Both the position numbers and the translations under genes were made by a program. Under the pieces are notes generated by a model. It made no database searches. It saw only the letters and a program-made list of their open reading frames with translations, and was not told the DNA's origin. A stretch of 48,073 nucleotides of DNA from the IMG/VR virus record IMGVR_UViG_3300032893_000078, positions 1-48,073 of that record. The stretch is one strand, 5' to 3'. The stretch's first letter is position 1, and every line of letters begins with the position of its first letter. Of the stretch, positions 1-48,073 are shown piece after piece. This DNA is from a virus.

Positions 1-127
1 GGCTGTGCCTAAGTGGAACGACGTAACGTCCAGGACCCCACCTTCCACGAGCGCGTACGCCTCAGCCCTGAGGGCTATGACGTCAACGCCTGGCGAGGAT
101 ATCTTGGTCATGGCCGCGGCCACGTCC
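1..127. repeat. Exact 127-bp repeat, left copy
   Basis: Bases 1-127 match 46711-46837 with no difference; base 128 (g) is the first mismatch against 46838 (t). Both copies lie inside baseplate J coding sequence in the same orientation. The exact length, beginning at base 1, points to an assembly-graph vertex rather than a biological repeat. Confidence 0.95.
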
Positions 128-1095
128 GACTTGACCTGGGTTGAACCGACGTACCCTGTGCCTGTGCTCAGGACATAGGTCAGGTAGATCGGGACCGTCT
201 CGACTGGTGTGTACCAGACGGTCCGCGTAACGCCCAGACCGTCCACGAACGTTATGGCGGTCGAGCCTGTCGAGGTAATACCCGCGGCCTGGTTGTTCCA
301 GATGACCGCTGCGAGTGTGCTTAGGGTAAGGGTCGGCTGGTGATAGACCACGGCCTCAAAACTGTGGGGCGGGACCCCGTTGCTGTCCGTGACGTTGCTG
401 GTATTGACCAAGACCTCGCACGTGACAACGTCCGTCAACTGGTCGATGTCTGACGCTATGGCTGGGCCTGTCGTGGACCCGGTCGCGCTGAGTTCAGCGT
501 CACGCCGAGCCCGCAAAATCGTGTCAGTATCGCCATTATTTCCCAGGACGCCAGGATCGGCATTTGTGACCGATACCCAGCCGGTAATGGGTGTTGAAAT
601 GACAGTCAAGGTCCCAGACGGGACTGGGATAGGCCCTGTTTGGGTACATTGGAACGCTACCGTGTATGTTCCGTCGGCCGCGGCCGTGTAGTCCTGAGCT
701 GGCGTGAATAGGAGGTCAGGGTGATTGAAAATTGATGCAAGGGCCGTGCCAGAAACTAGTGTGGTCCCTGAGGCCAGGTTAACCTGGGCGGCCACGGTCG
801 TAGGCTGAGGCCCCTCTTTCGTGGTCCCCGACAGCTTGGCAATCTCGACCAGGAGCTCGTCTTCCGCGTTATCAGGATTGTTCGCGTCATGTATCCGGCC
901 TAGTGCTTCCCACACGAGGGCAAGCTGGCGCGCGTGCACGCCGATGACCTGGCCGTCCGGGCTGTCTGGGTCCGTGTCAAAGTCGGACGAAACATACGCC
1001 AGCATGCCCGCGCTAAGGGCCTGGATGATCTCGTCCGCGTTCGGAACTACGAAGCCTTGGGGTTGTACCCCCCACGTGCTGGGATCTGCACTCAT
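1..1095 (-). CDS. Baseplate protein J-like, left copy (C-terminus cut by window edge)
   Basis: This open frame of 365 codons starts at the ATG at 1095 (MSADPSTWGVQPQGF...) and runs off base 1 without a stop. Its start overlaps the stop of the 63-aa gene upstream by ATGA, which supports the start. It is homologous along its whole length to the complete 394-aa gene at 46624-47808 and would lack only the last 28 residues. Baseplate J proteins (phage P2 gpJ, Mu gp47 family) form the wedge that links hub and fibres in contractile tails. If the genome is circular, this copy continues into 46710-46624 and ends like the other copy. Family assignment comes from sequence character and from its place next to W, V and DUF2612-like genes. 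Confidence 0.85.
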   Translation of the reverse strand, partial: MSADPSTWGVQPQGFVVPNADEIIQALSAGMLAYVSSDFDTDPDSPDGQVIGVHARQLALVWEALGRIHDANNPDNAEDELLVEIAKLSGTTKEGPQPTTVAAQVNLASGTTLVSGTALASIFNHPDLLFTPAQDYTAAADGTYTVAFQCTQTGPIPVPSGTLTVISTPITGWVSVTNADPGVLGNNGDTDTILRARRDAELSATGSTTGPAIASDIDQLTDVVTCEVLVNTSNVTDSNGVPPHSFEAVVYHQPTLTLSTLAAVIWNNQAAGITSTGSTAITFVDGLGVTRTVWYTPVETVPIYLTYVLSTGTGYVGSTQVKSDVAAAMTKISSPGVDVIALRAEAYALVEGGVLDVTSFHLGTA

Positions 1096-1283
1096 ACCGG
1101 AATCCACTCCCCACGAAGTCTAGCCTTGTGGTGCATGTATTTGGTGTGTTTGCCGTCTATTCGACGCATTTCCCAGGAATCGGGCCCGGCTTCGGTATTG
1201 ATATTTGGTGCCACTACGCAATAGACGGACGCTCCAGGGGCGTCAAATGGGCCAGGTGACGTATACCAGAAAGTGCCTATCAT
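1092..1283 (-). CDS. Hypothetical 63-aa protein between baseplate W and J
   Basis: This small gene has ATGA overlaps at both ends: its ATG (1283) overlaps the stop of the W-like gene, and its TGA overlaps the ATG of the J-like gene. It is rich in charged and aromatic residues near the C-terminus (W, R, K, H) and has no signal peptide or membrane segment. I do not recognise a family. The homologous right-hand copy (around 47805) lacks it: there the W stop overlaps the J start directly. It is therefore a gene gained or lost cleanly at a start-stop junction. A baseplate accessory role is possible from position only. Confidence 0.7.
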   Translation of the reverse strand: MIGTFWYTSPGPFDAPGASVYCVVAPNINTEAGPDSWEMRRIDGKHTKYMHHKARLRGEWIPV

Positions 1284-1645
1284 GAAACCCCCAACGTCAG
1301 GCTATCTTCTAAAGTCTTGGCATCGCCATATACGGCCGTGAACGTGATCGTGGCCACGCGCGTGGGCGTGTCAAAATTGACATAGCATTGCGGCACTGAC
1401 GTAACTCCTGGCACTGCAAGTATAGCGTTTCGCACGACCGAGCGCACGACCTCCAGGCTCGGGCTCTTGATCAGCACGTCTTGGAGCCACGGGACGCCTA
1501 AAGTCACGTCTTTGTACCACTCACCCTTAAAAAATCCGAGCCTTTGCCTGATTTTCTGGGCAATGTAGTCCTTGCCAGACACAAAGGTCCGGGAACCCTG
1601 GGAAAAGTCCAGGTCACCGACAGGGGTTACGCGAGCGAGGGACAT
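1280..1645 (-). CDS. Baseplate wedge protein W (gp25-like), left copy
   Basis: A 121-aa product starting at the ATG at 1645 (MSLARVTPVGDLDF...). A longer in-frame extension to 1807 is rejected because it overlaps the spike gene and has low-complexity P/L-rich sequence. The middle carries the gp25/W pattern: a short domain with GVPWLQDVLIKS, then VVRSVVRNAILAVPGVTSV, then a beta-rich end. T4 gp25 and P2 gpW are conserved wedge components that nucleate sheath attachment. It follows the spike gene by 4 nt and is coupled to the 63-aa gene by ATGA. A close homologue truncated by the window edge lies at 47805-48073. Confidence 0.85.
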   Translation of the reverse strand: MSLARVTPVGDLDFSQGSRTFVSGKDYIAQKIRQRLGFFKGEWYKDVTLGVPWLQDVLIKSPSLEVVRSVVRNAILAVPGVTSVPQCYVNFDTPTRVATITFTAVYGDAKTLEDSLTLGVS

Positions 1646-1649
1646 AGAC

Positions 1650-2213
1650 TTACTTTGCCCTCGTAACTGTAGCAGCAACCTGAGGCACGGTGGGGGGTGG
1701 GGTCTCGCTGGCTCCGGCCAGAGCCCCAGATACTGGGTGAGTGTGCAGTGTAAGCCAAGATGCGATATTGGACAGGGCTGTCTGAACCTGGCTTGCAAGG
1801 GCTGCAAAGTCTGCGGCCGGGGTCGCGGCCCGGGCTATGGGCAGGCAAAAGCTGGACGACATGGCGTGGCGGGACAGGTCGCCCGGTTCGGCGTTGCCGC
1901 CCGACTCCCAGAACTCAGCCGTCGAATCCTCTGTGAAAAAGACCATGACCGTGTCACCCGGCGCCAGGTCAAGCGGATAGCTCTTGCCGTTGGCTGCTGG
2001 CCACATGATCGGAACCGCTGGTAGGACTGGTAACTCTTCGTATGCGGTCGAGTCATCCTCGACCAGGACAGGTCTGCGTATGGGCAGCTGTATGTCCGCT
2101 GTCTTCCCGTCTGTGCTCTGGACCTTTCCCAGCGTGCACGTGTGTACGTCCAAGAGTCGGGACTCGATTGCGGTCCGGATCAGCCTGTCTATGCCGGGTT
2201 CTAAGACGGGCAT
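1650..2213 (-). CDS. Baseplate spike protein (gpV / Gp138-like)
   Basis: A 187-aa protein with an OB-like N-terminal region (roughly residues 20-110: GKVQSTDGKTADIQLPI, PLDLAPGDTVMVFF) and a C-terminal HTHPVSGALAG segment followed by a Pro/Thr-rich tail. The HTHP motif is typical of the metal-binding tip of phage membrane-puncturing spikes of the gpV/Gp138 class, which lead penetration of the outer membrane when the sheath contracts. It sits between the hub (stop and start share one base at 2213) and the W wedge protein, as in other contractile tails. The family call rests on the motif and on order. Confidence 0.85.
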   Translation of the reverse strand: MPVLEPGIDRLIRTAIESRLLDVHTCTLGKVQSTDGKTADIQLPIRRPVLVEDDSTAYEELPVLPAVPIMWPAANGKSYPLDLAPGDTVMVFFTEDSTAEFWESGGNAEPGDLSRHAMSSSFCLPIARAATPAADFAALASQVQTALSNIASWLTLHTHPVSGALAGASETPPPTVPQVAATVTRAK

Positions 2214-3094
2214 CAGTACCTCTTACCCTCTATCTCACAGCCCCATTCCCGGCCGTGCGTATCGCCCTCGTACGTGATCTTTTCAATCCTGTAGTTGCCC
2301 TGGACGTTCGCTGCCTTGACAACGACAATGGCACCGCATTTCAGCCCTGGGATCATCAGTGTCTTGCACTTTAGCACGCCCGCGCCGTCAACGTTGGGGC
2401 TTTCGATCAGGCCAGACCCGGGGGTCAGGACTATGGCCTTCTGGCTGAGGGCCTGGTGTAGGTCCAGAAATTGTAGGTTACCGTCTTGTACCGACCACTC
2501 AAGGTCCGCGGACCGGCAGAAGTCTGTCATCATGCGAGCCGTTGGGCCTGACAGGACCATGCCCCGGGTCAGCAGGGTGGCCGTGCCTTGCAGTTTGAGC
2601 TTGGACACGACCTGTGCCAGGTTGCCCTCACCTATCCCCAGGGTCCGGACCAAGGCACGCAAGGCAACGTCAGGGGGTGTGCGCGGGCCATAGGCCTGGT
2701 TTATTCTGGCAGTGCGGAACGCGCGTTCCCCATCCCCCGAAGTGATCGCTGTGACCCAGTCCGCGCCCTGCCGTTCTGAGTCAACCGTCCGTAGATTGCC
2801 CAAGAAAATGAGCTGTGGGCCTGGGTCTTTGTATCCGGCCTCGAGTCGGACCGGGATAGTCCCAGCCTGTGGCGGGCTAACCCCTTTCCTGCCCCCCTTG
2901 CCGGTCTTGATCTTTTTCCCTGGGGCCAGCTGGGCCAGTTGCCCGCGGTGTGTCTCTGTCAGGTTCCAGACCTCAATCAGGGCCTTGTTCGGCTCTGGTT
3001 TGATCGTCTTTTCAATGCGAAAATGCACCCGGAAGCCCTGGAGGGCCAGGGTCGAGACCGTAAGAGAGCATTGGCGGTCGAACAGGAGGGTCAT
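2213..3094 (-). CDS. Baseplate hub protein
   Basis: A 293-aa protein whose N-terminal half is beta-rich (SLTVSTLALQGFRVHFRIEKT, ALIEVWNLTETHR) with a lysine-rich insert near residues 60-70. The second half resembles phage hub proteins that carry the trimeric spike, with a central GERAFRTARINQAYG segment and a final beta module. Its start overlaps the stop of the baseplate plug gene (ATGA at 3091-3094), and it ends at the start of the spike gene. The order plug, hub, spike, W, J matches myoviruses with DUF3383-type sheaths. The hub role is inferred from order and fold character. Confidence 0.75.
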   Translation of the reverse strand: MTLLFDRQCSLTVSTLALQGFRVHFRIEKTIKPEPNKALIEVWNLTETHRGQLAQLAPGKKIKTGKGGRKGVSPPQAGTIPVRLEAGYKDPGPQLIFLGNLRTVDSERQGADWVTAITSGDGERAFRTARINQAYGPRTPPDVALRALVRTLGIGEGNLAQVVSKLKLQGTATLLTRGMVLSGPTARMMTDFCRSADLEWSVQDGNLQFLDLHQALSQKAIVLTPGSGLIESPNVDGAGVLKCKTLMIPGLKCGAIVVVKAANVQGNYRIEKITYEGDTHGREWGCEIEGKRY

Positions 3095-3447
3095 ACGACC
3101 AACAGAGGGTAGTAGGTCAGCTCACACCTCAGACCGTCGCCCAAATCATTCAGGCCTGGGGCTGAGTCATCCGCGGTCCGGGTCAGCACGTACAGCTCAC
3201 CTGTGGGCATATCCTCGACATGGTGATAGTACCGCCAAATCGGCCAGCTCGTGACCAGCTTCATGTGCGCAACTAGAAGCACACCCAAGGCAGCGTCATA
3301 CAGGTCTAGGTACCAGCGTTGCTCGCGTGTAGACCAGGAAAAGGAAAAGTCGTAGTCTGTGCCGTCCAGGTTCACGCGCGTTGCGTAGTACGTGGAACCG
3401 TCCGACAGGGTCGGGATCAGGACTGCCTTGGAAGTGTCTAGGGTCAT
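3091..3447 (-). CDS. Baseplate plug-like protein (DUF6983 type)
   Basis: A 118-aa protein with the pattern of small phage baseplate plug proteins: YYATRVNLDGTDYDFSFSWS, then RWYLDLYDAALGVLL, then a C-terminal GELYVLTR...LTYYPLL segment. Proteins of this type close the tail tube at the baseplate. The start at 3447 overlaps the stop of the DIT-like gene (ATGA), and the stop overlaps the hub start, so it is part of one translationally coupled string. The family name is from memory of the pattern; order agrees with it. Confidence 0.7.
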   Translation of the reverse strand: MTLDTSKAVLIPTLSDGSTYYATRVNLDGTDYDFSFSWSTREQRWYLDLYDAALGVLLVAHMKLVTSWPIWRYYHHVEDMPTGELYVLTRTADDSAPGLNDLGDGLRCELTYYPLLVV

Positions 3448-4250
3448 GGCAGAAGCCCTCCCAAGCCGCCCAGAATGCGTTTAGCCAGCGACTTGCGGGT
3501 TTCCTCTGACTTCTCTGCCGCGTTTGCATCGTCCTTAGCTGCCTTGGACCCTGTAAACTTGCGGGCCTGTCCTAGGCCCTCGGCGGGCTTGGGCGCTTCC
3601 ACTTCCAGGGAGCTGGCGATCGTAATCTGCCGCAGGTCAACGCCCATGACCGCACCGGTCCCGTCGTCAACCGACCGTGGCATGGTCAGACTTTCGATCA
3701 CGAGTCCTGAGATCTCGTCAAAGTCTGTTACAGCCGTGATCAGGACCTTGGTTTCGCGTGCCTTTTTCAACAGATCGAACGTACCGCGGACCCTGCTCTG
3801 GAAATTCTGGAACTTCAGTACCTGGACCGACTGTTTCGGGCTCGGCTCTGTTCCTTTCAGCACTAGGGGCGTGACTTTGGGGGTCGAGCCAAACAGGGCT
3901 TTGAGCCCGGCGTTCAGTAGGCTGGAGGCGTTAGGCTGCAATGGCGACCCCGGCACGTCAACCGTGAACGTCTTGGGCTCGTAGTGAGGCCTGGGGGGCA
4001 GGTCAAGGGTCTGAGTCTGGTAGTCCGCGTTCAGTAGCACGTCGTGGTTTGAATATAGGGGCGTGTCCGAAATGTACCCTTTGACAGACAGGGTGCGCGG
4101 CTTTATCCGGATATTGTCTGTCACGTCCGGGCCCTGTTCTACCGGGAATTCCGTGACCTCGTTGGGCAGGGTGTGGTCTTCCGTATCGACAGTGTCGAAT
4201 TCGACCACGTCAAACGTGCCGTCCTCGTTGGTCCAGGTCAAGGCAAACAT
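3444..4250 (-). CDS. DIT-like / distal tail baseplate protein
   Basis: A 268-aa protein. The first 90 residues match the DIT-like N-terminal domain of contractile-tail phages: VEFDTVDTEDHTLPNEVTEF, PVEQGPDVTDNIRIKPRTLS, then VKGYISDTPLYS. The C-terminal 60 residues are Lys/Ala-rich and probably helical or disordered (AAKDDANAAEKSEETRKS). Such proteins form a ring at the end of the tail tube where the baseplate starts. The start at 4250 shares its base with the stop of the tape measure gene. It lies directly after tape measure and before plug, as expected. Confidence 0.78.
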   Translation of the reverse strand: MFALTWTNEDGTFDVVEFDTVDTEDHTLPNEVTEFPVEQGPDVTDNIRIKPRTLSVKGYISDTPLYSNHDVLLNADYQTQTLDLPPRPHYEPKTFTVDVPGSPLQPNASSLLNAGLKALFGSTPKVTPLVLKGTEPSPKQSVQVLKFQNFQSRVRGTFDLLKKARETKVLITAVTDFDEISGLVIESLTMPRSVDDGTGAVMGVDLRQITIASSLEVEAPKPAEGLGQARKFTGSKAAKDDANAAEKSEETRKSLAKRILGGLGGLLP

Positions 4251-5887
4251 CAGCCCTCCACCTTGTGCACCAGGTTAGCCTCAGCTGCGCGGTACGTCTC
4301 TTTGTTGGCCTCGGACACGGCCTTTTTGACCTCGTCCGGCTTGGACCCTGGGGGCAGCGTGAAATTGTTCGTCTGATGTACGGTCGTATTGGTCGTGACC
4401 TGGGTCGCAGGCTTGCCCTGGCTGGCCATGAACGCAGCCACGTCTGGCCGGACTTCGCCCGCTGCTGCCAAGGCCGCGCCCAGGCTTGCAGGCTGTCCAG
4501 GCTGCTGCTGGTTGCCCATGGCCCCAAACGTTTTGAATAGATCTGCAACGCGGTCGGCGGACGACCCCAGACCCTTGTCTATGTCGGCCAGGTAATCCTT
4601 GTCGCTGGACATTTTCTTGAAATCACCTGTGTCCCCGCCATACAGGCCCAGGAACTGCGCGGCCTTGGCCGCGCCCACGATCACGTTGTGCAGGACGGCT
4701 TCCAGGTCCCCAAGCATGCGCCACACAAGCCGGCCCGCTGCCTCGACCACGCCGAACGTAGCTGTGAATACAAGCCCGATAGTCTGAATCAGGGCAAGAA
4801 TGCCCAGGGACAGGTCAGAGGCAGACTCAGACCTCTGTTCGAAATTGGTCAGGAGCCCCGCAACTTCTGAAGATACGGTCTTGATATTTTCAACGATTTT
4901 GGCCGTGGCCCCATCCCCAAAAATCGAGTCTACAAAGTCTTTGACATACGTGTCCCCGCCCTGGAACGTCGTGATCAGCTCGTCAACCAGGAGGACCAGG
5001 GCCGCAAACAGGACCGTTGGCAGACTGATCATTGACGCAAGCTTCGTGATAAACCCGAGAATGATCGGGAACTTAACGATCAGCATCCCAGTCAGGAGGG
5101 CCAGAACCGCGTTCGTTACTGCTCCCTTACGCTCCAGCGCGGTCAATTGCCTGACAAAGCCCTCCACGTAGTGAGCTGCCTTTTCTATGTACGGCAGGAA
5201 CTTGGACAGGATCTGAATGTTCAGGGCCTGGAATACACGGCTGACCCGCATTTGGGCCCCATGCACTTCTTCTGACTTTTCGATGAAATCGTCCGTGTAT
5301 CCACCCCCCAGCGCCTGGAACTCAGCTTTAAGTTTCTTGATCCCCTCCGCGCCCTGGTTTAGGAGGGGTAGGAGCCGGAACCCCCCACGACCAAACAGCA
5401 TCTTTACAAGCTGTTTCTTTTCTCCTTCGTTGGCCATGCCTTGGACTTTGTTCGCAAAATCATCCAGGAATTCCCCGACGTCCTTAACATTGCCCTCAGC
5501 ATCTTTCGCGGACAGTCCGACCCGGCTGAACATTTTCTGGATACCCGGGTTACCCTGGGCAGCCATGTACAGTTGACTCTGCAACCGGTTCAGGCTCATA
5601 CTGAAACCGTCCGCTGAGATGTGACTACGTTCAGCCGCGTACTGCCACAGTTGCAGCTGGTCCGCTGACATGCCGATTGTTTCGGCCTGTGTCTTAAGCT
5701 TGATCGCCCCCTCGGTCAGACTGTCGTACCATTCCCGGATTTCGTGCAGACCAAACGCTACCGCGACTGATGCGCCCAGGTGTTCCAGCTGCCCGATCAT
5801 GCCCTCGACAGACCGGTGCCCCTTTTCCAGCTGGTCAGTCTCAAATTCGACCCCGAATTTGGCTAGGATTTCACGTAGGGCGCTCAT
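4250..5887 (-). CDS. Tail tape measure protein
   Basis: A 545-aa protein, largely predicted helical, with hydrophobic segments in the middle (around residues 260-310: NAVLALLTGMLIVKFPIILG and SLPTVLFAALVLLVDELI). It begins with FGVEFETDQLEKGHRSVEGM, typical of tape measure N-termini. The protein sets tail length and is ejected with DNA. It lies straight after the tail chaperone and its frameshift extension, the near-universal position, and its ATG overlaps the extension's stop (ATGA). It is short for the class, which implies a fairly short tail. Confidence 0.88.
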   Translation of the reverse strand: MSALREILAKFGVEFETDQLEKGHRSVEGMIGQLEHLGASVAVAFGLHEIREWYDSLTEGAIKLKTQAETIGMSADQLQLWQYAAERSHISADGFSMSLNRLQSQLYMAAQGNPGIQKMFSRVGLSAKDAEGNVKDVGEFLDDFANKVQGMANEGEKKQLVKMLFGRGGFRLLPLLNQGAEGIKKLKAEFQALGGGYTDDFIEKSEEVHGAQMRVSRVFQALNIQILSKFLPYIEKAAHYVEGFVRQLTALERKGAVTNAVLALLTGMLIVKFPIILGFITKLASMISLPTVLFAALVLLVDELITTFQGGDTYVKDFVDSIFGDGATAKIVENIKTVSSEVAGLLTNFEQRSESASDLSLGILALIQTIGLVFTATFGVVEAAGRLVWRMLGDLEAVLHNVIVGAAKAAQFLGLYGGDTGDFKKMSSDKDYLADIDKGLGSSADRVADLFKTFGAMGNQQQPGQPASLGAALAAAGEVRPDVAAFMASQGKPATQVTTNTTVHQTNNFTLPPGSKPDEVKKAVSEANKETYRAAEANLVHKVEG

Positions 5888-6114
5888 TCGGGTTGGGCTT
5901 TCAGCGCTAGTTTACGGTCCAGCTCGTCATACACGTCCAGCGCCATGTGCATTTGCTCTAAGTCGGCCAGGCAGTAGATCGTAGCCAGATCGTTCATCGT
6001 TACTCCTAGTTTAGCATGGTTGGACCAGACCCGGGCCAGGTACCAATCCAGCTCAGCTGGTATTTTGACCGAGACGTCCCCGCGCTGGGGCCGGAAATTG
6101 GCTACTTGTCGGCT
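5884..6114 (-). CDS. Tail chaperone frameshift extension (gpT-like, made by -1 shift)
   Basis: This 76-aa open frame is entered by a -1 shift from the chaperone gene at the heptamer T TTT TTA (6120-6114), which lies exactly in the zero frame as GAT TTT TTA. It then reads SRQVANFRPQRGDVSVKIPA and on to a TGA that overlaps the tape measure ATG. The full fusion would be about 203 aa, against 130 aa for the unshifted chaperone. An internal ATG at 5997 with AGGAG at proper distance could also give a free 37-aa peptide. G/GT fusions of this layout guide tape measure and tube assembly in lambda-like and many contractile tails. The C-C-C-C/G-G-G-G hairpin 30 nt downstream may stimulate the shift. Confidence 0.8.
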   Translation of the reverse strand, partial: SRQVANFRPQRGDVSVKIPAELDWYLARVWSNHAKLGVTMNDLATIYCLADLEQMHMALDVYDELDRKLALKAQPE

Positions 6115-6494
6115 AAAAAATCGATGAACTTATTCGCTTTGATGCATTCGATTAGCCAGCGGGTCATGTCCGCATATTTGCCACAGAAGTGTTCGCCGAA
6201 CGCGCCAGGCTCTAGTGTGATCTGTTGCTTGTCTGAGACCACGAGTTCCGTTGCCTTGCCAAACGCTTCACAGAACAGGTCCAGCGTATCCTCGTCCAGG
6301 CTGTCCAGGGACCCGACGACCACACCCAGGAGCTTGTCCACGTTGTTCGCATCTTTGAGGCTGGGCAGTTTGGCCAGGCCTGGGGCCAAGATTTTGGCCA
6401 GTTTCAGGTAGATCTTGCGGCCCTCTGTTGCGGACAGGGCCGTGATGCGGTACGTCGAATCAGCTATTTTGACAGTCGTGACTGGTCTTGGCAT
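6102..6494 (-). CDS. Tail assembly chaperone (gpG-like)
   Basis: A 130-aa protein read from the ATG at 6494 (MPRPVTTVKIADSTYR...). A TTG at 6512 would add six residues but falls in the promoter. It has a small beta N-terminus (TYRITALSATEGRKIYLKL) and helical remainder, as in phage tail chaperones that coat the tape measure before tube polymerisation. A -10 box TACTAT ends six bases before the ATG, so the transcript probably starts at the start codon itself, just below the terminator that follows the tube gene. It ends in LADK with the slippery heptamer just upstream of the stop. Confidence 0.8.
   Translation of the reverse strand: MPRPVTTVKIADSTYRITALSATEGRKIYLKLAKILAPGLAKLPSLKDANNVDKLLGVVVGSLDSLDEDTLDLFCEAFGKATELVVSDKQQITLEPGAFGEHFCGKYADMTRWLIECIKANKFIDFLADK
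6114..6120 (-). promoter_or_regulatory. -1 ribosomal frameshift heptamer T TTT TTA
   Basis: The minus strand reads GAT TTT TTA GCC in the chaperone frame. This is a canonical X XXY YYZ slippery heptamer. The -1 frame stays open to the tape measure start. A G+C hairpin CCCC-AGCGC-GGGG lies about 30 nt downstream. Confidence 0.8.
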
Positions 6495-6500
6495 AGGGAG

Positions 6501-6506
6501 ATAGTA
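6501..6506 (-). promoter_or_regulatory. -10 box for tail chaperone (leaderless layout)
   Basis: TGCTACTAT: extended -10 with TACTAT at 6506-6501, followed by 6 nt and then ATG at 6494. No purine-rich ribosome binding site lies between. No good -35 is visible; the terminator stem occupies that place. Confidence 0.6.
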
Positions 6507-6510
6507 GCAC

Positions 6511-6546
6511 AAAAAGTAACGACCCAGCCCCTTACGAGGCTGGGTC
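6511..6546 (-). terminator. Rho-independent terminator after tail tube gene
   Basis: A 9-bp perfect stem GACCCAGCC/GGCTGGGTC (6546-6538 with 6529-6521) has an 8-nt loop and is followed on the minus strand by GTTACTTTTT. It lies between the tube stop (6607) and the chaperone start (6494). It would reduce transcription from the abundant sheath and tube genes into the lower-copy tape measure and baseplate genes. Confidence 0.75.
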
Positions 6547-6606
6547 TAAATTCCCTGGGGTCATGTGCACTTGCCCAGGGCGGGACCTGATCAGGGTCCC
6601 AGCGTC

Positions 6607-7035
6607 TTAGTGCCCGCCCATGACCACGTCCGGGCTAGGCAGAATAACGGACCATTCAAGGTCCCCCTCTTCTGCCCCAGCAGTCATTTCCGGGTCCCCG
6701 TCGATGAAAGCCTCGGTCTCGACCACGGCGAGGTTTCCCAGGCGGTCCTTGACGTACAAAGGTACGATACCAGCCCCACCTGGCGTTTGCTTGTCCAAGT
6801 TATGCAAAAAGCTCAAACTGGTGTTGACTGGGTCCGTCTGCCTGACCTTGATCGTCAAGGTGTAGCTCGGCTTTTTGGTCTGGCTCCGGGTCTTGCCCCC
6901 GCCGATACCAGAACGTAGCTTGTACGCCTTGTCGTTCTGGGTCAGTTTGAGGAAATCGTCAGGGCCTAGCGCGGACTGGTCGATTTCAATCCCGCCAAGG
7001 TTGCACGTAAATTCTGCTGCGCTGTAGACTTGCAT
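6607..7035 (-). CDS. Tail tube protein (DUF3277-like)
   Basis: A 142-aa protein with the DUF3277 tube pattern: YSAAEFTCNLGGIEIDQSAL at the start, then SGIGGGKTRSQTKKPSYTLT, and a beta-rich end with GDPEMTAGAEEGDLEWSVIL. These proteins stack as the inner tube under a DUF3383-type sheath, and the pair sits in the usual sheath-then-tube order. A ribosome binding site AAAGGAA lies 11 bases before the ATG at 7035. A strong terminator follows. Confidence 0.85.
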   Translation of the reverse strand: MQVYSAAEFTCNLGGIEIDQSALGPDDFLKLTQNDKAYKLRSGIGGGKTRSQTKKPSYTLTIKVRQTDPVNTSLSFLHNLDKQTPGGAGIVPLYVKDRLGNLAVVETEAFIDGDPEMTAGAEEGDLEWSVILPSPDVVMGGH

Positions 7036-7099
7036 AGCCTAAATCATTCCTTTTCCGGGTCAAACGAGGTCACGGGCGGGTTTTTGTCCCAGTAGTTGC

Positions 7100-8425
7100 T
7101 CATACTTGCACCGTTCCTTGCACAACGACCCCATGAATCGCGCCGGCTTCTGTGTACTGGAAGGTAACGTCAGGCAAAAGCCTGTTACCTCGGTCGATCG
7201 GGTCAACGTCGGCCGCTGCTGGGGCTGAGACGGACGGGGCCGGGGTCGCGGCAATGTACCCGTTTTTGACACCCTGCGACATTGCCGCCAGGATCGCACC
7301 CTTGACTATCTCAATGCCCTGGTCGGTAAAGGGGACTTTTTCGACCGAGCTGAGCTTGGCCACGATATTGATCTGGACCGTGTTGTTCAGCCAGTCGCGG
7401 CCGCGCACCTGATCAAAGTACACGCCCGGTTTCGCGATCGTACCCCAGAACAGGAGGGGCAGACCAGCTAGGGTCTGGTAATACGAGACTCGGGCCGTCT
7501 CGAGGTTTGCGATCTGCGTGGCCGTCAAGAAATCAGAGGGTAGTGGGCCCGTGACGTTCTTTAAGTGCCACGTGTCGGCGCCAGGCACCGCCGTCAGACG
7601 TTGGCCGAGGATGCCAGCAGCCAATTTCCAGTCAAGGTCCTGATTCCAGATAACACCCGTACGGCCTGCAGAGCCGACTTTCAGGGTCAGGGCTACATTC
7701 CCTGCAGTCCCTGCAATGACTTTGTAATCACCTGTCTGCGCGGGGAAAATCGCGACCTGGTTAGCTTCAAGCCATGTGTCGGCTGCTTCAATCTCTGCCG
7801 CGCCAAACGAGTCAATCAGGAGCCCGTACCAGTCGGAATCGGCCGCTTTGATCGCGGTTAGGTCTGAGGCAATGCCCGGGTCCGTCGTAACATCTTCGAT
7901 CTGAATGGCCGCGTCAATGCTGGTATGGGTCGCGCAATGTCCTGGCGTTGCCGCGGTGACGACCACGTGGGTCGTGCTGGTTCCAGACGCTGTAACCGAG
8001 GCCACGGCCGCGGATATGGCCGAAGCAATGCCCGTGCATACGTCAGACAGCGCATGGCTTGATCCGACCGTGTAAGACCAGGACAGGCCGTCGATCTTGC
8101 CCGAGTAGATGTAGCCAACGTCCGTAACGGTCGGGGTATAGTTGATCGTCTGGGTCGGGGCGTGTGTTCTGCGACCGACCTTGAACTTCTGAACCCGCGG
8201 GTTTTGGCTGACCAGGGCAGTGGCCATCAGGTAGGCCGCGTCTGTGGTCGTGAACCCGTCCGAGATCATGTCCGCAGGTTTCGTGTAAACCCGGACTATG
8301 TCTGCAGAGGTCGTGAAATGCGTGTGATAGGCTGCAATCAGGGGAGTACCGAACCCGGCCTTTGTAAGCCCGCCAGCGCCTGCAATTGTTACGGTCAGCT
8401 GGACAATGTCGTCTAAAGATGCCAT
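7100..8425 (-). CDS. Tail sheath protein (DUF3383-like)
   Basis: A 441-aa protein from the ATG at 8425 (MASLDDIVQLTVTIAGAGGL...); a TTG one codon upstream is less likely. The opening with a repeated hydrophobic beta segment followed by FGTPLIAAYHTHF, and the C-terminal INIVAKLSSVEKVPFTDQGI, fit DUF3383 sheath proteins. Sheath subunits form the contractile outer cylinder. AAAAAGG lies about 10 nt upstream. Neighbours are the neck proteins upstream and the tube downstream. The protein is Thr/Ala/Val-rich, as expected for a virion protein. Confidence 0.88.
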   Translation of the reverse strand: MASLDDIVQLTVTIAGAGGLTKAGFGTPLIAAYHTHFTTSADIVRVYTKPADMISDGFTTTDAAYLMATALVSQNPRVQKFKVGRRTHAPTQTINYTPTVTDVGYIYSGKIDGLSWSYTVGSSHALSDVCTGIASAISAAVASVTASGTSTTHVVVTAATPGHCATHTSIDAAIQIEDVTTDPGIASDLTAIKAADSDWYGLLIDSFGAAEIEAADTWLEANQVAIFPAQTGDYKVIAGTAGNVALTLKVGSAGRTGVIWNQDLDWKLAAGILGQRLTAVPGADTWHLKNVTGPLPSDFLTATQIANLETARVSYYQTLAGLPLLFWGTIAKPGVYFDQVRGRDWLNNTVQINIVAKLSSVEKVPFTDQGIEIVKGAILAAMSQGVKNGYIAATPAPSVSAPAAADVDPIDRGNRLLPDVTFQYTEAGAIHGVVVQGTVQV

Positions 8426-8440
8426 CAATAACAGGCCTTT

Positions 8441-8995
8441 TTATGGTGTTGGAACGTCGGCCGATACCGTACCGGACACGTGTTCTATGATGCCTACCGG
8501 TAAGCCTAGCACGTTTTGTGCATAGGTGAAGTCAAGGTCGACTGACCCATACGAGGCCATGTGGTCGTCCTGGACTAATTCCTGCTGGGCAATCGGATGA
8601 ATACGGATCAAGGCTAAACCTAGAGTCCGGAACGCGTCCCGGGTCGTCTGGTCCCAGAGCCGGGTTGTGATATTGGTCAACCACTGCAAGCACCAGGTTG
8701 TGTCAGTGGACTCGAGGGACTTTGCCTGTATCTGTAGGGTTAGCTTTTTCTGGGACTGCAGGTTGGCCTGGGTCAGGCCTGTCGTGCCGTTGTACGTGCG
8801 CACGGCCCCGTCCTTGCCGTAACCCTCGTAGTGGATCACGCGCATGTAGATCCCGGCCTGGGTCGTTGGACTGATGAAAGGTACGTCTCGATTGTACCAA
8901 CACACGACCCCGTCAGCTAAGGGTACGGACAGGTCCGGGGCCGCGAGCATGCGCACGAGATTGACCAGGCCTGGGGCTACTGTCGTCCAGTTCAT
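8441..8995 (-). CDS. Tail terminator/neck protein (LIC_12616-like)
   Basis: A 184-aa protein that opens MNWTTVAPGLVNLVRMLAAP and has CWYNRDVPFISPTTQAGIYM, a pattern shared by neck proteins that sit between the head completion protein and the sheath gene in DUF3383-type myoviruses. The start overlaps the stop of the previous gene by ATGA (8992-8995). Such proteins cap the tail tube so it can join the head. The role is inferred mainly from order. Confidence 0.7.
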   Translation of the reverse strand: MNWTTVAPGLVNLVRMLAAPDLSVPLADGVVCWYNRDVPFISPTTQAGIYMRVIHYEGYGKDGAVRTYNGTTGLTQANLQSQKKLTLQIQAKSLESTDTTWCLQWLTNITTRLWDQTTRDAFRTLGLALIRIHPIAQQELVQDDHMASYGSVDLDFTYAQNVLGLPVGIIEHVSGTVSADVPTP

Positions 8996-9456
8996 GTTAC
9001 CTTGCCTCGAATGCTCGACCTAAGCTGCCCTGTGTCTATGAGGGGTGTTTCCTTGGCATGCCCGTGCCGTGCCTTTTGCCGTAAGGTGCTAGGGGCCAAG
9101 GGCGGCTCGATGCCTGCTGCGATCCGGGCCTGGACTTGACCCACGGCCCAGGCTGCGAATCGGGTCAAGGCCGTGTCTAGATATTCCGGGTTCCTGACAG
9201 CTGGCTGGCAGATCTTGAACAGGGTTTTGCGGTTCTGCTCCAGGCTCTGGTCAAACCAGTCTGCAATGAAAGAGCGACGAGGGACACCAAATCCAAACTC
9301 ATGAAACCCGCCGATTTCAGCTACAGTGGCCCCGGTCGTGCCCTTGTGTGGCTCTGCCCCCTCTGCCTCGTGAATCCCGACAGAGACCACGCGACCCCGG
9401 GGCAGATTCTTGAACGGGTCCTTACCGCGGCCTGAGTCTTTGAGGGAAAAGCTCAC
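8992..9456 (-). CDS. Virion morphogenesis / neck protein (HK97 gp10-like)
   Basis: A 154-aa protein containing VAEIGGFHEFGFGVPRRSFI, the motif of phage virion morphogenesis and HK97 gp10-like neck proteins, and the terminal LAPSTLRQKARHGHAKETPL followed by IDTGQLRSSI, which is also typical. It is coupled by ATGA on both sides (9453-9456 and 8992-8995). It likely helps close the head-tail joint. The call is supported by both motifs and by gene order. Confidence 0.85.
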   Translation of the reverse strand: MSFSLKDSGRGKDPFKNLPRGRVVSVGIHEAEGAEPHKGTTGATVAEIGGFHEFGFGVPRRSFIADWFDQSLEQNRKTLFKICQPAVRNPEYLDTALTRFAAWAVGQVQARIAAGIEPPLAPSTLRQKARHGHAKETPLIDTGQLRSSIRGKVT

Positions 9457-9734
9457 GTAATCGAGATCCCAGACACCCGGGCTCGCATGAGCTCGGACAG
9501 TGTCTTGCCATACTGGGTCGTACCGTCGTCGTTGACCATGCGCGCGTTCTTGCCGGCCGGGGAGACGGCTATGAGGTGTGCTGTAGCTAGTCCGTGCGCT
9601 ACGTCGTACGCAGTGCCTAACTGGTCCGAGGGGCCCACGAGGCTTGCGGCAGCGTCGTCCAGGTAGGCCTGAACGAACGAATCAGGGGCCGTCCGGAATT
9701 CGGGGTAGCGCGTACGAAATTGGGTCAGGGTCAT
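9453..9734 (-). CDS. Head-tail connector (DUF4054-like)
   Basis: A 93-aa protein from the ATG at 9734 (MTLTQFRTRYPEF...), preceded by AAAGGA at 7 nt; a longer frame to 9785 would run through a hairpin and is rejected. It has the DUF4054 pattern: short helix with FRTRYPEF, FVQAYLDDAAASL, then a helical AHGLATAHLIAV segment and KTLSELM. These small proteins bind the portal and form the connector. It is the first gene of the tail transcription unit. Confidence 0.78.
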   Translation of the reverse strand: MTLTQFRTRYPEFRTAPDSFVQAYLDDAAASLVGPSDQLGTAYDVAHGLATAHLIAVSPAGKNARMVNDDGTTQYGKTLSELMRARVSGISIT

Positions 9735-9750
9735 GCGAAATCCTTTACGC

Positions 9751-9786
9751 GGTGCGAACAAGATTTCGCACCAATCACTTCGCACC
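9751..9786. promoter_or_regulatory. TTCGCACC/GGTGCGAA hairpin and repeats in tail operon leader
   Basis: GGTGCGAA (9751-9758) and TTCGCACC (9765-9772) form an 8-bp inverted repeat with a 6-nt loop. TTCGCACC occurs again at 9779-9786, and TGCGAAA at 9734-9740 next to the start codon is a partial copy. This block lies in the leader of the tail transcription unit and could be an operator or RNA hairpin. Confidence 0.5.
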
Positions 9787-9849
9787 TTGCGGGCCGATAT
9801 TGATTTTCGCGGGATTTATGCTCGGCTCTGCCAGGCATGCCAATTGCAA

Positions 9850-9857
9850 TAAAGTAT
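9850..9857. promoter_or_regulatory. Overlapping divergent -10 boxes between tail operon and small-gene cassette
   Basis: On the plus strand TAAAGT (9850-9855) is followed by 5 nt and the ATG at 9861. On the minus strand TGCTATACT places a -10 TATACT at 9857-9852, which would start the tail operon transcript about 110 nt before the ATG at 9734. The two hexamers overlap, so the two directions probably compete. Confidence 0.5.
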
Positions 9858-9860
9858 AGC

Positions 9861-10025
9861 ATGACCAAGCAAGAAGCTCGTATCATCAATAAACAGATTG
9901 CCCGCTACTCGTTCCAGTCTCGGATGGCTGCACAGTGCGGAAACAGAAGGCTAGCCAAGCATAATTTCAAGCAGGCGGAGAAAGCCCGTCTGTTTGCTCT
10001 CGAACTTCTGTTTTTGGCCCTGTAG
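9861..10025 (+). CDS. Hypothetical 54-aa basic protein
   Basis: This small helical, basic protein starts MTKQEARIINKQIARYSFQS and is rich in K, R, Q and A. The ATG at 9861 is chosen because a -10 (TAAAGT) ends five bases before it; a frame extension to 9837 crosses that box. It is the first gene of a three-gene plus-strand cassette set within minus-strand virion genes. The function is unknown; a nucleic-acid-binding role would fit the charge but is a guess. Confidence 0.6.
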   Translation: MTKQEARIINKQIARYSFQSRMAAQCGNRRLAKHNFKQAEKARLFALELLFLAL

Positions 10026-10282
10026 TCGAAAGGATAGCACATGACCAAATGCCGTTGCGGATATGATCCGGTCCTAGACGACCCCAACCTACAGCATCCG
10101 TGTCATCGTTGCGGTCAACCCGCAAAAGAGAGGTTCTATAGTGCTCAGCCGGCACACCTTGCGGGTGTCCAGGTCAAGTTCGCTGTGTCCCAGACCTGGG
10201 CGTGCGACTCGTGCTGGACCTGGTTTAAAAATTTAGGCCCTGTAGTCGATTTCTATTGAACGCAGAAAGGATAGCACATGAC
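10016..10282 (+). repeat. Duplicated intergenic element before the second and third cassette genes
   Basis: GGCCCTGTAGTCGA occurs at 10016-10029 and 10236-10249, and GAAAGGATAGCACATGAC at 10028-10045 and 10265-10282. A related AAAAATTTAGGCCCTGT is at 10227-10243 and 10691-10707. Each copy holds the ribosome binding site AAAGGA and the start codon of the following gene, so the genes appear to have been added with their own 5' segment. Confidence 0.75.
10041..10259 (+). CDS. Small zinc-binding protein (72 aa)
   Basis: The 72-aa product has CRCG near the N-terminus (residues 4-7), HPCHRCG around residue 20 and CDSC around residue 55, a set of Cys/His pairs that suggests one or two zinc sites. 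It starts MTKCRCGYDPVLDD with AAAGGA 8 bases upstream, within the duplicated 5' element. I do not recognise a family. Many phages carry such small zinc ribbons near moron-like cassettes. It ends 18 nt before the third gene. Confidence 0.65.
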   Translation: MTKCRCGYDPVLDDPNLQHPCHRCGQPAKERFYSAQPAHLAGVQVKFAVSQTWACDSCWTWFKNLGPVVDFY

Positions 10283-10670
10283 GCACCAACAACAGAGGAG
10301 CTCCAAAATGATTAATTATACACCGCACACTGTCACAGTCCGTGACGCACTTGGCATTGATCATATATTCCCGCCGAGCGGTATCGTCCCACGCGTAGCC
10401 ATGGTGACGACACCATCGGCGCCGCTCGAAGATGGGACTCCTGTGATCACCGTGCGCTACGGGGACGCGCGGCTCCCAGAGGGCCATACTGGGCCTTGTA
10501 TCGTCAGTACGATGTTTGCCGATGCATACTTAGGGCAGCACGACAGCGAGTATGACGAGCAGTATATGCACGACCACGGTATAGCCATTTTCGTGCCCGA
10601 TAGCGGGCCGTCCGCAATCAGAGAAAATGGGCAAATCGTAGCTGTCCGCTCGCTCATTAGGCGAGCGTGA
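10278..10670 (+). CDS. Conserved hypothetical phage protein (NYTPHTVTV family)
   Basis: A 130-aa product (or 120 aa from the ATG at 10308, which has GAGGAG at 7 nt). It has NYTPHTVTVRDALGIDHIFP, then GHTGPCIVSTMFADAY and a final FVPDSGPSAIRENGQIVAVR. This layout, with a TPH motif at the start, a central IVS motif and a P-x-x-x-R-x-x-G end, is one I know from short proteins in many phages and bacteria with no known function. Third gene of the plus cassette, followed by a two-way terminator. Confidence 0.7.
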   Translation: MTHQQQRSSKMINYTPHTVTVRDALGIDHIFPPSGIVPRVAMVTTPSAPLEDGTPVITVRYGDARLPEGHTGPCIVSTMFADAYLGQHDSEYDEQYMHDHGIAIFVPDSGPSAIRENGQIVAVRSLIRRA

Positions 10671-10697
10671 ATGTGTGGCTGCTTACTAAGAAAAATT

Positions 10698-10725
10698 TAG
10701 GCCCTGTCCAGGTGACCAGGGCCTA
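10698..10725. terminator. Bidirectional terminator between cassette and capsid gene
   Basis: A 9-bp stem TAGGCCCTG/CAGGGCCTA (10698-10706 with 10717-10725) has a 10-nt loop. On the minus strand it is followed by AATTTTTC, a good terminator tail for the capsid transcript. It also stops plus transcripts of the small cassette. Confidence 0.75.
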
Positions 10726-10747
10726 GGGGTTTCAGGACGGTAAGGGA

Positions 10748-11815
10748 TCAGGTCGTGACGTTGCTGACGTCAAGGTAGAACATGGCACCGGGCTGATAGA
10801 CCTTAGTCCCGCCGCAACGTGCGTGGCACGCTACTTCAAAGTTCAAGGCCTCCTGCTGCGCGGGAAGTTGCTCGAAATCAATCGGGACGACCGCTTCCAG
10901 GACTTCCGGGTCACGCTTGTAGAAGATGTTGCGATGGTAGCCGCTGTACGTGCTGCCGTCCGTGCCCGCGCCGTCAAGCCTCCACCAAGGCTCTGCATTC
11001 TTGATCCAAGGGTTATTTTCGAGGATGTAGTCCAGGATCGTGACGTTCAGGGCGGTCGTGCCCAAGACCATCGGGGTCGTGCTGAGTTTGCCGTACAGGG
11101 CCGTTGGGATCAGCCAGGTGTCAACATCCCAAATTTGCTTCGTGCTGCTGAACACGTAGGCAGTTGCGGCGTTGATCGCACTGGAAATCTTGACCGGGTC
11201 GATGGGCGTTGCCTGGGCCAACCAAGCATCAGCAGCCTTGGCAGGCGTAATGAGCGCGTTATTTACGAACCCGCCCAGCTCGCTCGCTTGCTGTCCGCCC
11301 TGGGCCGACGTAAGCCGGACACCGAAGCAGAGTAGCTCGTCAATGGCCGTGTTCATCGCACGTCGGGCCGCTTGCGCTTTCTTTTCCGTGAGGGGCACGT
11401 TCAAGCGGGCCGCTTGTCGCAGCTCGGTCAGGGTCCAGCCGTAGCTTTCACCCAACGAGACCACGCGCCCGCCCTGCTCCTTAGCGTTCGTCTCGACCCT
11501 GGGCAGTTGCTTGGTATCGGGATTGACGATCGCGGCCTGGCCGGTGCTGTCATAGATAAAGTAGACATAGGAGTCCACGTCGGCCGGCACGTCCGTTGCC
11601 AAGGGCAAGTACTTGAGCGTGTTCAGCGGGGCATACTTGACGTCGTACGTCTTGCTCTTGACATACTCCAACTGACGAGTAAGGAACATGGTTGCGTTAG
11701 CAACCGGGTCCGCATCAAATCGGAGCTCACCGAGCCGGGAATCAGTCCGGACCGTGTTGGTCGGCAACTCGGAGCCGATGATTGCGAGAATCGAAGCAGG
11801 GAAGATATTGATCAT
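10748..11815 (-). CDS. Major capsid protein (DUF2184-like)
   Basis: A 355-aa protein with the DUF2184 pattern: VNPDTKQLPRVETNAKEQGG, then YGWTLTELRQAARLNVPLTE, then KAQAARRAMNTAIDELLCFG. The C-terminal RNIFYKRDPEVLEAVVPIDF is shared by this HK97-fold group. It has a strong ribosome binding site AAGGAA nine bases before the ATG at 11815 and ends just before a terminator, fitting a highly expressed gene. Upstream neighbours are the cement-like protein and the protease/scaffold. Confidence 0.88.
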   Translation of the reverse strand: MINIFPASILAIIGSELPTNTVRTDSRLGELRFDADPVANATMFLTRQLEYVKSKTYDVKYAPLNTLKYLPLATDVPADVDSYVYFIYDSTGQAAIVNPDTKQLPRVETNAKEQGGRVVSLGESYGWTLTELRQAARLNVPLTEKKAQAARRAMNTAIDELLCFGVRLTSAQGGQQASELGGFVNNALITPAKAADAWLAQATPIDPVKISSAINAATAYVFSSTKQIWDVDTWLIPTALYGKLSTTPMVLGTTALNVTILDYILENNPWIKNAEPWWRLDGAGTDGSTYSGYHRNIFYKRDPEVLEAVVPIDFEQLPAQQEALNFEVACHARCGGTKVYQPGAMFYLDVSNVTT

Positions 11816-11830
11816 CTTAGTGGTTCCTTA

Positions 11831-12376
11831 TTACGCCGAGGGTCCGGTCGGTCCGGTCGGGCCAACGACAGCCACACCAGCCGAGAAGTTGACCTCCAGC
11901 AGGGCCAAGCCAGCACCCGTGCGGGTCGTGCGCCAGCGGGCGTAGTCTACAGCAATGTTATTGCTGTCTGCCGTAACGCCGAACCGACCGCGGTTTGCAT
12001 CGTTCGCAATGTGGACCGAGGCCTGTTGCTGGTCGTTGACCGATTCCAGAGCGTATGCCCAGACCCAGCCCTTGCGCACAATGTGCACGTTTTGACCAGA
12101 GCGGTAGCCGGTCGTGCCCGAGCCAACGTAATCGGATCGTAGCGAAACACCAACCATGCGCGCCACGTCAGCAGCCGAGGCTGGAAGGGCCAAGCTGTTG
12201 GGGGTCGCGGCCGCACTGAACACGCCAAGGCCGAACCCGATATCTAGGGTTGCATGCCCGGTCCCCGCATCAAGCGCGTCAAGTTCGTCTTGGAACGAAT
12301 AGAGCGTTCCCTCTTGTCCGACCGGGTAGACCGCGTCAAACGTGGTTTGAACTGCAGAAGTGGTATCAAGGGTCAT
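11831..12376 (-). CDS. Capsid decoration/cement-like structural protein
   Basis: A 181-aa protein rich in Ala, Gly, Thr and Val and predicted beta. It starts MTLDTTSAVQTTFDAVYPVG and ends in a collagen-like tail VVGPTGPTGPSA. It lies directly between the protease/scaffold gene and the major capsid gene, the usual place of head decoration or cement proteins in this phage group. GGAAC lies upstream of the ATG. The GPTGPTGP end may be surface exposed. The role is from position and composition. Confidence 0.7.
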   Translation of the reverse strand: MTLDTTSAVQTTFDAVYPVGQEGTLYSFQDELDALDAGTGHATLDIGFGLGVFSAAATPNSLALPASAADVARMVGVSLRSDYVGSGTTGYRSGQNVHIVRKGWVWAYALESVNDQQQASVHIANDANRGRFGVTADSNNIAVDYARWRTTRTGAGLALLEVNFSAGVAVVGPTGPTGPSA

Positions 12377-12377
12377 C

Positions 12378-13553
12378 TTATCGTTCCTTGGAGTGCATCA
12401 GGGGCATGCGGCTCGCATCAGTGCGTTCCGCTGTTTCGTCGTCCCCGTCCTTGTCTTTCATCTTGGACGGGAAATCCTTATTTTTCATCGCGTCAAGGCG
12501 CGCGGGCAGGGTCGTGATAGAATCGGCGCGCACGCCACTCTCGACCGCGTGCTCATACAGGGCCCGGACGTAGTCATCAGACCGGCCGTCGGCCTTAAAC
12601 TCGGGCTTGAGTGCAGTCACGACCTGGACCATGATCTCTCGTGAGGTCATGGGCACGTTCTTGTCCCCATCCTTACGGGTAAAGGGCTCATTGTTGCCCA
12701 AGATCTTGTGAGCAGACTCGATCAGCTGCGCACGGGCTTCTACGGCCGCATCAAAGCGCGCCGGGTCCGTCGCCTCTGCCAGCTTGGCATTGGTATCGGC
12801 CAGAGTCTTCTCTGCCGCGTCGGCGCGCGTCTTCTCTGCGAGGGCTTGACCGGCCGCGGTCCCTGCCTCGGTCTCGGCCTTGGTCACTTTGCTGGCACAG
12901 TCCTTGCGTACCGTGTCCAGCTCTTTGTCCAGGGCCTCGAACAGCTCCGGGGCAACCTCAAAATCTTTGCCGTCAAGTCGAATCTTTTTCATTTTTTCCT
13001 GGAAATCGTCAACGTACGTGCTACTGTCAAGACGTAGCGCCACATCACTGCCGGCGCGGCCCCAATTCTTAGGACCGATACCCACATGATTATACCGGAT
13101 ATTTTTCTGGATGCAATCGTACGGCTGGCCATCGAATGTTCCGGCCGTCTGGTCTATGTCACAGGTGTAACCACATGACAGTTCCGACAGGTCCCCAGAG
13201 TCAATGCGCGCCAGAGTTTCCGCGTCCTGTACCACGACCTGAGATTCGACATAGCGTCGTCCGTCAAACTTCGGTCTGCCCGACACGTGTCCGCGCTGCA
13301 GGGTCCTGTAATTATCGGGTTTTACTAGATCCGGATGACCTTCAATTAGGGGCGCGTCCCGCAGGGTCTCCAGGCTGTCCGCTCTGGCCACCTCGTCCGG
13401 GGTTCTGAGCTCGCGGCGCAAGGATCCGTCTTCATTCCGATACACGAATATACCCGTACGTGTGAGGCGGGCGTCAATCCGAGCCCCACCCTGAGGGGTC
13501 CTGATCACTTTGTTGCCGGCCAGCCGAGATAGGTCAAAACGGGTAACGGTCAT
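12378..13553 (-). CDS. Prohead protease/scaffold fusion (DUF2213-like)
   Basis: A 391-aa protein from the ATG at 13553 (MTVTRFDLSRLAG...), which overlaps the stop of the previous gene (ATGA). The N-terminal 190 residues carry the DUF2213 pattern: ARLTRTGIFVYRNEDGS, APLIEGHPDL, RGHVSGRP and ELSCGYTCDID. The segment from about 210 to 310 is Ala/Glu/Lys-rich coiled coil, as in scaffolding proteins, and the end is charged. It probably matures the prohead and shapes capsid assembly. A frame extension to 13601 is rejected. Confidence 0.82.
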   Translation of the reverse strand: MTVTRFDLSRLAGNKVIRTPQGGARIDARLTRTGIFVYRNEDGSLRRELRTPDEVARADSLETLRDAPLIEGHPDLVKPDNYRTLQRGHVSGRPKFDGRRYVESQVVVQDAETLARIDSGDLSELSCGYTCDIDQTAGTFDGQPYDCIQKNIRYNHVGIGPKNWGRAGSDVALRLDSSTYVDDFQEKMKKIRLDGKDFEVAPELFEALDKELDTVRKDCASKVTKAETEAGTAAGQALAEKTRADAAEKTLADTNAKLAEATDPARFDAAVEARAQLIESAHKILGNNEPFTRKDGDKNVPMTSREIMVQVVTALKPEFKADGRSDDYVRALYEHAVESGVRADSITTLPARLDAMKNKDFPSKMKDKDGDDETAERTDASRMPLMHSKER

Positions 13554-13768
13554 TTGTGCGACACATCCCCCTGGCCTTTCATCCACCAGGCAAGTGCCCA
13601 CGGATTGTCAATCTCCTCGTGGGATTTCATGGCCTTGACCGTGCCCTCCCAACCGGGCGGGGCAGCGTCTGTCTTTACGGTCTTGGTGTGCAACAGTGGG
13701 GCCTGGTGCCGCTTGGTCGCATCAAATCGCCCCTTAGTGCGTATGTTGGTACGATCGTTGAATGCCAC
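13550..13768 (-). CDS. Small conserved phage protein (NPWALAWWMKGQG motif)
   Basis: A 72-aa basic protein ending VKAMKSHEEIDNPWALAWWM-KGQGDVSHK, a C-terminal motif I know from small phage proteins next to capsid genes, with no assigned function. The GTG at 13768 sits six bases after a -10 TAGACT, so translation is probably leaderless. It is coupled by ATGA to the protease/scaffold gene. It could be a head assembly helper; that is inference. Confidence 0.65.
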   Translation of the reverse strand: MAFNDRTNIRTKGRFDATKRHQAPLLHTKTVKTDAAPPGWEGTVKAMKSHEEIDNPWALAWWMKGQGDVSHK

Positions 13769-13774
13769 AACTTG

Positions 13775-13780
13775 AGTCTA
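13775..13780 (-). promoter_or_regulatory. -10 box for the capsid operon (leaderless layout)
   Basis: TGCTAGACT: -10 TAGACT at 13780-13775, then CAAGTT and the GTG at 13768. No clear -35 is visible. It would drive the 72-aa gene, protease/scaffold, cement and major capsid genes. Confidence 0.6.
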
Positions 13781-13824
13781 GCACAACCGGCTCCCTGGTG
13801 TGTTTCAGGGGTTCTTGCCAGCTG

Positions 13825-14640
13825 TCATTCAAGCTCTGGAAGGTAGGGAATTGCCACACAGCGGCACTGATACCAGGTCCCTGGATTTCCCCTGGCCTCT
13901 GTCCTTTGATCAACCACGGGTGGGTCCGCGTACTTCTGTCGGGTCCCCTCCAGGATCTGGTGGTCCTTGCGCACACTGCTGTCCTTACTGGTTGACCACA
14001 CATATTCAGTAATGCCGACAGATTGGTGCACGTCCTGTGTCAGCTGCGCGTTCAGTTTCAGGGTCTGGTCACGTGCGATCAGGGCAGCCCTGGACCGCGT
14101 AACGCCGAACGTTGCCTCCAATTCGGCCGCAGTATCCTCGACCCGGGCCCCGTCATACTCTTCCAGCGTGTCCCTAACCCGACCCAGCATTTCGTTAGAC
14201 ATGCCCGTAATCAGGTCAACGTTCTGCTGACGCCAGGCCTCGACCGTGTGTCCCAGCGGCAGGACGTCCGTATTTTTCAGCCCTATGACCCGGGTCGCCT
14301 CCCGGGTGACGTGGTCCGCGACCATGCCCCCCACTTGTGGTAGAGGGATCTGGAGCGCCCTCTGGTTCAGCGCGACCGCGACCGGGCCGAGCTGGCGCCT
14401 GACCGTGCCTAGTTTCAGGGGTCCTATGAGCAAGGCATCGGTTCGGACACCAAACACGTCTGGCCAATGCTGGTTCACGACCTCTCGTACCAGCCTCTCG
14501 AAGTCCTGGGCCCACAGGGCCATGGCCCCGACGTACCGGCGCTCAGCCGCGGTCGGCAGTTTGGGCCGGGGCACGGCCTTCTGACGACGCGCCTTGGCCC
14601 TGGACTTGAGCCAGTCAGTAAGTGCTGTTCTCAGGATCAT
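13825..14640 (-). CDS. Head morphogenesis protein (SPP1 gp7 / Mu gpF-like)
   Basis: A 271-aa protein. Its second half has the phage head morphogenesis pattern: RSRAALIARDQTLKLNAQLT, then VWSTSKDSSVRKDHQILEGT and a final NPGTWYQCRCVAIPYLPELE. The PG-x-x-x-x-C-R-C end is diagnostic for the SPP1 gp7/Mu gpF domain. These minor head proteins act with the portal in early head assembly. The start overlaps the 3' end of the glycosyltransferase gene by 26 nt in another frame. Confidence 0.85.
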   Translation of the reverse strand: MILRTALTDWLKSRAKARRQKAVPRPKLPTAAERRYVGAMALWAQDFERLVREVVNQHWPDVFGVRTDALLIGPLKLGTVRRQLGPVAVALNQRALQIPLPQVGGMVADHVTREATRVIGLKNTDVLPLGHTVEAWRQQNVDLITGMSNEMLGRVRDTLEEYDGARVEDTAAELEATFGVTRSRAALIARDQTLKLNAQLTQDVHQSVGITEYVWSTSKDSSVRKDHQILEGTRQKYADPPVVDQRTEARGNPGTWYQCRCVAIPYLPELE

Positions 14641-15637
14641 TCAATGCTTTCCACATCTGGCTCAGCCCATCCCGAGCACTCACGTCCACAAACAGGCCAT
14701 CCTTTGGCCTCGCGTCGGCCATGGCCTTGACCCCAGCATCGCAGTACATCCGGGCCAGGGCATCCCAGCCCCGAGTCTGGCACAGGTGGGCAGCTGCCCA
14801 ATAACACTCGAGCCGATACGGCCGAAACTGGATCCCCATCTGGTACGCGGTCAGGGCCTCGCCCACCTGCGTTGCCAGGAGCCCGATCTGGTACCATGAA
14901 ATGTAAACCTCGTCCGTGAACCCTGTTCCTGCCCTGCCCCTCTTGACTCGTTCCTTGTACCAATCTAGGGCTTTGAACACTTGCCCGGCTGCTGCGAATT
15001 CCTGAGCAGCATAGAACGCGCTCCGGGTATCTTCCGGGTTTTCCTTTGCATACTGGGCCAAGCCCTCGGCCGGGCCGACGTGCGTGGTCGGGTCCTTGCT
15101 CCTGACCCCGTCGTGACAGTACTCGACCCAGGCATCGGGCAGCGTATCCTGTGTAGGCTCTTGACCGGTCAGGGTCAGAACTTCGTGGTATGGGTACTGC
15201 CAGGTCCACGGGAGTGAAGCCTTGACCAGGTCCCGCTTGTAGTACCGAAACTGGCCGAATCTGTACTCGACCATGTACGAATCGGACGTGAGCCTGGCTA
15301 GGCCGCGACCGGTCGGGGTATAGTGTAGGATATCATCTGCATCAAGGAAATACAGGTAGGCGTTGTCTAAGTCCGGGCCTAGGTATTCCCGGGCCAGGTC
15401 TAGGGCTCGGTTCCGAGCATCACAGAAACTGAATGGCTGGGGGGCCTGCTCCCGGACCACGAGACAGCCCAGGCCTTGCTCCCGGCAAAACTTCTGGATC
15501 AAGATAGGGGTTTCGTCCGTCCCACCGTCCAACACTACCACGTCCGTTACGTGGTCTTGTACCGATTTGAGGCAGCGCCGGATAACCGCTGCCTCGTTCT
15601 TCACGATCATGTTAAGGACAATGCGTTGTTTGGTCAT
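14615..15637 (-). CDS. Family 2 glycosyltransferase with C-terminal helical repeats
   Basis: A 340-aa protein from the ATG at 15637 (MTKQRIVLNMIVKNEAAVIR...). The GT-A fold N-terminus has the GT2 opening VLNMIVKNEAAVIRRCLKS and VVVLDGGTDETP, and the DxD-like metal site LYFLDADDIL near residue 110. Residues from about 200 on are helical with TPR-like spacing (SAFYAAQEFAAAG, ISWYQIGLLATQ). It could add sugar to phage fibres or alter host surface glycans. It sits between the tailspike and head gene and has its own leaderless promoter. The acceptor is unknown. Confidence 0.82.
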   Translation of the reverse strand: MTKQRIVLNMIVKNEAAVIRRCLKSVQDHVTDVVVLDGGTDETPILIQKFCREQGLGCLVVREQAPQPFSFCDARNRALDLAREYLGPDLDNAYLYFLDADDILHYTPTGRGLARLTSDSYMVEYRFGQFRYYKRDLVKASLPWTWQYPYHEVLTLTGQEPTQDTLPDAWVEYCHDGVRSKDPTTHVGPAEGLAQYAKENPEDTRSAFYAAQEFAAAGQVFKALDWYKERVKRGRAGTGFTDEVYISWYQIGLLATQVGEALTAYQMGIQFRPYRLECYWAAAHLCQTRGWDALARMYCDAGVKAMADARPKDGLFVDVSARDGLSQMWKALNDPENSTY

Positions 15638-15644
15638 TGTCCCT

Positions 15645-15650
15645 AGGGTA
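15645..15650 (-). promoter_or_regulatory. -10 box for glycosyltransferase (leaderless layout)
   Basis: TGCTACCCT: -10 TACCCT at 15650-15645, followed by 7 nt and the ATG at 15637. It lies just past the tailspike stop (15654). No strong -35. Confidence 0.55.
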
Positions 15651-15653
15651 GCA

Positions 15654-18134
15654 CTAAATTGAAAACTCTCGTGACAGCTGATCAGCATGCATATTGATCC
15701 AGCTGTCCGTGAGGCGTGAAGTGCTCAGGATAGTATTGTTGGCTGTCAATGTCCACATGGCCGCATAAGTATAGCCAACCTTAGTGGGCATGTCGTTAGC
15801 TGGATCGCAACCCAAAAACACCGGGTCGGTATTGCTAAACACCGCTGCGCCATCTACGGACACGGAGTGCCGCTCCACTACGCCGCCCACGACATAGATG
15901 ACCTCGTTCGTAGCACGATCTAAGCCCCAACCTAGCACCTGATCTACGCCTACCGTGATAGCAGCCGTGGACGCCGTAAACTTGTTTGCTGCATCTTGTC
16001 CCCACCACAATTCAAGGTGCCCCGTAGCATTTATTACGCAACGCCAGTTATTCGTGCCGCCGGAGTGACACTTACCGATAGGACACTTCGCACTGCCAAT
16101 CGCATAACTACACGCCACGAGCCAAATCATAAATGACTGTCCGGCGGGGTTGGATTTTGTATCGTTTGCACGCATCAGGTAGTGACCGCCATTCGTACGG
16201 ATCTGTTTGCCGCCGGTCGCAGTACTTGTGATTATATCCAATAGTCCAGTAGAACCTGTACCGATCTCAAATGCAGGTCCCCCGTCATCCGAGAACCATC
16301 GGAGGCTTGTCGTAGGCGCAGCAGCATAGGGCTCGATTCGTGGCCCTGCGGTGTACTGAAATGCTACTTCCGCCGAATGAGGGTCAACCACCCAATTAAT
16401 ATCTGGGTTTTGATTAGACCTAATGTGACGTGGGCTGCCCGATTCGGTAGTGGATAGATCCGTGTAGTTGGCGGGACCCTGACCAGAGCAATTAGACAGT
16501 GTGATCTTTTGCACGGCCCCCCCGCCGTGGTTCCACGCGTCATGGTAATCCACCGGATCGGTGTTCGGGAACAGGCAGTCGCGCAGACTGATTGTGCTGC
16601 GCAGGGCTGTGCTACCGAACGAGAGCTGTATATTCCGTCGATCTCCACCGGTGCCGACGATATGTACTTGTTGTAGCGTACGAACACCCGAGGCGCCGTC
16701 GGCTACAAGATTCAAACGACTGGCGGCATCTAGCGCTGCGAAACGCTTATTCGTCACACTGTGAATAAACGAGGGGCTCCCGAAACTGCAATAGTATAGG
16801 GCCTGTGATGCTTCGGTGCCTCCAGTGCTGCATTCGTTTTGCTCCCACCCGCTAGCGTTAGTTTCCCACGTCACCGCGGTGAAGTTCGCACTGCGCACCC
16901 GAATGTTGCCCGACGCCCAATATACGCCGAAACACGGCATTGTGGGGTGTGTGCCGTATACGTATAGGTCGTTGACTGTCCACTCTAGCGCTTGACCGCC
17001 GAGGTTGAAATTGATCATCCCGGCAACGCTGCCGCCGGATGAGTGTACACTGTGTGCTATGCCCCACTCGTAGTTAGACGCTAAACGCTCTACATCAGGA
17101 CAGACAGCGATCGCGGCCTCGAAATGACCACTCAGAGTGGGATCCACCACGTGGAAATTATTGAACTTAGGGCGTGTCATGCCCCCATCGCCCCCTGAAT
17201 GTATGCGACGCTGCCAGGAACACCCAAAGCGCATGTGCTGTCCGCTGGGCACCTCCACAGACAGATCGCGGATCTCCTGATACGCTTGCCCCAGGTTGAT
17301 TGCGTCTGCATACAGCCAACAATCGACATAGATTGTCGCACCCGTCGTCAGCGTGCCCGAGCCCAGATCAATTGTAAGAGTCTTCCCGCCGTGAGCGACC
17401 GCGATACTAGTCGCGGTCCCGAGCGCGGTAGATGTTCCGTATGTGCTGTTGGGCGAATCGGCTGGACCTGGACCACCGTCAATTGATATTGAATACATTA
17501 TCCCGGAAGTACCTATTGTACCGCCGGTATCAATCCGGATTGCAACCTTTCGACGAGCATCGCATTGACTGCCACTCCGAAGTGTTGCCGACGCAGTGCC
17601 CCAGCCTATACTGCTTGACGCGTACGGATCTGATATTTGCGATGTGGTTGCCCCGTACCAAAGCAGTGTAGTCCCGCCTCCAAGAGAGTAACTCTCTAGG
17701 TAGGATGTAGCACCTTGAATAACCAAGCCATTTAGCGCCGACTCGTCAAACGCTAGCGTTGATTCAATACGGTATCTACCCGCGGGAATGTTGAGGCGTT
17801 TGAGCCCGTTCGCGATCAGGTATGCTTTATAGGCAGCGAAAAAAGGCACACAATTGACCGCGCTGGTATCTGTGCCCGACGGCACGAAGTCTAATAGGTT
17901 GAGTTCTATTACAGACCCTGCCGGACCGGACCCGTCTACAGCTTCCCGGTACACTCGACCGGCCCCGAATAGTGGCATTGCCGCCTTTTTCTGGGCATTG
18001 GTTTTACCGCTCGCTACCCGCACGTTCACAGGACTGTTCGGGCCTGTGTACCCCGCACCCCCATCAGCATCGGCGGACTGCCATGTATATGTGCCATGGG
18101 TGACAGAATCTTCAGCTTGCATCAAAACGGTCAT
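15654..18134 (-). CDS. Tailspike / receptor-binding protein with pectate-lyase-like beta-helix
   Basis: An 826-aa protein. Residues 1-45 form a short docking module (MTVLMQAEDSVTHGTYTWQS ... GYTGPNSPVNV) also found at the N-terminus of the 166-aa protein at 19032-19532. Residues about 95-130 (AYLIANGLKRLNIPAGRYRI) mark entry to a right-handed beta-helix as in capsule- or LPS-degrading spikes. The C-terminal 200 residues look like a lectin-type sandwich (SLRWFSDDGGPAFEIGTGST). Its base composition is less G+C-rich than neighbours, a sign of exchange. Its ATG overlaps the stop of the previous gene. A sugar-cleaving active site is likely but not proven here. Confidence 0.8.
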   Translation of the reverse strand: MTVLMQAEDSVTHGTYTWQSADADGGAGYTGPNSPVNVRVASGKTNAQKKAAMPLFGAGRVYREAVDGSGPAGSVIELNLLDFVPSGTDTSAVNCVPFFAAYKAYLIANGLKRLNIPAGRYRIESTLAFDESALNGLVIQGATSYLESYSLGGGTTLLWYGATTSQISDPYASSSIGWGTASATLRSGSQCDARRKVAIRIDTGGTIGTSGIMYSISIDGGPGPADSPNSTYGTSTALGTATSIAVAHGGKTLTIDLGSGTLTTGATIYVDCWLYADAINLGQAYQEIRDLSVEVPSGQHMRFGCSWQRRIHSGGDGGMTRPKFNNFHVVDPTLSGHFEAAIAVCPDVERLASNYEWGIAHSVHSSGGSVAGMINFNLGGQALEWTVNDLYVYGTHPTMPCFGVYWASGNIRVRSANFTAVTWETNASGWEQNECSTGGTEASQALYYCSFGSPSFIHSVTNKRFAALDAASRLNLVADGASGVRTLQQVHIVGTGGDRRNIQLSFGSTALRSTISLRDCLFPNTDPVDYHDAWNHGGGAVQKITLSNCSGQGPANYTDLSTTESGSPRHIRSNQNPDINWVVDPHSAEVAFQYTAGPRIEPYAAAPTTSLRWFSDDGGPAFEIGTGSTGLLDIITSTATGGKQIRTNGGHYLMRANDTKSNPAGQSFMIWLVACSYAIGSAKCPIGKCHSGGTNNWRCVINATGHLELWWGQDAANKFTASTAAITVGVDQVLGWGLDRATNEVIYVVGGVVERHSVSVDGAAVFSNTDPVFLGCDPANDMPTKVGYTYAAMWTLTANNTILSTSRLTDSWINMHADQLSREFSI

Positions 18135-18820
18135 ATTACGGAAACCTCTTGAACGAGACAGTAGCCGGAGCCTACATACTGGGCTAAAACGGAATGTGTG
18201 CCGGACGGGAGGGACACACCAGACACAGACACGACCTGCGGCGAAGCCCCGGCTGTGACAGTGATCGTGCTCCCGGACACGCCCGGGATTTGCAGGGTTA
18301 GGGTGCCAGAGCTGACGAACACGCTGGCGGTCAGGGTCACGATTCTGGGGGTCGAGACCAGGAAATCGCCCAGGCTGTACGCTGCCCCGGCAGGGATTTC
18401 GACATTGGGGGTCACGTCCAACAGCCCGGCATATTTATCGGGCACGATCACTGGATTGCCCATGAACGCGACAGTAAACGCGCCGTTTTCTGGTCCGCCG
18501 TCCAGATCATACCGCAGAACGTTCAGGGTGCTGCCCTCTGAGTTAGAACTGAAGATGATTCCTAGGTCGTCAACTGTCGAGCCCAGGTATTCCACAGAGT
18601 GTGCACATTTGCTAGCGTCAATCCCAGTGACTGGGGTCACGGTGTAGTTCCCGGTGCTGTTCCGGACCACACTTTGGATGTTATATGCCTGGACCAGGGT
18701 CACATTGACCCCATCATCGTGCACGTGGGCCTCAGCCACGACACGGCCTACGCCGTTGGTCTGGGCCACTGCTCCCTCGCCCCAGGCTAGGGTTGCTGCT
18801 AAAACGTCTGCGTAGGTCAC
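18131..18820 (-). CDS. Tail fibre-like beta-sandwich protein
   Basis: A 229-aa, largely beta protein with no membrane segment. The last 75 residues (VTLTASVFVSSGTLTLQIPG ... PSGTHSVLAQYVGSG, ending VQEVSVI) resemble the C-terminus of the 166-aa protein at 19032-19532 in spacing and key residues (GTLT-QI, G-T-SV, E-VSV). The first 60 residues hold VAEAHVHDDGVNVTLVQAYN. It begins with GTG overlapping the stop of the small membrane protein gene and ends overlapping the tailspike start. It is probably a virion fibre or adaptor. Confidence 0.65.
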   Translation of the reverse strand: MTYADVLAATLAWGEGAVAQTNGVGRVVAEAHVHDDGVNVTLVQAYNIQSVVRNSTGNYTVTPVTGIDASKCAHSVEYLGSTVDDLGIIFSSNSEGSTLNVLRYDLDGGPENGAFTVAFMGNPVIVPDKYAGLLDVTPNVEIPAGAAYSLGDFLVSTPRIVTLTASVFVSSGTLTLQIPGVSGSTITVTAGASPQVVSVSGVSLPSGTHSVLAQYVGSGYCLVQEVSVI

Positions 18821-19017
18821 TTGGTTGGGTCCTTGATACCGGCCGTGATCAGGCCTTTAAGGTTCAAGCCTGGCAGGGATTCCAAGATCTTGACCAGGAT
18901 TCCGGCCCAGCGCCACTGGGTCTGGGAGTAGACTGCCTGCATTACAGCCAAGGCATACGTCAGCACGATCGACACATTGATCGGATCAGAGAGCCAGGTA
19001 GGAATTTTCTGGACCAT
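18817..19017 (-). CDS. Small membrane protein (66 aa)
   Basis: It starts at the ATG at 19017 (MVQKIPTWLSDPINVSIVLT...), five bases after a -10 TATACT; an extension to 19032 enters that box. A hydrophobic stretch around residues 12-30 (VSIVLTYALAVMQAVYS) may span the membrane, with a C-terminal amphipathic helix. Holin-like or superinfection roles are possible; I do not recognise a family. It stands within the fibre cluster. Confidence 0.55.
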   Translation of the reverse strand: MVQKIPTWLSDPINVSIVLTYALAVMQAVYSQTQWRWAGILVKILESLPGLNLKGLITAGIKDPTK

Positions 19018-19022
19018 GACCG

Positions 19023-19028
19023 AGTATA
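19023..19028 (-). promoter_or_regulatory. -10 box before the small membrane protein
   Basis: TGCTATACT: -10 TATACT at 19028-19023, 5 nt, then ATG 19017. It sits at the boundary with the upstream gene's stop (19034-19032). Confidence 0.55.
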
Positions 19029-19031
19029 GCA

Positions 19032-19532
19032 TTAGCCGACCGACACCGTTTCAATCGAAGCAAACTCCGCTGCTGAGTCTATCAGTGTAGTGATTACCGA
19101 ATAGGTGCCGGCTGCGACTGTGAAAGGGCTCGACGTGTAGGTCAGAAGACCAGATCCGCCCCCAGCAAAAAACGTTACTACACTTCCAGACACAACACCA
19201 CCAGCCCCTACTATCTGCACTGTCAGTGTACCATATGTGGCTTCATTATATGCTGTGACCGATATCTGTGCGCTGCGAGTAACAGCAGTGGTAAATGAGC
19301 CTAGAACGAACCATACCGGATCACTGCCAGGCGAGGCTATGACCTGTTCGTGCGGGGTCAGGTCCAATAGCACACTCACGGTAGGGGCCGAGCCCGCCGG
19401 CGTAGTGTCGGCTACTACCACGATATTAGTCGGGCTGTTAGGGCCGGGATATCCCGCTCCGGCGTCATACGTCGCGGCTTGCCAGGAGTAAATGCCCCCG
19501 GACACTGAGTCAACGGCTTGGTGTAGGATCAT
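19032..19532 (-). CDS. Chimeric fibre protein sharing modules with tailspike and fibre neighbour
   Basis: A 166-aa protein. Residues 1-40 (MILHQAVDSVSGGIYSWQAA ... GYPGPNSPTNI) match the N-terminal docking module of the 826-aa tailspike. Residues 90-166 match the C-terminal sandwich of the 229-aa fibre protein. It is thus built from the head of one neighbour and the tail of the other. It has GTLTVQIVGAGG and AAGTYSVITTL in the second module. The start at 19532 overlaps the portal stop by ATGA. It likely attaches at the same virion site as the tailspike. Confidence 0.7.
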   Translation of the reverse strand: MILHQAVDSVSGGIYSWQAATYDAGAGYPGPNSPTNIVVVADTTPAGSAPTVSVLLDLTPHEQVIASPGSDPVWFVLGSFTTAVTRSAQISVTAYNEATYGTLTVQIVGAGGVVSGSVVTFFAGGGSGLLTYTSSPFTVAAGTYSVITTLIDSAAEFASIETVSVG

Positions 19533-21238
19533 TCCTTAAGGTCCTTCGTTTTCTTGACGGGGCGGGTATCCGGTCCAGACCCGGCCGAGCTGGTGCCCAA
19601 AATCACGTCCCGTTTTGCGGTAATGGTCATGCTCGTGGGTGGGGCTCCGGAGCTGGACGGGGCTGGGACCGTGGTCTCGACCTTGCCACCTTGTTCTGGG
19701 ATCTTGCCCTGGGACTTGTCTTGACCAGCCTGGTCAGGTTTCTTGGGCAACGGTTCCCCATCGGGCCCAACCTGTTCGCCCAGTTCCGGTACAGTGGTCG
19801 AGGCTTCTAGTTCACTCAAAGCCTTTTTCAATAACTTTTCACGCACGGTCCTGTCAACTGCAGACCACTCCGTGGACCAGACCCCCCTGTCTAGCACGCG
19901 GCTAAGAGCAATCTCCTCGGGCGTGAACACGCCCTTGTCTATGTAATTGCCATCAGCTGTGCTCTGGGCCGCTCGCTCTTGGGCCTGTTCCAGTGCCGAG
20001 GGGGTGTAGAGGGGCGGAAACTTGACCGAGACCTTGTCTTTGAGGTCGTCCCGGCCGAGCGTGGACAGGATGACCCGGACCAGCTCTTTGATGCGCGGTC
20101 CCAGTATAGATTCCTGGCTCGCTGCGACCCGATCGTAGAATGAGCGCAGGTCGTTATCGTCTGACGCATTAAGCCCGGCCACGCGCGGACCCCCGAGGCG
20201 CGCGGCTGGAATATCTAGGGACGCGGCCAGGCGCATAGTTGCCTGGTTCAGGATATTATCCAGACCTGAGAACGTAACGGTCTGCCGGGAAAAATCCTCC
20301 TGGTCTGCGTCAATCAGAATGGCTCTGAGTATAGACCGCCACGTATCGATCATGGCAAAGCGCTGCTGCATTGCAGCCTCTTGCCCTGCCAGGATCTTGT
20401 CAAACAGCCCCTTGACCTTGTACACGGCCTGGGGCCCGTCCGTGATCAGGATCTCGATTCCTTTCCAGATACCCTCGAACATGCGCAAGGTGGGGTACAC
20501 ACGGTCCAGGATTGAATAGTCCCAGGACGCATTTAGGTTCTTCTCTCGTTGCGAGGTCCTGGCCCCGGGAAATCGAAGCATTCGCGATTCATGAATAACG
20601 AATGCCCCTTGCGCCACACCCACCCAGGTCTGGGACAGGACGTACCGGTCCGGGGTCCCTGCCTTGGGCCCCAGCTGGTAATACGACACAGGCCAGAGAT
20701 AGCGTCGGTCCACGACCTGGAGCCAGTCCAGGGACTTCATACCCTTAAGGTTGATCGGGTCGCCAGCCCCTAGCCCATCGTCCCCACCATAGATCAGAGC
20801 ACAACCCCCGTACAGTTGACCCCAGATCCGGGCCTCAAGCATTCGCTCGCGCGCGTTCAGCTTTTCCAGCTCCTGGGCGACCGTTTCGTCAACCTTGTCG
20901 TCTGTCGTGTAGACGGTATAGGGTAGGCGGAATTCCTCACCTGGTACAATATCGACCACGCGAGCCGAAAGGTCGTGCCCATGGTAGAGGTTGGACAGAG
21001 TAATGAGGTCTATCGGTTGATAGCCTCTAAATTCCATATATGTGGTTTTATCTCGCTGGGTTCCGTACCCCGTCGCTGCATTCTGCCAGTGACCCCCAGC
21101 ATACCCACCAGTATGTCCGTTCAAACCCCCGTCAGACCGATCCTGGCCTGTCAGAGCCCGGTACGTCTCCAGAGCACTATCAGGCTTGTGTCTTTCTAGA
21201 CCAAGACCTATTAGGTGTGCCCGTACTTCGTCGCTCAT
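19529..21238 (-). CDS. Portal protein (DUF1073-like)
   Basis: A 569-aa protein from the ATG at 21238 (MSDEVRAHLIGLGLERHKPD...); the start seven bases after a -10 TACAAT is preferred over 21274. It carries the portal pattern: LITLSNLYHGHDLSARVVDI, ARIWGQLYGGCALIYGGDDG, RFPGARTSQREKNLNASWDY and LAASLDIPAARLGGPRVAGL, followed by FYDRVAASQESILGPRIKEL. Such proteins form the dodecameric DNA channel at one capsid vertex. The last 90 residues are Pro/Gly/Lys-rich and flexible. Confidence 0.9.
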   Translation of the reverse strand: MSDEVRAHLIGLGLERHKPDSALETYRALTGQDRSDGGLNGHTGGYAGGHWQNAATGYGTQRDKTTYMEFRGYQPIDLITLSNLYHGHDLSARVVDIVPGEEFRLPYTVYTTDDKVDETVAQELEKLNARERMLEARIWGQLYGGCALIYGGDDGLGAGDPINLKGMKSLDWLQVVDRRYLWPVSYYQLGPKAGTPDRYVLSQTWVGVAQGAFVIHESRMLRFPGARTSQREKNLNASWDYSILDRVYPTLRMFEGIWKGIEILITDGPQAVYKVKGLFDKILAGQEAAMQQRFAMIDTWRSILRAILIDADQEDFSRQTVTFSGLDNILNQATMRLAASLDIPAARLGGPRVAGLNASDDNDLRSFYDRVAASQESILGPRIKELVRVILSTLGRDDLKDKVSVKFPPLYTPSALEQAQERAAQSTADGNYIDKGVFTPEEIALSRVLDRGVWSTEWSAVDRTVREKLLKKALSELEASTTVPELGEQVGPDGEPLPKKPDQAGQDKSQGKIPEQGGKVETTVPAPSSSGAPPTSMTITAKRDVILGTSSAGSGPDTRPVKKTKDLKE

Positions 21239-21245
21239 GCCGCAT

Positions 21246-21251
21246 ATTGTA
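21246..21251 (-). promoter_or_regulatory. -10 box for portal gene
   Basis: TGTTACAAT: extended -10 with TACAAT at 21251-21246, 7 nt, then ATG at 21238. A purine-rich ribosome site is absent, so the mRNA is probably leaderless. Confidence 0.6.
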
Positions 21252-21291
21252 ACATGGTGTGCCAATATGCGCATTTCAGCGCCACTGCTAT

Positions 21292-21774
21292 TTATTTTAC
21301 CTTGTTCCTGTAATTCTCTAGATACACACCCAAGGCTAGAACACGTTCTAGAGATCCCTTAAGACAACCCTCGGCCATATTGCATCCACGACAGAGCACG
21401 CCGCGAAAGCGCCCTGTCTCATGGTCGTGATCTACGTGCTTGTTCCTGCCCTCTATGTGCTCGCCACAAGCGTCGCACGAGGTCGCGTTTTCTACCTGCT
21501 GCAGTTGCTCGTCAGTAAGCCTGTACTTGCTTTTGCGTTGCCAGCGCATGAACTGGGCAGGGTCTGCTTTGTACCGGGCTCGGTCACCCTCACGTTTCCT
21601 GTCAGGGTTCGCCTCGCGCCAGGCTCTGGTTCTAGCTACGACCACGGCAGGGTCCTCTTTCATCTTACCGGCTGCCCGTCTGGCTCTGTTCTTCTCACGC
21701 ATTTTCTCAAGATTCTTGTGATAGTACACCCGGGCCCTTGCCGTGTGCTTGGCTCTTTTCTCTTCCGGTGTCAT
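21292..21774 (-). CDS. Endonuclease VII-like HNH nuclease (first copy)
   Basis: A 160-aa protein with a basic helical N-terminus and a C-terminal Endo VII domain: CDACGEHIEGRNKHVDHDHE with the HVDHDH active site, and GVLCRGCN completing the zinc site. T4 gp49-type enzymes cut branched DNA before packaging. It stands next to portal and terminase, fitting a packaging role, but an HNH homing-type gene is also possible given its own promoter and the overlap with the gene upstream. A second Endo VII is at 39703-40227. Confidence 0.85.
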   Translation of the reverse strand: MTPEEKRAKHTARARVYYHKNLEKMREKNRARRAAGKMKEDPAVVVARTRAWREANPDRKREGDRARYKADPAQFMRWQRKSKYRLTDEQLQQVENATSCDACGEHIEGRNKHVDHDHETGRFRGVLCRGCNMAEGCLKGSLERVLALGVYLENYRNKVK

Positions 21775-22111
21775 GTCCGTCTAGAACCCTAGCACATGAT
21801 TCGAACCCTGTCCCAGAATTCTGCCTGTACTTAGCTGCCCTGGCCTTGGCCTTGCGTCGGTCCCTCCTAGGCTTGTCCCCTTTTGAGCACGTGCACCGTT
21901 TGGTCTTGACTACATTGTTCATGGTCCAGCGTGGTCTGTGTATCACGCGGCCGTGTTCACACGTGAGGGCCAGCATGGGGTTTGACCCAGAGCCCAGGAC
22001 AGCCACGATTGTGTACAGACCCCAGACCGACCCGGGCACGTACTTAGACCGGCCGCCCCTCTTGTAGTAACCAGGGTGTGAGACGTCAGGGACAGAGCCG
22101 AATTCGGTCAC
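21707..22111 (-). CDS. Hypothetical basic Cys-containing protein
   Basis: A 134-aa protein with GSVWGLYTIVAVLGSGSNPM followed by LTCEHGRVIHRPRWTMNNVV and RCTC, a short zinc-finger-like layout with C-x-H and C-x-C. The following stretch is strongly basic (KGDKPRRDRRKAKARAAK). The GTG at 22111 overlaps the stop of the 49-aa gene. The last 22 codons overlap the HNH gene start in another frame and hold its promoter. The layout recalls DNA-binding arms that accompany phage HNH genes; the function is unknown. Confidence 0.6.
   Translation of the reverse strand: MTEFGSVPDVSHPGYYKRGGRSKYVPGSVWGLYTIVAVLGSGSNPMLALTCEHGRVIHRPRWTMNNVVKTKRCTCSKGDKPRRDRRKAKARAAKYRQNSGTGFESCARVLDGHDTGREKSQAHGKGPGVLSQES
21786..21791 (-). 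promoter_or_regulatory. -10 box for HNH nuclease
   Basis: TGCTAGGGT: -10 TAGGGT at 21791-21786, then 11 nt to the ATG at 21774, so a 5-nt leader at most. GGGACA lies about 17 nt upstream as a weak -35. Confidence 0.55.
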
Positions 22112-22257
22112 GCATCATCGTCCTGACCCAGGCAATAATCTTCCAACATCTCGCGCTCGGCCTCAGCCTCGACCTGGCAGCCCTCGCACAGCGGCTCCTC
22201 GTCTGGGTCCTGGTCGGGGTCAAGCTCTTCTCTGCAGTGTCTGTTCTTACATTTCAT
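22108..22257 (-). CDS. Acidic Cys-rich 49-aa protein
   Basis: This small gene has stop and start overlaps on both sides (ATGA with the gene upstream, GTGA downstream). It starts MKCKNRHCREELDPDQDPD and has two Cys pairs spaced like a single zinc knuckle (C-x4-C and C-x2-C), then an acidic helical end. The function is unknown. Its tight coupling supports it as a real gene. Confidence 0.65.
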   Translation of the reverse strand: MKCKNRHCREELDPDQDPDEEPLCEGCQVEAEAEREMLEDYCLGQDDDA

Positions 22258-22454
22258 GATTCGTTCCAATCCACGGCCGCGCGGACCGCGTCAACTATTT
22301 CCTGTGGTACGTCGTGGGGTGCTTCGTGCTCCGATATGCGTCTGGATTCCCCGCCACTGTAGCAGGCCAGGACTGTGGGTCCTGTGCTCAGGACAAGACT
22401 GGGCACAATCTCAACAGGCACGGTAACCGCTATCCTAGGTTGTCTTATTTTCAT
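22254..22454 (-). CDS. Hypothetical 66-aa protein
   Basis: It reads MKIRQPRIAVTVPVEIVPSL from the ATG at 22454, which overlaps the previous stop (ATGA). The centre has a beta segment and the end is acidic and helical (EIVDAVRAAVDWNES). There are no known motifs. It belongs to the coupled chain of small genes from 23.3 to 21.7 kb. Confidence 0.6.
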   Translation of the reverse strand: MKIRQPRIAVTVPVEIVPSLVLSTGPTVLACYSGGESRRISEHEAPHDVPQEIVDAVRAAVDWNES

Positions 22455-22642
22455 TTTCCTTCTCTGCTTTCCAGCCACTTGGCCCGGCGCTTGTAGCCGA
22501 CCAGTGACTTGTCAAAGTTGCGTGCGTGATCTTCTGCCTGGACCCGGGCTTCCAAGGCCTCGTACGTGGTCAGGTATTCGTATTTGCCTGCGTGAGGCGA
22601 CATAACCTTTGTGTGGCCTAGGAGTGTTGTGATCTTGATCAT
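22451..22642 (-). CDS. Hypothetical 63-aa protein
   Basis: It starts at the ATG at 22642 (MIKITTLLGHTKVMSPHAGK...), which overlaps the stop of the 47-aa gene; a longer frame to 22690 is not needed. The second half is a charged helix (ALEARVQAEDHARNFDKSLV). I do not recognise a family. Coupled to both neighbours. Confidence 0.6.
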   Translation of the reverse strand: MIKITTLLGHTKVMSPHAGKYEYLTTYEALEARVQAEDHARNFDKSLVGYKRRAKWLESREGK

Positions 22643-22782
22643 AGCGCGATTACCCAATACCTTCTGCCGTCGAGGCTTAGATAGTACCATCCTGGCTCGT
22701 GGCTGGCTGCTGTTCGAAGTCCTGCCCTGCGTAGCTCTGCGAAAAGTGCTTGCATCGTGGTCATGTACTGATGAACGGTCAC
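22639..22782 (-). CDS. Hypothetical 47-aa protein
   Basis: An open frame from the GTG at 22782 (or the ATG at 22764) to a TGA that overlaps the next start. It has a helix MQALFAELRRAGLRTAA and then a compact aromatic beta hairpin GWYYLSLDGRRYWVIAL. That mixture looks like a folded small protein. It starts 12 nt after the previous stop. The function is unknown. Confidence 0.6.
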   Translation of the reverse strand: MTVHQYMTTMQALFAELRRAGLRTAASHEPGWYYLSLDGRRYWVIAL

Positions 22783-22794
22783 GCGGGGCAGAAC

Positions 22795-23082
22795 TTAAGG
22801 CAAAGTTCTATCTTTTTGCATTTCCAGCCGGAACGTGTTCCCGTCCTTGTACACCCAACCCACAACCTCCGGACAGCCAAACTTATAGGGCACAGGCTCT
22901 CCCACACCCAGGTACTCAGCCATCAGGCGCAAGGTCTTGGTCTTGGCGCGTCTTACTCCGGCCCGTAACCTGTGCTGCGTGCTGAGCCTGGCCCCGAATG
23001 CCTGGGCCAGGTACGTACGTGTTTTTCTGGTCTGGAGTGTTCGAACTGCCCTGATTATCTGCCCTGTCGTTGGCTTGGTCAC
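22795..23082 (-). CDS. Putative HTH DNA-binding protein (95 aa)
   Basis: The N-terminal 55 residues fit a Cro/XRE-like helix-turn-helix: TGQIIRAVRTLQTRKTRTYL, AQAFGARLSTQHRLRAGVRR, TLRLMAEYLGV. The end is beta-rich (YKFGCPEVVGWVYKDGNTFR). The GTG start overlaps the stop of the 69-aa gene. It could regulate late genes; the recognition helix is very basic. HTH assignment is by pattern, moderate. Confidence 0.55.
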   Translation of the reverse strand: MTKPTTGQIIRAVRTLQTRKTRTYLAQAFGARLSTQHRLRAGVRRAKTKTLRLMAEYLGVGEPVPYKFGCPEVVGWVYKDGNTFRLEMQKDRTLP

Positions 23083-23288
23083 AGCACACCGTTCGCTTTC
23101 AGAACCAGCAATACAATTTCAACCGGGATAGGTGCATTGCAGGTATCCCAGAACACGCCTTGGTGGCACCACACTTTGTTAGACGTGCTACCTACAGGAC
23201 CTTTTCCGGCCTGCCAGGCCTCAGTCTCATTGTTCCAAATCCAGCGCCAGGGTTTAGGGAGTGTGAGCTGCGGTTTTGGTCTAGTCAT
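23079..23288 (-). CDS. Hypothetical Trp-rich 69-aa protein
   Basis: It starts MTRPKPQLTLPKPWRWIWNN at 23288 and contains five Trp residues in the first 50, with Cys 41 and 50 placed for a metal or disulfide. Its stop overlaps the next GTG. GGAAG lies upstream of the ATG. The function is unknown. Confidence 0.55.
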   Translation of the reverse strand: MTRPKPQLTLPKPWRWIWNNETEAWQAGKGPVGSTSNKVWCHQGVFWDTCNAPIPVEIVLLVLKANGVL

Positions 23289-23319
23289 CTTCCGAGCATG
23301 ACACGAAGTTTGGGCTCGG

Positions 23320-23568
23320 TCAAGTACTAATCACACTCGAACACCAGCACGTGGTCTTGGGGTGATGTTTGTTCAGATACACGGTGAAAAACAGGGCTGC
23401 AATATCGCAAGCGTCCTTGTCCTGTGTGCCTGAATCAAACGTGGCCCAGTAATTGACGACCTGGCTGTGCTCACAGAACAGCTTCCAGGTCTCGGGCTTG
23501 GCTGCGTCGGCTTGGGTCGCGGATATGCCTAGGAAAACTAGAGACAGGAGCAGGATTCGAAACATCAC
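23320..23568 (-). CDS. Secreted small protein with signal peptide (82 aa)
   Basis: It starts M(M)FRILLLSLVFLGISATQA, a classic signal peptide with a likely cut after ADA (residue 22). The mature part is about 60 aa with four Cys residues that could form disulfides, including a final CWCSS. There is no lipobox. It would act in the periplasm or outside. It is coupled to the gene before (GTGATG overlap at 23565-23568). The role is unknown; periplasmic phage proteins often affect superinfection or lysis. Confidence 0.65.
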   Translation of the reverse strand: MMFRILLLSLVFLGISATQADAAKPETWKLFCEHSQVVNYWATFDSGTQDKDACDIAALFFTVYLNKHHPKTTCWCSSVIST

Positions 23569-23954
23569 CCAACCTTAGCCTGTCTCATGAACTCGAGCAA
23601 GCACTTTGTTTGCCATGCCAGGCCCTCGGTTTCCAGCTGCGTACCCTCAGCCAGTGCCGTGTAGTAGGCCAGGATCTGTAACTCCACGAGGTTGAGCCCG
23701 GTCAGGTCTCGACTGGGTGTGCCCTTGTCCGCGTCCAGCACGGCTGCCGTCTGTTTGTCCCGGGCCAGGCGTAGCTGGGCAAGCCGGGAAAAGGCCATGC
23801 TCTGGGCCCGGTCGTTCCCCTCGAGCCGGCACGCAGCATCCCAGGCAGCCTTGAACGCTGATTCAAACTGTTGTCGGTCCAAGATCTCAGCCTTGAGCCG
23901 GTCGGCCTCGGGCTTGAGTAGGTCTAAGAGCTGGTTTTGAGAGTATTCGGTCAT
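23565..23954 (-). CDS. Hypothetical helical protein coupled to terminase (129 aa)
   Basis: An all-helical protein (QLLDLLKPEADRLKAEILDR, FKAAWDAACRLEG, ALAEGTQLETEGLAWQTKCL). Its ATG overlaps the TerL stop (ATGA). A small terminase role could be imagined, but small subunits usually lie upstream of TerL and carry an HTH, which I cannot see here. It is best kept as unknown and packaging-associated by position. Confidence 0.6.
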   Translation of the reverse strand: MTEYSQNQLLDLLKPEADRLKAEILDRQQFESAFKAAWDAACRLEGNDRAQSMAFSRLAQLRLARDKQTAAVLDADKGTPSRDLTGLNLVELQILAYYTALAEGTQLETEGLAWQTKCLLEFMRQAKVG

Positions 23955-25390
23955 AGTCCTATTTTCTGCATTGCATCGAACATAGTCGATCGGTTCTGTT
24001 CTAGATGTAGCAGAGCCTGCGACATGGCATCGACCTGGTCGTCATGTTTTGCCCTAGGAAACCCTAGGATTTCCCTGAGAAACCCTGGCACCCAAGGAAC
24101 ACTCACAGGGGGGATCAGGACATTGCCCGCGCGCCACACGTAGCTGATTGCGTTGGCCCGGCTTACTTTTCCGCCCAAGGGTTTGATCGGGATAAGTCCT
24201 GTGACTGACTTGCTCAGCGCATCGATCACGGCCGGGCCATTGGCCTTGTCCTCTATCAGTTTCGCGCCTATGTATGGGTGCCGGCCAAGCACAGCCTTAA
24301 TCTGGGCCAGGGTTTCGGTAAACGACATGCGGTCCAGGACCTGGTCCAAGAGATAGTATTTGACCGCGTTCCCCTGGTACCCTACACCCCAGACCTGGAT
24401 CGACACATAGTCTGACCCGGTCGTGTCCTTGAACGTGCAGTCTACACTCAACACACGCTGGCCCGTTGTGGGGTACGTGGTCCAGTGCTGTATCCACTCA
24501 GCCTTGAACACTTCGCCCCCCGGGTTCATGGGCTGCTGTTGCAACTGGGCCGAGGCGTAGATGCCTAGGGCTGCCTCAAGTTTGGTCAGGGTCTTGTCAT
24601 TGAACCGGGCGGGCCACAAGAGCTGGCCCTCGACCGTGCGCTGGTCTAGTTCGCAGGCGCGCTCTGGGTCAAAGCGTGCGGGGAAGATCAGGGGCTTGGC
24701 TCGGTCCTTTTCCAGCAGATATCCAGCTAGGTCATCCTCGTGCAATCTTTGCATGATGATCATGTATCGGTCTAGCTGGTCCTTAGTCCTAGTGGTCATT
24801 GTACTGTCCCACCAGGTCTTACACTTGTCCAGTGCTGTCCGCGTTATGCTCGCGTTTCCAGTCGTGTCCAGCGGCTTGATGGCATCGTCCACGACCCTTA
24901 AATGAGCGTGGCGCCCCGTGGCCTTGCTTTCCACGCTCGTGGCAAATCTGAACCCGCCTGCTGTGTTCTGGATCAGGGTCTCAGCTGCCCTACCTGATTT
25001 GAACTTGAGCACGACCTCGGGCCACGTGCGCCTGTACCAGTCCGACTGCAGGATCTGCAGGGTCCTGCCCGCGTCACGCCGGCTAATGTCTATGTCAAAA
25101 CTGGCATAGATGCTGCAGAACCCTGGGTCAACAGTCCAGACCCAGGCAGGGAGCATGACCGCGAGCAGAATCGATTTCATGTGCCCGGGCGGCACGTTCA
25201 CAACCTGCCGAGCCCAGTCAGGATCACCCTTGACACATCGCTCCGCGGCCGTACAAATGGCCTGAATGTGCCAGTTCGGAACGTACTTGGTACTCGGTTC
25301 GATGATAGGCCAGGCCAGGCGTATGAACTCGAATAGCCCGCCCTGGGCTACAAGGGCCCTGTCAATCTCAGCCTGGGTTAATGGTCTCAC
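23951..25390 (-). CDS. terL: Terminase large subunit
   Basis: A 479-aa protein. The ATPase half has the Walker A-like NVPPGHMKS (around residue 85), Walker B LRVVDD and the coupling segment YMIIMQRLHEDDL. The nuclease half shows SVDCTF, KLIEDKANG and the final AKHDDQVDAMSQAL, the acidic set of the RNase H-like nuclease. It cuts and pumps DNA into the prohead. The GTG at 25390 lies six bases after a -10, so the gene appears leaderless. Portal and head genes follow downstream. Confidence 0.93.
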   Translation of the reverse strand: MRPLTQAEIDRALVAQGGLFEFIRLAWPIIEPSTKYVPNWHIQAICTAAERCVKGDPDWARQVVNVPPGHMKSILLAVMLPAWVWTVDPGFCSIYASFDIDISRRDAGRTLQILQSDWYRRTWPEVVLKFKSGRAAETLIQNTAGGFRFATSVESKATGRHAHLRVVDDAIKPLDTTGNASITRTALDKCKTWWDSTMTTRTKDQLDRYMIIMQRLHEDDLAGYLLEKDRAKPLIFPARFDPERACELDQRTVEGQLLWPARFNDKTLTKLEAALGIYASAQLQQQPMNPGGEVFKAEWIQHWTTYPTTGQRVLSVDCTFKDTTGSDYVSIQVWGVGYQGNAVKYYLLDQVLDRMSFTETLAQIKAVLGRHPYIGAKLIEDKANGPAVIDALSKSVTGLIPIKPLGGKVSRANAISYVWRAGNVLIPPVSVPWVPGFLREILGFPRAKHDDQVDAMSQALLHLEQNRSTMFDAMQKIGL

Positions 25391-25396
25391 GTGGGG

Positions 25397-25402
25397 AGTC
25401 TA
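25397..25402 (-). promoter_or_regulatory. -10 box for terminase (leaderless layout)
   Basis: TGCTAGACT: -10 TAGACT at 25402-25397, then CCCCAC and the GTG at 25390. It overlaps the stop codon of the 26-aa gene. No clear -35. Confidence 0.6.
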
Positions 25403-25480
25403 GCACTTCCCAGCCATCAGACCGTGTATCACCCCAGTTACGTATGCCAAGATCACTTCAATTACGATGATTGCGGTCAC
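25400..25480 (-). CDS. Tiny membrane peptide (26 aa)
   Basis: The GTG at 25480 overlaps the stop of the upstream gene (GTGA). It codes for a single hydrophobic helix (TAIIVIEVILAYVTGVI) ending HGLMAGKC. The length and composition suit a one-span membrane peptide. Its TAG is part of the terminase promoter. It is supported by coupling and hydrophobic bias only. Confidence 0.45.
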   Translation of the reverse strand: MTAIIVIEVILAYVTGVIHGLMAGKC

Positions 25481-25671
25481 GACACCGACTCCCCTCTCAT
25501 ACACCAAGAGTATAGATAGGCCCTGGCCTCGTCCGCGGCTGCGCACGCGACCGCGGGCACGTTACCCATGATCATGACCTCGACTGCCCCTACCGCCAGG
25601 TCCAGGGGTAGGCAGCGCCAGGCCGTGGCGCTGCCCCAGGCCCAGAGTGTGTTCAGGTAGTGGTTTTTCAC
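25477..25671 (-). CDS. Hypothetical 64-aa protein
   Basis: It begins with the GTG at 25671 (MKNHYLNTLWAWGSATAWRC...) that overlaps the stop of the 81-aa gene. It has a weakly hydrophobic middle (LDLAVGAVEVMIMGNVPAVA) that may be a membrane-associated helix. No family is known to me. It belongs to the small set between the repeat protein and terminase. Confidence 0.5.
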   Translation of the reverse strand: MKNHYLNTLWAWGSATAWRCLPLDLAVGAVEVMIMGNVPAVACAAADEARAYLYSWCMRGESVS

Positions 25672-25913
25672 TGAACCCCACCCAGTGCCTGGAACACACG
25701 TTTCGAGACCATGACCATGATTCCCTGGCTGTTAGGGTCCGTGTAGACGACCGCTTCCACGTGCCGTCCAGGATCCTTCTCAAAGTCAGCAGTGCACGAG
25801 GGCCAAACAAAGATCTCGCCGTCCCGTAGGAGTTTGGTTGGGGCTTCCGGGGACAGGGTCACGTGTGCCCCGCCCAGGGCCTGAATGAATTCCTCGACTG
25901 TGAGTGGGGTCAT
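25668..25913 (-). CDS. Hypothetical 81-aa protein
   Basis: It starts MTPLTVEEFIQALGGAHVTL; the ATG overlaps the stop of the beta-helix gene (ATGA). It has a helix, then alternating beta strands (VEAVVYTDPNSQGIMVMVSK). There are no clear motifs. It is a real gene by coupling on both sides. Confidence 0.6.
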   Translation of the reverse strand: MTPLTVEEFIQALGGAHVTLSPEAPTKLLRDGEIFVWPSCTADFEKDPGRHVEAVVYTDPNSQGIMVMVSKRVFQALGGVQ

Positions 25914-26989
25914 CCTGAGACCTCGCCAAAGACCTTGGCCTCGCCATAGACCAGGGCTTGGCCAAAGACCAGGGCTTGGCCAAAGACCAGGGCTTGGCCA
26001 CAGACCCAGGCCTTGTCATAGACCTTGGCCTCGCCAAAGACCCTGGCATTGCCACAGACCAGGGCCTTGTCGTAGACCAGGGCTTGGCCACAGACCTTGG
26101 CCTCGCCATAGACCCTGGCATTGTCAAAGACCTTGGCATTGTCAAAGACCTTGGCCTCGCCATAGACCTTGGCATTGCCAAAGACCCAGGCGTTGTCAGA
26201 GACCTTGGCCCCGCCAAAGACCTTGGCCTCGCCATAGACCTGGGCATTGTCATAGACCTTGGCATTGCCAAAGACCCAGGCGTTGTCAGAGACCTTGGCC
26301 CCGCCAAAGACCTTGGCATTGCCACAGACCAGGGCCTCGCCAAAGACCAGGGCCTGGCCGTAGACCTTGGCCTTGTCATAGACCTTGGCCCCGCCAGAGA
26401 CCTTGGCCTTGTCAGAGACCCAGGCCTCGCCATAGACCCAGGCATTGCCATAGACCTGGGCATTGCCAAAGACCTTGGCCCCGCCAGAGACCTTGGCCTT
26501 GTCATAGACCTGGGCCTCGCCATAGACCTGGGCATTGTCAGAGACCTGGGCCTCGCCATAGACCTGGGCATTGTCAGAGACCCAGGCTTGGCCAAAGACC
26601 TTGGCATTGTCATAGACCAGGGCCTCGCCAAAGACCAGGGCCTGGCCGTAGACCTTGGCCTTGTCATAGACCCAGGCCTGGCCATAGACCCAGGCCTTGT
26701 CATAGACCTTGGCCTCGCCATAGACCTGGGCATTGTCAGAGACCCAGGCTTGGCCAAAGACCTTGGCATTGTCATAGACCTTGGCCTCGCCATAGACCCT
26801 GGCATTGTCAAAGACCTTGGCATTGTCAAAGACCTTGGCCTCGCCATAGACCAGGGCTTTAGATCCTACGTAAGCCGTAGGATCTACCCTCGCCGTATCT
26901 GCGACCCAGCCTCCTCCGTTGCTGTGTCTATGGGCTGGGACAGGTCCTGCCCCAAAATCATAGGTTTGTGTTTGCTGTTGATTGGTCAT
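25910..26989 (-). CDS. Left-handed beta-helix protein of about 50 hexapeptide repeats
   Basis: A 359-aa protein. Residues 1-40 are a cap (GGGWVADTARVDPTAYVGSK). The rest is a near-perfect hexapeptide run: VYGEAK, VFDNAK, VYGQAW, VSDNAQ and so on, with V at position 1, G or D at 3 and A at 5. This is the signature of a left-handed parallel beta-helix, about 17 coils long. No acyltransferase His or C-terminal domain is seen. It may be a structural rod or binding scaffold. It has the best promoter in the window. The role of such proteins in phages is not known. Confidence 0.8.
   Translation of the reverse strand: MTNQQQTQTYDFGAGPVPAHRHSNGGGWVADTARVDPTAYVGSKALVYGEAKVFDNAKVFDNARVYGEAKVYDNAKVFGQAWVSDNAQVYGEAKVYDKAWVYGQAWVYDKAKVYGQALVFGEALVYDNAKVFGQAWVSDNAQVYGEAQVSDNAQVYGEAQVYDKAKVSGGAKVFGNAQVYGNAWVYGEAWVSDKAKVSGGAKVYDKAKVYGQALVFGEALVCGNAKVFGGAKVSDNAWVFGNAKVYDNAQVYGEAKVFGGAKVSDNAWVFGNAKVYGEAKVFDNAKVFDNARVYGEAKVCGQALVYDKALVCGNARVFGEAKVYDKAWVCGQALVFGQALVFGQALVYGEAKVFGEVSG
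25916..26862. repeat. Tandem 18-bp coding repeats of the beta-helix gene
   Basis: An array of degenerate 18-bp units such as CCATAGACCTTGGCCTCG and GTCAAAGACCTTGGCATT, with longer blocks repeated across tens of bases. Because the unit is a multiple of three, several frames on both strands stay open; only the minus frame gives the hexapeptide pattern and has a promoter. The number of units probably varies by slippage. Confidence 0.85.
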
Positions 26990-26994
26990 GCCCT

Positions 26995-27022
26995 ACCCTA
27001 GCACGGTCTCGACCCCTGTCAA
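26995..27022 (-). promoter_or_regulatory. Strong sigma70-type promoter for the beta-helix gene
   Basis: -35 TTGACA (27022-27017), 16-nt spacer, extended -10 TGCTAGGGT (TAGGGT 27000-26995), then 5 nt and the ATG at 26989. This is the clearest promoter in the window and is leaderless in layout. Confidence 0.8.
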
Positions 27023-27295
27023 TCACTTTCCGAACACAGACCAAAGATCTATCGGAGGTCTAGGCCTAGTCCAGCGCCTGTACAGGACCACGTCACGTAC
27101 GACGGCCCGCGCCAGCTGATACTTGCGTGCCAAAGCAGCCTGGCCGTACCCCAGCACATGAGGCCTGTACTCGGCCCGGAGCTTGTCTACCAGTTCCCAG
27201 GTCAGCCGCGGGTGGGCTGGGTCGTGCTTTCCGGTCTTGGGGTTGACTCTGGTTGGATCTGGGACGTTGTAGTTTATCTGTCTGGCGTGGGTCAA
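27023..27295 (-). CDS. Putative HTH DNA-binding protein (90 aa)
   Basis: Read from a TTG at 27295 that lies 10 bases after a -10 TAGTCT. A longer frame to 27430 passes through the inverted repeat and codes an unlikely Cys/Pro/His-rich start. The C-terminal half has a helix-turn-helix like those at the ends of phage HNH proteins: LTWELVDKLRAEYRPH, GQAALARKYQLARAVV, RDVVLYRRW. There is no HNH motif left. Its place beside the iteron-like repeats suggests it could bind them. Confidence 0.55.
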   Translation of the reverse strand: MTHARQINYNVPDPTRVNPKTGKHDPAHPRLTWELVDKLRAEYRPHVLGYGQAALARKYQLARAVVRDVVLYRRWTRPRPPIDLWSVFGK

Positions 27296-27305
27296 TTCGC
27301 AGAAC

Positions 27306-27311
27306 AGACTA
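27306..27311 (-). promoter_or_regulatory. -10 box for HTH gene
   Basis: TGCTAGTCT: -10 TAGTCT at 27311-27306, 10 nt before the TTG at 27295. No good -35. Confidence 0.45.
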
Positions 27312-27398
27312 GCACAGAATATTTGACACCCGACCACGACCAGATAAAATTTTAGGGCCGCTCGGCCGGGGTCGCGTTTTACCGCGTAGCTGAACTTT

Positions 27399-27508
27399 TG
27401 GTGACATGGGTGACATGGGTGACATTTCACACCCCGCTACACGATCAATATTTTGATTTGTTTCGTCAGACAGGTAGTAAAATGTCACCCATGTCACCCA
27501 TGTCACCA
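27399..27508. repeat. Iteron-like inverted repeat flanking an A+T-rich spacer
   Basis: A perfect 29-bp inverted repeat: arms 27399-27427 and 27480-27508, spacer 52 bp. Each arm is three tandem 9-mers of the type GGTGACATG. The spacer holds ATCAATATTTTGAT and is the most A+T-rich spot nearby. It sits just downstream of the primase-helicase gene and before the HTH gene. It is a candidate replication origin or regulator site. Confidence 0.85.
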
Positions 27509-27534
27509 CGGCCTACTGGCCGGTTCAGTCTTCG

Positions 27535-27567
27535 AAAAAGGCCCACGGCTTTTAGGGTCCGTGGGCC
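27535..27567 (-). terminator. Terminator after primase-helicase
   Basis: A 9-bp stem GGCCCACGG/CCGTGGGCC (27567-27559 with 27548-27540), loop 10 nt, followed on the minus strand by TTTTTCG. It begins nine bases past the primase stop. Confidence 0.85.
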
Positions 27568-27575
27568 GGTAGGTA

Positions 27576-29951
27576 TCAGATCACGCGCCAGGAATATCCG
27601 CCGCCGTGTCCGACCCAACATCGTTCCAGTTTAAGCCCGCCAGCGATTCGGTCCCTGTGTTGCATTAGGGCGATTGATAGTTTCTTGCCCGTCAGCATGT
27701 CCGAAGTCTTGGCTTGACAGACGTCCGTCATGGCGTCAAGCAAGACCTCGCCCCCGGGCATGCGTGCCCTAGTCAAGAGTTCTTTCACCGTGACACGAGC
27801 GGGCCCAAACAGGTCTTTCCAGGCCTGGAGCATGTCCCCCAGCGCGCCCTTCTCGTCGCTGGCCGTCTCGCGCAGGGCCGCTTGAGTCTCTACAGGGTCC
27901 GCGGCACCAGCCCAAATCAGAGTCGATTGCACTAGTTCGGACCAGTCAGGATAACGGTTCATGCCTCGAGTGACAGCTGGGCGACCAGCAACCACGTACG
28001 CACGGAGCATCGTCAGGGCGGCAGACAGGTATTCGGACCGATGCTGGGCCGTGTGCGCTTCAATGTGAGGATAACGGAAATTACTCCTGGTCTCGGGGTG
28101 TTCAGTGTTTGGCACGAGCCGGCATAGCAGCGACCTGGTGACAAAGTCCTCTTCCAGTAACGCATTATTGCTCGTCATACAGAAGATCGTGCGCATCTCC
28201 ACTTCCCGGGTCGTGTTCGTGCCTAGCACGCGATCTTTGAATGACCCACCAGTCAGCACCTGTTCTAGTGGTTGATTCCTAAACAGGCCCTTGACATTAT
28301 CAAAAAGCACAATCGGGTCCGCTGCTAGTGCTATCGCCAGCATGTTTTTGCGGTTTTCCTCGTTATCAGAGCTGACCCCAGACCGCGCAAGGCTGTTTCC
28401 GGCTGTGATGATACCGATCAGCTCAGCCAGCTTGGTCTTGCCTGAGCTACGTTCCGATGCCTCGAATAGGACCATGGGACAAGGCCCGGCAATGGCTGGT
28501 CGAGCAACAGCAGACAGGAGCATGCTCAGCCACACAGCGCGGTGCGCCGGATTAATGAACGGAAAATCGCACACAAGATCGTCAAGCCGTTCCCTGGCCC
28601 GTATCGCGTCCTGCTGTGTAGGGGTTGACGGGACATAGATCTGGACCTGATTCTCACAGTACAGGCCTGTTTGCGGGTCGTAACCGCGGTCCTGCAATAT
28701 CGACCCATCCGGACGCATGACGGGCCACGTAGTGAACCCCATGAGCGGTCTGATGTTGGGCCATGCGGGGCGCACAGACACGTGTTCTGCTATGTGTCGA
28801 GCGACTGGTAGTTGTCTTTCCTCGTTCTTTTTCGTTTTACCGAAAAATGCCGCCCGCTGGTCAATGATTTCAACCAATCGAGTCAGAGCAATGTCCTTGA
28901 CCACTGTCGAACCCTGAGGTCGGATGATCCCGGTCGTGGACATGCGCGCAGTGTGCCCGATCTCGACTAGGGACCCTGACCGCTGATATATGTCTGCAGC
29001 AGCCAGAGCCCTGATCGTGTCATCCACTGTAGGCGTGATTTCGAGCCCTGGGTGAATCCGGCGCTTGAACATGAGCCGGAGCTCGTCTAACAGTTTTAGA
29101 AAATCCTCGCGCGGACCAAGGCGCGAGACTACGAGGCCGTGGAATCGGCTGTAGCCCGTGTGTGGTATGTCCTGCTCTACTGCAGCGTAGGTCGTGTCGA
29201 TCGCGTGTTCTACTTGGTCAGCCCCATCCCAACCTAAGGCTTCGTGCACCTGAAGCAAGTACTCTGTAGTTTGCCCTTGAGACCAGCCCCACTTAGCCAG
29301 GGCCCCCGACAGTGCCATGTACGCGTCTCGGCGCTCACCCTTTGCTGGAAAGGCTGATTCCAGTATGTCTTTCATTTTTTGGGTAGCGTCGCTGTAATCT
29401 GCTTTAGCTTGCTTGGCTGTTTGTACCCCCTGCACTGTCTGGAACGGTGCCCCGGGGTTATATTCGGCCCAGAATTCGTGACCCGGTGCGTGGCTGGGAA
29501 GGTAATAGAAGTGGCTGATGTCCCTGCACTTGGCGTCCAGTTTCCCGCCCAGCATATCCTGCAGTGCTTGCCAAGTGGCGTTGAATGTGTCCGGGTCCGC
29601 TGCCTTATCCAGAAGGAGCACACAGCGTACAGCACGTTCTGAGTAATTGTACGAGTGGGTCGTATACCAGACACACTCGTACGGGAGAAGACGGCCCCGG
29701 ACCTCTGCTAGGTCTGTTCCAGACAGGTGGTCAAAGTCCAGGATCATGGCCTGGGCTGACAGGGCCCCGGCCTTGCAGCGTCTATCCCTAAACGCGGTCA
29801 GGTTGAACAGCTCGACCGCGTGCTTACTTTCAGACTCAATGTGTGTGTTTAGAAGCCATTGTACAAGAGCGGACCAGGGACCATCCGCCCACTTACCGTA
29901 ATTGTCCTCCACACCCGAGTAGACGTTGTAGCGTACTATCGGCTCGGACAT
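27576..29951 (-). CDS. Primase-helicase (AEP-like primase plus SF3/AAA+ helicase)
   Basis: A 791-aa protein. Residues about 60-160 resemble an archaeo-eukaryotic-type primase core (AQAMILDFDHLSGTD; YTTHSYNYSERAVRCVLLLD; DISHFYYLPSHAPG). Residues 480-650 form the ATPase with Walker A FEASERSSGKTKL, Walker B DPIVLFDNV and sensor FCMTSNNALLEEDF. Together these would prime and unwind phage DNA. It ends beside a terminator and the iteron-like repeat. The start overlaps the RHH gene by 16 nt. Primase residues are by pattern; helicase is clear. Confidence 0.85.
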   Translation of the reverse strand: MSEPIVRYNVYSGVEDNYGKWADGPWSALVQWLLNTHIESESKHAVELFNLTAFRDRRCKAGALSAQAMILDFDHLSGTDLAEVRGRLLPYECVWYTTHSYNYSERAVRCVLLLDKAADPDTFNATWQALQDMLGGKLDAKCRDISHFYYLPSHAPGHEFWAEYNPGAPFQTVQGVQTAKQAKADYSDATQKMKDILESAFPAKGERRDAYMALSGALAKWGWSQGQTTEYLLQVHEALGWDGADQVEHAIDTTYAAVEQDIPHTGYSRFHGLVVSRLGPREDFLKLLDELRLMFKRRIHPGLEITPTVDDTIRALAAADIYQRSGSLVEIGHTARMSTTGIIRPQGSTVVKDIALTRLVEIIDQRAAFFGKTKKNEERQLPVARHIAEHVSVRPAWPNIRPLMGFTTWPVMRPDGSILQDRGYDPQTGLYCENQVQIYVPSTPTQQDAIRARERLDDLVCDFPFINPAHRAVWLSMLLSAVARPAIAGPCPMVLFEASERSSGKTKLAELIGIITAGNSLARSGVSSDNEENRKNMLAIALAADPIVLFDNVKGLFRNQPLEQVLTGGSFKDRVLGTNTTREVEMRTIFCMTSNNALLEEDFVTRSLLCRLVPNTEHPETRSNFRYPHIEAHTAQHRSEYLSAALTMLRAYVVAGRPAVTRGMNRYPDWSELVQSTLIWAGAADPVETQAALRETASDEKGALGDMLQAWKDLFGPARVTVKELLTRARMPGGEVLLDAMTDVCQAKTSDMLTGKKLSIALMQHRDRIAGGLKLERCWVGHGGGYSWRVI

Positions 29952-30289
29952 TTAGGCATCCTTCCGCGCATATACTCGTTGTATTCTGAATCAGTTAGAC
30001 CCATCCAGGCCTGGATACTTGTACCCATTCCGTCGAGCCCTTGTTGATATGCGAGGAAAAATGCGCCTACTGCCTGTTCTGGTGTGAAACGGCCGTGCTT
30101 GTACCAATATGAGACTGGGGAAACCTGATCCATTCTTGGTCCCACAGGGATGACCTTTGTCGGGTCTATGATCAATCTGCGTATTATCTCCACGTATGGT
30201 GCGCCCATACGTTCGGACAGTTCTTTTAGTTTCTGTAGCTCTCTTGGTCCAAGGTCTACAGATAGCCTCTTAGTGTTTTTTGCTGGCAT
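29936..30289 (-). CDS. Ribbon-helix-helix DNA-binding protein (117 aa)
   Basis: Residues 5-45 fit the Arc/CopG ribbon-helix-helix: RLSVDLGPRELQKLKELSER followed by MGAPYVEIIRRLIIDP. The C-terminal part is extra and unknown. It lies directly upstream of the primase gene and close to the divergent control region at 30.5 kb, so it is a good candidate early regulator. A -10 TAGGGT is 15 bases upstream of the ATG at 30289. Confidence 0.7.
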   Translation of the reverse strand: MPAKNTKRLSVDLGPRELQKLKELSERMGAPYVEIIRRLIIDPTKVIPVGPRMDQVSPVSYWYKHGRFTPEQAVGAFFLAYQQGLDGMGTSIQAWMGLTDSEYNEYMRGRMPKCPSR

Positions 30290-30304
30290 AGGGTGACAGG
30301 TTCA

Positions 30305-30310
30305 ACCCTA
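30305..30310 (-). promoter_or_regulatory. -10 box before RHH gene
   Basis: TGCTAGGGT at the end of the 69-aa gene: -10 TAGGGT 30310-30305, 15 nt to the ATG. It overlaps the upstream stop codon, so its function as a promoter is less sure than the others. Confidence 0.4.
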
Positions 30311-30517
30311 GCATGCCTTTGCTGTGTCTGCAATGGGCGGCGCTGGTGGGGTAATGACCGGACCAGGTCCGGGCGGGTCTGGTGTCCCGGCCTGCAAGTT
30401 CCGGATCAGATTCTGGACAATGATCTGCTCGTCAGCTGGTATCAGCTGGCCATTACGTGCTCGCCATGCTACTGCATAGGCGTTATTAGCAGCGGTTATT
30501 GCTTCACGATATGTCAT
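30308..30517 (-). CDS. Hypothetical 69-aa protein
   Basis: It starts MTYREAITAANNAYAVAWRA with AAGGG upstream of the ATG. The helical N-terminal 45 residues are followed by a Pro-rich tail (PDPPGPGPVITPPAPPIAD). It is the first leftward gene after the divergent control region. No family is known to me. Confidence 0.6.
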   Translation of the reverse strand: MTYREAITAANNAYAVAWRARNGQLIPADEQIIVQNLIRNLQAGTPDPPGPGPVITPPAPPIADTAKAC

Positions 30518-30539
30518 GTTCTACCCTTGGTTGACTGCC

Positions 30540-30644
30540 TGACCCCAGAACTCGGCCCAGCAGCTGAAACGCCCGCTGATTGACTATGACCAAGGGTATG
30601 TACTGCCTGACGTTCACGCGCTGCTGGGCCGAGTTCTGGGGTCA
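30540..30644. repeat. 25-bp perfect inverted repeat in divergent early control region
   Basis: Arms at 30540-30564 and 30620-30644 are exact reverse complements, with a 55-nt spacer. A second, nested pair ACCCTTGGT / ACCAAGGGT and a direct repeat ACTGCCTGAC (30534, 30602) lie in the same stretch. It sits just downstream of a good leftward promoter, so it would be the first part of the early leftward RNA. Confidence 0.85.
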
Positions 30645-30655
30645 ATGCATACGAA

Positions 30656-30683
30656 ACCCTAGCACGAAACATTTTTGCTGCAA
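30656..30683 (-). promoter_or_regulatory. Leftward early promoter
   Basis: -35 TTGCAG (30683-30678), 16-nt spacer, extended -10 TGCTAGGGT (TAGGGT 30661-30656). RNA would start near 30650, where ATG CAT TGA forms a two-codon frame, and then run through the large inverted repeat to the 69-aa gene. Confidence 0.7.
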
Positions 30684-30709
30684 CGTGCCCCATTCGGGGT
30701 CGGACGTGC

Positions 30710-30715
30710 TAAAGT
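30710..30715 (+). promoter_or_regulatory. Rightward early promoter -10
   Basis: TGCTAAAGT: -10 TAAAGT at 30710-30715, 8 nt, then the ATG at 30724. The -35 region is weak (GCCCCA). It drives the RecB-like gene and those after it. Confidence 0.6.
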
Positions 30716-30723
30716 GCTGACCA

Positions 30724-32175
30724 ATGACCGAGTACCACGTAAGCCCCTCTCAAGTTGATGGGGCGTTACATTGCATGCGGCGCTGGGGCTGGCGCTACAT
30801 TGCTGGGATTCCAGGCCCCACGAACAAGTACGCGGCCAGAGGCTCAGGCGTACACCAGACCCTGGAAAACTGGCTCCTAAAGGCCCAGGCCCCAGACCTG
30901 AGCACGGAATGGGGCAAGATCGCCTATTCGGCCCTGCCCCACCTGCCCCAGCCCATGACCCCAGGGCTGGAAGTAGAACGCGCGCACGAGCGCGAATTTG
31001 ACGGGGTCTTGTGGGTGTACCGCAAGGATTGGCGGTTACGGGACCAGACCTCGGGGGGCATAGTCGTAGGCGATCACAAGACCTGTTCTAACCCTGACCG
31101 GTACGGGCACGACCCGATCGGGGTCCTGGACCGAGAGGCCCAGCCCATCCTGTATGCGTTTGATGAATTGTACGACGGCGCACCGTGGGTCCAATTGCGC
31201 TGGACCGACATGACCACGAGCAAACCGTTTCGGACCGTGCCGCAGATCTTGAACATTGGGAAAATGCAGCCCGGGCCCCAGACTGTATCAGCTCGGCACG
31301 TCGTGGACATGTTCAAGGCCTGGAACGAATTCGGTCGAAACCTCTTGCAAATACGCAAAAAGGGAGTACACCCAATAAAGTTGACGTACGACGCGGGACA
31401 CTGCCAGGCCTATGGTAGTCCTTGCCCGTACAAATCACACTGTAACCTATCACAATCAGAGGAAATGAGATCACTAATGAGCACAGCACAAGCACAAGTA
31501 CCGAACGATGCCCAGGGGTTCCTGGCTCGGTTGGCGCAAATGAGCAACACTGCGGCCCAGGTTGCTCAGGCCCCGGCCCCCACTCCTGAACCTCCACAGG
31601 TCCAAGTACCTCCTACGCCCCCAGCGCCCCAGGTCGGGTTTACGTTGCCCGGTCAGTCCCAGCAAGACCCAGGTCTTGCCCCTCCCGTGGCGGTCATGGG
31701 TGGGGTACCCGTGTTCACGCCACCCCCAGGCCTGACCCCAGTCAACCAGGGATTCCAGTTCCCGCCGCTCGCCGCACCGATGCCTGCCATGCCCAGTAAT
31801 GAGGTCCCGCCGCCCCCTGTTGCCGCAGCACCTGTCGAGATTATCCAGACCACGATCGCACCCACGACCGGTCCAGGTTCTGGCGAGGCCCCAGTCAAGC
31901 GCAAGCGCCGGACCAAGGCCGAGATTGAATCGGACCAGGCAAGGCTGGCTCAGGAGCAAGAGGAACAAGACCAGCAGGAGCAAGCCGAGGTTTTGGCTGG
32001 ACACATTGCACACCCCCCCACGGTCCCGGCCCCAGCCCCCAACCCCAACAGGGCATTTCGGCAAGACCTGGTCCTGGCCATGGCAGCAAACGCGGGCTAC
32101 GCGGCCCTCGACAGTGTGTCGTTGGCCGGTCGGCTTGAGGTACTCATGTCTCTAGCAGGTGGGGATTTCGAATGA
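30724..32175 (+). CDS. RecB/Cas4-like PD-(D/E)XK nuclease with long Pro-rich arm
   Basis: A 483-aa protein. Residues 1-245 are a RecB/Cas4-like nuclease: HVSPSQVDGALHCMRRWGWR, GSGVHQTLENWL, the catalytic GIVVGDHKTC (D and K) and a C-terminal cysteine set CQAYGSPCPYKSHC that, with Cys 17, could hold an iron-sulfur cluster. Residues 270-440 are Pro/Gln/Ala-rich and disordered, with basic VKRKRRTKAE. The last 40 residues form a helical tail. It is coupled to the next gene by ATGA. It likely resects DNA ends in phage recombination. Confidence 0.82.
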   Translation: MTEYHVSPSQVDGALHCMRRWGWRYIAGIPGPTNKYAARGSGVHQTLENWLLKAQAPDLSTEWGKIAYSALPHLPQPMTPGLEVERAHEREFDGVLWVYRKDWRLRDQTSGGIVVGDHKTCSNPDRYGHDPIGVLDREAQPILYAFDELYDGAPWVQLRWTDMTTSKPFRTVPQILNIGKMQPGPQTVSARHVVDMFKAWNEFGRNLLQIRKKGVHPIKLTYDAGHCQAYGSPCPYKSHCNLSQSEEMRSLMSTAQAQVPNDAQGFLARLAQMSNTAAQVAQAPAPTPEPPQVQVPPTPPAPQVGFTLPGQSQQDPGLAPPVAVMGGVPVFTPPPGLTPVNQGFQFPPLAAPMPAMPSNEVPPPPVAAAPVEIIQTTIAPTTGPGSGEAPVKRKRRTKAEIESDQARLAQEQEEQDQQEQAEVLAGHIAHPPTVPAPAPNPNRAFRQDLVLAMAANAGYAALDSVSLAGRLEVLMSLAGGDFE

Positions 32176-32369
32176 TTATTGAACAATCAGTTCCAGCCCG
32201 CGGTCGGTTGTCTGTGACTGTCACCAACAGAGCCCAGCTTCGAAAAATCTGGAAACACACATTCAAGGGCCTGGCGTTCCAGGACCCACAGTGGCGCGAG
32301 ACCCTGCAGGCATGTGTCACAATCAAATCCCGGATAGAGTCACGACTGGACAAAGAGGGTAAGTTTTAA
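32172..32369 (+). CDS. Hypothetical basic 65-aa protein
   Basis: The ATG overlaps the RecB-like stop (ATGA). The product begins MIIEQSVPARGRLSVTVTNR and is basic and mostly helical (QLRKIWKHTFKGLAFQ). It lies between nuclease and helicase genes and may be an accessory of that pair, by position only. Confidence 0.6.
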   Translation: MIIEQSVPARGRLSVTVTNRAQLRKIWKHTFKGLAFQDPQWRETLQACVTIKSRIESRLDKEGKF

Positions 32370-32375
32370 GGCGGC

Positions 32376-34064
32376 ATGACCCAACCCGGCTTCTTACAAC
32401 GCCCGTCGGTCCTAGCCTCGTCCGAATTTCTCAGGGTGAACGCCCTGCCTCGGCGGGTCTGGGACTTTGACGGGCCCGAGGCCGCGACCCTGGCTGAGCA
32501 AATGACAGCCCTGCTCAGGACCCCCCAGGGCACAATGTCCCTCAAGCCGGTCCAGGCCGTGGCGTTGTTTGAAGCGTGGCGAGCCCGGGGCCTGTTCGGG
32601 GCCCTGGGGGTTGGGGCTGGAAAAACGCTCCTATTTTTCCTACTCCCGACCGTTCTAGAAAGTCAAAGACCGGTCCTGATCCTTCCCGCGAAACTGGCAG
32701 ACGAAAAAACGAAAAAGGAATGGGCCCAGTACGCCGCGCATTGGCGCATTCCTGCCCCTCATTTAGTCTCATACGAGCTGCTGGCTCGGGTCCAGAGTAA
32801 GACACTGTTACAGGATCTGAACCCGGACCTCGTCATGTGTGATGAGGCACACAAGCTTAAGAACACGCACGCCGCCGTGACCAGGAGGGTCAAGGCCTGG
32901 CGCAAGGCCAACCCGACCGTGCCTCTGTGCATCGGGTCAGGGTCAGTGACCAAACGGTCAATCAGGGATTACGCGCATCTGCTGGCCTGGACCCTGGGGC
33001 TCGGTTCGCCCCTCCCACTACGTGACGACGATCTGGAAAACTGGGCTTTTGCATTAGACGGCGGTACTACGTTTGCAAACCGTTTGGAGCCTGGGGCGTT
33101 GTTGGCTTGGGCTGAGGGTGAGGACCTGACCGACGAGACCGCGGCGGCCCGCCGAGGATTCCAGCGACGTCTGGCCCAGACCCCGGGCGTGGTCGTGTAC
33201 CACGTACCCCAAGACAACATTGGGGCCGAGATAGAGATTACGGCCCAGGTGCTCATGCCGCCCCCTGAAATGACACAGGCTTGGGAAGCATTGCGGGACC
33301 GGTGGGAGCTACCTGACGGGACAGAACTCGTGGAAGGTTGCGAGGTCTATAGACACGCCCGCGAGCTAGCCAAAGGCTTCTATTACAAGTGGCGCAGGCC
33401 GGGCCCCGACCCTTGGATGCAAGCGCGCAAAACGTATGGTCAGTTCACGCGAGAGAAGCTGAAAACCGGTCGCTGGGACAGTCCGGACGAGGTCGCCAAG
33501 GCGTTTCCCAACGCGGCGGAAGTGACCGAGTGGCAGGCAATTCGAAACACGTTTGAACCAGAGACCTGTATCGTGTGGCTCTCGACCCATGCCCTGCAGG
33601 TGTGCGCGGACTGGCTTAAGGGGGGCGGGGTCTGTTTCGTGGAACACGTGTTATTTGCCCAGGCCCTGGCTTTTCTGGCCAAGGTCCCGTTCTTTGGTCG
33701 GGGCGGCCTGGACGCGAACGGGGCTTCGATTGAACATTTCAAGGGCAAGGCCTGCATTGCGTCCCTTGGTTCTAACACTGAGGGCCGAAACCTGCAACAT
33801 TTTTCCAGGATGCTCGTTGTAAACCCGGTACCTAACGGGCTACAGCTAGAGCAATTGCTCGGTAGGGAACACAGAGAGGGCCAGGAGGCCGACACGGTCG
33901 AGGTCACGATACTGTTTGGCTGCTACGAGGACGCGGCCGCGTTCTGGGCTTCGGTGAATGATGCCAAGACCGACACCGTACACAATAACCACAAAGTACT
34001 CATGAGTAAGATTCAGGCCTCGGAAATGTGGGAGCTGCCCCAGGAAAAAGCGTTCCAGAAGTGA
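32376..34064 (+). CDS. SNF2-like SF2 helicase
   Basis: A 562-aa protein with helicase motif I GVGAGKTLLFF (residue 80), Ia PVLILPAKLADE, II VMCDEAHKLKN (DEAH) and III-like LCIGSGSV. The C-terminal lobe has ACIASLGSNTEGRNLQHFSR and motif VI QLLGREHREGQ. It is an SF2 protein of the SNF2-like type found in many phages near RecB-like nucleases. It may remodel or unwind DNA in recombination or late replication. AAGGCGG precedes the ATG. Confidence 0.88.
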   Translation: MTQPGFLQRPSVLASSEFLRVNALPRRVWDFDGPEAATLAEQMTALLRTPQGTMSLKPVQAVALFEAWRARGLFGALGVGAGKTLLFFLLPTVLESQRPVLILPAKLADEKTKKEWAQYAAHWRIPAPHLVSYELLARVQSKTLLQDLNPDLVMCDEAHKLKNTHAAVTRRVKAWRKANPTVPLCIGSGSVTKRSIRDYAHLLAWTLGLGSPLPLRDDDLENWAFALDGGTTFANRLEPGALLAWAEGEDLTDETAAARRGFQRRLAQTPGVVVYHVPQDNIGAEIEITAQVLMPPPEMTQAWEALRDRWELPDGTELVEGCEVYRHARELAKGFYYKWRRPGPDPWMQARKTYGQFTREKLKTGRWDSPDEVAKAFPNAAEVTEWQAIRNTFEPETCIVWLSTHALQVCADWLKGGGVCFVEHVLFAQALAFLAKVPFFGRGGLDANGASIEHFKGKACIASLGSNTEGRNLQHFSRMLVVNPVPNGLQLEQLLGREHREGQEADTVEVTILFGCYEDAAAFWASVNDAKTDTVHNNHKVLMSKIQASEMWELPQEKAFQK

Positions 34065-34071
34065 TTATTTT

Positions 34072-34100
34072 CTGACAGCGGCCCAGGCTGGTGATAAGGT
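34072..34100 (+). promoter_or_regulatory. Promoter with -35 CTGACA before the 95-aa gene
   Basis: -35 CTGACA (34072-34077), 17-nt spacer, extended -10 TGATAAGGT (TAAGGT 34095-34100), 6 nt, then ATG 34107: a leaderless layout. Confidence 0.7.
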
Positions 34101-34106
34101 AAACCC

Positions 34107-34394
34107 ATGAAAAAACTTTGCTGGTTAGATCCAGTCAGTAGTGAATGTGTGGTAACAGACGGGCTCTGGGACATGGTCTATGAGGGACCACTCGCGGACC
34201 TTGACGCTCCGGCCGAGTTCATCATGGTCGGGTCGGGACAACAGATCGATCCAGACAACCTCGTGGCCCTGTGCTACGCTCTGGGCATGACTCCGTCTTA
34301 CCTCGCACCTCAAGGCCGCGAGGAAGACAATATTGACTTTGCCATGCGTATCGTGGCGACTTGCCTTAACTTCATTCAGACCAAAACCAGATAA
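34107..34394 (+). CDS. Hypothetical acidic 95-aa protein
   Basis: It starts MKKLCWLDPVSSECVVTDGL six bases after a -10 box. It is acidic, with a mixed alpha/beta pattern (LVALCYALGMTPSYLA). No family is known. It shares a transcript with the candidate ssDNA-binding protein. Confidence 0.6.
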   Translation: MKKLCWLDPVSSECVVTDGLWDMVYEGPLADLDAPAEFIMVGSGQQIDPDNLVALCYALGMTPSYLAPQGREEDNIDFAMRIVATCLNFIQTKTR

Positions 34395-34409
34395 TGACAA
34401 GGAAATCCA

Positions 34410-34973
34410 ATGACATTCCCATTCCAAGCCCCAACCACACCCATAGCACCCCCCAGCCCCTTTGCAGCATTTGCGGGACTCGAACCAGCATCAGGCTCCA
34501 GCGGTGCCCCATTTCTGCCCAATGGTGACTACGGCCTCGAAGTAACGATCGCGGACATGGTCTACCACCCAGCAAAGGGCACGTCCGTTGCTTGCATCGA
34601 AACCACGTTGCAGGTGGAAAAGGTCCTGTTTGGTTCAGCAGCAGAGGCAGACAAAGCCGAGCTCCTGACCCCAGGCACGAAACTGTCTGAACGTCGCGAA
34701 ATCGATACCCCGGCCAAAATGTCGTACCACGTCAACCTAATGTTGGCAGCGATCGGGGTCAAGGCCTCGGACAAAGCTCAGGTTGCAGGGTACCAGGCAT
34801 ACATGCCCCAGTTCATCGAAGCGGCCTGCTCAAAGGTACCACAGAAGGTTGGCGACCAGACTGTTGACCCCAGCCTGGTCATTGGTCGTAAGTTGACCGT
34901 CGTGTGTAACTCGGCCAAGAAACCCAGCAAGGGTGGGCACTATATCCCGTTCAAGACCTGGGCCCCGGTCTGA
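34410..34973 (+). CDS. Candidate ssDNA-binding protein
   Basis: A 187-aa protein with a Pro/Ala-rich N-terminus and a central beta-rich core (NGDYGLEVTIADMVYHPAKG; CIETTLQVEKVLFG), ending GRKLTVVCNSAKKPSKGGHY-IPFKTW. Phage proteins of this layout (DUF669-like) are found in recombination and replication clusters and are thought to bind single strands. AAGGAAA lies eight bases before the ATG. It sits between helicase and methylase genes. A palindrome follows. Function is inferred. Confidence 0.55.
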   Translation: MTFPFQAPTTPIAPPSPFAAFAGLEPASGSSGAPFLPNGDYGLEVTIADMVYHPAKGTSVACIETTLQVEKVLFGSAAEADKAELLTPGTKLSERREIDTPAKMSYHVNLMLAAIGVKASDKAQVAGYQAYMPQFIEAACSKVPQKVGDQTVDPSLVIGRKLTVVCNSAKKPSKGGHYIPFKTWAPV

Positions 34974-35055
34974 GACAAAGACACCCGGACAGGACACCCG
35001 CACTAAGCTTAGGCAGTCAAACAGGGTCCTGATCCCCCGTAAATAGGGCGGGAAC

Positions 35056-35087
35056 TGTCCCCAGACCAGGATCCTGGTCTGGGGACA
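35056..35087. repeat. 32-bp perfect palindrome (operator or terminator)
   Basis: An uninterrupted 16+16 palindrome centred on GGATCC (arm TGTCCCCAGACCAGGA). It lies 83 bp after the candidate ssDNA-binding gene and 17 bp before the first D12 methylase. There is no T-run, so a simple terminator is less likely than an operator or processing site. Confidence 0.8.
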
Positions 35088-35104
35088 ACTATTTGTGAGG
35101 GACT

Positions 35105-35929
35105 ATGCCAAGAGAGACAATCGCACCTTTTCCCTATCCTGGAGGTAAAACTGGGGCCGCAGCTATCGTCTGGTGTGCGTTCGCAGATTGCAACAGCTAC
35201 GTAGAACCCTTTTGCGGGTCAGCGGCTGTGTTCTTGGTCCGACCAAAGAAACTACGATTTGAAACACTGAACGATGCATCCGGATTCATTGTCAATTTTC
35301 ACCGGTCAGTCCAGCGCGAGCCTGAAACAGTTGCAGCCTGGACACAGCAGATCCGATCAGAAATAGAACTGTGCGCAGCCGGGCGCTGGCTCCTGTCTCT
35401 TGACCTGTCCCGGAAGCTGAAACAGGACCTGAACTATTACGATCCGCAGGCAGCTGGTATCTGGGCCTGGTACACGTCAACGACTATCGGCGCCAAAGTC
35501 ACGGGTTCTGAGCATCAACAGCCGAGGATGATACGTCAGGGGGTCATTGGTGAACGCAAGGCACCGAAGATGCCCCAGATTCTAGCAGACATGCAGGAGC
35601 GTCTAGCTGATGCGCGTATACTGTGCGGCGACTGGAAGGCCTGTCTCGGCCCGGCAAATCATCAGGATGCCTGGAAGACAGACCCGATCGGGGTATTTCT
35701 TGACCCGCCCTATAAGGGTTTCGAGATCTACAACGAGGGTGAAAAGGGTATGCAGGAGGACGTGCGGGCCTGGGCACTAGAGCACGGAACCGATCCGGCA
35801 TATAGAATCGTGTTATGCGGATATGCCGGTGAGCACGAAATGCCTGGCTGGCACGCAGTCCCTTGGAAAACACAAGGCCGCGTCGCACGTAAGCACCAAG
35901 AAATGTTATGGGTTAGTCCCAATTGTTAG
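35105..35929 (+). CDS. D12-class adenine-N6 DNA methyltransferase (first)
   Basis: A 274-aa protein with the SAM motifs FPYPGGKTG at residue 9 and VEPFCGSAAVF at 36, and the catalytic motif LDPPYKG near residue 200 (DPPY marks N6-adenine methylation). The central domain (DLSRKLKQDLNYYDPQAAGI) would recognise the target. GAGGG lies five bases before the ATG. No cognate nuclease is adjacent. It probably marks phage DNA against host restriction. Confidence 0.88.
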   Translation: MPRETIAPFPYPGGKTGAAAIVWCAFADCNSYVEPFCGSAAVFLVRPKKLRFETLNDASGFIVNFHRSVQREPETVAAWTQQIRSEIELCAAGRWLLSLDLSRKLKQDLNYYDPQAAGIWAWYTSTTIGAKVTGSEHQQPRMIRQGVIGERKAPKMPQILADMQERLADARILCGDWKACLGPANHQDAWKTDPIGVFLDPPYKGFEIYNEGEKGMQEDVRAWALEHGTDPAYRIVLCGYAGEHEMPGWHAVPWKTQGRVARKHQEMLWVSPNC

Positions 35930-35941
35930 GAGATCTATCTA

Positions 35942-36091
35942 GTGGACTGGGCAACTGAACGTGAAATTACTGTAATGGCCTTGAACCTGCTAGCCAAGGC
36001 CTTGGCGGCCCAGGTCGTGGTCAGTGAAAAAGACCAGGCTTTGCTGGCACAGGTCAACGAGGTCAGAAGGACTTACGGGGTCAAGCTCTAA
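35942..36091 (+). CDS. Hypothetical 49-aa helical protein
   Basis: A GTG start at 35942 with AGGAG nine bases upstream. The product is one long helix pair (REITVMALNLLAKALAAQVV, EKDQALLAQVNEVRRTYG). The stop overlaps the next ATG (TAATG). It is placed between two adenine methylase genes. The function is unknown. Confidence 0.6.
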   Translation: MDWATEREITVMALNLLAKALAAQVVVSEKDQALLAQVNEVRRTYGVKL

Positions 36092-36804
36092 TGCAATATC
36101 TAGGCGGAAAATCAAGATTAGCAAAAAAGATCGTGGACCTGCTTCCGATAAATGATGCCTGTCTGATCTGGGAGCCGTTCTGCGGTGGGGCAAGCATAAC
36201 TGCAGAAATAGCCAGAAGGATTAGATCAGAAGTCCCGTTATGTGCGACAGACACAAACCAGGATCTGATAGCTTTGTATCAGGCCGCGGTCCAGGGCTGG
36301 GAACCGCCAGAAATAAGACGTAACATCACAGATCAGGAGTACCAGCAGGCCAAGAATAGTTCCAGTAGCCCCCTGAGAACATTCATCGGGTTCGGCTGTT
36401 CTTTCGGCGGTAAATGGTGGGGTGGCTTGGCCCGGTCAGGCGAACAGGTTTACTATGAGGAGGGGCGACGTCTTTTTCAGAGTAAAATGAGACCTATTCA
36501 GGCACACGGTAACGTCCAGTTTTCAGTGCTAGATTACAATCATTCTGGTCTGATTCCGCCTATAGGTTCTCTGGTATATTGCGATCCGCCCTATCTTGGG
36601 ACCACTGGGTATCAAGGCACGTTTGATCACCTGCTTTTCTGGGCTCGCTGTCGGGATATCGCTCGGGCCGGTTCTCGTGTTTTTGTGTCGGAATTCCGAG
36701 CGCCTGCTGGGGTGCGTCAAGTTGCTTGTTGGCCTAGAAAAACTACGGTGGTTTCAGCAAATCACGAGGTCAAGAATGAGTCTCTGTTCGAGGTAGAACC
36801 ATGA
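36091..36804 (+). CDS. D12-class adenine-N6 DNA methyltransferase (second)
   Basis: A 237-aa protein with YLGGKSRLAKKI at the start, IWEPFCGGAS at residue 28 and the catalytic VYCDPPYLGTTGYQG near 167. It differs enough from the first enzyme to have another target. It ends by ATGA overlap with the DNA polymerase. It carries a SFGGKWWGG loop seen in phage D12 enzymes. Role: protective or regulatory DNA methylation, inferred. Confidence 0.88.
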   Translation: MQYLGGKSRLAKKIVDLLPINDACLIWEPFCGGASITAEIARRIRSEVPLCATDTNQDLIALYQAAVQGWEPPEIRRNITDQEYQQAKNSSSSPLRTFIGFGCSFGGKWWGGLARSGEQVYYEEGRRLFQSKMRPIQAHGNVQFSVLDYNHSGLIPPIGSLVYCDPPYLGTTGYQGTFDHLLFWARCRDIARAGSRVFVSEFRAPAGVRQVACWPRKTTVVSANHEVKNESLFEVEP

Positions 36805-38774
36805 CCGTCATAGCCCTCGACTCTGAGACTCACCTTCTCGCCCAGGGACGGATGGCACCCCCCGTGGTCTGTGTGTCTTGGGCATTACCGGATGGTAGGT
36901 CCGGCCTGGTACACCAGAGCGAAGCAGAAGCGTGGCTGCACGCCTGTTTTGACTCGGGCCTGGGCCTCGTGTTCGCCAATGCCCCGTATGACATGACCTG
37001 TTTCGCCACCACCTGGCCGAGCCTGTGGCCTCGGGTCTGGGACATGTACGACCAGGACAGGGTCTATGATGTGTTGATCAGGCAAAAGTTGCAGGACATT
37101 GCCAACGGCAAATATCGCGGGTTTCGAGCCGAGAACGGGTGCTGGGTCCCGCTGAACTATTCCCTGGACGCGGTCCAGCATCGCTACACGAAAAAGCACC
37201 TAGACAAGGGTGAGGATACGTGGCGGCTGCGATATGCCGAGCTGGAGAACGTACCTCTGGACAAGTGGCCCTCAGCAGCAACCGAATACGCGGTCAAGGA
37301 TGCTGAAACGACCCTCCTGGCCTACCAGGGGCAGGAGGAAAGGGCAGGGGCCGACCAGCTGGGCAAGTGGTATCACATAAACCAGCACGCCCAGACCCGG
37401 GCCGATTTCTGGCTGCACCTGACGTCCGTCGTGGGGATTATGACCTCGAAAGATGCAGTCGAGCGGTTGCGTGCTGCTGCAGCGGACGAGATGTCCCGGC
37501 TGGCCGCAATCTTGTCCGAACACGGGCTCCTGGTGAACGGAGTCAAGAAACAGGCCGCGGTCCGCGCCCGGTTCCAGTACCTGGCTGACACGGAGGGACT
37601 GAAGCTCAGGTACACGAAACCTCCGGCCAAGTCCAAGGCCAAGAAACCAAAAGAGTTTGTGCCTCAAATCGTGACCGATGCTGATGCTTGTCTTGAATCT
37701 GGTGACCCCCTCCTGATCTCGTACAAGGAATATACCCAGGCCCAGCACACGTTTAGCTCGGAATGTGAGGCGTACGCGCGAGGGGCTGAGGGGTTACCGT
37801 TGCATACCCGATTTGAGGTCCTGGCTGCGACAGGCAGGACAACCAGTAGCGGACAAAAAGTGGACGGGAAAGCGGTTGGCTGCAACACCCAAAATGTCAG
37901 GAATAGGCCAGGTGTGCGTGAGTGTTTCGTGCCGCGGCCTGGCTATGCATTTATCTGCATTGACTACGACATGGCAGAACTCAGGGCCCTGGCCCAGGTC
38001 TGCTATTCCTGGTTTGGCTATTCCAGGTTGGGTGAATTGCTGAACGCAGGGGTTGATGTTCATCTAGAGTTTGCGTCCAAGATGTTACACCTGACCTATG
38101 ATCAGGCCGTGGAGCGGTACAAGGCGCGGAAACACAACCCGGATGAGCCAATCGAACCCAGGACCGGGACCCCTGTCATTTACAACGGACGGCAGACCGG
38201 CAAAGTGAACAATTTCGGCCGACCCGGAGGCATGGGGGACGAGAAATTGGTCTTGGCTGCTCGAAAACAGTACGGCGTGATCATTACCGTGGACGAGTCA
38301 CGCGAGCTCAAAAAGCTTTGGCTTGGCATGTACCCAGAGATGACCGAGTATTTTCGCCGGATCAACAGCCTGGGCCGGGACAATGAGTACTACATCGAGC
38401 ACTTGTGGACCAAACTACTACGAGGCAAAATCCCGTACTGTGCCGCGTGTAACAGCCCATTCCAGGGCCTCGTGGCCACGATGATGAAAGAGTCGGGCTA
38501 CCTGATTTCCAGGGCCTGCTACAGGGAGTCTGGGCCCCTGACCGGGTGTTTCGTGGTCAACGAGGTACACGACGAAATCGTAATAGAAGCGCCCCTGTCT
38601 CAGGTCCACGATGCCGCGATGTACGCAACCGAACTCTGGCTGGCTGGGGCTCGCCCGTTCCTGCCTCAGGTCCCGCCCACGGCCAAGCCGGTCGCCATGA
38701 CCGTCTGGTCCAAAAATGCTGAACAGTGCTTTGATTCTGATGCTAGACTGATACCTTGGAGCCCAAAACTTTGA
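36801..38774 (+). CDS. Family A DNA polymerase with 3'-5' exonuclease
   Basis: A 657-aa protein. The exonuclease opens IALDSETHLL (D and E catalytic), with later YAVKDAETTLLAY. Polymerase motif A is CIDYDMAELRALAQV, motif B KVNNFGRPGGMGDEKL and motif C VNEVHDEIVIEA. There is no 5'-3' nuclease domain, as in T7-type replicases. It is the likely replicase, with the primase-helicase. Its last 19 bases overlap the TTG start of the phosphoesterase gene. Confidence 0.93.
   Translation: MTVIALDSETHLLAQGRMAPPVVCVSWALPDGRSGLVHQSEAEAWLHACFDSGLGLVFANAPYDMTCFATTWPSLWPRVWDMYDQDRVYDVLIRQKLQDIANGKYRGFRAENGCWVPLNYSLDAVQHRYTKKHLDKGEDTWRLRYAELENVPLDKWPSAATEYAVKDAETTLLAYQGQEERAGADQLGKWYHINQHAQTRADFWLHLTSVVGIMTSKDAVERLRAAAADEMSRLAAILSEHGLLVNGVKKQAAVRARFQYLADTEGLKLRYTKPPAKSKAKKPKEFVPQIVTDADACLESGDPLLISYKEYTQAQHTFSSECEAYARGAEGLPLHTRFEVLAATGRTTSSGQKVDGKAVGCNTQNVRNRPGVRECFVPRPGYAFICIDYDMAELRALAQVCYSWFGYSRLGELLNAGVDVHLEFASKMLHLTYDQAVERYKARKHNPDEPIEPRTGTPVIYNGRQTGKVNNFGRPGGMGDEKLVLAARKQYGVIITVDESRELKKLWLGMYPEMTEYFRRINSLGRDNEYYIEHLWTKLLRGKIPYCAACNSPFQGLVATMMKESGYLISRACYRESGPLTGCFVVNEVHDEIVIEAPLSQVHDAAMYATELWLAGARPFLPQVPPTAKPVAMTVWSKNAEQCFDSDARLIPWSPKL
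38744..38749 (+). promoter_or_regulatory. -10 box inside polymerase 3' end
   Basis: TGCTAGACT: -10 TAGACT at 38744-38749, 6 nt, then TTG 38756. It is the same box as before the terminase and 72-aa genes. Confidence 0.55.
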
Positions 38775-39706
38775 CCAAACCCGACCCCGTCAAACTCCTA
38801 GTCCGCCTGTCCCGTACCCCCATATCCCTGACAGAGCTCTGTGACCGGCTCGACATGAGCCCGGCCCGGGTCCTGGCCCTGGCCCAGAAGCACAAAGTTA
38901 AGCTGGAAAAGGGAAATGACCACGTCCAGCTGTCTGCGAAGGAACAGATCAGGACGGTACAGGATACACGCGTGCTGCCTGTACGCGGCCGCCGGCAACA
39001 GGTTGGGGTCATTTCTGACCTGCACCTGGGTTCTAAGTACTGCTTACGCGCCCAGCTCCGGGACTGTGTCCAGCATATGTACGAGAGGGGCATCAGGGAA
39101 ATCCTGGTCCCGGGTGACCTCCTGCAAGGCTGGTCCAAAAAGTGGATTTTTGAACTTAGCCATCCGGGATTTACAGATCAGATAGAAGACCTTCGCGCTA
39201 CTATACCGCGGCTGAGAGGTCTCACGTACTGGGCAATCACAGGTAATCACGATGAAACCTGGTTTGAGATCTCTGGCATAGACGTTGGCGAGGCAATCCA
39301 CGCCGTTCGCCCGGACATAAACTTTGTCGGTCGGTGTGGTGCGTTCGTGAAAATTCGAGGTGCAATCGGACACATGTGGCACCCACTTGGCGGCACCCCT
39401 TACGCAAAGTCCTATCGCCTTCAGAAGAAAATTGAAGAATACAGTGCTGGCGAAAAGCCAGATTTTCTGCTTGCTGGACACCTACATCAATACGCACATG
39501 TAGAGGAGCGAGGTGTTTTCGGGGCCTTATGTCCTACCTTTCAGGCTTCTGGCTCCGCGTTCAGCAAACGTCTTGCCGGCAATCCAGCCCTTGGGGGACT
39601 GATTCTAAGCTGGGAAATTGCAGGCAAAGATCTTGTGCGAAATTTCAGCATAGAACGCCGTAGATACTACGAATTGGAACTGTCAACCAAGGTGCCCGCA
39701 AAATGA
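38756..39706 (+). CDS. Winged-HTH / metallophosphoesterase fusion
   Basis: A 316-aa protein starting from TTG 38756. Residues 10-70 fit a winged helix (ISLTELCDRLDMSPARVLAL ... KHKVKLEKGNDHVQL). Residues 82-290 form a calcineurin-type phosphoesterase: VISDLHLGS, LVPGDLLQG, AITGNHDETW, IGHMWHPLGG and LLAGHLHQYAH, all five metal motifs. It could be a DNA-end nuclease or phosphatase. The start codon is set by the -10 six bases upstream. It is coupled to Endo VII by ATGA. Confidence 0.82.
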   Translation: MEPKTLTKPDPVKLLVRLSRTPISLTELCDRLDMSPARVLALAQKHKVKLEKGNDHVQLSAKEQIRTVQDTRVLPVRGRRQQVGVISDLHLGSKYCLRAQLRDCVQHMYERGIREILVPGDLLQGWSKKWIFELSHPGFTDQIEDLRATIPRLRGLTYWAITGNHDETWFEISGIDVGEAIHAVRPDINFVGRCGAFVKIRGAIGHMWHPLGGTPYAKSYRLQKKIEEYSAGEKPDFLLAGHLHQYAHVEERGVFGALCPTFQASGSAFSKRLAGNPALGGLILSWEIAGKDLVRNFSIERRRYYELELSTKVPAK

Positions 39707-40227
39707 AGTGTAGGCGTTGTCCGGCGGAAGCACGTTCCAATCGTACCCTGTGCGCAAGCTGTGCCCAGCGCAGCACAGAACACAATCGCGTTTGGTCGAA
39801 AGCAAATGCCGAGCGAGTACGCGTCCGGCGTAATGAATACAATAAGGAACAAAGAAAAACAAATACAGAGCGCATCCGCGAGAAAGACCGAATAAGAGAA
39901 CAGAAAACACAACGATCGGCAAAGAGGCGTGTTCAAAAGCCTGACTATTCGCATGAATGTCACATCAGACGCCTGCTTCACGTGTCTCAGGAGGAGGCAC
40001 AGCGCCTGATAGTGCTTTCTAGGTCTGGCTCCTGTGAGGCTTGTGGTGATTCTTATACGAGATCCAGACTGGGCTATGGTAAATTCGGGCTGCACATAGA
40101 TCACAACCACAAGACGGGAGCTTTTAGGGGTTTCCTCTGTTCTCGTTGTAATCAGGCGTTGGGCCTGTTGCTGGATGACCCGCGCAGAATACAGAGTCTG
40201 CTTGATTATTTGGAGGTGCGACGATGA
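39703..40227 (+). CDS. Endonuclease VII-like nuclease (second copy)
   Basis: A 174-aa protein. The N-terminus has a zinc-ribbon-like CRRCPAEARSNRTLCASC, then a long Arg/Glu-rich helix, then the Endo VII core SGSCEACGDSYTR, LHIDHNHKTGAF and RGFLCSRCNQALG, ending in a helix. It resolves branched DNA. It lies in the replication cluster with a RuvC-like gene, so the phage has at least three potential branch-cutting enzymes. The sequence is less G+C-rich than neighbours. Confidence 0.87.
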   Translation: MKCRRCPAEARSNRTLCASCAQRSTEHNRVWSKANAERVRVRRNEYNKEQRKTNTERIREKDRIREQKTQRSAKRRVQKPDYSHECHIRRLLHVSQEEAQRLIVLSRSGSCEACGDSYTRSRLGYGKFGLHIDHNHKTGAFRGFLCSRCNQALGLLLDDPRRIQSLLDYLEVRR

Positions 40228-40637
40228 TTAGCATCAGGAAAGTCGAGCCCGAAGTAGTCCGCGAATTGTGCGACAGGATCCTGCCCTTTGACGACGGCTC
40301 AACCACGTGGGAGCCGGATGATGAATTCTGGGGCGCGTTTGACGGGCCCCGTCTGGTCGGTTGGGGCGGGCTGAGACAGTCCAGGCGATGGCTAGACTGC
40401 GTGTTCTTGTGTTCGTCCGGGGTCCTGCCCGAGGCGCGCGGCCACGGCCTGCAAAAACGTCTGATCAAGGCCCGGGTCCGGTGGGCCAAGAAACAGGGCT
40501 ACTACTATGCTTTTACGTACACGGTCCCGCACAATCCGGCATCGTCCCGGTCCCTGATTTCGTGCGGGTTCAAGCCTTATTGGCCTAGCAAGCCTTGGGC
40601 GGGTGATGTGTGCTACTGGCATCGTCCTTTGTTCTGA
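40224..40637 (+). CDS. GNAT-family acetyltransferase
   Basis: A 137-aa protein with a GNAT fold pattern: start MISIRKVEPEVVRELCDRIL, strand GPRLVGWGGL, and the acetyl-CoA loop LPEARGHGLQKRLIKARVRW, then YAFTYTVPHNPASSRSLISC-GFKPY. The acceptor is unknown; phage GNATs can modify host proteins or toxins. The last 53 bases overlap a minus-strand gene. ATGA coupling with Endo VII. Confidence 0.8.
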   Translation: MISIRKVEPEVVRELCDRILPFDDGSTTWEPDDEFWGAFDGPRLVGWGGLRQSRRWLDCVFLCSSGVLPEARGHGLQKRLIKARVRWAKKQGYYYAFTYTVPHNPASSRSLISCGFKPYWPSKPWAGDVCYWHRPLF

Positions 40638-40854
40638 CTCGCCACACCTGAGCTTTTCCCCGACGCTCGCACACGAGCCGGCCCAGGTCCACTGCCGCGG
40701 ACAGGGCATTGATTGCCAGGTCCTTGTCTTCAGTCTGCAGAGTCTGGAGCGTTAGGTCGATCATGTCCCGTGGGTTCAGTTCCTTGTCCCCCAGTGCTTT
40801 TTCCAGTGCAATTGCCCGTACCTGCCAGACCAAGTGTGACGATCGTTCAATCAT
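40585..40854 (-). CDS. Antisense helical protein (89 aa)
   Basis: A lone minus-strand gene in the plus-strand early region. It starts MIERSSHLVWQVRAIALEKA at the ATG at 40854, six bases after a strong promoter. It is helical (DMIDLTLQTLQTEDKDLAIN, ALSAAVDLGRLVCERR) and ends in a His/Lys-rich tail that runs into the GNAT gene. No family is known. The strong promoter makes it likely real. Confidence 0.65.
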   Translation of the reverse strand: MIERSSHLVWQVRAIALEKALGDKELNPRDMIDLTLQTLQTEDKDLAINALSAAVDLGRLVCERRGKAQVWRVRTKDDASSTHHPPKAC

Positions 40855-40860
40855 TCATTG

Positions 40861-40888
40861 ACCTTAGCAGGGGTTGGGGTCAAGTCAA
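40861..40888 (-). promoter_or_regulatory. Promoter for antisense 89-aa gene
   Basis: -35 TTGACT (40888-40883), 16-nt spacer, extended -10 TGCTAAGGT (TAAGGT 40866-40861), 6 nt to ATG 40854. Leaderless layout. Confidence 0.75.
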
Positions 40889-40899
40889 GAAAATAGCTG

Positions 40900-40927
40900 T
40901 TGCCGCGAGCTGGTCCCGTGCTAGGGT
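40900..40927 (+). promoter_or_regulatory. Promoter for Dam-like methylase
   Basis: -35 TTGCCG (40900-40905), 16-nt spacer, extended -10 TGCTAGGGT (TAGGGT 40922-40927), 6 nt to ATG 40934. Back to back with the antisense gene's promoter. Confidence 0.72.
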
Positions 40928-40933
40928 TGACCG

Positions 40934-41515
40934 ATGCGAGGCCAAGACCCCGACAGGGCAGACAACGCTAGACGTACACCCGTGTGGCTCCTGACCGCGG
41001 CGCGGGAATTGATGGGCAGCATCACGTTGGATCCTGCCTCGGACCCGGAAGCTCAAATGCAGGTTCGAGCCGCCGGCTGGTACGGACCAGGACAAGTAAT
41101 CACCAACGGACTATCCGTTCCTTGGTATGGCCGCGTATGGCTCAACCCGCCTGGAGGCAAGTACGATGCTCAGACCCTACTGCCTAAGGCCCACGGCCTT
41201 GGTCTGTCCAGCGCGGCCGTGTGGTGGCACAAACTGACCGTGGAATACCTGCAGGGGAACGTGGACCAGGCCCTGTTCCTGTGCTTTTCCCTGAACGTGT
41301 TTCGGACTGGTCAATGGCCCCAGACCCCGGCCCCGTACGAATTCCCGTTCCTGGTGTTCAAGGATCGGATCCGGTTCGCTGGGTCGGACGGGTCGAAAGG
41401 GGAAAGCCCGAACGTGGATTCGGCCCTCGTGTATCTCCCGCCCCGGGCTGGAACTGAAACAGCCCTGACACGGTTTGCTCTCATTTTTGGTCAGTACGGA
41501 AAGGTAAGAATATGA
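40934..41515 (+). CDS. Phage Dam-type adenine methyltransferase (third methylase)
   Basis: A 193-aa protein of the phage Dam family: TPVWLLTAARELMGSITLDP with LDPASD, then GRVWLNPPGG carrying the NPPxx catalytic motif, and ALFLCFSLNVFRTGQ with a PFLVFKDRIRF end. It is of a different type from the two D12 enzymes. It is leaderless behind its own promoter. Its stop overlaps the small membrane gene (ATGA). Role: modification of phage DNA, inferred. Confidence 0.85.
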   Translation: MRGQDPDRADNARRTPVWLLTAARELMGSITLDPASDPEAQMQVRAAGWYGPGQVITNGLSVPWYGRVWLNPPGGKYDAQTLLPKAHGLGLSSAAVWWHKLTVEYLQGNVDQALFLCFSLNVFRTGQWPQTPAPYEFPFLVFKDRIRFAGSDGSKGESPNVDSALVYLPPRAGTETALTRFALIFGQYGKVRI

Positions 41516-41598
41516 ACGAACATACACCAGCAGACATTCTCTGGGGTTTCGCCGTCGTGGCCGCGTTAGGGGTTTTGCTGCTGTGGGCTGTGCTATGA
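41512..41598 (+). CDS. Tiny membrane protein (28 aa)
   Basis: A short product with a single hydrophobic helix (ILWGFAVVAALGVLLLWAVL) after a polar start MNEHTPAD. It has ATGA overlaps at both ends, with the Dam-like gene and the RuvC-like gene. The coupling makes it believable. Confidence 0.55.
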   Translation: MNEHTPADILWGFAVVAALGVLLLWAVL

Positions 41599-42122
41599 AT
41601 GCAATGGTCAACCCCGGACCCAAACTGAACAAGCATTTCGGCCTTGTCCCGCCACGAGGCAAGGTCCTTGCCCCGTTCCGATCTGTCCTGGCAATCGACC
41701 CCGGGGCAAAAACGGGTTGGGCCCTGTCCAGGGACCAGACCATTGTGGCAGCGGGCCTGGTCAGGCTGGACAAAGGGGATCGCATGCGGGTCTTTGCTGA
41801 CCTGGCCGAGGTATGGTGCGAGCTGCCCTGCTGGCAACGCGGGGACACTCCGGCCAGAATCAATGACCTATTCGTGACCGCGCGCCGAGCCGGGGCCCTC
41901 GTGGTCCAGGCCTGCCCCGACATTGACCCGGAAACAGTGCATTGGATCTCGCCACATTTGTGGAAACACAGCGTTGACAAAGCATTGCATAATTCCAGGG
42001 TTTTGAAACGCATGACCGACCAGGAAAAAGCGCTCATTGGGGATGTACCGGTCGCGCTCGTGAACAATGTCCTGGACGCGATAGGGCTCAACATGTATGC
42101 TACGGGAAGGTATCGACTATGA
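41595..42122 (+). CDS. RuvC-like Holliday junction resolvase
   Basis: A 175-aa protein from the ATG at 41595 (MNAMVNPGPKLNK...), overlapping the previous stop. RNase H-fold motifs are present: SVLAIDPGAKTGWALS with the first catalytic Asp, a middle strand (GALVVQACPDIDPETVHW) and a C-terminal NNVLDAIGLNMYATG with the last Asp. It would cut four-way junctions. It works in the same step as the Endo VII enzymes. Confidence 0.82.
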   Translation: MNAMVNPGPKLNKHFGLVPPRGKVLAPFRSVLAIDPGAKTGWALSRDQTIVAAGLVRLDKGDRMRVFADLAEVWCELPCWQRGDTPARINDLFVTARRAGALVVQACPDIDPETVHWISPHLWKHSVDKALHNSRVLKRMTDQEKALIGDVPVALVNNVLDAIGLNMYATGRYRL

Positions 42123-42400
42123 CCCCAACCGCTCGCAAACTTACGTCAGACGTTATCGAAGCACATAACGCGCTTAAGGCATATCAGGACAAATGCAAAC
42201 ACCTTAAACAAACTAGATGTGCTGGCGAGCCACGAAACACCTGCGATCGGTGTGGGAAATTCGTGCCTTATGCCTGCAAACACGAGAATGCTATCAAAGT
42301 TCCTAAATCAGATGTAGGTAACTGGTGTCCACATGATGACAGCTATTGGTACGAGTGTACCTGCCCTGATTGTGGTAAATACTGGATAGAGGACCAATGA
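42119..42400 (+). CDS. Zinc-binding hypothetical protein (93 aa)
   Basis: A helical start (SDVIEAHNALKAYQDKCKHL) is followed by many Cys/His: CDRCGKFVPYACKH, then WCPHDDSYWYECTCPDCGKY. The pairs fit one or two zinc ribbons. The start and stop overlap the neighbours by ATGA. The function is unknown; nucleic-acid binding is plausible. Confidence 0.65.
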   Translation: MTPTARKLTSDVIEAHNALKAYQDKCKHLKQTRCAGEPRNTCDRCGKFVPYACKHENAIKVPKSDVGNWCPHDDSYWYECTCPDCGKYWIEDQ

Positions 42401-42987
42401 CCCAACCCGACACAGTCCAAATCAGTCCCCAAGCCCTTGTCCTGGCACAGGAGGCAGACAAGGCCGAGACTGTGCTCCTGTACCTGCACGGCCTGACGAT
42501 TCAAGGACCAGAGCAGCGCGACACGGTCCAGCAAACCATGGTCTGGGTCAAGCGGCTGGGCAAGGACCTTGACGCGCAACGGACCAGCGCCACGAAGCCG
42601 TTGAACGCGGTCCTGAAAACGGTCAATGGCTGGTTCAAGCCACGGATTGATATCTGCGAACGGGTCGAGGCGGCATGCAAGGATGCCCTGTGGAGGCACG
42701 ACCGGGCATTGGCCGCAGAGCAACAGAAACAGCTTCAGGCAGCCGCCACGGCGTTCCAGGCGGGTCAGACCGAGCAGGCCACCCAGGCCCTGGCCGCTAT
42801 CCCCGATATCCCTCAGGTGGCTGGGACCAGCATCGGGACTCGACTGGTACTCCGGGTCGTGGCCCCTGACATGGTCCCACGGGAGTACTGTAGCCCAGAC
42901 CCGGGAAAACTGGCACAGGTCCCGAAGGGTCAACCCGTGGCGGGCTGTGTCTGGGAAGAGCAGGCGAATGTGAGGGTAAGAACGTGA
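42397..42987 (+). CDS. Coiled-coil hypothetical phage protein (196 aa)
   Basis: A helical protein with RTSATKPLNAVLKTVNGWFK-PRIDICERVEAACKDALWR, a pattern found in phage proteins placed near ssDNA-binding or recombination genes. A long coiled coil spans residues 20-130; the C-terminus (TSIGTRLVLRVVAPDMVPRE) is beta. ATGA start and TGA/GTG overlap with DUF3310. It may be a recombination accessory; this is unproven. Confidence 0.6.
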   Translation: MTQPDTVQISPQALVLAQEADKAETVLLYLHGLTIQGPEQRDTVQQTMVWVKRLGKDLDAQRTSATKPLNAVLKTVNGWFKPRIDICERVEAACKDALWRHDRALAAEQQKQLQAAATAFQAGQTEQATQALAAIPDIPQVAGTSIGTRLVLRVVAPDMVPREYCSPDPGKLAQVPKGQPVAGCVWEEQANVRVRT

Positions 42988-43361
42988 ACGATCCCGTAAA
43001 CCATCCCAGTCATTACACCGCGCACCCCTCGGGCGTAGAATGCATTACCGTGACAGAACACATGTCGTTCTGTGTCGGGAACGCGATCAAATACCTATGG
43101 CGAGCCGGGCTCAAAGGGTCCAAAATAGAGGACCTGGAAAAGGCGCGCTGGTACATTGACCGGGAAATTGCGCGTCAGAAATCCCTTGTCGGCCCCAGTC
43201 CTGCTGCTACAGTAGACAATACACCAGCTGCCTGCGACGCTCTGGACCAAGATGACCCAACAGATACTCCTACCCGCCCCGATATCCCGTCATTGTTCCC
43301 GAAGCCGCCAACACCAGACCCACCTGAGCCTTGGTGGCAGGTTTTTACGTCGGGTGCCTAA
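42984..43361 (+). CDS. DUF3310 protein
   Basis: A 125-aa protein with the whole DUF3310 signature at the N-terminus: VNHPSHYTAHPSGVECITVT, SFCVGNAIKYLWRAGLKG and IEDLEKARWYIDREI. The family is common in phages and often placed near nucleotide metabolism genes; its action is not settled. The C-terminal 55 residues are Pro/Asp-rich and disordered. It starts with GTG overlapping the previous stop. Confidence 0.88.
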   Translation: MNDPVNHPSHYTAHPSGVECITVTEHMSFCVGNAIKYLWRAGLKGSKIEDLEKARWYIDREIARQKSLVGPSPAATVDNTPAACDALDQDDPTDTPTRPDIPSLFPKPPTPDPPEPWWQVFTSGA

Positions 43362-43467
43362 AGCCGTTCACTTCTGTGTGCTGTTCACGCTCCTGTTCGG
43401 TGCCCTGTTCGCAATTCAGTGTGCGATCAATACCTGGCAGGACGACCTGACAGAGCGGCAGAAATAG
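43354..43467 (+). CDS. Small membrane protein (37 aa)
   Basis: From GTG 43354, overlapping the DUF3310 end, the product has one hydrophobic helix (FCVLFTLLFGALFAIQCAI) and a charged tail NTWQDDLTERQK. A longer frame from 43252 would lie wholly within DUF3310 and is less likely. Last gene of the plus-strand early region, before a terminator. Confidence 0.5.
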   Translation: MPKAVHFCVLFTLLFGALFAIQCAINTWQDDLTERQK

Positions 43468-43472
43468 GTTGA

Positions 43473-43507
43473 TAGGCCCGGCCGGTATCTCGTACCAGCC
43501 GGGCCTA
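43473..43507. terminator. Bidirectional terminator between early and late genes
   Basis: A 10-bp stem TAGGCCCGGC/GCCGGGCCTA (43473-43482 with 43498-43507), loop 15 nt, separates the convergent early plus-strand and late minus-strand transcripts. There is no strong T-run on either side. Confidence 0.65.
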
Positions 43508-43512
43508 GAGCT

Positions 43513-44229
43513 TTACGCGGCCGTGACCTCGATGCTGCCCCACTGCTGCAGCCCCGTGTCTTCCTCTGGCCAAGTGGCATGATCATCTGCAGTGTAACAG
43601 CCCGGGGATAGGATCGTGACACTGTCGTTCAGCTTCAAGGCCCAGGCAAACAAGGACACAGTGTAGGTCCCGTCATTCGGGGCTGTGACGTAGAACGTCC
43701 AGTCTATCGGAGTCTTACCGAGGCTTGGGTTTGATTGTGCATCGAATCGCTGGGTGAACGTTTTTGCGAAACCTGGGATATGCTGTACAAGCGCGCGCAC
43801 GTACACGGTGGGGGTCGTTGACGGTATATAGATCGGTTGCACAAACAACGGACCAACGCGGATGATCATGCGTTCTCCGGCATTGGCCGAGCAGGACATG
43901 ATTAGGGCATTGCCATCCGAGTCGCGTACAGCGCGCGGAGTGTTATCAACTATCTGAGGTCCGGGCCCTGATACTGTGTTGTCATGTATAAAGGGCCCTG
44001 TCGCGACCACGATCGACCGCGTGGCTTTGCTGTCCAGGTATGTGATCCAATCCCCGACCGCGCCCAACTGCCCATTCAAGTTCCTGGCCGCCAGGGCCTG
44101 GTCGGCCTGAAACCCTTGCTGACGTACTCCGTCCGAGGGAATAACGCGAGGGGCTAGACCCACCTCAGGCCCTGATAGGACAGTTGCATCGGTGGCCCAC
44201 AGTGGGTTACTGGTTGGTCTCGCGGTCAT
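43513..44229 (-). CDS. Putative virion fibre/decoration protein (238 aa)
   Basis: A beta-rich 238-aa protein with a helical N-terminal segment (QGFQADQALAARNLNGQLGA, VGDWITYLDSKA) and later strands (TPTVYVRALVQH, DGTYTVSLFAWALKL). That layout, helix then sandwich, is common in phage tail or head fibres. It is the last gene of the late minus unit, following the lysis-like genes. It could also be an accessory base fibre. No exact family is recognised. Confidence 0.55.
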   Translation of the reverse strand: MTARPTSNPLWATDATVLSGPEVGLAPRVIPSDGVRQQGFQADQALAARNLNGQLGAVGDWITYLDSKATRSIVVATGPFIHDNTVSGPGPQIVDNTPRAVRDSDGNALIMSCSANAGERMIIRVGPLFVQPIYIPSTTPTVYVRALVQHIPGFAKTFTQRFDAQSNPSLGKTPIDWTFYVTAPNDGTYTVSLFAWALKLNDSVTILSPGCYTADDHATWPEEDTGLQQWGSIEVTAA

Positions 44230-44435
44230 TAGTGAATCCTCTTCAGTGCCAGGAGCAAGCCCAGAGCGGTCAGGGTCGTAGTCAGACTGTACTTGACCAG
44301 GGCCGCGACGAACGAATGCATGCGAAGATGTACGTCCAGCTTGGTCTCAATTGCGGTCAAGCGTTCCAGGATCTTCTCTTCAAATTCGGTCATGGCATCC
44401 AGCGGGCTATGGTCATCTGGTCGGGCAATCCCCAT
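44229..44435 (-). CDS. Holin-like small membrane protein
   Basis: The ATG at 44435 (or 44393, giving MTEFEEKILERLTAIETKLD). It has a coiled coil (EEKILERLTAIETKLDVHLR) followed by one hydrophobic span (LVKYSLTTTLTALGLLLAL) and a basic end KRIH. This is the layout of XhlA-like lysis membrane proteins. Downstream of the protease gene, overlapping its 3' end. Lysis role by layout and position. Confidence 0.6.
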   Translation of the reverse strand: MGIARPDDHSPLDAMTEFEEKILERLTAIETKLDVHLRMHSFVAALVKYSLTTTLTALGLLLALKRIH

Positions 44436-45432
44436 CAAAGTTCAACTTGGTGAGATCCGCCACATTGATCCTGGCAAATCCGCAACCGGTGCCGAGCGTT
44501 GACGTGGTGCTGTTCTCTTGAGCAGCAAAGCACCAGCCCCACAGGCCCCAGCTGTTGTCAATGATGACCTGGGCCTTGACTGAGTCATAGCCCACAACGC
44601 GGATCTCGTGCCCGCCAGCTAGCCCGCTGGACACAGTTACAGGCAAAGTTCCGGTCTTATCGGTCAAAAACATGCTGTTATACCAGTCAATGCCGATCAC
44701 AGCCGGACCGGTCTGCAGACATGCGATCAGTTGTGTGGTCGTGTCCGCGGTCGTGTATCCCTTGACCCAACCGGCATTTTGCATCCAGGTCATGACGCTG
44801 GAGCCGTTCGAGCCGTTGTCATTGGCATTCGTCGCAGGACAGAACGCAGCGGGGCAACTGGAGCATGTGCACGGGATAGAGCAGCCATTGTCTACACACG
44901 TCCCGCCCTGGTAGGCCAGGCGTGCATCGGTCTCGTTGTCATGCACGTCGGACGTGTACGGGGTCGTTGAAATGACACCCACGCCAGCGTTACCGGTACA
45001 GGAGCCCGTGTCGCCCTGGTTCAATGGGGTCCAGTTCAGTGGATTCCAGAATCTGGAACAAACCGTCGCGGACGTCTCGGTGGGCATGGCGCGACCTGGT
45101 GCCCTGTAATGTCTACGACCTAGGTGTGGGCGCTTGGCCTGTTTCGTGGCCGATGCTGGGGCAGGCGTGTCTGGGAACGCGACCGCGGTACAGGTCGAGG
45201 TCGTGCCGCCCGTGGCCTGGGTTCCACCTGTAGCGTGGGTGCCACCCGTTGCATGTGTTCCGCCTGTGGCCTTGGCCCCGCCCGTCCCTTTTGCCCCACC
45301 AGCAGCGCAAGGACAAGGCGGGCACTTGTGGGCACTGTCGTCCGTACAGACGCCTGGCTGGCAGTTGACAGCCATCAAACCAGCAGCCCAGCCAACGGCT
45401 AGAAACTCTGACCAATGTCTAAGACTGCGCAT
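44413..45432 (-). CDS. Papain-like (C1A) cysteine protease, exported
   Basis: A 339-aa protein. Residues 1-25 are an export signal (WAAGLMAVNC; a non-ideal lipobox at Cys 24). Residues 45-80 are a low-complexity repeat GGTHATGGTHATGGTQATGG. The catalytic domain follows: PLNQGDTGSCTGNAGVG with the oxyanion Gln and active Cys, SGLAGGHEIRVVGYD with the His, and VIIDNSWGLWGWCF with the Asn in NSWG. All three catalytic residues are present, with six or more Cys for disulfides. It sits between a small lipoprotein and a holin-like gene. A lysis or host-surface role is likely; no other endolysin was found. Confidence 0.85.
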   Translation of the reverse strand: MRSLRHWSEFLAVGWAAGLMAVNCQPGVCTDDSAHKCPPCPCAAGGAKGTGGAKATGGTHATGGTHATGGTQATGGTTSTCTAVAFPDTPAPASATKQAKRPHLGRRHYRAPGRAMPTETSATVCSRFWNPLNWTPLNQGDTGSCTGNAGVGVISTTPYTSDVHDNETDARLAYQGGTCVDNGCSIPCTCSSCPAAFCPATNANDNGSNGSSVMTWMQNAGWVKGYTTADTTTQLIACLQTGPAVIGIDWYNSMFLTDKTGTLPVTVSSGLAGGHEIRVVGYDSVKAQVIIDNSWGLWGWCFAAQENSTTSTLGTGCGFARINVADLTKLNFDGDCPTR

Positions 45433-45653
45433 TACTTTGACTCCTGGTGCTTGGCAAACACGCCCGGGACTGTGTCACAGGCCAGAGAGTAGTTCGTGAC
45501 CCCGTCAACGCTCGACTGTACCTTGGCACAGTACTGATAAGATAGGTTGTCAGAATCGACGGCCGAGACCAGCGTGGGCTTTTGGACCGATGCGCAACCG
45601 GCAGAGCAACTGGAAATGATGAAAAGGGAAATCAGAGCCTTGACGTAGTTCAT
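45432..45653 (-). CDS. Small outer-membrane lipoprotein (o-spanin candidate)
   Basis: A 73-aa protein with a typical lipoprotein signal: MNYVKALISLFIISSCSAGC, lipobox SAGC with the lipidated Cys at residue 20, leaving a mature part of about 54 aa with two Cys. Small lipoproteins in lysis cassettes often act as outer spanins. No inner spanin is seen with it. The ATG is five bases after a -10. Its stop overlaps the protease start (TAATG). Confidence 0.65.
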   Translation of the reverse strand: MNYVKALISLFIISSCSAGCASVQKPTLVSAVDSDNLSYQYCAKVQSSVDGVTNYSLACDTVPGVFAKHQESK

Positions 45654-45656
45654 GCC

Positions 45657-46250
45657 CTAGGATAGCACACCGTCCCAGACCCTGGCCAGGACGTCCCCAG
45701 CCCCTGGGCTGCCATCCGTGTTCGTAGTAGCGCACAGTGACCCGCTCGCGTACGCGGTCTGTGAGAACGTGAAAACGGTATTAGGCTCCTGGACCAGCCA
45801 GACCAGGACCCCGGCAGGAGCAGCACTTTGCAGCAACGACCAGGCAGCCTGGCGCATTTCCTGGGTCATGTCGTCGGTTGAATAGATGGCTATGGTCGTT
45901 GAGAATTGCTCGTACTGGTAATTGGTCAGTAGGAGGGCTGCAACCCGGATCACGTCCGGGATTCGACCCCGCGACCTGTTCGCGGCAATGCGGCCCCGGA
46001 TATAGGTCCGGTACACGTCGTCGGATGACCCAATGCGCGGCTGTCCGACCTTGCGTCCTATCCAGTCGAGACGGAAACCTGTTGCGGTGTCAAGGCGGAA
46101 CGAATCCACGACCGCCTGGGCCTGGTCTTCCAGTTTCTGGACCTGGTCCAGGAATACGGCCAAGTACGTGAGAAACTTAGGCTTTCCCTGGTACTGGGTA
46201 ACGACCTTGGAGACCCCGTCCTTAATGTGGTCAATAGGGGCGAGGGTCAT
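45657..46250 (-). CDS. Baseplate/tail protein (DUF2612-like)
   Basis: A 197-aa protein with the DUF2612 pattern: VVDSFRLDTATGFRLDWIGR-KVGQPRIG, then YRTYIRGRIAANRSRGRIPD and a later PAGVLVWLV. These proteins follow baseplate J in contractile tails (the P2 gpI position) and help fix fibres. Its ATG overlaps the stop of the 126-aa gene. The stop region contains the -10 of the lipoprotein gene. Confidence 0.82.
   Translation of the reverse strand: MTLAPIDHIKDGVSKVVTQYQGKPKFLTYLAVFLDQVQKLEDQAQAVVDSFRLDTATGFRLDWIGRKVGQPRIGSSDDVYRTYIRGRIAANRSRGRIPDVIRVAALLLTNYQYEQFSTTIAIYSTDDMTQEMRQAAWSLLQSAAPAGVLVWLVQEPNTVFTFSQTAYASGSLCATTNTDGSPGAGDVLARVWDGVLS
45659..45664 (-). promoter_or_regulatory. -10 box for lysis-like genes
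   Basis: TGCTATCCT: -10 TATCCT at 45664-45659, 5 nt, then ATG 45653. It sits within the stop end of the DUF2612 gene. No clear -35. Confidence 0.5.
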
Positions 46251-46627
46251 GGCACCAGTTGCACAGTGCGCACAACAGCTATGTTTGAGGCATCAGCAGG
46301 TCCCTCAAACTGGACCGCAATCTGGTACACGGTACCCTTCTGGAACTGTACGGGGGCAGACTGGGCCGCTTGCTCCTGGCTGGAACTGAGGACCACAGAA
46401 CCGATCTGGGTCGGGTCATAGATCGCTACCGTGCACGTGGCCGAGCCGGTCACGAGCCCTATGACCGATATGCGGGCCGTAATATCAGCAGGGAGCGTGA
46501 ACGACCCAATGACCACGAAAGGGCTCGGGTTCGGGACCGGCGCGGGTTGGTACGGCGCGGCCGCGTACGCGGTAATGACTTCGGTCAGGGGGTTGACACT
46601 GGTTGCGAAACCGGCAAGGGTTGTCAT
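46247..46627 (-). CDS. Hypothetical baseplate-region beta protein (126 aa)
   Basis: A beta-sandwich-like protein (FVVIGSFTLPADITARISVI, GSATCTVAIYDPTQIGSVVL, KGTVYQIAVQFEG). It lies between J and DUF2612, with ATGA overlaps on both sides. It may be a fibre adaptor; similar sandwiches occur in the fibre cluster at 18-19.5 kb. No family named. Confidence 0.6.
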   Translation of the reverse strand: MTTLAGFATSVNPLTEVITAYAAAPYQPAPVPNPSPFVVIGSFTLPADITARISVIGLVTGSATCTVAIYDPTQIGSVVLSSSQEQAAQSAPVQFQKGTVYQIAVQFEGPADASNIAVVRTVQLVP

Positions 46628-47808
46628 GGGCTAACCTCAATGTGTGCCGGGTCAAACGTTGCGACCTGGCGCGGGCTGATTGTGATGTTGGTGGTCCCAG
46701 AAGGACTTGAGGCTGTGCCTAAGTGGAACGACGTAACGTCCAGGACCCCACCTTCCACGAGCGCGTACGCCTCAGCCCTGAGGGCTATGACGTCAACGCC
46801 TGGCGAGGATATCTTGGTCATGGCCGCGGCCACGTCCTGTTTGACTTGGGTCGAGCCGACATACCCGGACCCTGTGCTCAGAACATACGAGAGGTAAATA
46901 GGCACGGTTTCGACCGGCGTGTACCAAACAGTCCTAGTTACGCCCAACCCGTCAACAAATGTGATCGGCGTGGTACCCGTGGACGTAATGCCCGCTGCCT
47001 GGTTGTTCCAGATGACCGCGGCCAGAGTGCTCAGGTCCAGGGTCGGCTGGTGGTAGACTACGGCCTCAAAACTGTGGGGCGGGACGCCGTTGCTGTCCGG
47101 TGAATTACCTGTGTTTACTAACACTTCCACGGTTACCACGTCCGTGCTAAGTGACAGAATGTCGGACGCTATGGCAGGGCCTGTCGTTGACCCGGTCGCG
47201 GACAGTTCAGCGTCACGTCGAGCCCGTAAAATTGTGTCCGTGTCGCCATTGTTGCCCAGGACCCCGGGGTCTGTGTTCCCGACCGAAACCCAGCCGGTTA
47301 TAGGGGTACTGATTACGGTCAGGGTTCCGACCGGTACAGGGATGGGCCCGGTCTGGGTACACCGGAATGCGATCGTGTATGTCCCGTCGGCCGCGGCCGT
47401 GTAGTCCTGGGCCGGCGTGAACAGCAGGTCAGGGTGATTGAAAATTGATGCAAGGGCCGTGCCAGAGACTAGTGTGGTCCCTGAGGCCAGGTTGACCTGG
47501 GCCGCTACCGTGGTCGGCTGGGGACCCTGTTTGGTCGTGCCTGAGAGTTTCGCGATCTCGACCAGTAATTCGTCTTCTGCGTTATCCGGGTTGTTCGCGT
47601 CATGTATTCGGCCCAGTGCTTCCCACACCAGGGCAAGCTGGCGCGCGTGCACACCAATGACTTGACCGTCCGGGCTGTCTGGGTCCGTATCAAAATCACT
47701 TGACACATACGCAAGCATGCCCGCGTTCAGAGCCTGGATTATCTCATCCGCGTTCGGGACTACAAAGCCCTGGGGTTGCACGCCCCATGTGGTGGGGTCG
47801 GAACTCAT
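46624..47808 (-). CDS. Baseplate protein J-like, right copy (complete)
   Basis: A 394-aa protein with the J/gp47 pattern: VPNADEIIQALNAGMLAYVS, ELLVEIAKLSGTTKQ, DTDTILRARRDAELSATGST and GVPPHSFEAVVY. The last domain follows the VEVLVN segment. It is nearly parallel to the left copy (1-1095); the two share the exact 127 bp at 46711-46837 and are diverged beyond it. Its ATG overlaps the W-like stop directly, without the 63-aa gene. Confidence 0.88.
   Translation of the reverse strand: MSSDPTTWGVQPQGFVVPNADEIIQALNAGMLAYVSSDFDTDPDSPDGQVIGVHARQLALVWEALGRIHDANNPDNAEDELLVEIAKLSGTTKQGPQPTTVAAQVNLASGTTLVSGTALASIFNHPDLLFTPAQDYTAAADGTYTIAFRCTQTGPIPVPVGTLTVISTPITGWVSVGNTDPGVLGNNGDTDTILRARRDAELSATGSTTGPAIASDILSLSTDVVTVEVLVNTGNSPDSNGVPPHSFEAVVYHQPTLDLSTLAAVIWNNQAAGITSTGTTPITFVDGLGVTRTVWYTPVETVPIYLSYVLSTGSGYVGSTQVKQDVAAAMTKISSPGVDVIALRAEAYALVEGGVLDVTSFHLGTASSPSGTTNITISPRQVATFDPAHIEVSP
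46711..46837. repeat. Exact 127-bp repeat, right copy
   Basis: Matches bases 1-127 exactly. Upstream sequence (46624-46710) has no partner in the window because the left copy begins at base 1. Confidence 0.95.
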
Positions 47809-48073
47809 GATACCCCCAACGTCAGGCTATCTTCCAACGTCTGCCCGGTCCCGTACACAGCAGTGAACGTGATCACAACCACTCGAGTCTGGGTGTCAAA
47901 ATCAACGAAACATTTGGGCACTGACGTAACTCCGGGCACCGCAAGTATAGCCCGGCGTACGACCGAACGCACGACCTCTAGGCTGGGGCTCTTAATCAGG
48001 ACGTCCTGCAACCACGGCACGCCCAAAGTTGTGTCTTTGTACCATTCACCCTTGAAAAATCCGAGCCGTTGTC
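47805..48073 (-). CDS. Baseplate wedge protein W (gp25-like), right copy, partial
   Basis: The C-terminal 89 codons of a W-like gene whose N-terminus is beyond the window end. It has GVPWLQDVLIKS and AILAVPGVTSVPKCFVDFDT. It differs from the left copy at scattered positions (for example PQCYVNFDTPTRVA against PKCFVDFDTQTRVV). Its TGA overlaps the J ATG. Confidence 0.85.
   Translation of the reverse strand, partial: QRLGFFKGEWYKDTTLGVPWLQDVLIKSPSLEVVRSVVRRAILAVPGVTSVPKCFVDFDTQTRVVVITFTAVYGTGQTLEDSLTLGVS

Follow-up and report, generated by a model that had tools for sequence, protein, structure and literature searches.

An array of inverted tandem iterons just past a primase-helicase gene is very probably the replication origin of the phage that carries it, or the initiator-binding part of that origin, as judged from its sequence and from comparison with other loci. 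The DNA analyzed is the virus record IMGVR_UViG_3300032893_000078 of IMG/VR, and the window is its whole length of 48,073 bp. The array and its surroundings comprise the following features:

27023..27295, minus strand: next gene past the array, encoding a small protein with weak helix-turn-helix (HTH) similarity; its open frame reaches back to 27430
27323..27350, plus strand: sigma-70-like promoter match, TTGACA-16-TAAAAT, 11/12 to consensus
27399..27427, plus strand: left arm, composed of the 9-bp iterons GGTGACATG GGTGACATG GGTGACATT in tandem, units at 27400, 27409 and 27418
27428..27479, no strand: 52-bp core, candidate unwinding region, with ATCAATATTTTGAT at 27444-27457
27480..27508, minus strand: right arm, inverted copy of the three left-arm iterons, with TGTCACC at 27483, 27492 and 27501
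27535..27567, minus strand: intrinsic terminator for the primase transcript, with a 9-bp stem and a 10-nt loop followed by TTTTT
27576..29951, minus strand: 791-aa primase-helicase P0001, the presumed initiator, identified by PHROG matches

A sequence-only reading of this DNA had proposed a perfect 29-bp inverted repeat of triple 9-mers around an A+T-rich core, and both the sequence and a repeat search confirm it at 27399-27427/27480-27508. The left arm is TGGTGACATGGGTGACATGGGTGACATTT and the right arm its exact reverse complement, 29 bp each with 52 bp between them; if extended, the repeat covers 32 bp at 97%. Each arm consists of three copies of the 9-bp unit GGTGACAT(G/T), with the heptamer GGTGACA on the plus strand at 27400, 27409 and 27418. 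Describing these units as "GGTGACATG-type" was fair, because the third ends in T (GGTGACATT). A repeat of this length is not due to chance: with spacers of up to 150 bp allowed, perfect inverted repeats in 20 shuffles of the whole record reached a maximum of 10-13 bp. The A+T richness holds for the center of the core, which is 58% A+T over its 52 bp compared with 42.5% for the record, and whose best 25 bp reach 76%, a value matched by only 0.07% of the record's windows. As a single strand, the array is predicted to fold into a very stable 110-bp stem-loop (DNA fold z = -9). The earlier suggestion to look for the 9-mer elsewhere in the genome was followed with the 17-mer GGTGACATGGGTGACAT, which, at up to two mismatches across the record, has no site besides the array. 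Compared as DNA with known phages and plasmids, the array site gave matches at chance level only.

Two further symmetric sequences occur in the record. The first is a second perfect inverted repeat (30540-30564/30620-30644, 25-bp arms, 55-nt spacer; RNA fold z -8.5), situated between the leftward primase operon and a divergent rightward operon. No GGTGACA units are present in it, and it could be an operator, an attenuator or a second replication or other cis element. The other is a perfect 32-bp palindrome, TGTCCCCAGACCAGGATCCTGGTCTGGGGACA, at 35056-35087, in the gap between frames ending at 34973 and starting at 35105. The cumulative GC-skew minimum lies at 33021, 5.6 kb from the array, which counts against the origin reading; GC skew in this record also follows gene direction.

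The array occupies the interval between the end of the 791-aa minus-strand gene (27576-29951) and the small minus-strand gene, beginning 68 bp past the primase-helicase stop codon and behind that gene's intrinsic terminator, which separates the gene from the array. This terminator had been predicted and is indeed present (stem 27540-27567, then TTTTT; -21.3 kcal/mol for a 64-nt stretch, z -2.55). The other proposed flank, an HTH gene, is less secure in its identity, the best match of the encoded protein being phrog_517 at E = 0.083 and the position of its start codon being tentative. Further along, at 25910-26989 on the minus strand, a gene with tandem units of 18 nt encodes a long, repetitive beta-solenoid protein of YdcK-type/hexapeptide repeats; long open frames are present on the opposite strand as well.

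P0001 has an N-terminal primase-like region (residues 71-167, phrog_9765) and an SF3/AAA+-like region (residues 317-729; phrog_29234, phrog_10537 and phrog_19930) in the PHROG search, the latter families comprising DNA polymerase/primase and large uncharacterized phage proteins. The protein has no Pfam match, and the SF3 label therefore rests on these PHROG links together with visible Walker-like motifs; a PDB sequence search likewise gave no significant match. No close relative of the protein was found in the viral contigs searched, and its best identity among phage proteins is below 60%. Its profile family includes proteins of vir525, Rctr197k, RpAliso, CcrColossus and phiAsp2 (L168-L173), along with those of loci L103, L111 and L115; two protein alignments (A2, A3) had diverged too far to be scanned for a pattern. 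The full-length structure prediction had too low a pLDDT (42.5) to be usable. A model of the C-terminal piece suggests, at low confidence (pLDDT 53), a winged-helix-like order of elements, and a structural search with this pLDDT 53 model returned no significant match.

Similar arrays also follow related genes chosen without regard to their flanks. Using a protein profile alone, we collected P0001-family members among 246 Planctomycetota genomes. In each, a detector of inverted tandem repeats with unit 7 and period 8-10 was applied to the 300 bp that begin 30 bp before the stop codon, with stretches inside the gene and further downstream as controls. Arrays were found at the stop in 12/34 members compared with 4/162 controls, and in 9/31 compared with 4/162 once ascertained loci were removed (Fisher p = 1.1e-5); the remaining 22 of the 34 have no array by this detector, which counts against the origin reading. 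A second set of unselected loci, mostly D5_N genes from other phyla, contained arrays in 18 of 35 cases before exclusions, and in 12/29 compared with 3/73 controls after removal of ascertained loci and four simple-repeat cases (p = 9.8e-6). Individual array calls are less certain than these totals, given a simple detector whose null was generated by shuffling dinucleotide blocks. The comparison thus supports the proposal of a candidate origin made from the sequence, with inverted iterons past primase-helicase genes far above control frequency.

Among the array-bearing members, the iteron words vary (GGTGACTC, GGTGAGTTT, TGCAGAGGA, TTGGGACAC, GGGGTAAC and others), and the layout is constant: directly past the stop codon, arms with 2-5 units each flank a core some tens of base pairs long. 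Tandem units are retained even where the arms are imperfect, as in L010, L175 and L187. The best phage relative, Methanosarcinales virus vir525 (L168), carries past its primase gene a GCGGGTAT repeat unlike GGTGACA. Scattered GCGGGTAT/ATACCCGC repeats occupy both strands at 4390-4710 of vir525, directly after that gene; they were not scored significant by the detector, a further point against the origin reading, and are possibly an origin with a different iteron. In a profile comparison, the C-terminal domains of the P0001 and D5 families did not align, so the similar GTGA-containing iterons of separate lineages may be convergent. A link between C-terminal clade and GTGA iterons, drawn post hoc from 16 members and with exceptions, is suggestive only.

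We also searched viral contigs and bacterial and archaeal genomes from the motif, requiring two GGTGACA units facing two inverted units. This identified 18 viral and 34 genomic loci, and a scrambled heptamer gave no matches in the viral contigs. A primase-helicase gene lies within 300 bp in 11 of the 18 viral loci, with the array past its stop codon in 9 of those. The share is lower among the genomic loci (9/34), because several of these belong to other repeat types. Within the 2-8 Mb genomes that hold such loci, the tandem pair occurs only at the array site, or at two places in the case of one genome. The opposite arrangement of units (<< >>) also adjoins primases, as in P4, and orientation alone is therefore not diagnostic; the scrambled heptamer was used as the control in its place. 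Three of the motif matches, L103, L111 and L115, encode the same primase family as P0001. Despite primase identities to P0001 of just 27% (L103) and 35% (L111/L175), these distant members of the family keep the array, with GGTGACA at period 9 and some three units on each side, located at the stop codon or no more than about 30 bp from it, again in favor of an origin. In L115, the array sits 1.2 kb further downstream of the primase gene.

Other sequences matched the same patterns. An exact search with the 25-mer GGTGACATGGGTGACATGGGTGACA gave eight matches, of which L005 and L010 are relevant; the other six were rejected as single-orientation runs within repeat-rich sequence rather than inverted arrays. 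In L006, L007, L009 and L011, GGTGACATGGGTGACATGGGTGACA falls in apparent acidic repeat genes of low-GC phages and reads as Gly-Asp-Met repeats, genes that look like a coding source of this word. In one Prevotellaceae assembly (L124, L129, L131, L133), inverted GGTGACAGG arrays that are almost identical and have a CGCG-rich core recur on at least four contigs, and because their neighbor genes differ, we regard these as a multicopy element and not as single origins. In Thermophilibacter/Olsenella genomes (L109, L116, L125, L126, L130, L138), GGTGACA and GGGTAAAT-type words form nested palindromes at several places; these repeats are of another kind but fit the same search pattern.

These searches bear on whether the array might instead be an operator, bound by the HTH protein (27023) or by the ribbon-helix-helix (RHH)-like protein encoded at 29936-30289 and controlling either the small gene to the left or a promoter directed rightward. 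The array does lie upstream of the HTH gene, and the near-consensus sigma-70-like promoter match (27323-27350) faces it, opposite in direction to the primase gene. Against an operator, however, neither protein has a homolog at the other array loci, where the recurring neighbor is the primase-helicase. Furthermore, the motif pair is single-site in the record, unlike multi-site operator systems, and arrays follow the primase stop codon without a fixed promoter position. We consider an operator very unlikely. The sequence-only reading's suggestion that the HTH protein binds the array is for the same reason not supported: with no counterpart of its gene at other loci, the primase-helicase P0001 is the likelier initiator.

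The reading of the array as an origin also agrees with published origins, those of P4, SaPI, SCCmec and pRN1. In the crr region of P4, iterons of 8-9 bp likewise follow the alpha gene and its terminator; they point both ways and surround an A+T-rich stretch. The annotated type 1 repeats of crr are GGTGAACA-like, in both orientations, and the iteron GGTGAACA resembles the GGTGACA(T) of our array. P4 differs in using an additional element, ori1, located at a great distance from its gene, and in that its first crr repeats are arranged << >> whereas those described here are >>> <<<. Its alpha protein has a Toprim-type primase (PMC4234260), and in a profile comparison no C-terminal sequence similarity was detectable between the P4-type and P0001 families. 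The Rep protein of SaPI and the Cch2 protein of SCCmec are self-loading helicases, proposed to act as two hexamers. Each uses its C-terminal domain to recognize repeats lying immediately behind its own gene, and in the case of Cch2 the importance of both this domain and the AAGTG repeats was demonstrated (PMC7581432). Both systems thus share with our array short repeats just past the helicase gene, although the iteron sequence differs (AAGTG in SCCmec) and P0001 has no Pfam match to those helicases.

The stem-loop geometry has its closest parallel in pRN1, which requires a stem-loop of about 100 bp behind the gene and terminator, with a 21-nt stem and a 58-nt loop, and whose orf904 protein combines a primase, an SF3 helicase and a C-terminal DNA-binding domain (PMC4234260). 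Our array shares the terminator past the stop codon and the stem-loop of about 100 bp, here with a stem of 29 and a loop of 52. It differs in its arms, each of three tandem 9-mers; the pRN1 origin is reported to be without iterons (PMC4234260). The authors of the pRN1 study also propose a stem-loop origin for Bordetella phage BIP-1, and report no identified binding motif (PMC4234260). In BPP-1, we found a single imperfect inverted pair of 23 nt whose halves are 52 nt apart; tandem units were looked for in this stem-loop and none were seen, in contrast to the iteron arms described here. The array therefore combines P4-like iterons with a pRN1-like stem-loop, the iterons forming the arms.

Since pRN1 requires the stem-loop itself (PMC4234260), one might ask whether our array is structural only, that is, an extruded hairpin, an attenuator or the termini of some small transposable element, without a sequence-specific initiator. 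The very stable fold of the 29-bp arms would fit such an element, as would the presence of another perfect 25-bp inverted repeat at 30540-30644. Against it, the arms are tandem 9-mers and not arbitrary sequence, and the relatives with imperfect arms nevertheless keep these units. The array is also single-copy in the record and lies beyond the terminator, outside the primase transcript. A purely structural role is accordingly very unlikely.

Among the closest counterparts is also the phage L010 (IMG/VR 3300036851_000137), which has an identical first arm (GGTGACATG three times), a 55-bp core and three inverted units, 16 bp from a primase gene, in the same order of primase, array and DNA-binding-type gene. 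Its primase is D5-type, however, and its sequence is unrelated outside the iterons. By inspection, the gene past the L010 array resembles a small terminase subunit, and the large terminase subunit gene of our phage lies at 23951-25390, 2 kb from the array. Both would suit a packaging (pac/cos) site bound by the small terminase subunit. P4, however, shares the layout after its alpha gene in a record that annotates no terminase, and the neighbor that recurs across loci is a primase-helicase and not a terminase gene, making a packaging site highly improbable.

By analogy with P4, SaPI, SCCmec Cch2 and pRN1, the array would most likely function as an origin as follows. The C-terminal domain of P0001 would bind the 9-bp iterons on both arms, and two oppositely facing helicase rings would assemble on the inverted arms. 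The A+T-rich center would then melt and the rings load, both strands would be primed, and replication would proceed bidirectionally, with extension by the phage's own PolA-type polymerase or by host enzymes.

Together, these findings place the site as an additional member of the origin type known from P4, SaPI, SCCmec and pRN1, and they provide a precise pair of candidate origin and initiator for a phage without a close relative in the collections searched. They also suggest a rule for finding origins in unstudied phages and prophages, namely to look for inverted tandem repeats just past the primase-helicase stop codon. More interesting than the single site is the broader regularity. The chances are about even that inverted tandem iterons past the gene characterize primase-helicases of phages and prophages in general (the P0001 family and the D5-type) and evolve fast, with initiator and iteron changing together, the layout staying fixed and GTGA-containing iterons recurring in separate lineages. 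Because the iteron differs between relatives while its position is constant, collected pairs could reveal how these helicases recognize DNA. If this regularity holds, the iteron origins of P4 and SaPI and the stem-loop origins of pRN1 and BPP-1 would fall into a single scheme, and origins and their recognition rules would become readable from sequence.

Follow-up and report, generated by a model that had tools for sequence, protein, structure and literature searches.

The 48,073 bases of the virus record IMGVR_UViG_3300032893_000078, hereafter the window, i.e. the whole stretch of DNA that was analysed, belong to a soil phage with a contractile tail, in which baseplate J, sheath-like and Mu F-like genes are present. 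Three overlapping ORFs on the minus strand fill positions 44229–45653 exactly, and the three genes proposed there by a first-pass annotation of the DNA are real. On this strand, the order is a baseplate/tail gene (DUF2612, 45657..46250) upstream of the cassette, a gene for 73 aa (45432..45653), the 339-aa protease gene (44413..45432), a gene for 69 aa (44229..44438) and, downstream, a fibre-like gene for 238 aa (43513..44229), which has counterparts in the related phages G001, G002 and L019. The ATG of the protease gene overlaps the stop codon of the preceding 73-aa gene, and an AGGAG lies upstream of it.

The first gene, annotated as a small lipoprotein, encodes a putative lipoprotein of o-spanin-like size that gave the best of 7 raw lipobox matches in the window; however, the lipobox is doubtful, because it can be read as ISSC or SAGC in the window and ISSC becomes ISSY in strain L002, in which SAGC remains. 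No i-spanin partner, which would have an N-terminal membrane segment and a periplasmic coiled coil, was seen for this candidate, the membrane segment of the 69-aa neighbour being C-terminal. The latter protein, described at first as a membrane protein of holin type, indeed shows a helical N-terminus and a single C-terminal hydrophobic segment, as in XhlA/holin-like proteins, but its match to the holin family phrog_689 has E=0.13, so that we consider it weakly holin-like. A 74-aa protein of similar build is its counterpart in the protease cassette of G002. A second holin candidate is the two-segment membrane protein of 71 aa encoded at 18817..19032 on the minus strand, which is 59% identical to the 66-aa holin-like membrane protein whose gene adjoins the protease gene of G001.

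Identity and architecture of the protease

The description of the middle gene as an exported C1A protease with intact Cys, His and Asn was borne out by profiles, structure matches and predicted fold, by the conserved residues and by an export-type N-terminus. The 339-aa protein matches PF00112 with 21.0 bits (cut-off 20.7), the phage family phrog_16701 with E=7.6e-17 and xylellain (3ois) with 7e-4; when the family profile was compared with the PDB, 3ois was again the best match (8e-17), and the 60 matches listed are nearly all C1A enzymes. Structure prediction, as the first-pass annotation had proposed, gave a papain fold with moderate confidence (mean pLDDT 54.6, with 74–83 in many blocks of the core), and the best fold match of the model is also xylellain (3e-7). 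On the basis of sequence and model, the protein is a C1A (papain) peptidase with a predicted papain fold, and a predicted enzyme. Xylellain, a C1A protease of Xylella fastidiosa, is the closest solved structure by both sequence profile and fold, although it is a bacterial protein and the identity in the fold comparison is about 19%; we know of no Gly/Thr tether or lysis context for it.

The residues Gln-Cys-His-Asn are found in C1A order, all encoded on the minus strand. The oxyanion-hole Gln139 (45016..45018), the catalytic Cys145 (44998..45000) and the catalytic His275 (44608..44610) are invariant in 14 relatives, while the catalytic Asn293 (44554..44556), in an NSWG motif, is kept in most members but is not invariant, being Thr in G002. 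Of the two families suggested for a profile search, C1A was matched and NlpC/P60 was not: neither PF00877 nor a related profile was found in the protease, PF00112 being the only Pfam match at E<=1, and an NlpC/P60 or CHAP identity was rejected. Similarly, no wall-hydrolase domain was found in the protease by Pfam, PHROGs and NCBIfam, which give only C1/peptidase or chance matches. The N-terminal motif LGRxxxHDPR, typical of the actinophage members of phrog_16701, is partially matched in the window by LGRRHYRAPGR.

The protease carries a signal peptide, probably of the lipoprotein type (45361..45432, minus strand), with Cys24 of the motif AVNC as the candidate lipidated residue. Three related phages share this protease build, namely G001, whose protein is 51% identical to that of the window in a three-way alignment, and G002 and L055, whose proteins match phrog_16701 with 1.1e-19 and 1.4e-19, respectively. 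Signal peptides are present in all four proteases of this clade, with the lipobox-type motifs AVNC in the window, AHAC in G001, AFAC in G002 and LLGC, which is canonical, in L055. The bacterial criterion used was [LVI][ASTVI][GAS]C after a hydrophobic stretch, and the Asn at −1 places AVNC outside this consensus; AFAC and AHAC resemble AWAC, a non-standard lipobox that has been verified (PMC6139136). These features bear on the possibility, raised in the first-pass annotation, that the protease is carried in the virion; it would then be injected or used during entry. Its gene does adjoin tail genes, but a signal peptide and a lipobox-like Cys would be out of place in a protein that is built into virions within the cytoplasm, and no tail-attachment domain was seen in the protease, so that we regard a virion-borne enzyme as extremely unlikely.

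The four clade proteases contain 8–19 Cys residues, whereas eight signal-less relatives have 1–4, and the domains of 79 further relatives have a median of 2; this richness fits a protein folded outside the cytoplasm. Moreover, a Gly/Thr or Gly/Ser repeat tether is found in all four. In the window, the tether (45196..45306, minus strand) consists of GGxxATGG repeats of Myxococcales type, in agreement with the initial impression of a linker of the kind used by bacterial surface proteins: it matches 17 ORFs of one Myxococcales MAG and was found in 7 of the 145 genomes of that MAG's order, and in none of 199 Actinomycetota genomes, an empty answer that serves as a weak control. In the proteins of the Myxococcales MAGs, the linker stands between the N-terminal part and a glycosidase-like or esterase-like domain, and in two of them it directly follows a lipobox. 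The three-member protease alignment, compared with bacterial genomes, gave linker matches only, at 10 bacterial loci. These phages seem to have taken over the build of the enzymes that their presumed host secretes. This host is probably a myxobacterium, as judged from the Myxococcales-type linker and from hub-gene relatives in 4 of the 379 Myxococcota genomes.

Gene neighbourhoods of the protease family

Within the clade, the protease of G002 lies in a cassette encoding a T4-type lysozyme (phrog_7, 2.9e-7, with an E-8-D-5-T motif), a C92-like protein, the protease, an 81-aa membrane protein and the 74-aa XhlA-like protein. In G001, instead, it is placed among head and fibre genes, adjoining the 66-aa membrane protein mentioned above, and in L055 it directly follows a gene for a 156-aa protein in which hydrophobic segments and a motif resembling a lipobox were noted; at the same place, L019 has only a small membrane protein of 55 aa. 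The protease thus appears, from these sequences, to travel with small membrane proteins but to shift its place in the genome. The gene between lysozyme and C1A protease in G002 (L020:14441-15016, plus strand) is weakly similar to C92/YiiX, a permuted papain fold. The same phage encodes an M10-type metalloprotease (L020:10912-11640, plus strand; PF00413, 1.9e-5; HELGHVFGKEH) near spike and lysis genes, preceded by a hydrophobic signal-like segment, which is a second protease in the clade. Three genes away from the protease of G001 lies a gene (G001:C1:14387-15589, L028) for a 400-aa protein that, by eye, is alpha/beta-hydrolase-like (GISGGG).

Outside the clade, a tblastn search with the protease retrieved 25 phage records, all but one from actinophages, and 415 stretches encoding relatives emerged when viral contigs were scanned with a profile. 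A pattern search with the bare protease gave no match in bacterial genomes. A member of this C1A family that lacks a signal peptide was observed in the Myxococcota genome G167 (L167:6965-7651, minus strand), beside a DUF2235-like gene of T6SS-lipase type. By inspection and hydropathy, no signal peptide is present in the cultured actinophage members, nor in the 79 nearest actinophage-type viral relatives, i.e. those for which an ORF was recovered. The actinophage members of phrog_16701 have 1–4 Cys and no tether, whereas the form in the window is Cys-rich, tethered and, as its signal peptide predicts, exported; this build is new relative to the known members of the family. The family itself is known in phages, mostly under the labels 'hypothetical' or 'peptidase', and was published once as a putative lysin: Orf38 of Gordonia phage GMA2 (2.9e-95 against phrog_16701), whose C1A domain is homologous to that of the window with the same catalytic residues, was reported in 2015 as one of four putative lysins (PMC4524720). 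The idea of a possible new kind of lysis enzyme, put forward in the first-pass annotation, is not supported in view of this precedent and of the coexistence of protease and T4-type lysozyme in G002.

The relatives of the protease often lie beside endolysin and holin genes. In the Gordonia phages Mareelih, Cafasso, Lilbeanie and GMA2, the gene is found beside lysin A and holin, between the split lysin A genes and the holin gene; lysin A lies three genes away in Arthrobacter phage Mufasa8, a peptidoglycan-binding protein two genes away in Streptomyces phage ZL12, and a GH25-type endolysin adjoins the protease in contig L003. Among 143 neighbours, surveyed two genes either side in 47 non-redundant viral relatives, endolysins make up 16 of the 25 PHROG families most often matched, with one amidase and one holin family (raw counts), and Amidase_2 is the top Pfam family. 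With a small reference set of lysis genes, a match within about 5 kb was obtained at at least 31 of 80 relative loci, again as a raw count. On the other hand, Mycobacterium phage BirdsNest has the gene in its right arm, and three Streptomyces phages (Shaeky, Sycamore and Shady) have it in tRNA clusters. The lysis position attributed to the protease holds, therefore, as a tendency of the family to adjoin endolysins and holins; the occurrence of the same protease in non-lysis positions, which the first-pass annotation had indicated as evidence against its proposal, was found in part, in these four phages and among the head and fibre genes of G001.

Since some relatives lie outside lysis modules, the main rival to a role in lysis is a host-surface protease unneeded for lysis, which would be lipid-anchored on the infected cell and would cut receptors, pili or matrix proteins, blocking superinfection or freeing the progeny from debris and matrix. 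Such an enzyme could well be built like the window protease, which is probably a lipoprotein and has a tether of the kind found on host surface proteins, and the company of fibre genes and of the alpha/beta-hydrolase-like gene in G001, the M10 metalloprotease of G002 with its hydrophobic segment and the tRNA-cluster and right-arm positions all point in this direction. By contrast, the recurrence of the wider family beside endolysin and holin genes, and the small membrane protein that usually adjoins the protease within the clade, argue against it, and we judge a purely surface role to be somewhat unlikely.

Possible role in opening the host cell

As the first-pass annotation had reported, no wall hydrolase was recognised elsewhere in the window by Pfam and PHROGs, which covered nearly all unassigned genes, and by a scan for the lysozyme motif E-8-[DC]-5-T; in particular, an endolysin among the unassigned genes, regarded in that annotation as a finding that would contradict it, was not recognised by these profile and motif scans. 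In G001, none was found by the weaker tests of ORF inspection, motif scan and search with the G002 lysozyme, which as a query gave nothing in the window either. Pfam missed the G002 lysozyme altogether, so a divergent lysozyme could hide in these genomes. The 'endolysin' label phrog_1517 on 3444-4250 was discarded, being a weak match limited to residues 15-81 in a gene that matches the tail family phrog_817 better.

The missing wall hydrolase could be explained if the protease replaced the endolysin as the main lysis enzyme of the window phage and of G001, cutting, for instance, peptide cross-links or the protein components of a myxobacterial sacculus of unusual composition. A C1 peptidase has been published among phage lysins (PMC4524720), and N5 domains of the papain family are found in the lysin A of mycobacteriophages (PMC3314691); these domains, like the protease described here, are papain-clan cysteine peptidases among lysis enzymes, but they are C39-like and fused inside lysin A, whereas the window protein is a free-standing C1A enzyme, predicted to be exported. 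Replacement of the endolysin becomes less likely because G002 carries both the same protease and a lysozyme; ordinary endolysins adjoin the protease in many wider relatives, and a lysozyme as divergent as that missed by Pfam could be hidden here too. In addition, C1A enzymes normally cut L-peptides and not murein cross-links. We therefore consider such a substitution very unlikely. The notion of a discontinuous myxobacterial sacculus held together by protein found no support in the open-access literature, and was not used as evidence.

Instead, the occurrence of unexported cousins among the lysis genes of many phages suggests that the window protease most likely helps to open the host, and the habit of the family to reside in lysis modules points to envelope proteins as its targets. 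The reading that we prefer, to which the sequence data give about an even chance, is that of an envelope-anchored accessory enzyme loosening the envelope at lysis. The protease would be exported by Sec and probably lipidated at the Cys after the signal peptide, and the Gly/Thr tether would let the disulphide-rich protease domain reach periplasmic or outer-membrane proteins. Late in infection, it would cut envelope proteins, for instance tethers between outer membrane and wall, so that the cell would open when the small membrane proteins of 69 and 71 aa fire; a wall hydrolase that escaped recognition may or may not take part. In this way, the protease would make lysis faster or more complete. 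In this scheme we infer the lipidation, the host, the late timing, the substrate and the role of the protease in lysis. The stricter claim that, in these probably myxobacterial phages, the lipid-anchored protease itself carries out the wall or outer-membrane step of lysis, left elsewhere to endolysins or spanins, by envelope proteolysis and not by cutting murein, seems to us quite unlikely.

Help to lysis by a protease has a precedent in Listeria, in which Mtz/Tim, a phage-derived exported metzincin/TIMP-like pair, makes cells more susceptible to phage lysins (PMC8235301); this pair consists of a metalloprotease with a lipoprotein partner in a Gram-positive host, and we claim no homology to the window protease. 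Spanins (Rz/Rz1, u-spanins) also involve lipoprotein genes in a lysis context, as in the window cassette, but here no i-spanin candidate is seen and one of the putative lipoproteins is a predicted enzyme. Spanins were absent in 91 of 677 phages of a survey whose authors call for an alternative route (PMC6139136). For the opening of Gram-negative envelopes without spanin or recognised endolysin, a protease shared by several related phages, and putatively anchored in the envelope, is a concrete and testable candidate, and the frequency of lysis modules around members of the widespread phrog_16701 family makes this family worth attention.

Other features of the phage genome

Variant copies of the W/J genes lie at both ends of the window (1-1546 and about 46700-48073), with 84% and 81% nucleotide identity, and strain L002 matches the right-hand type at 98%. 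Because of these variant copies, the contig probably represents a complete circular genome whose closure joins two co-assembled strains, a true duplication being less likely. A glycosyltransferase family 2 gene (14615-15688, minus strand) has the Mu F-like head gene on one side and a spike-like gene on the other, and similar GT-like genes are found near the portal in G001 and G002. At 23320-23568 (minus strand), an 82-aa protein of no family has a clear signal peptide, and its GTG start overlaps the end of the preceding 129-aa gene. A 71-aa ORF with one strong membrane segment (43252-43467, plus strand) overlaps the DUF3310 gene at its end, in a different frame. Finally, a YdcK-type beta-solenoid repeat gene was observed at 25786-26989; owing to its repeat, open frames of about 325-353 codons also exist on the opposite strand and in a second frame.
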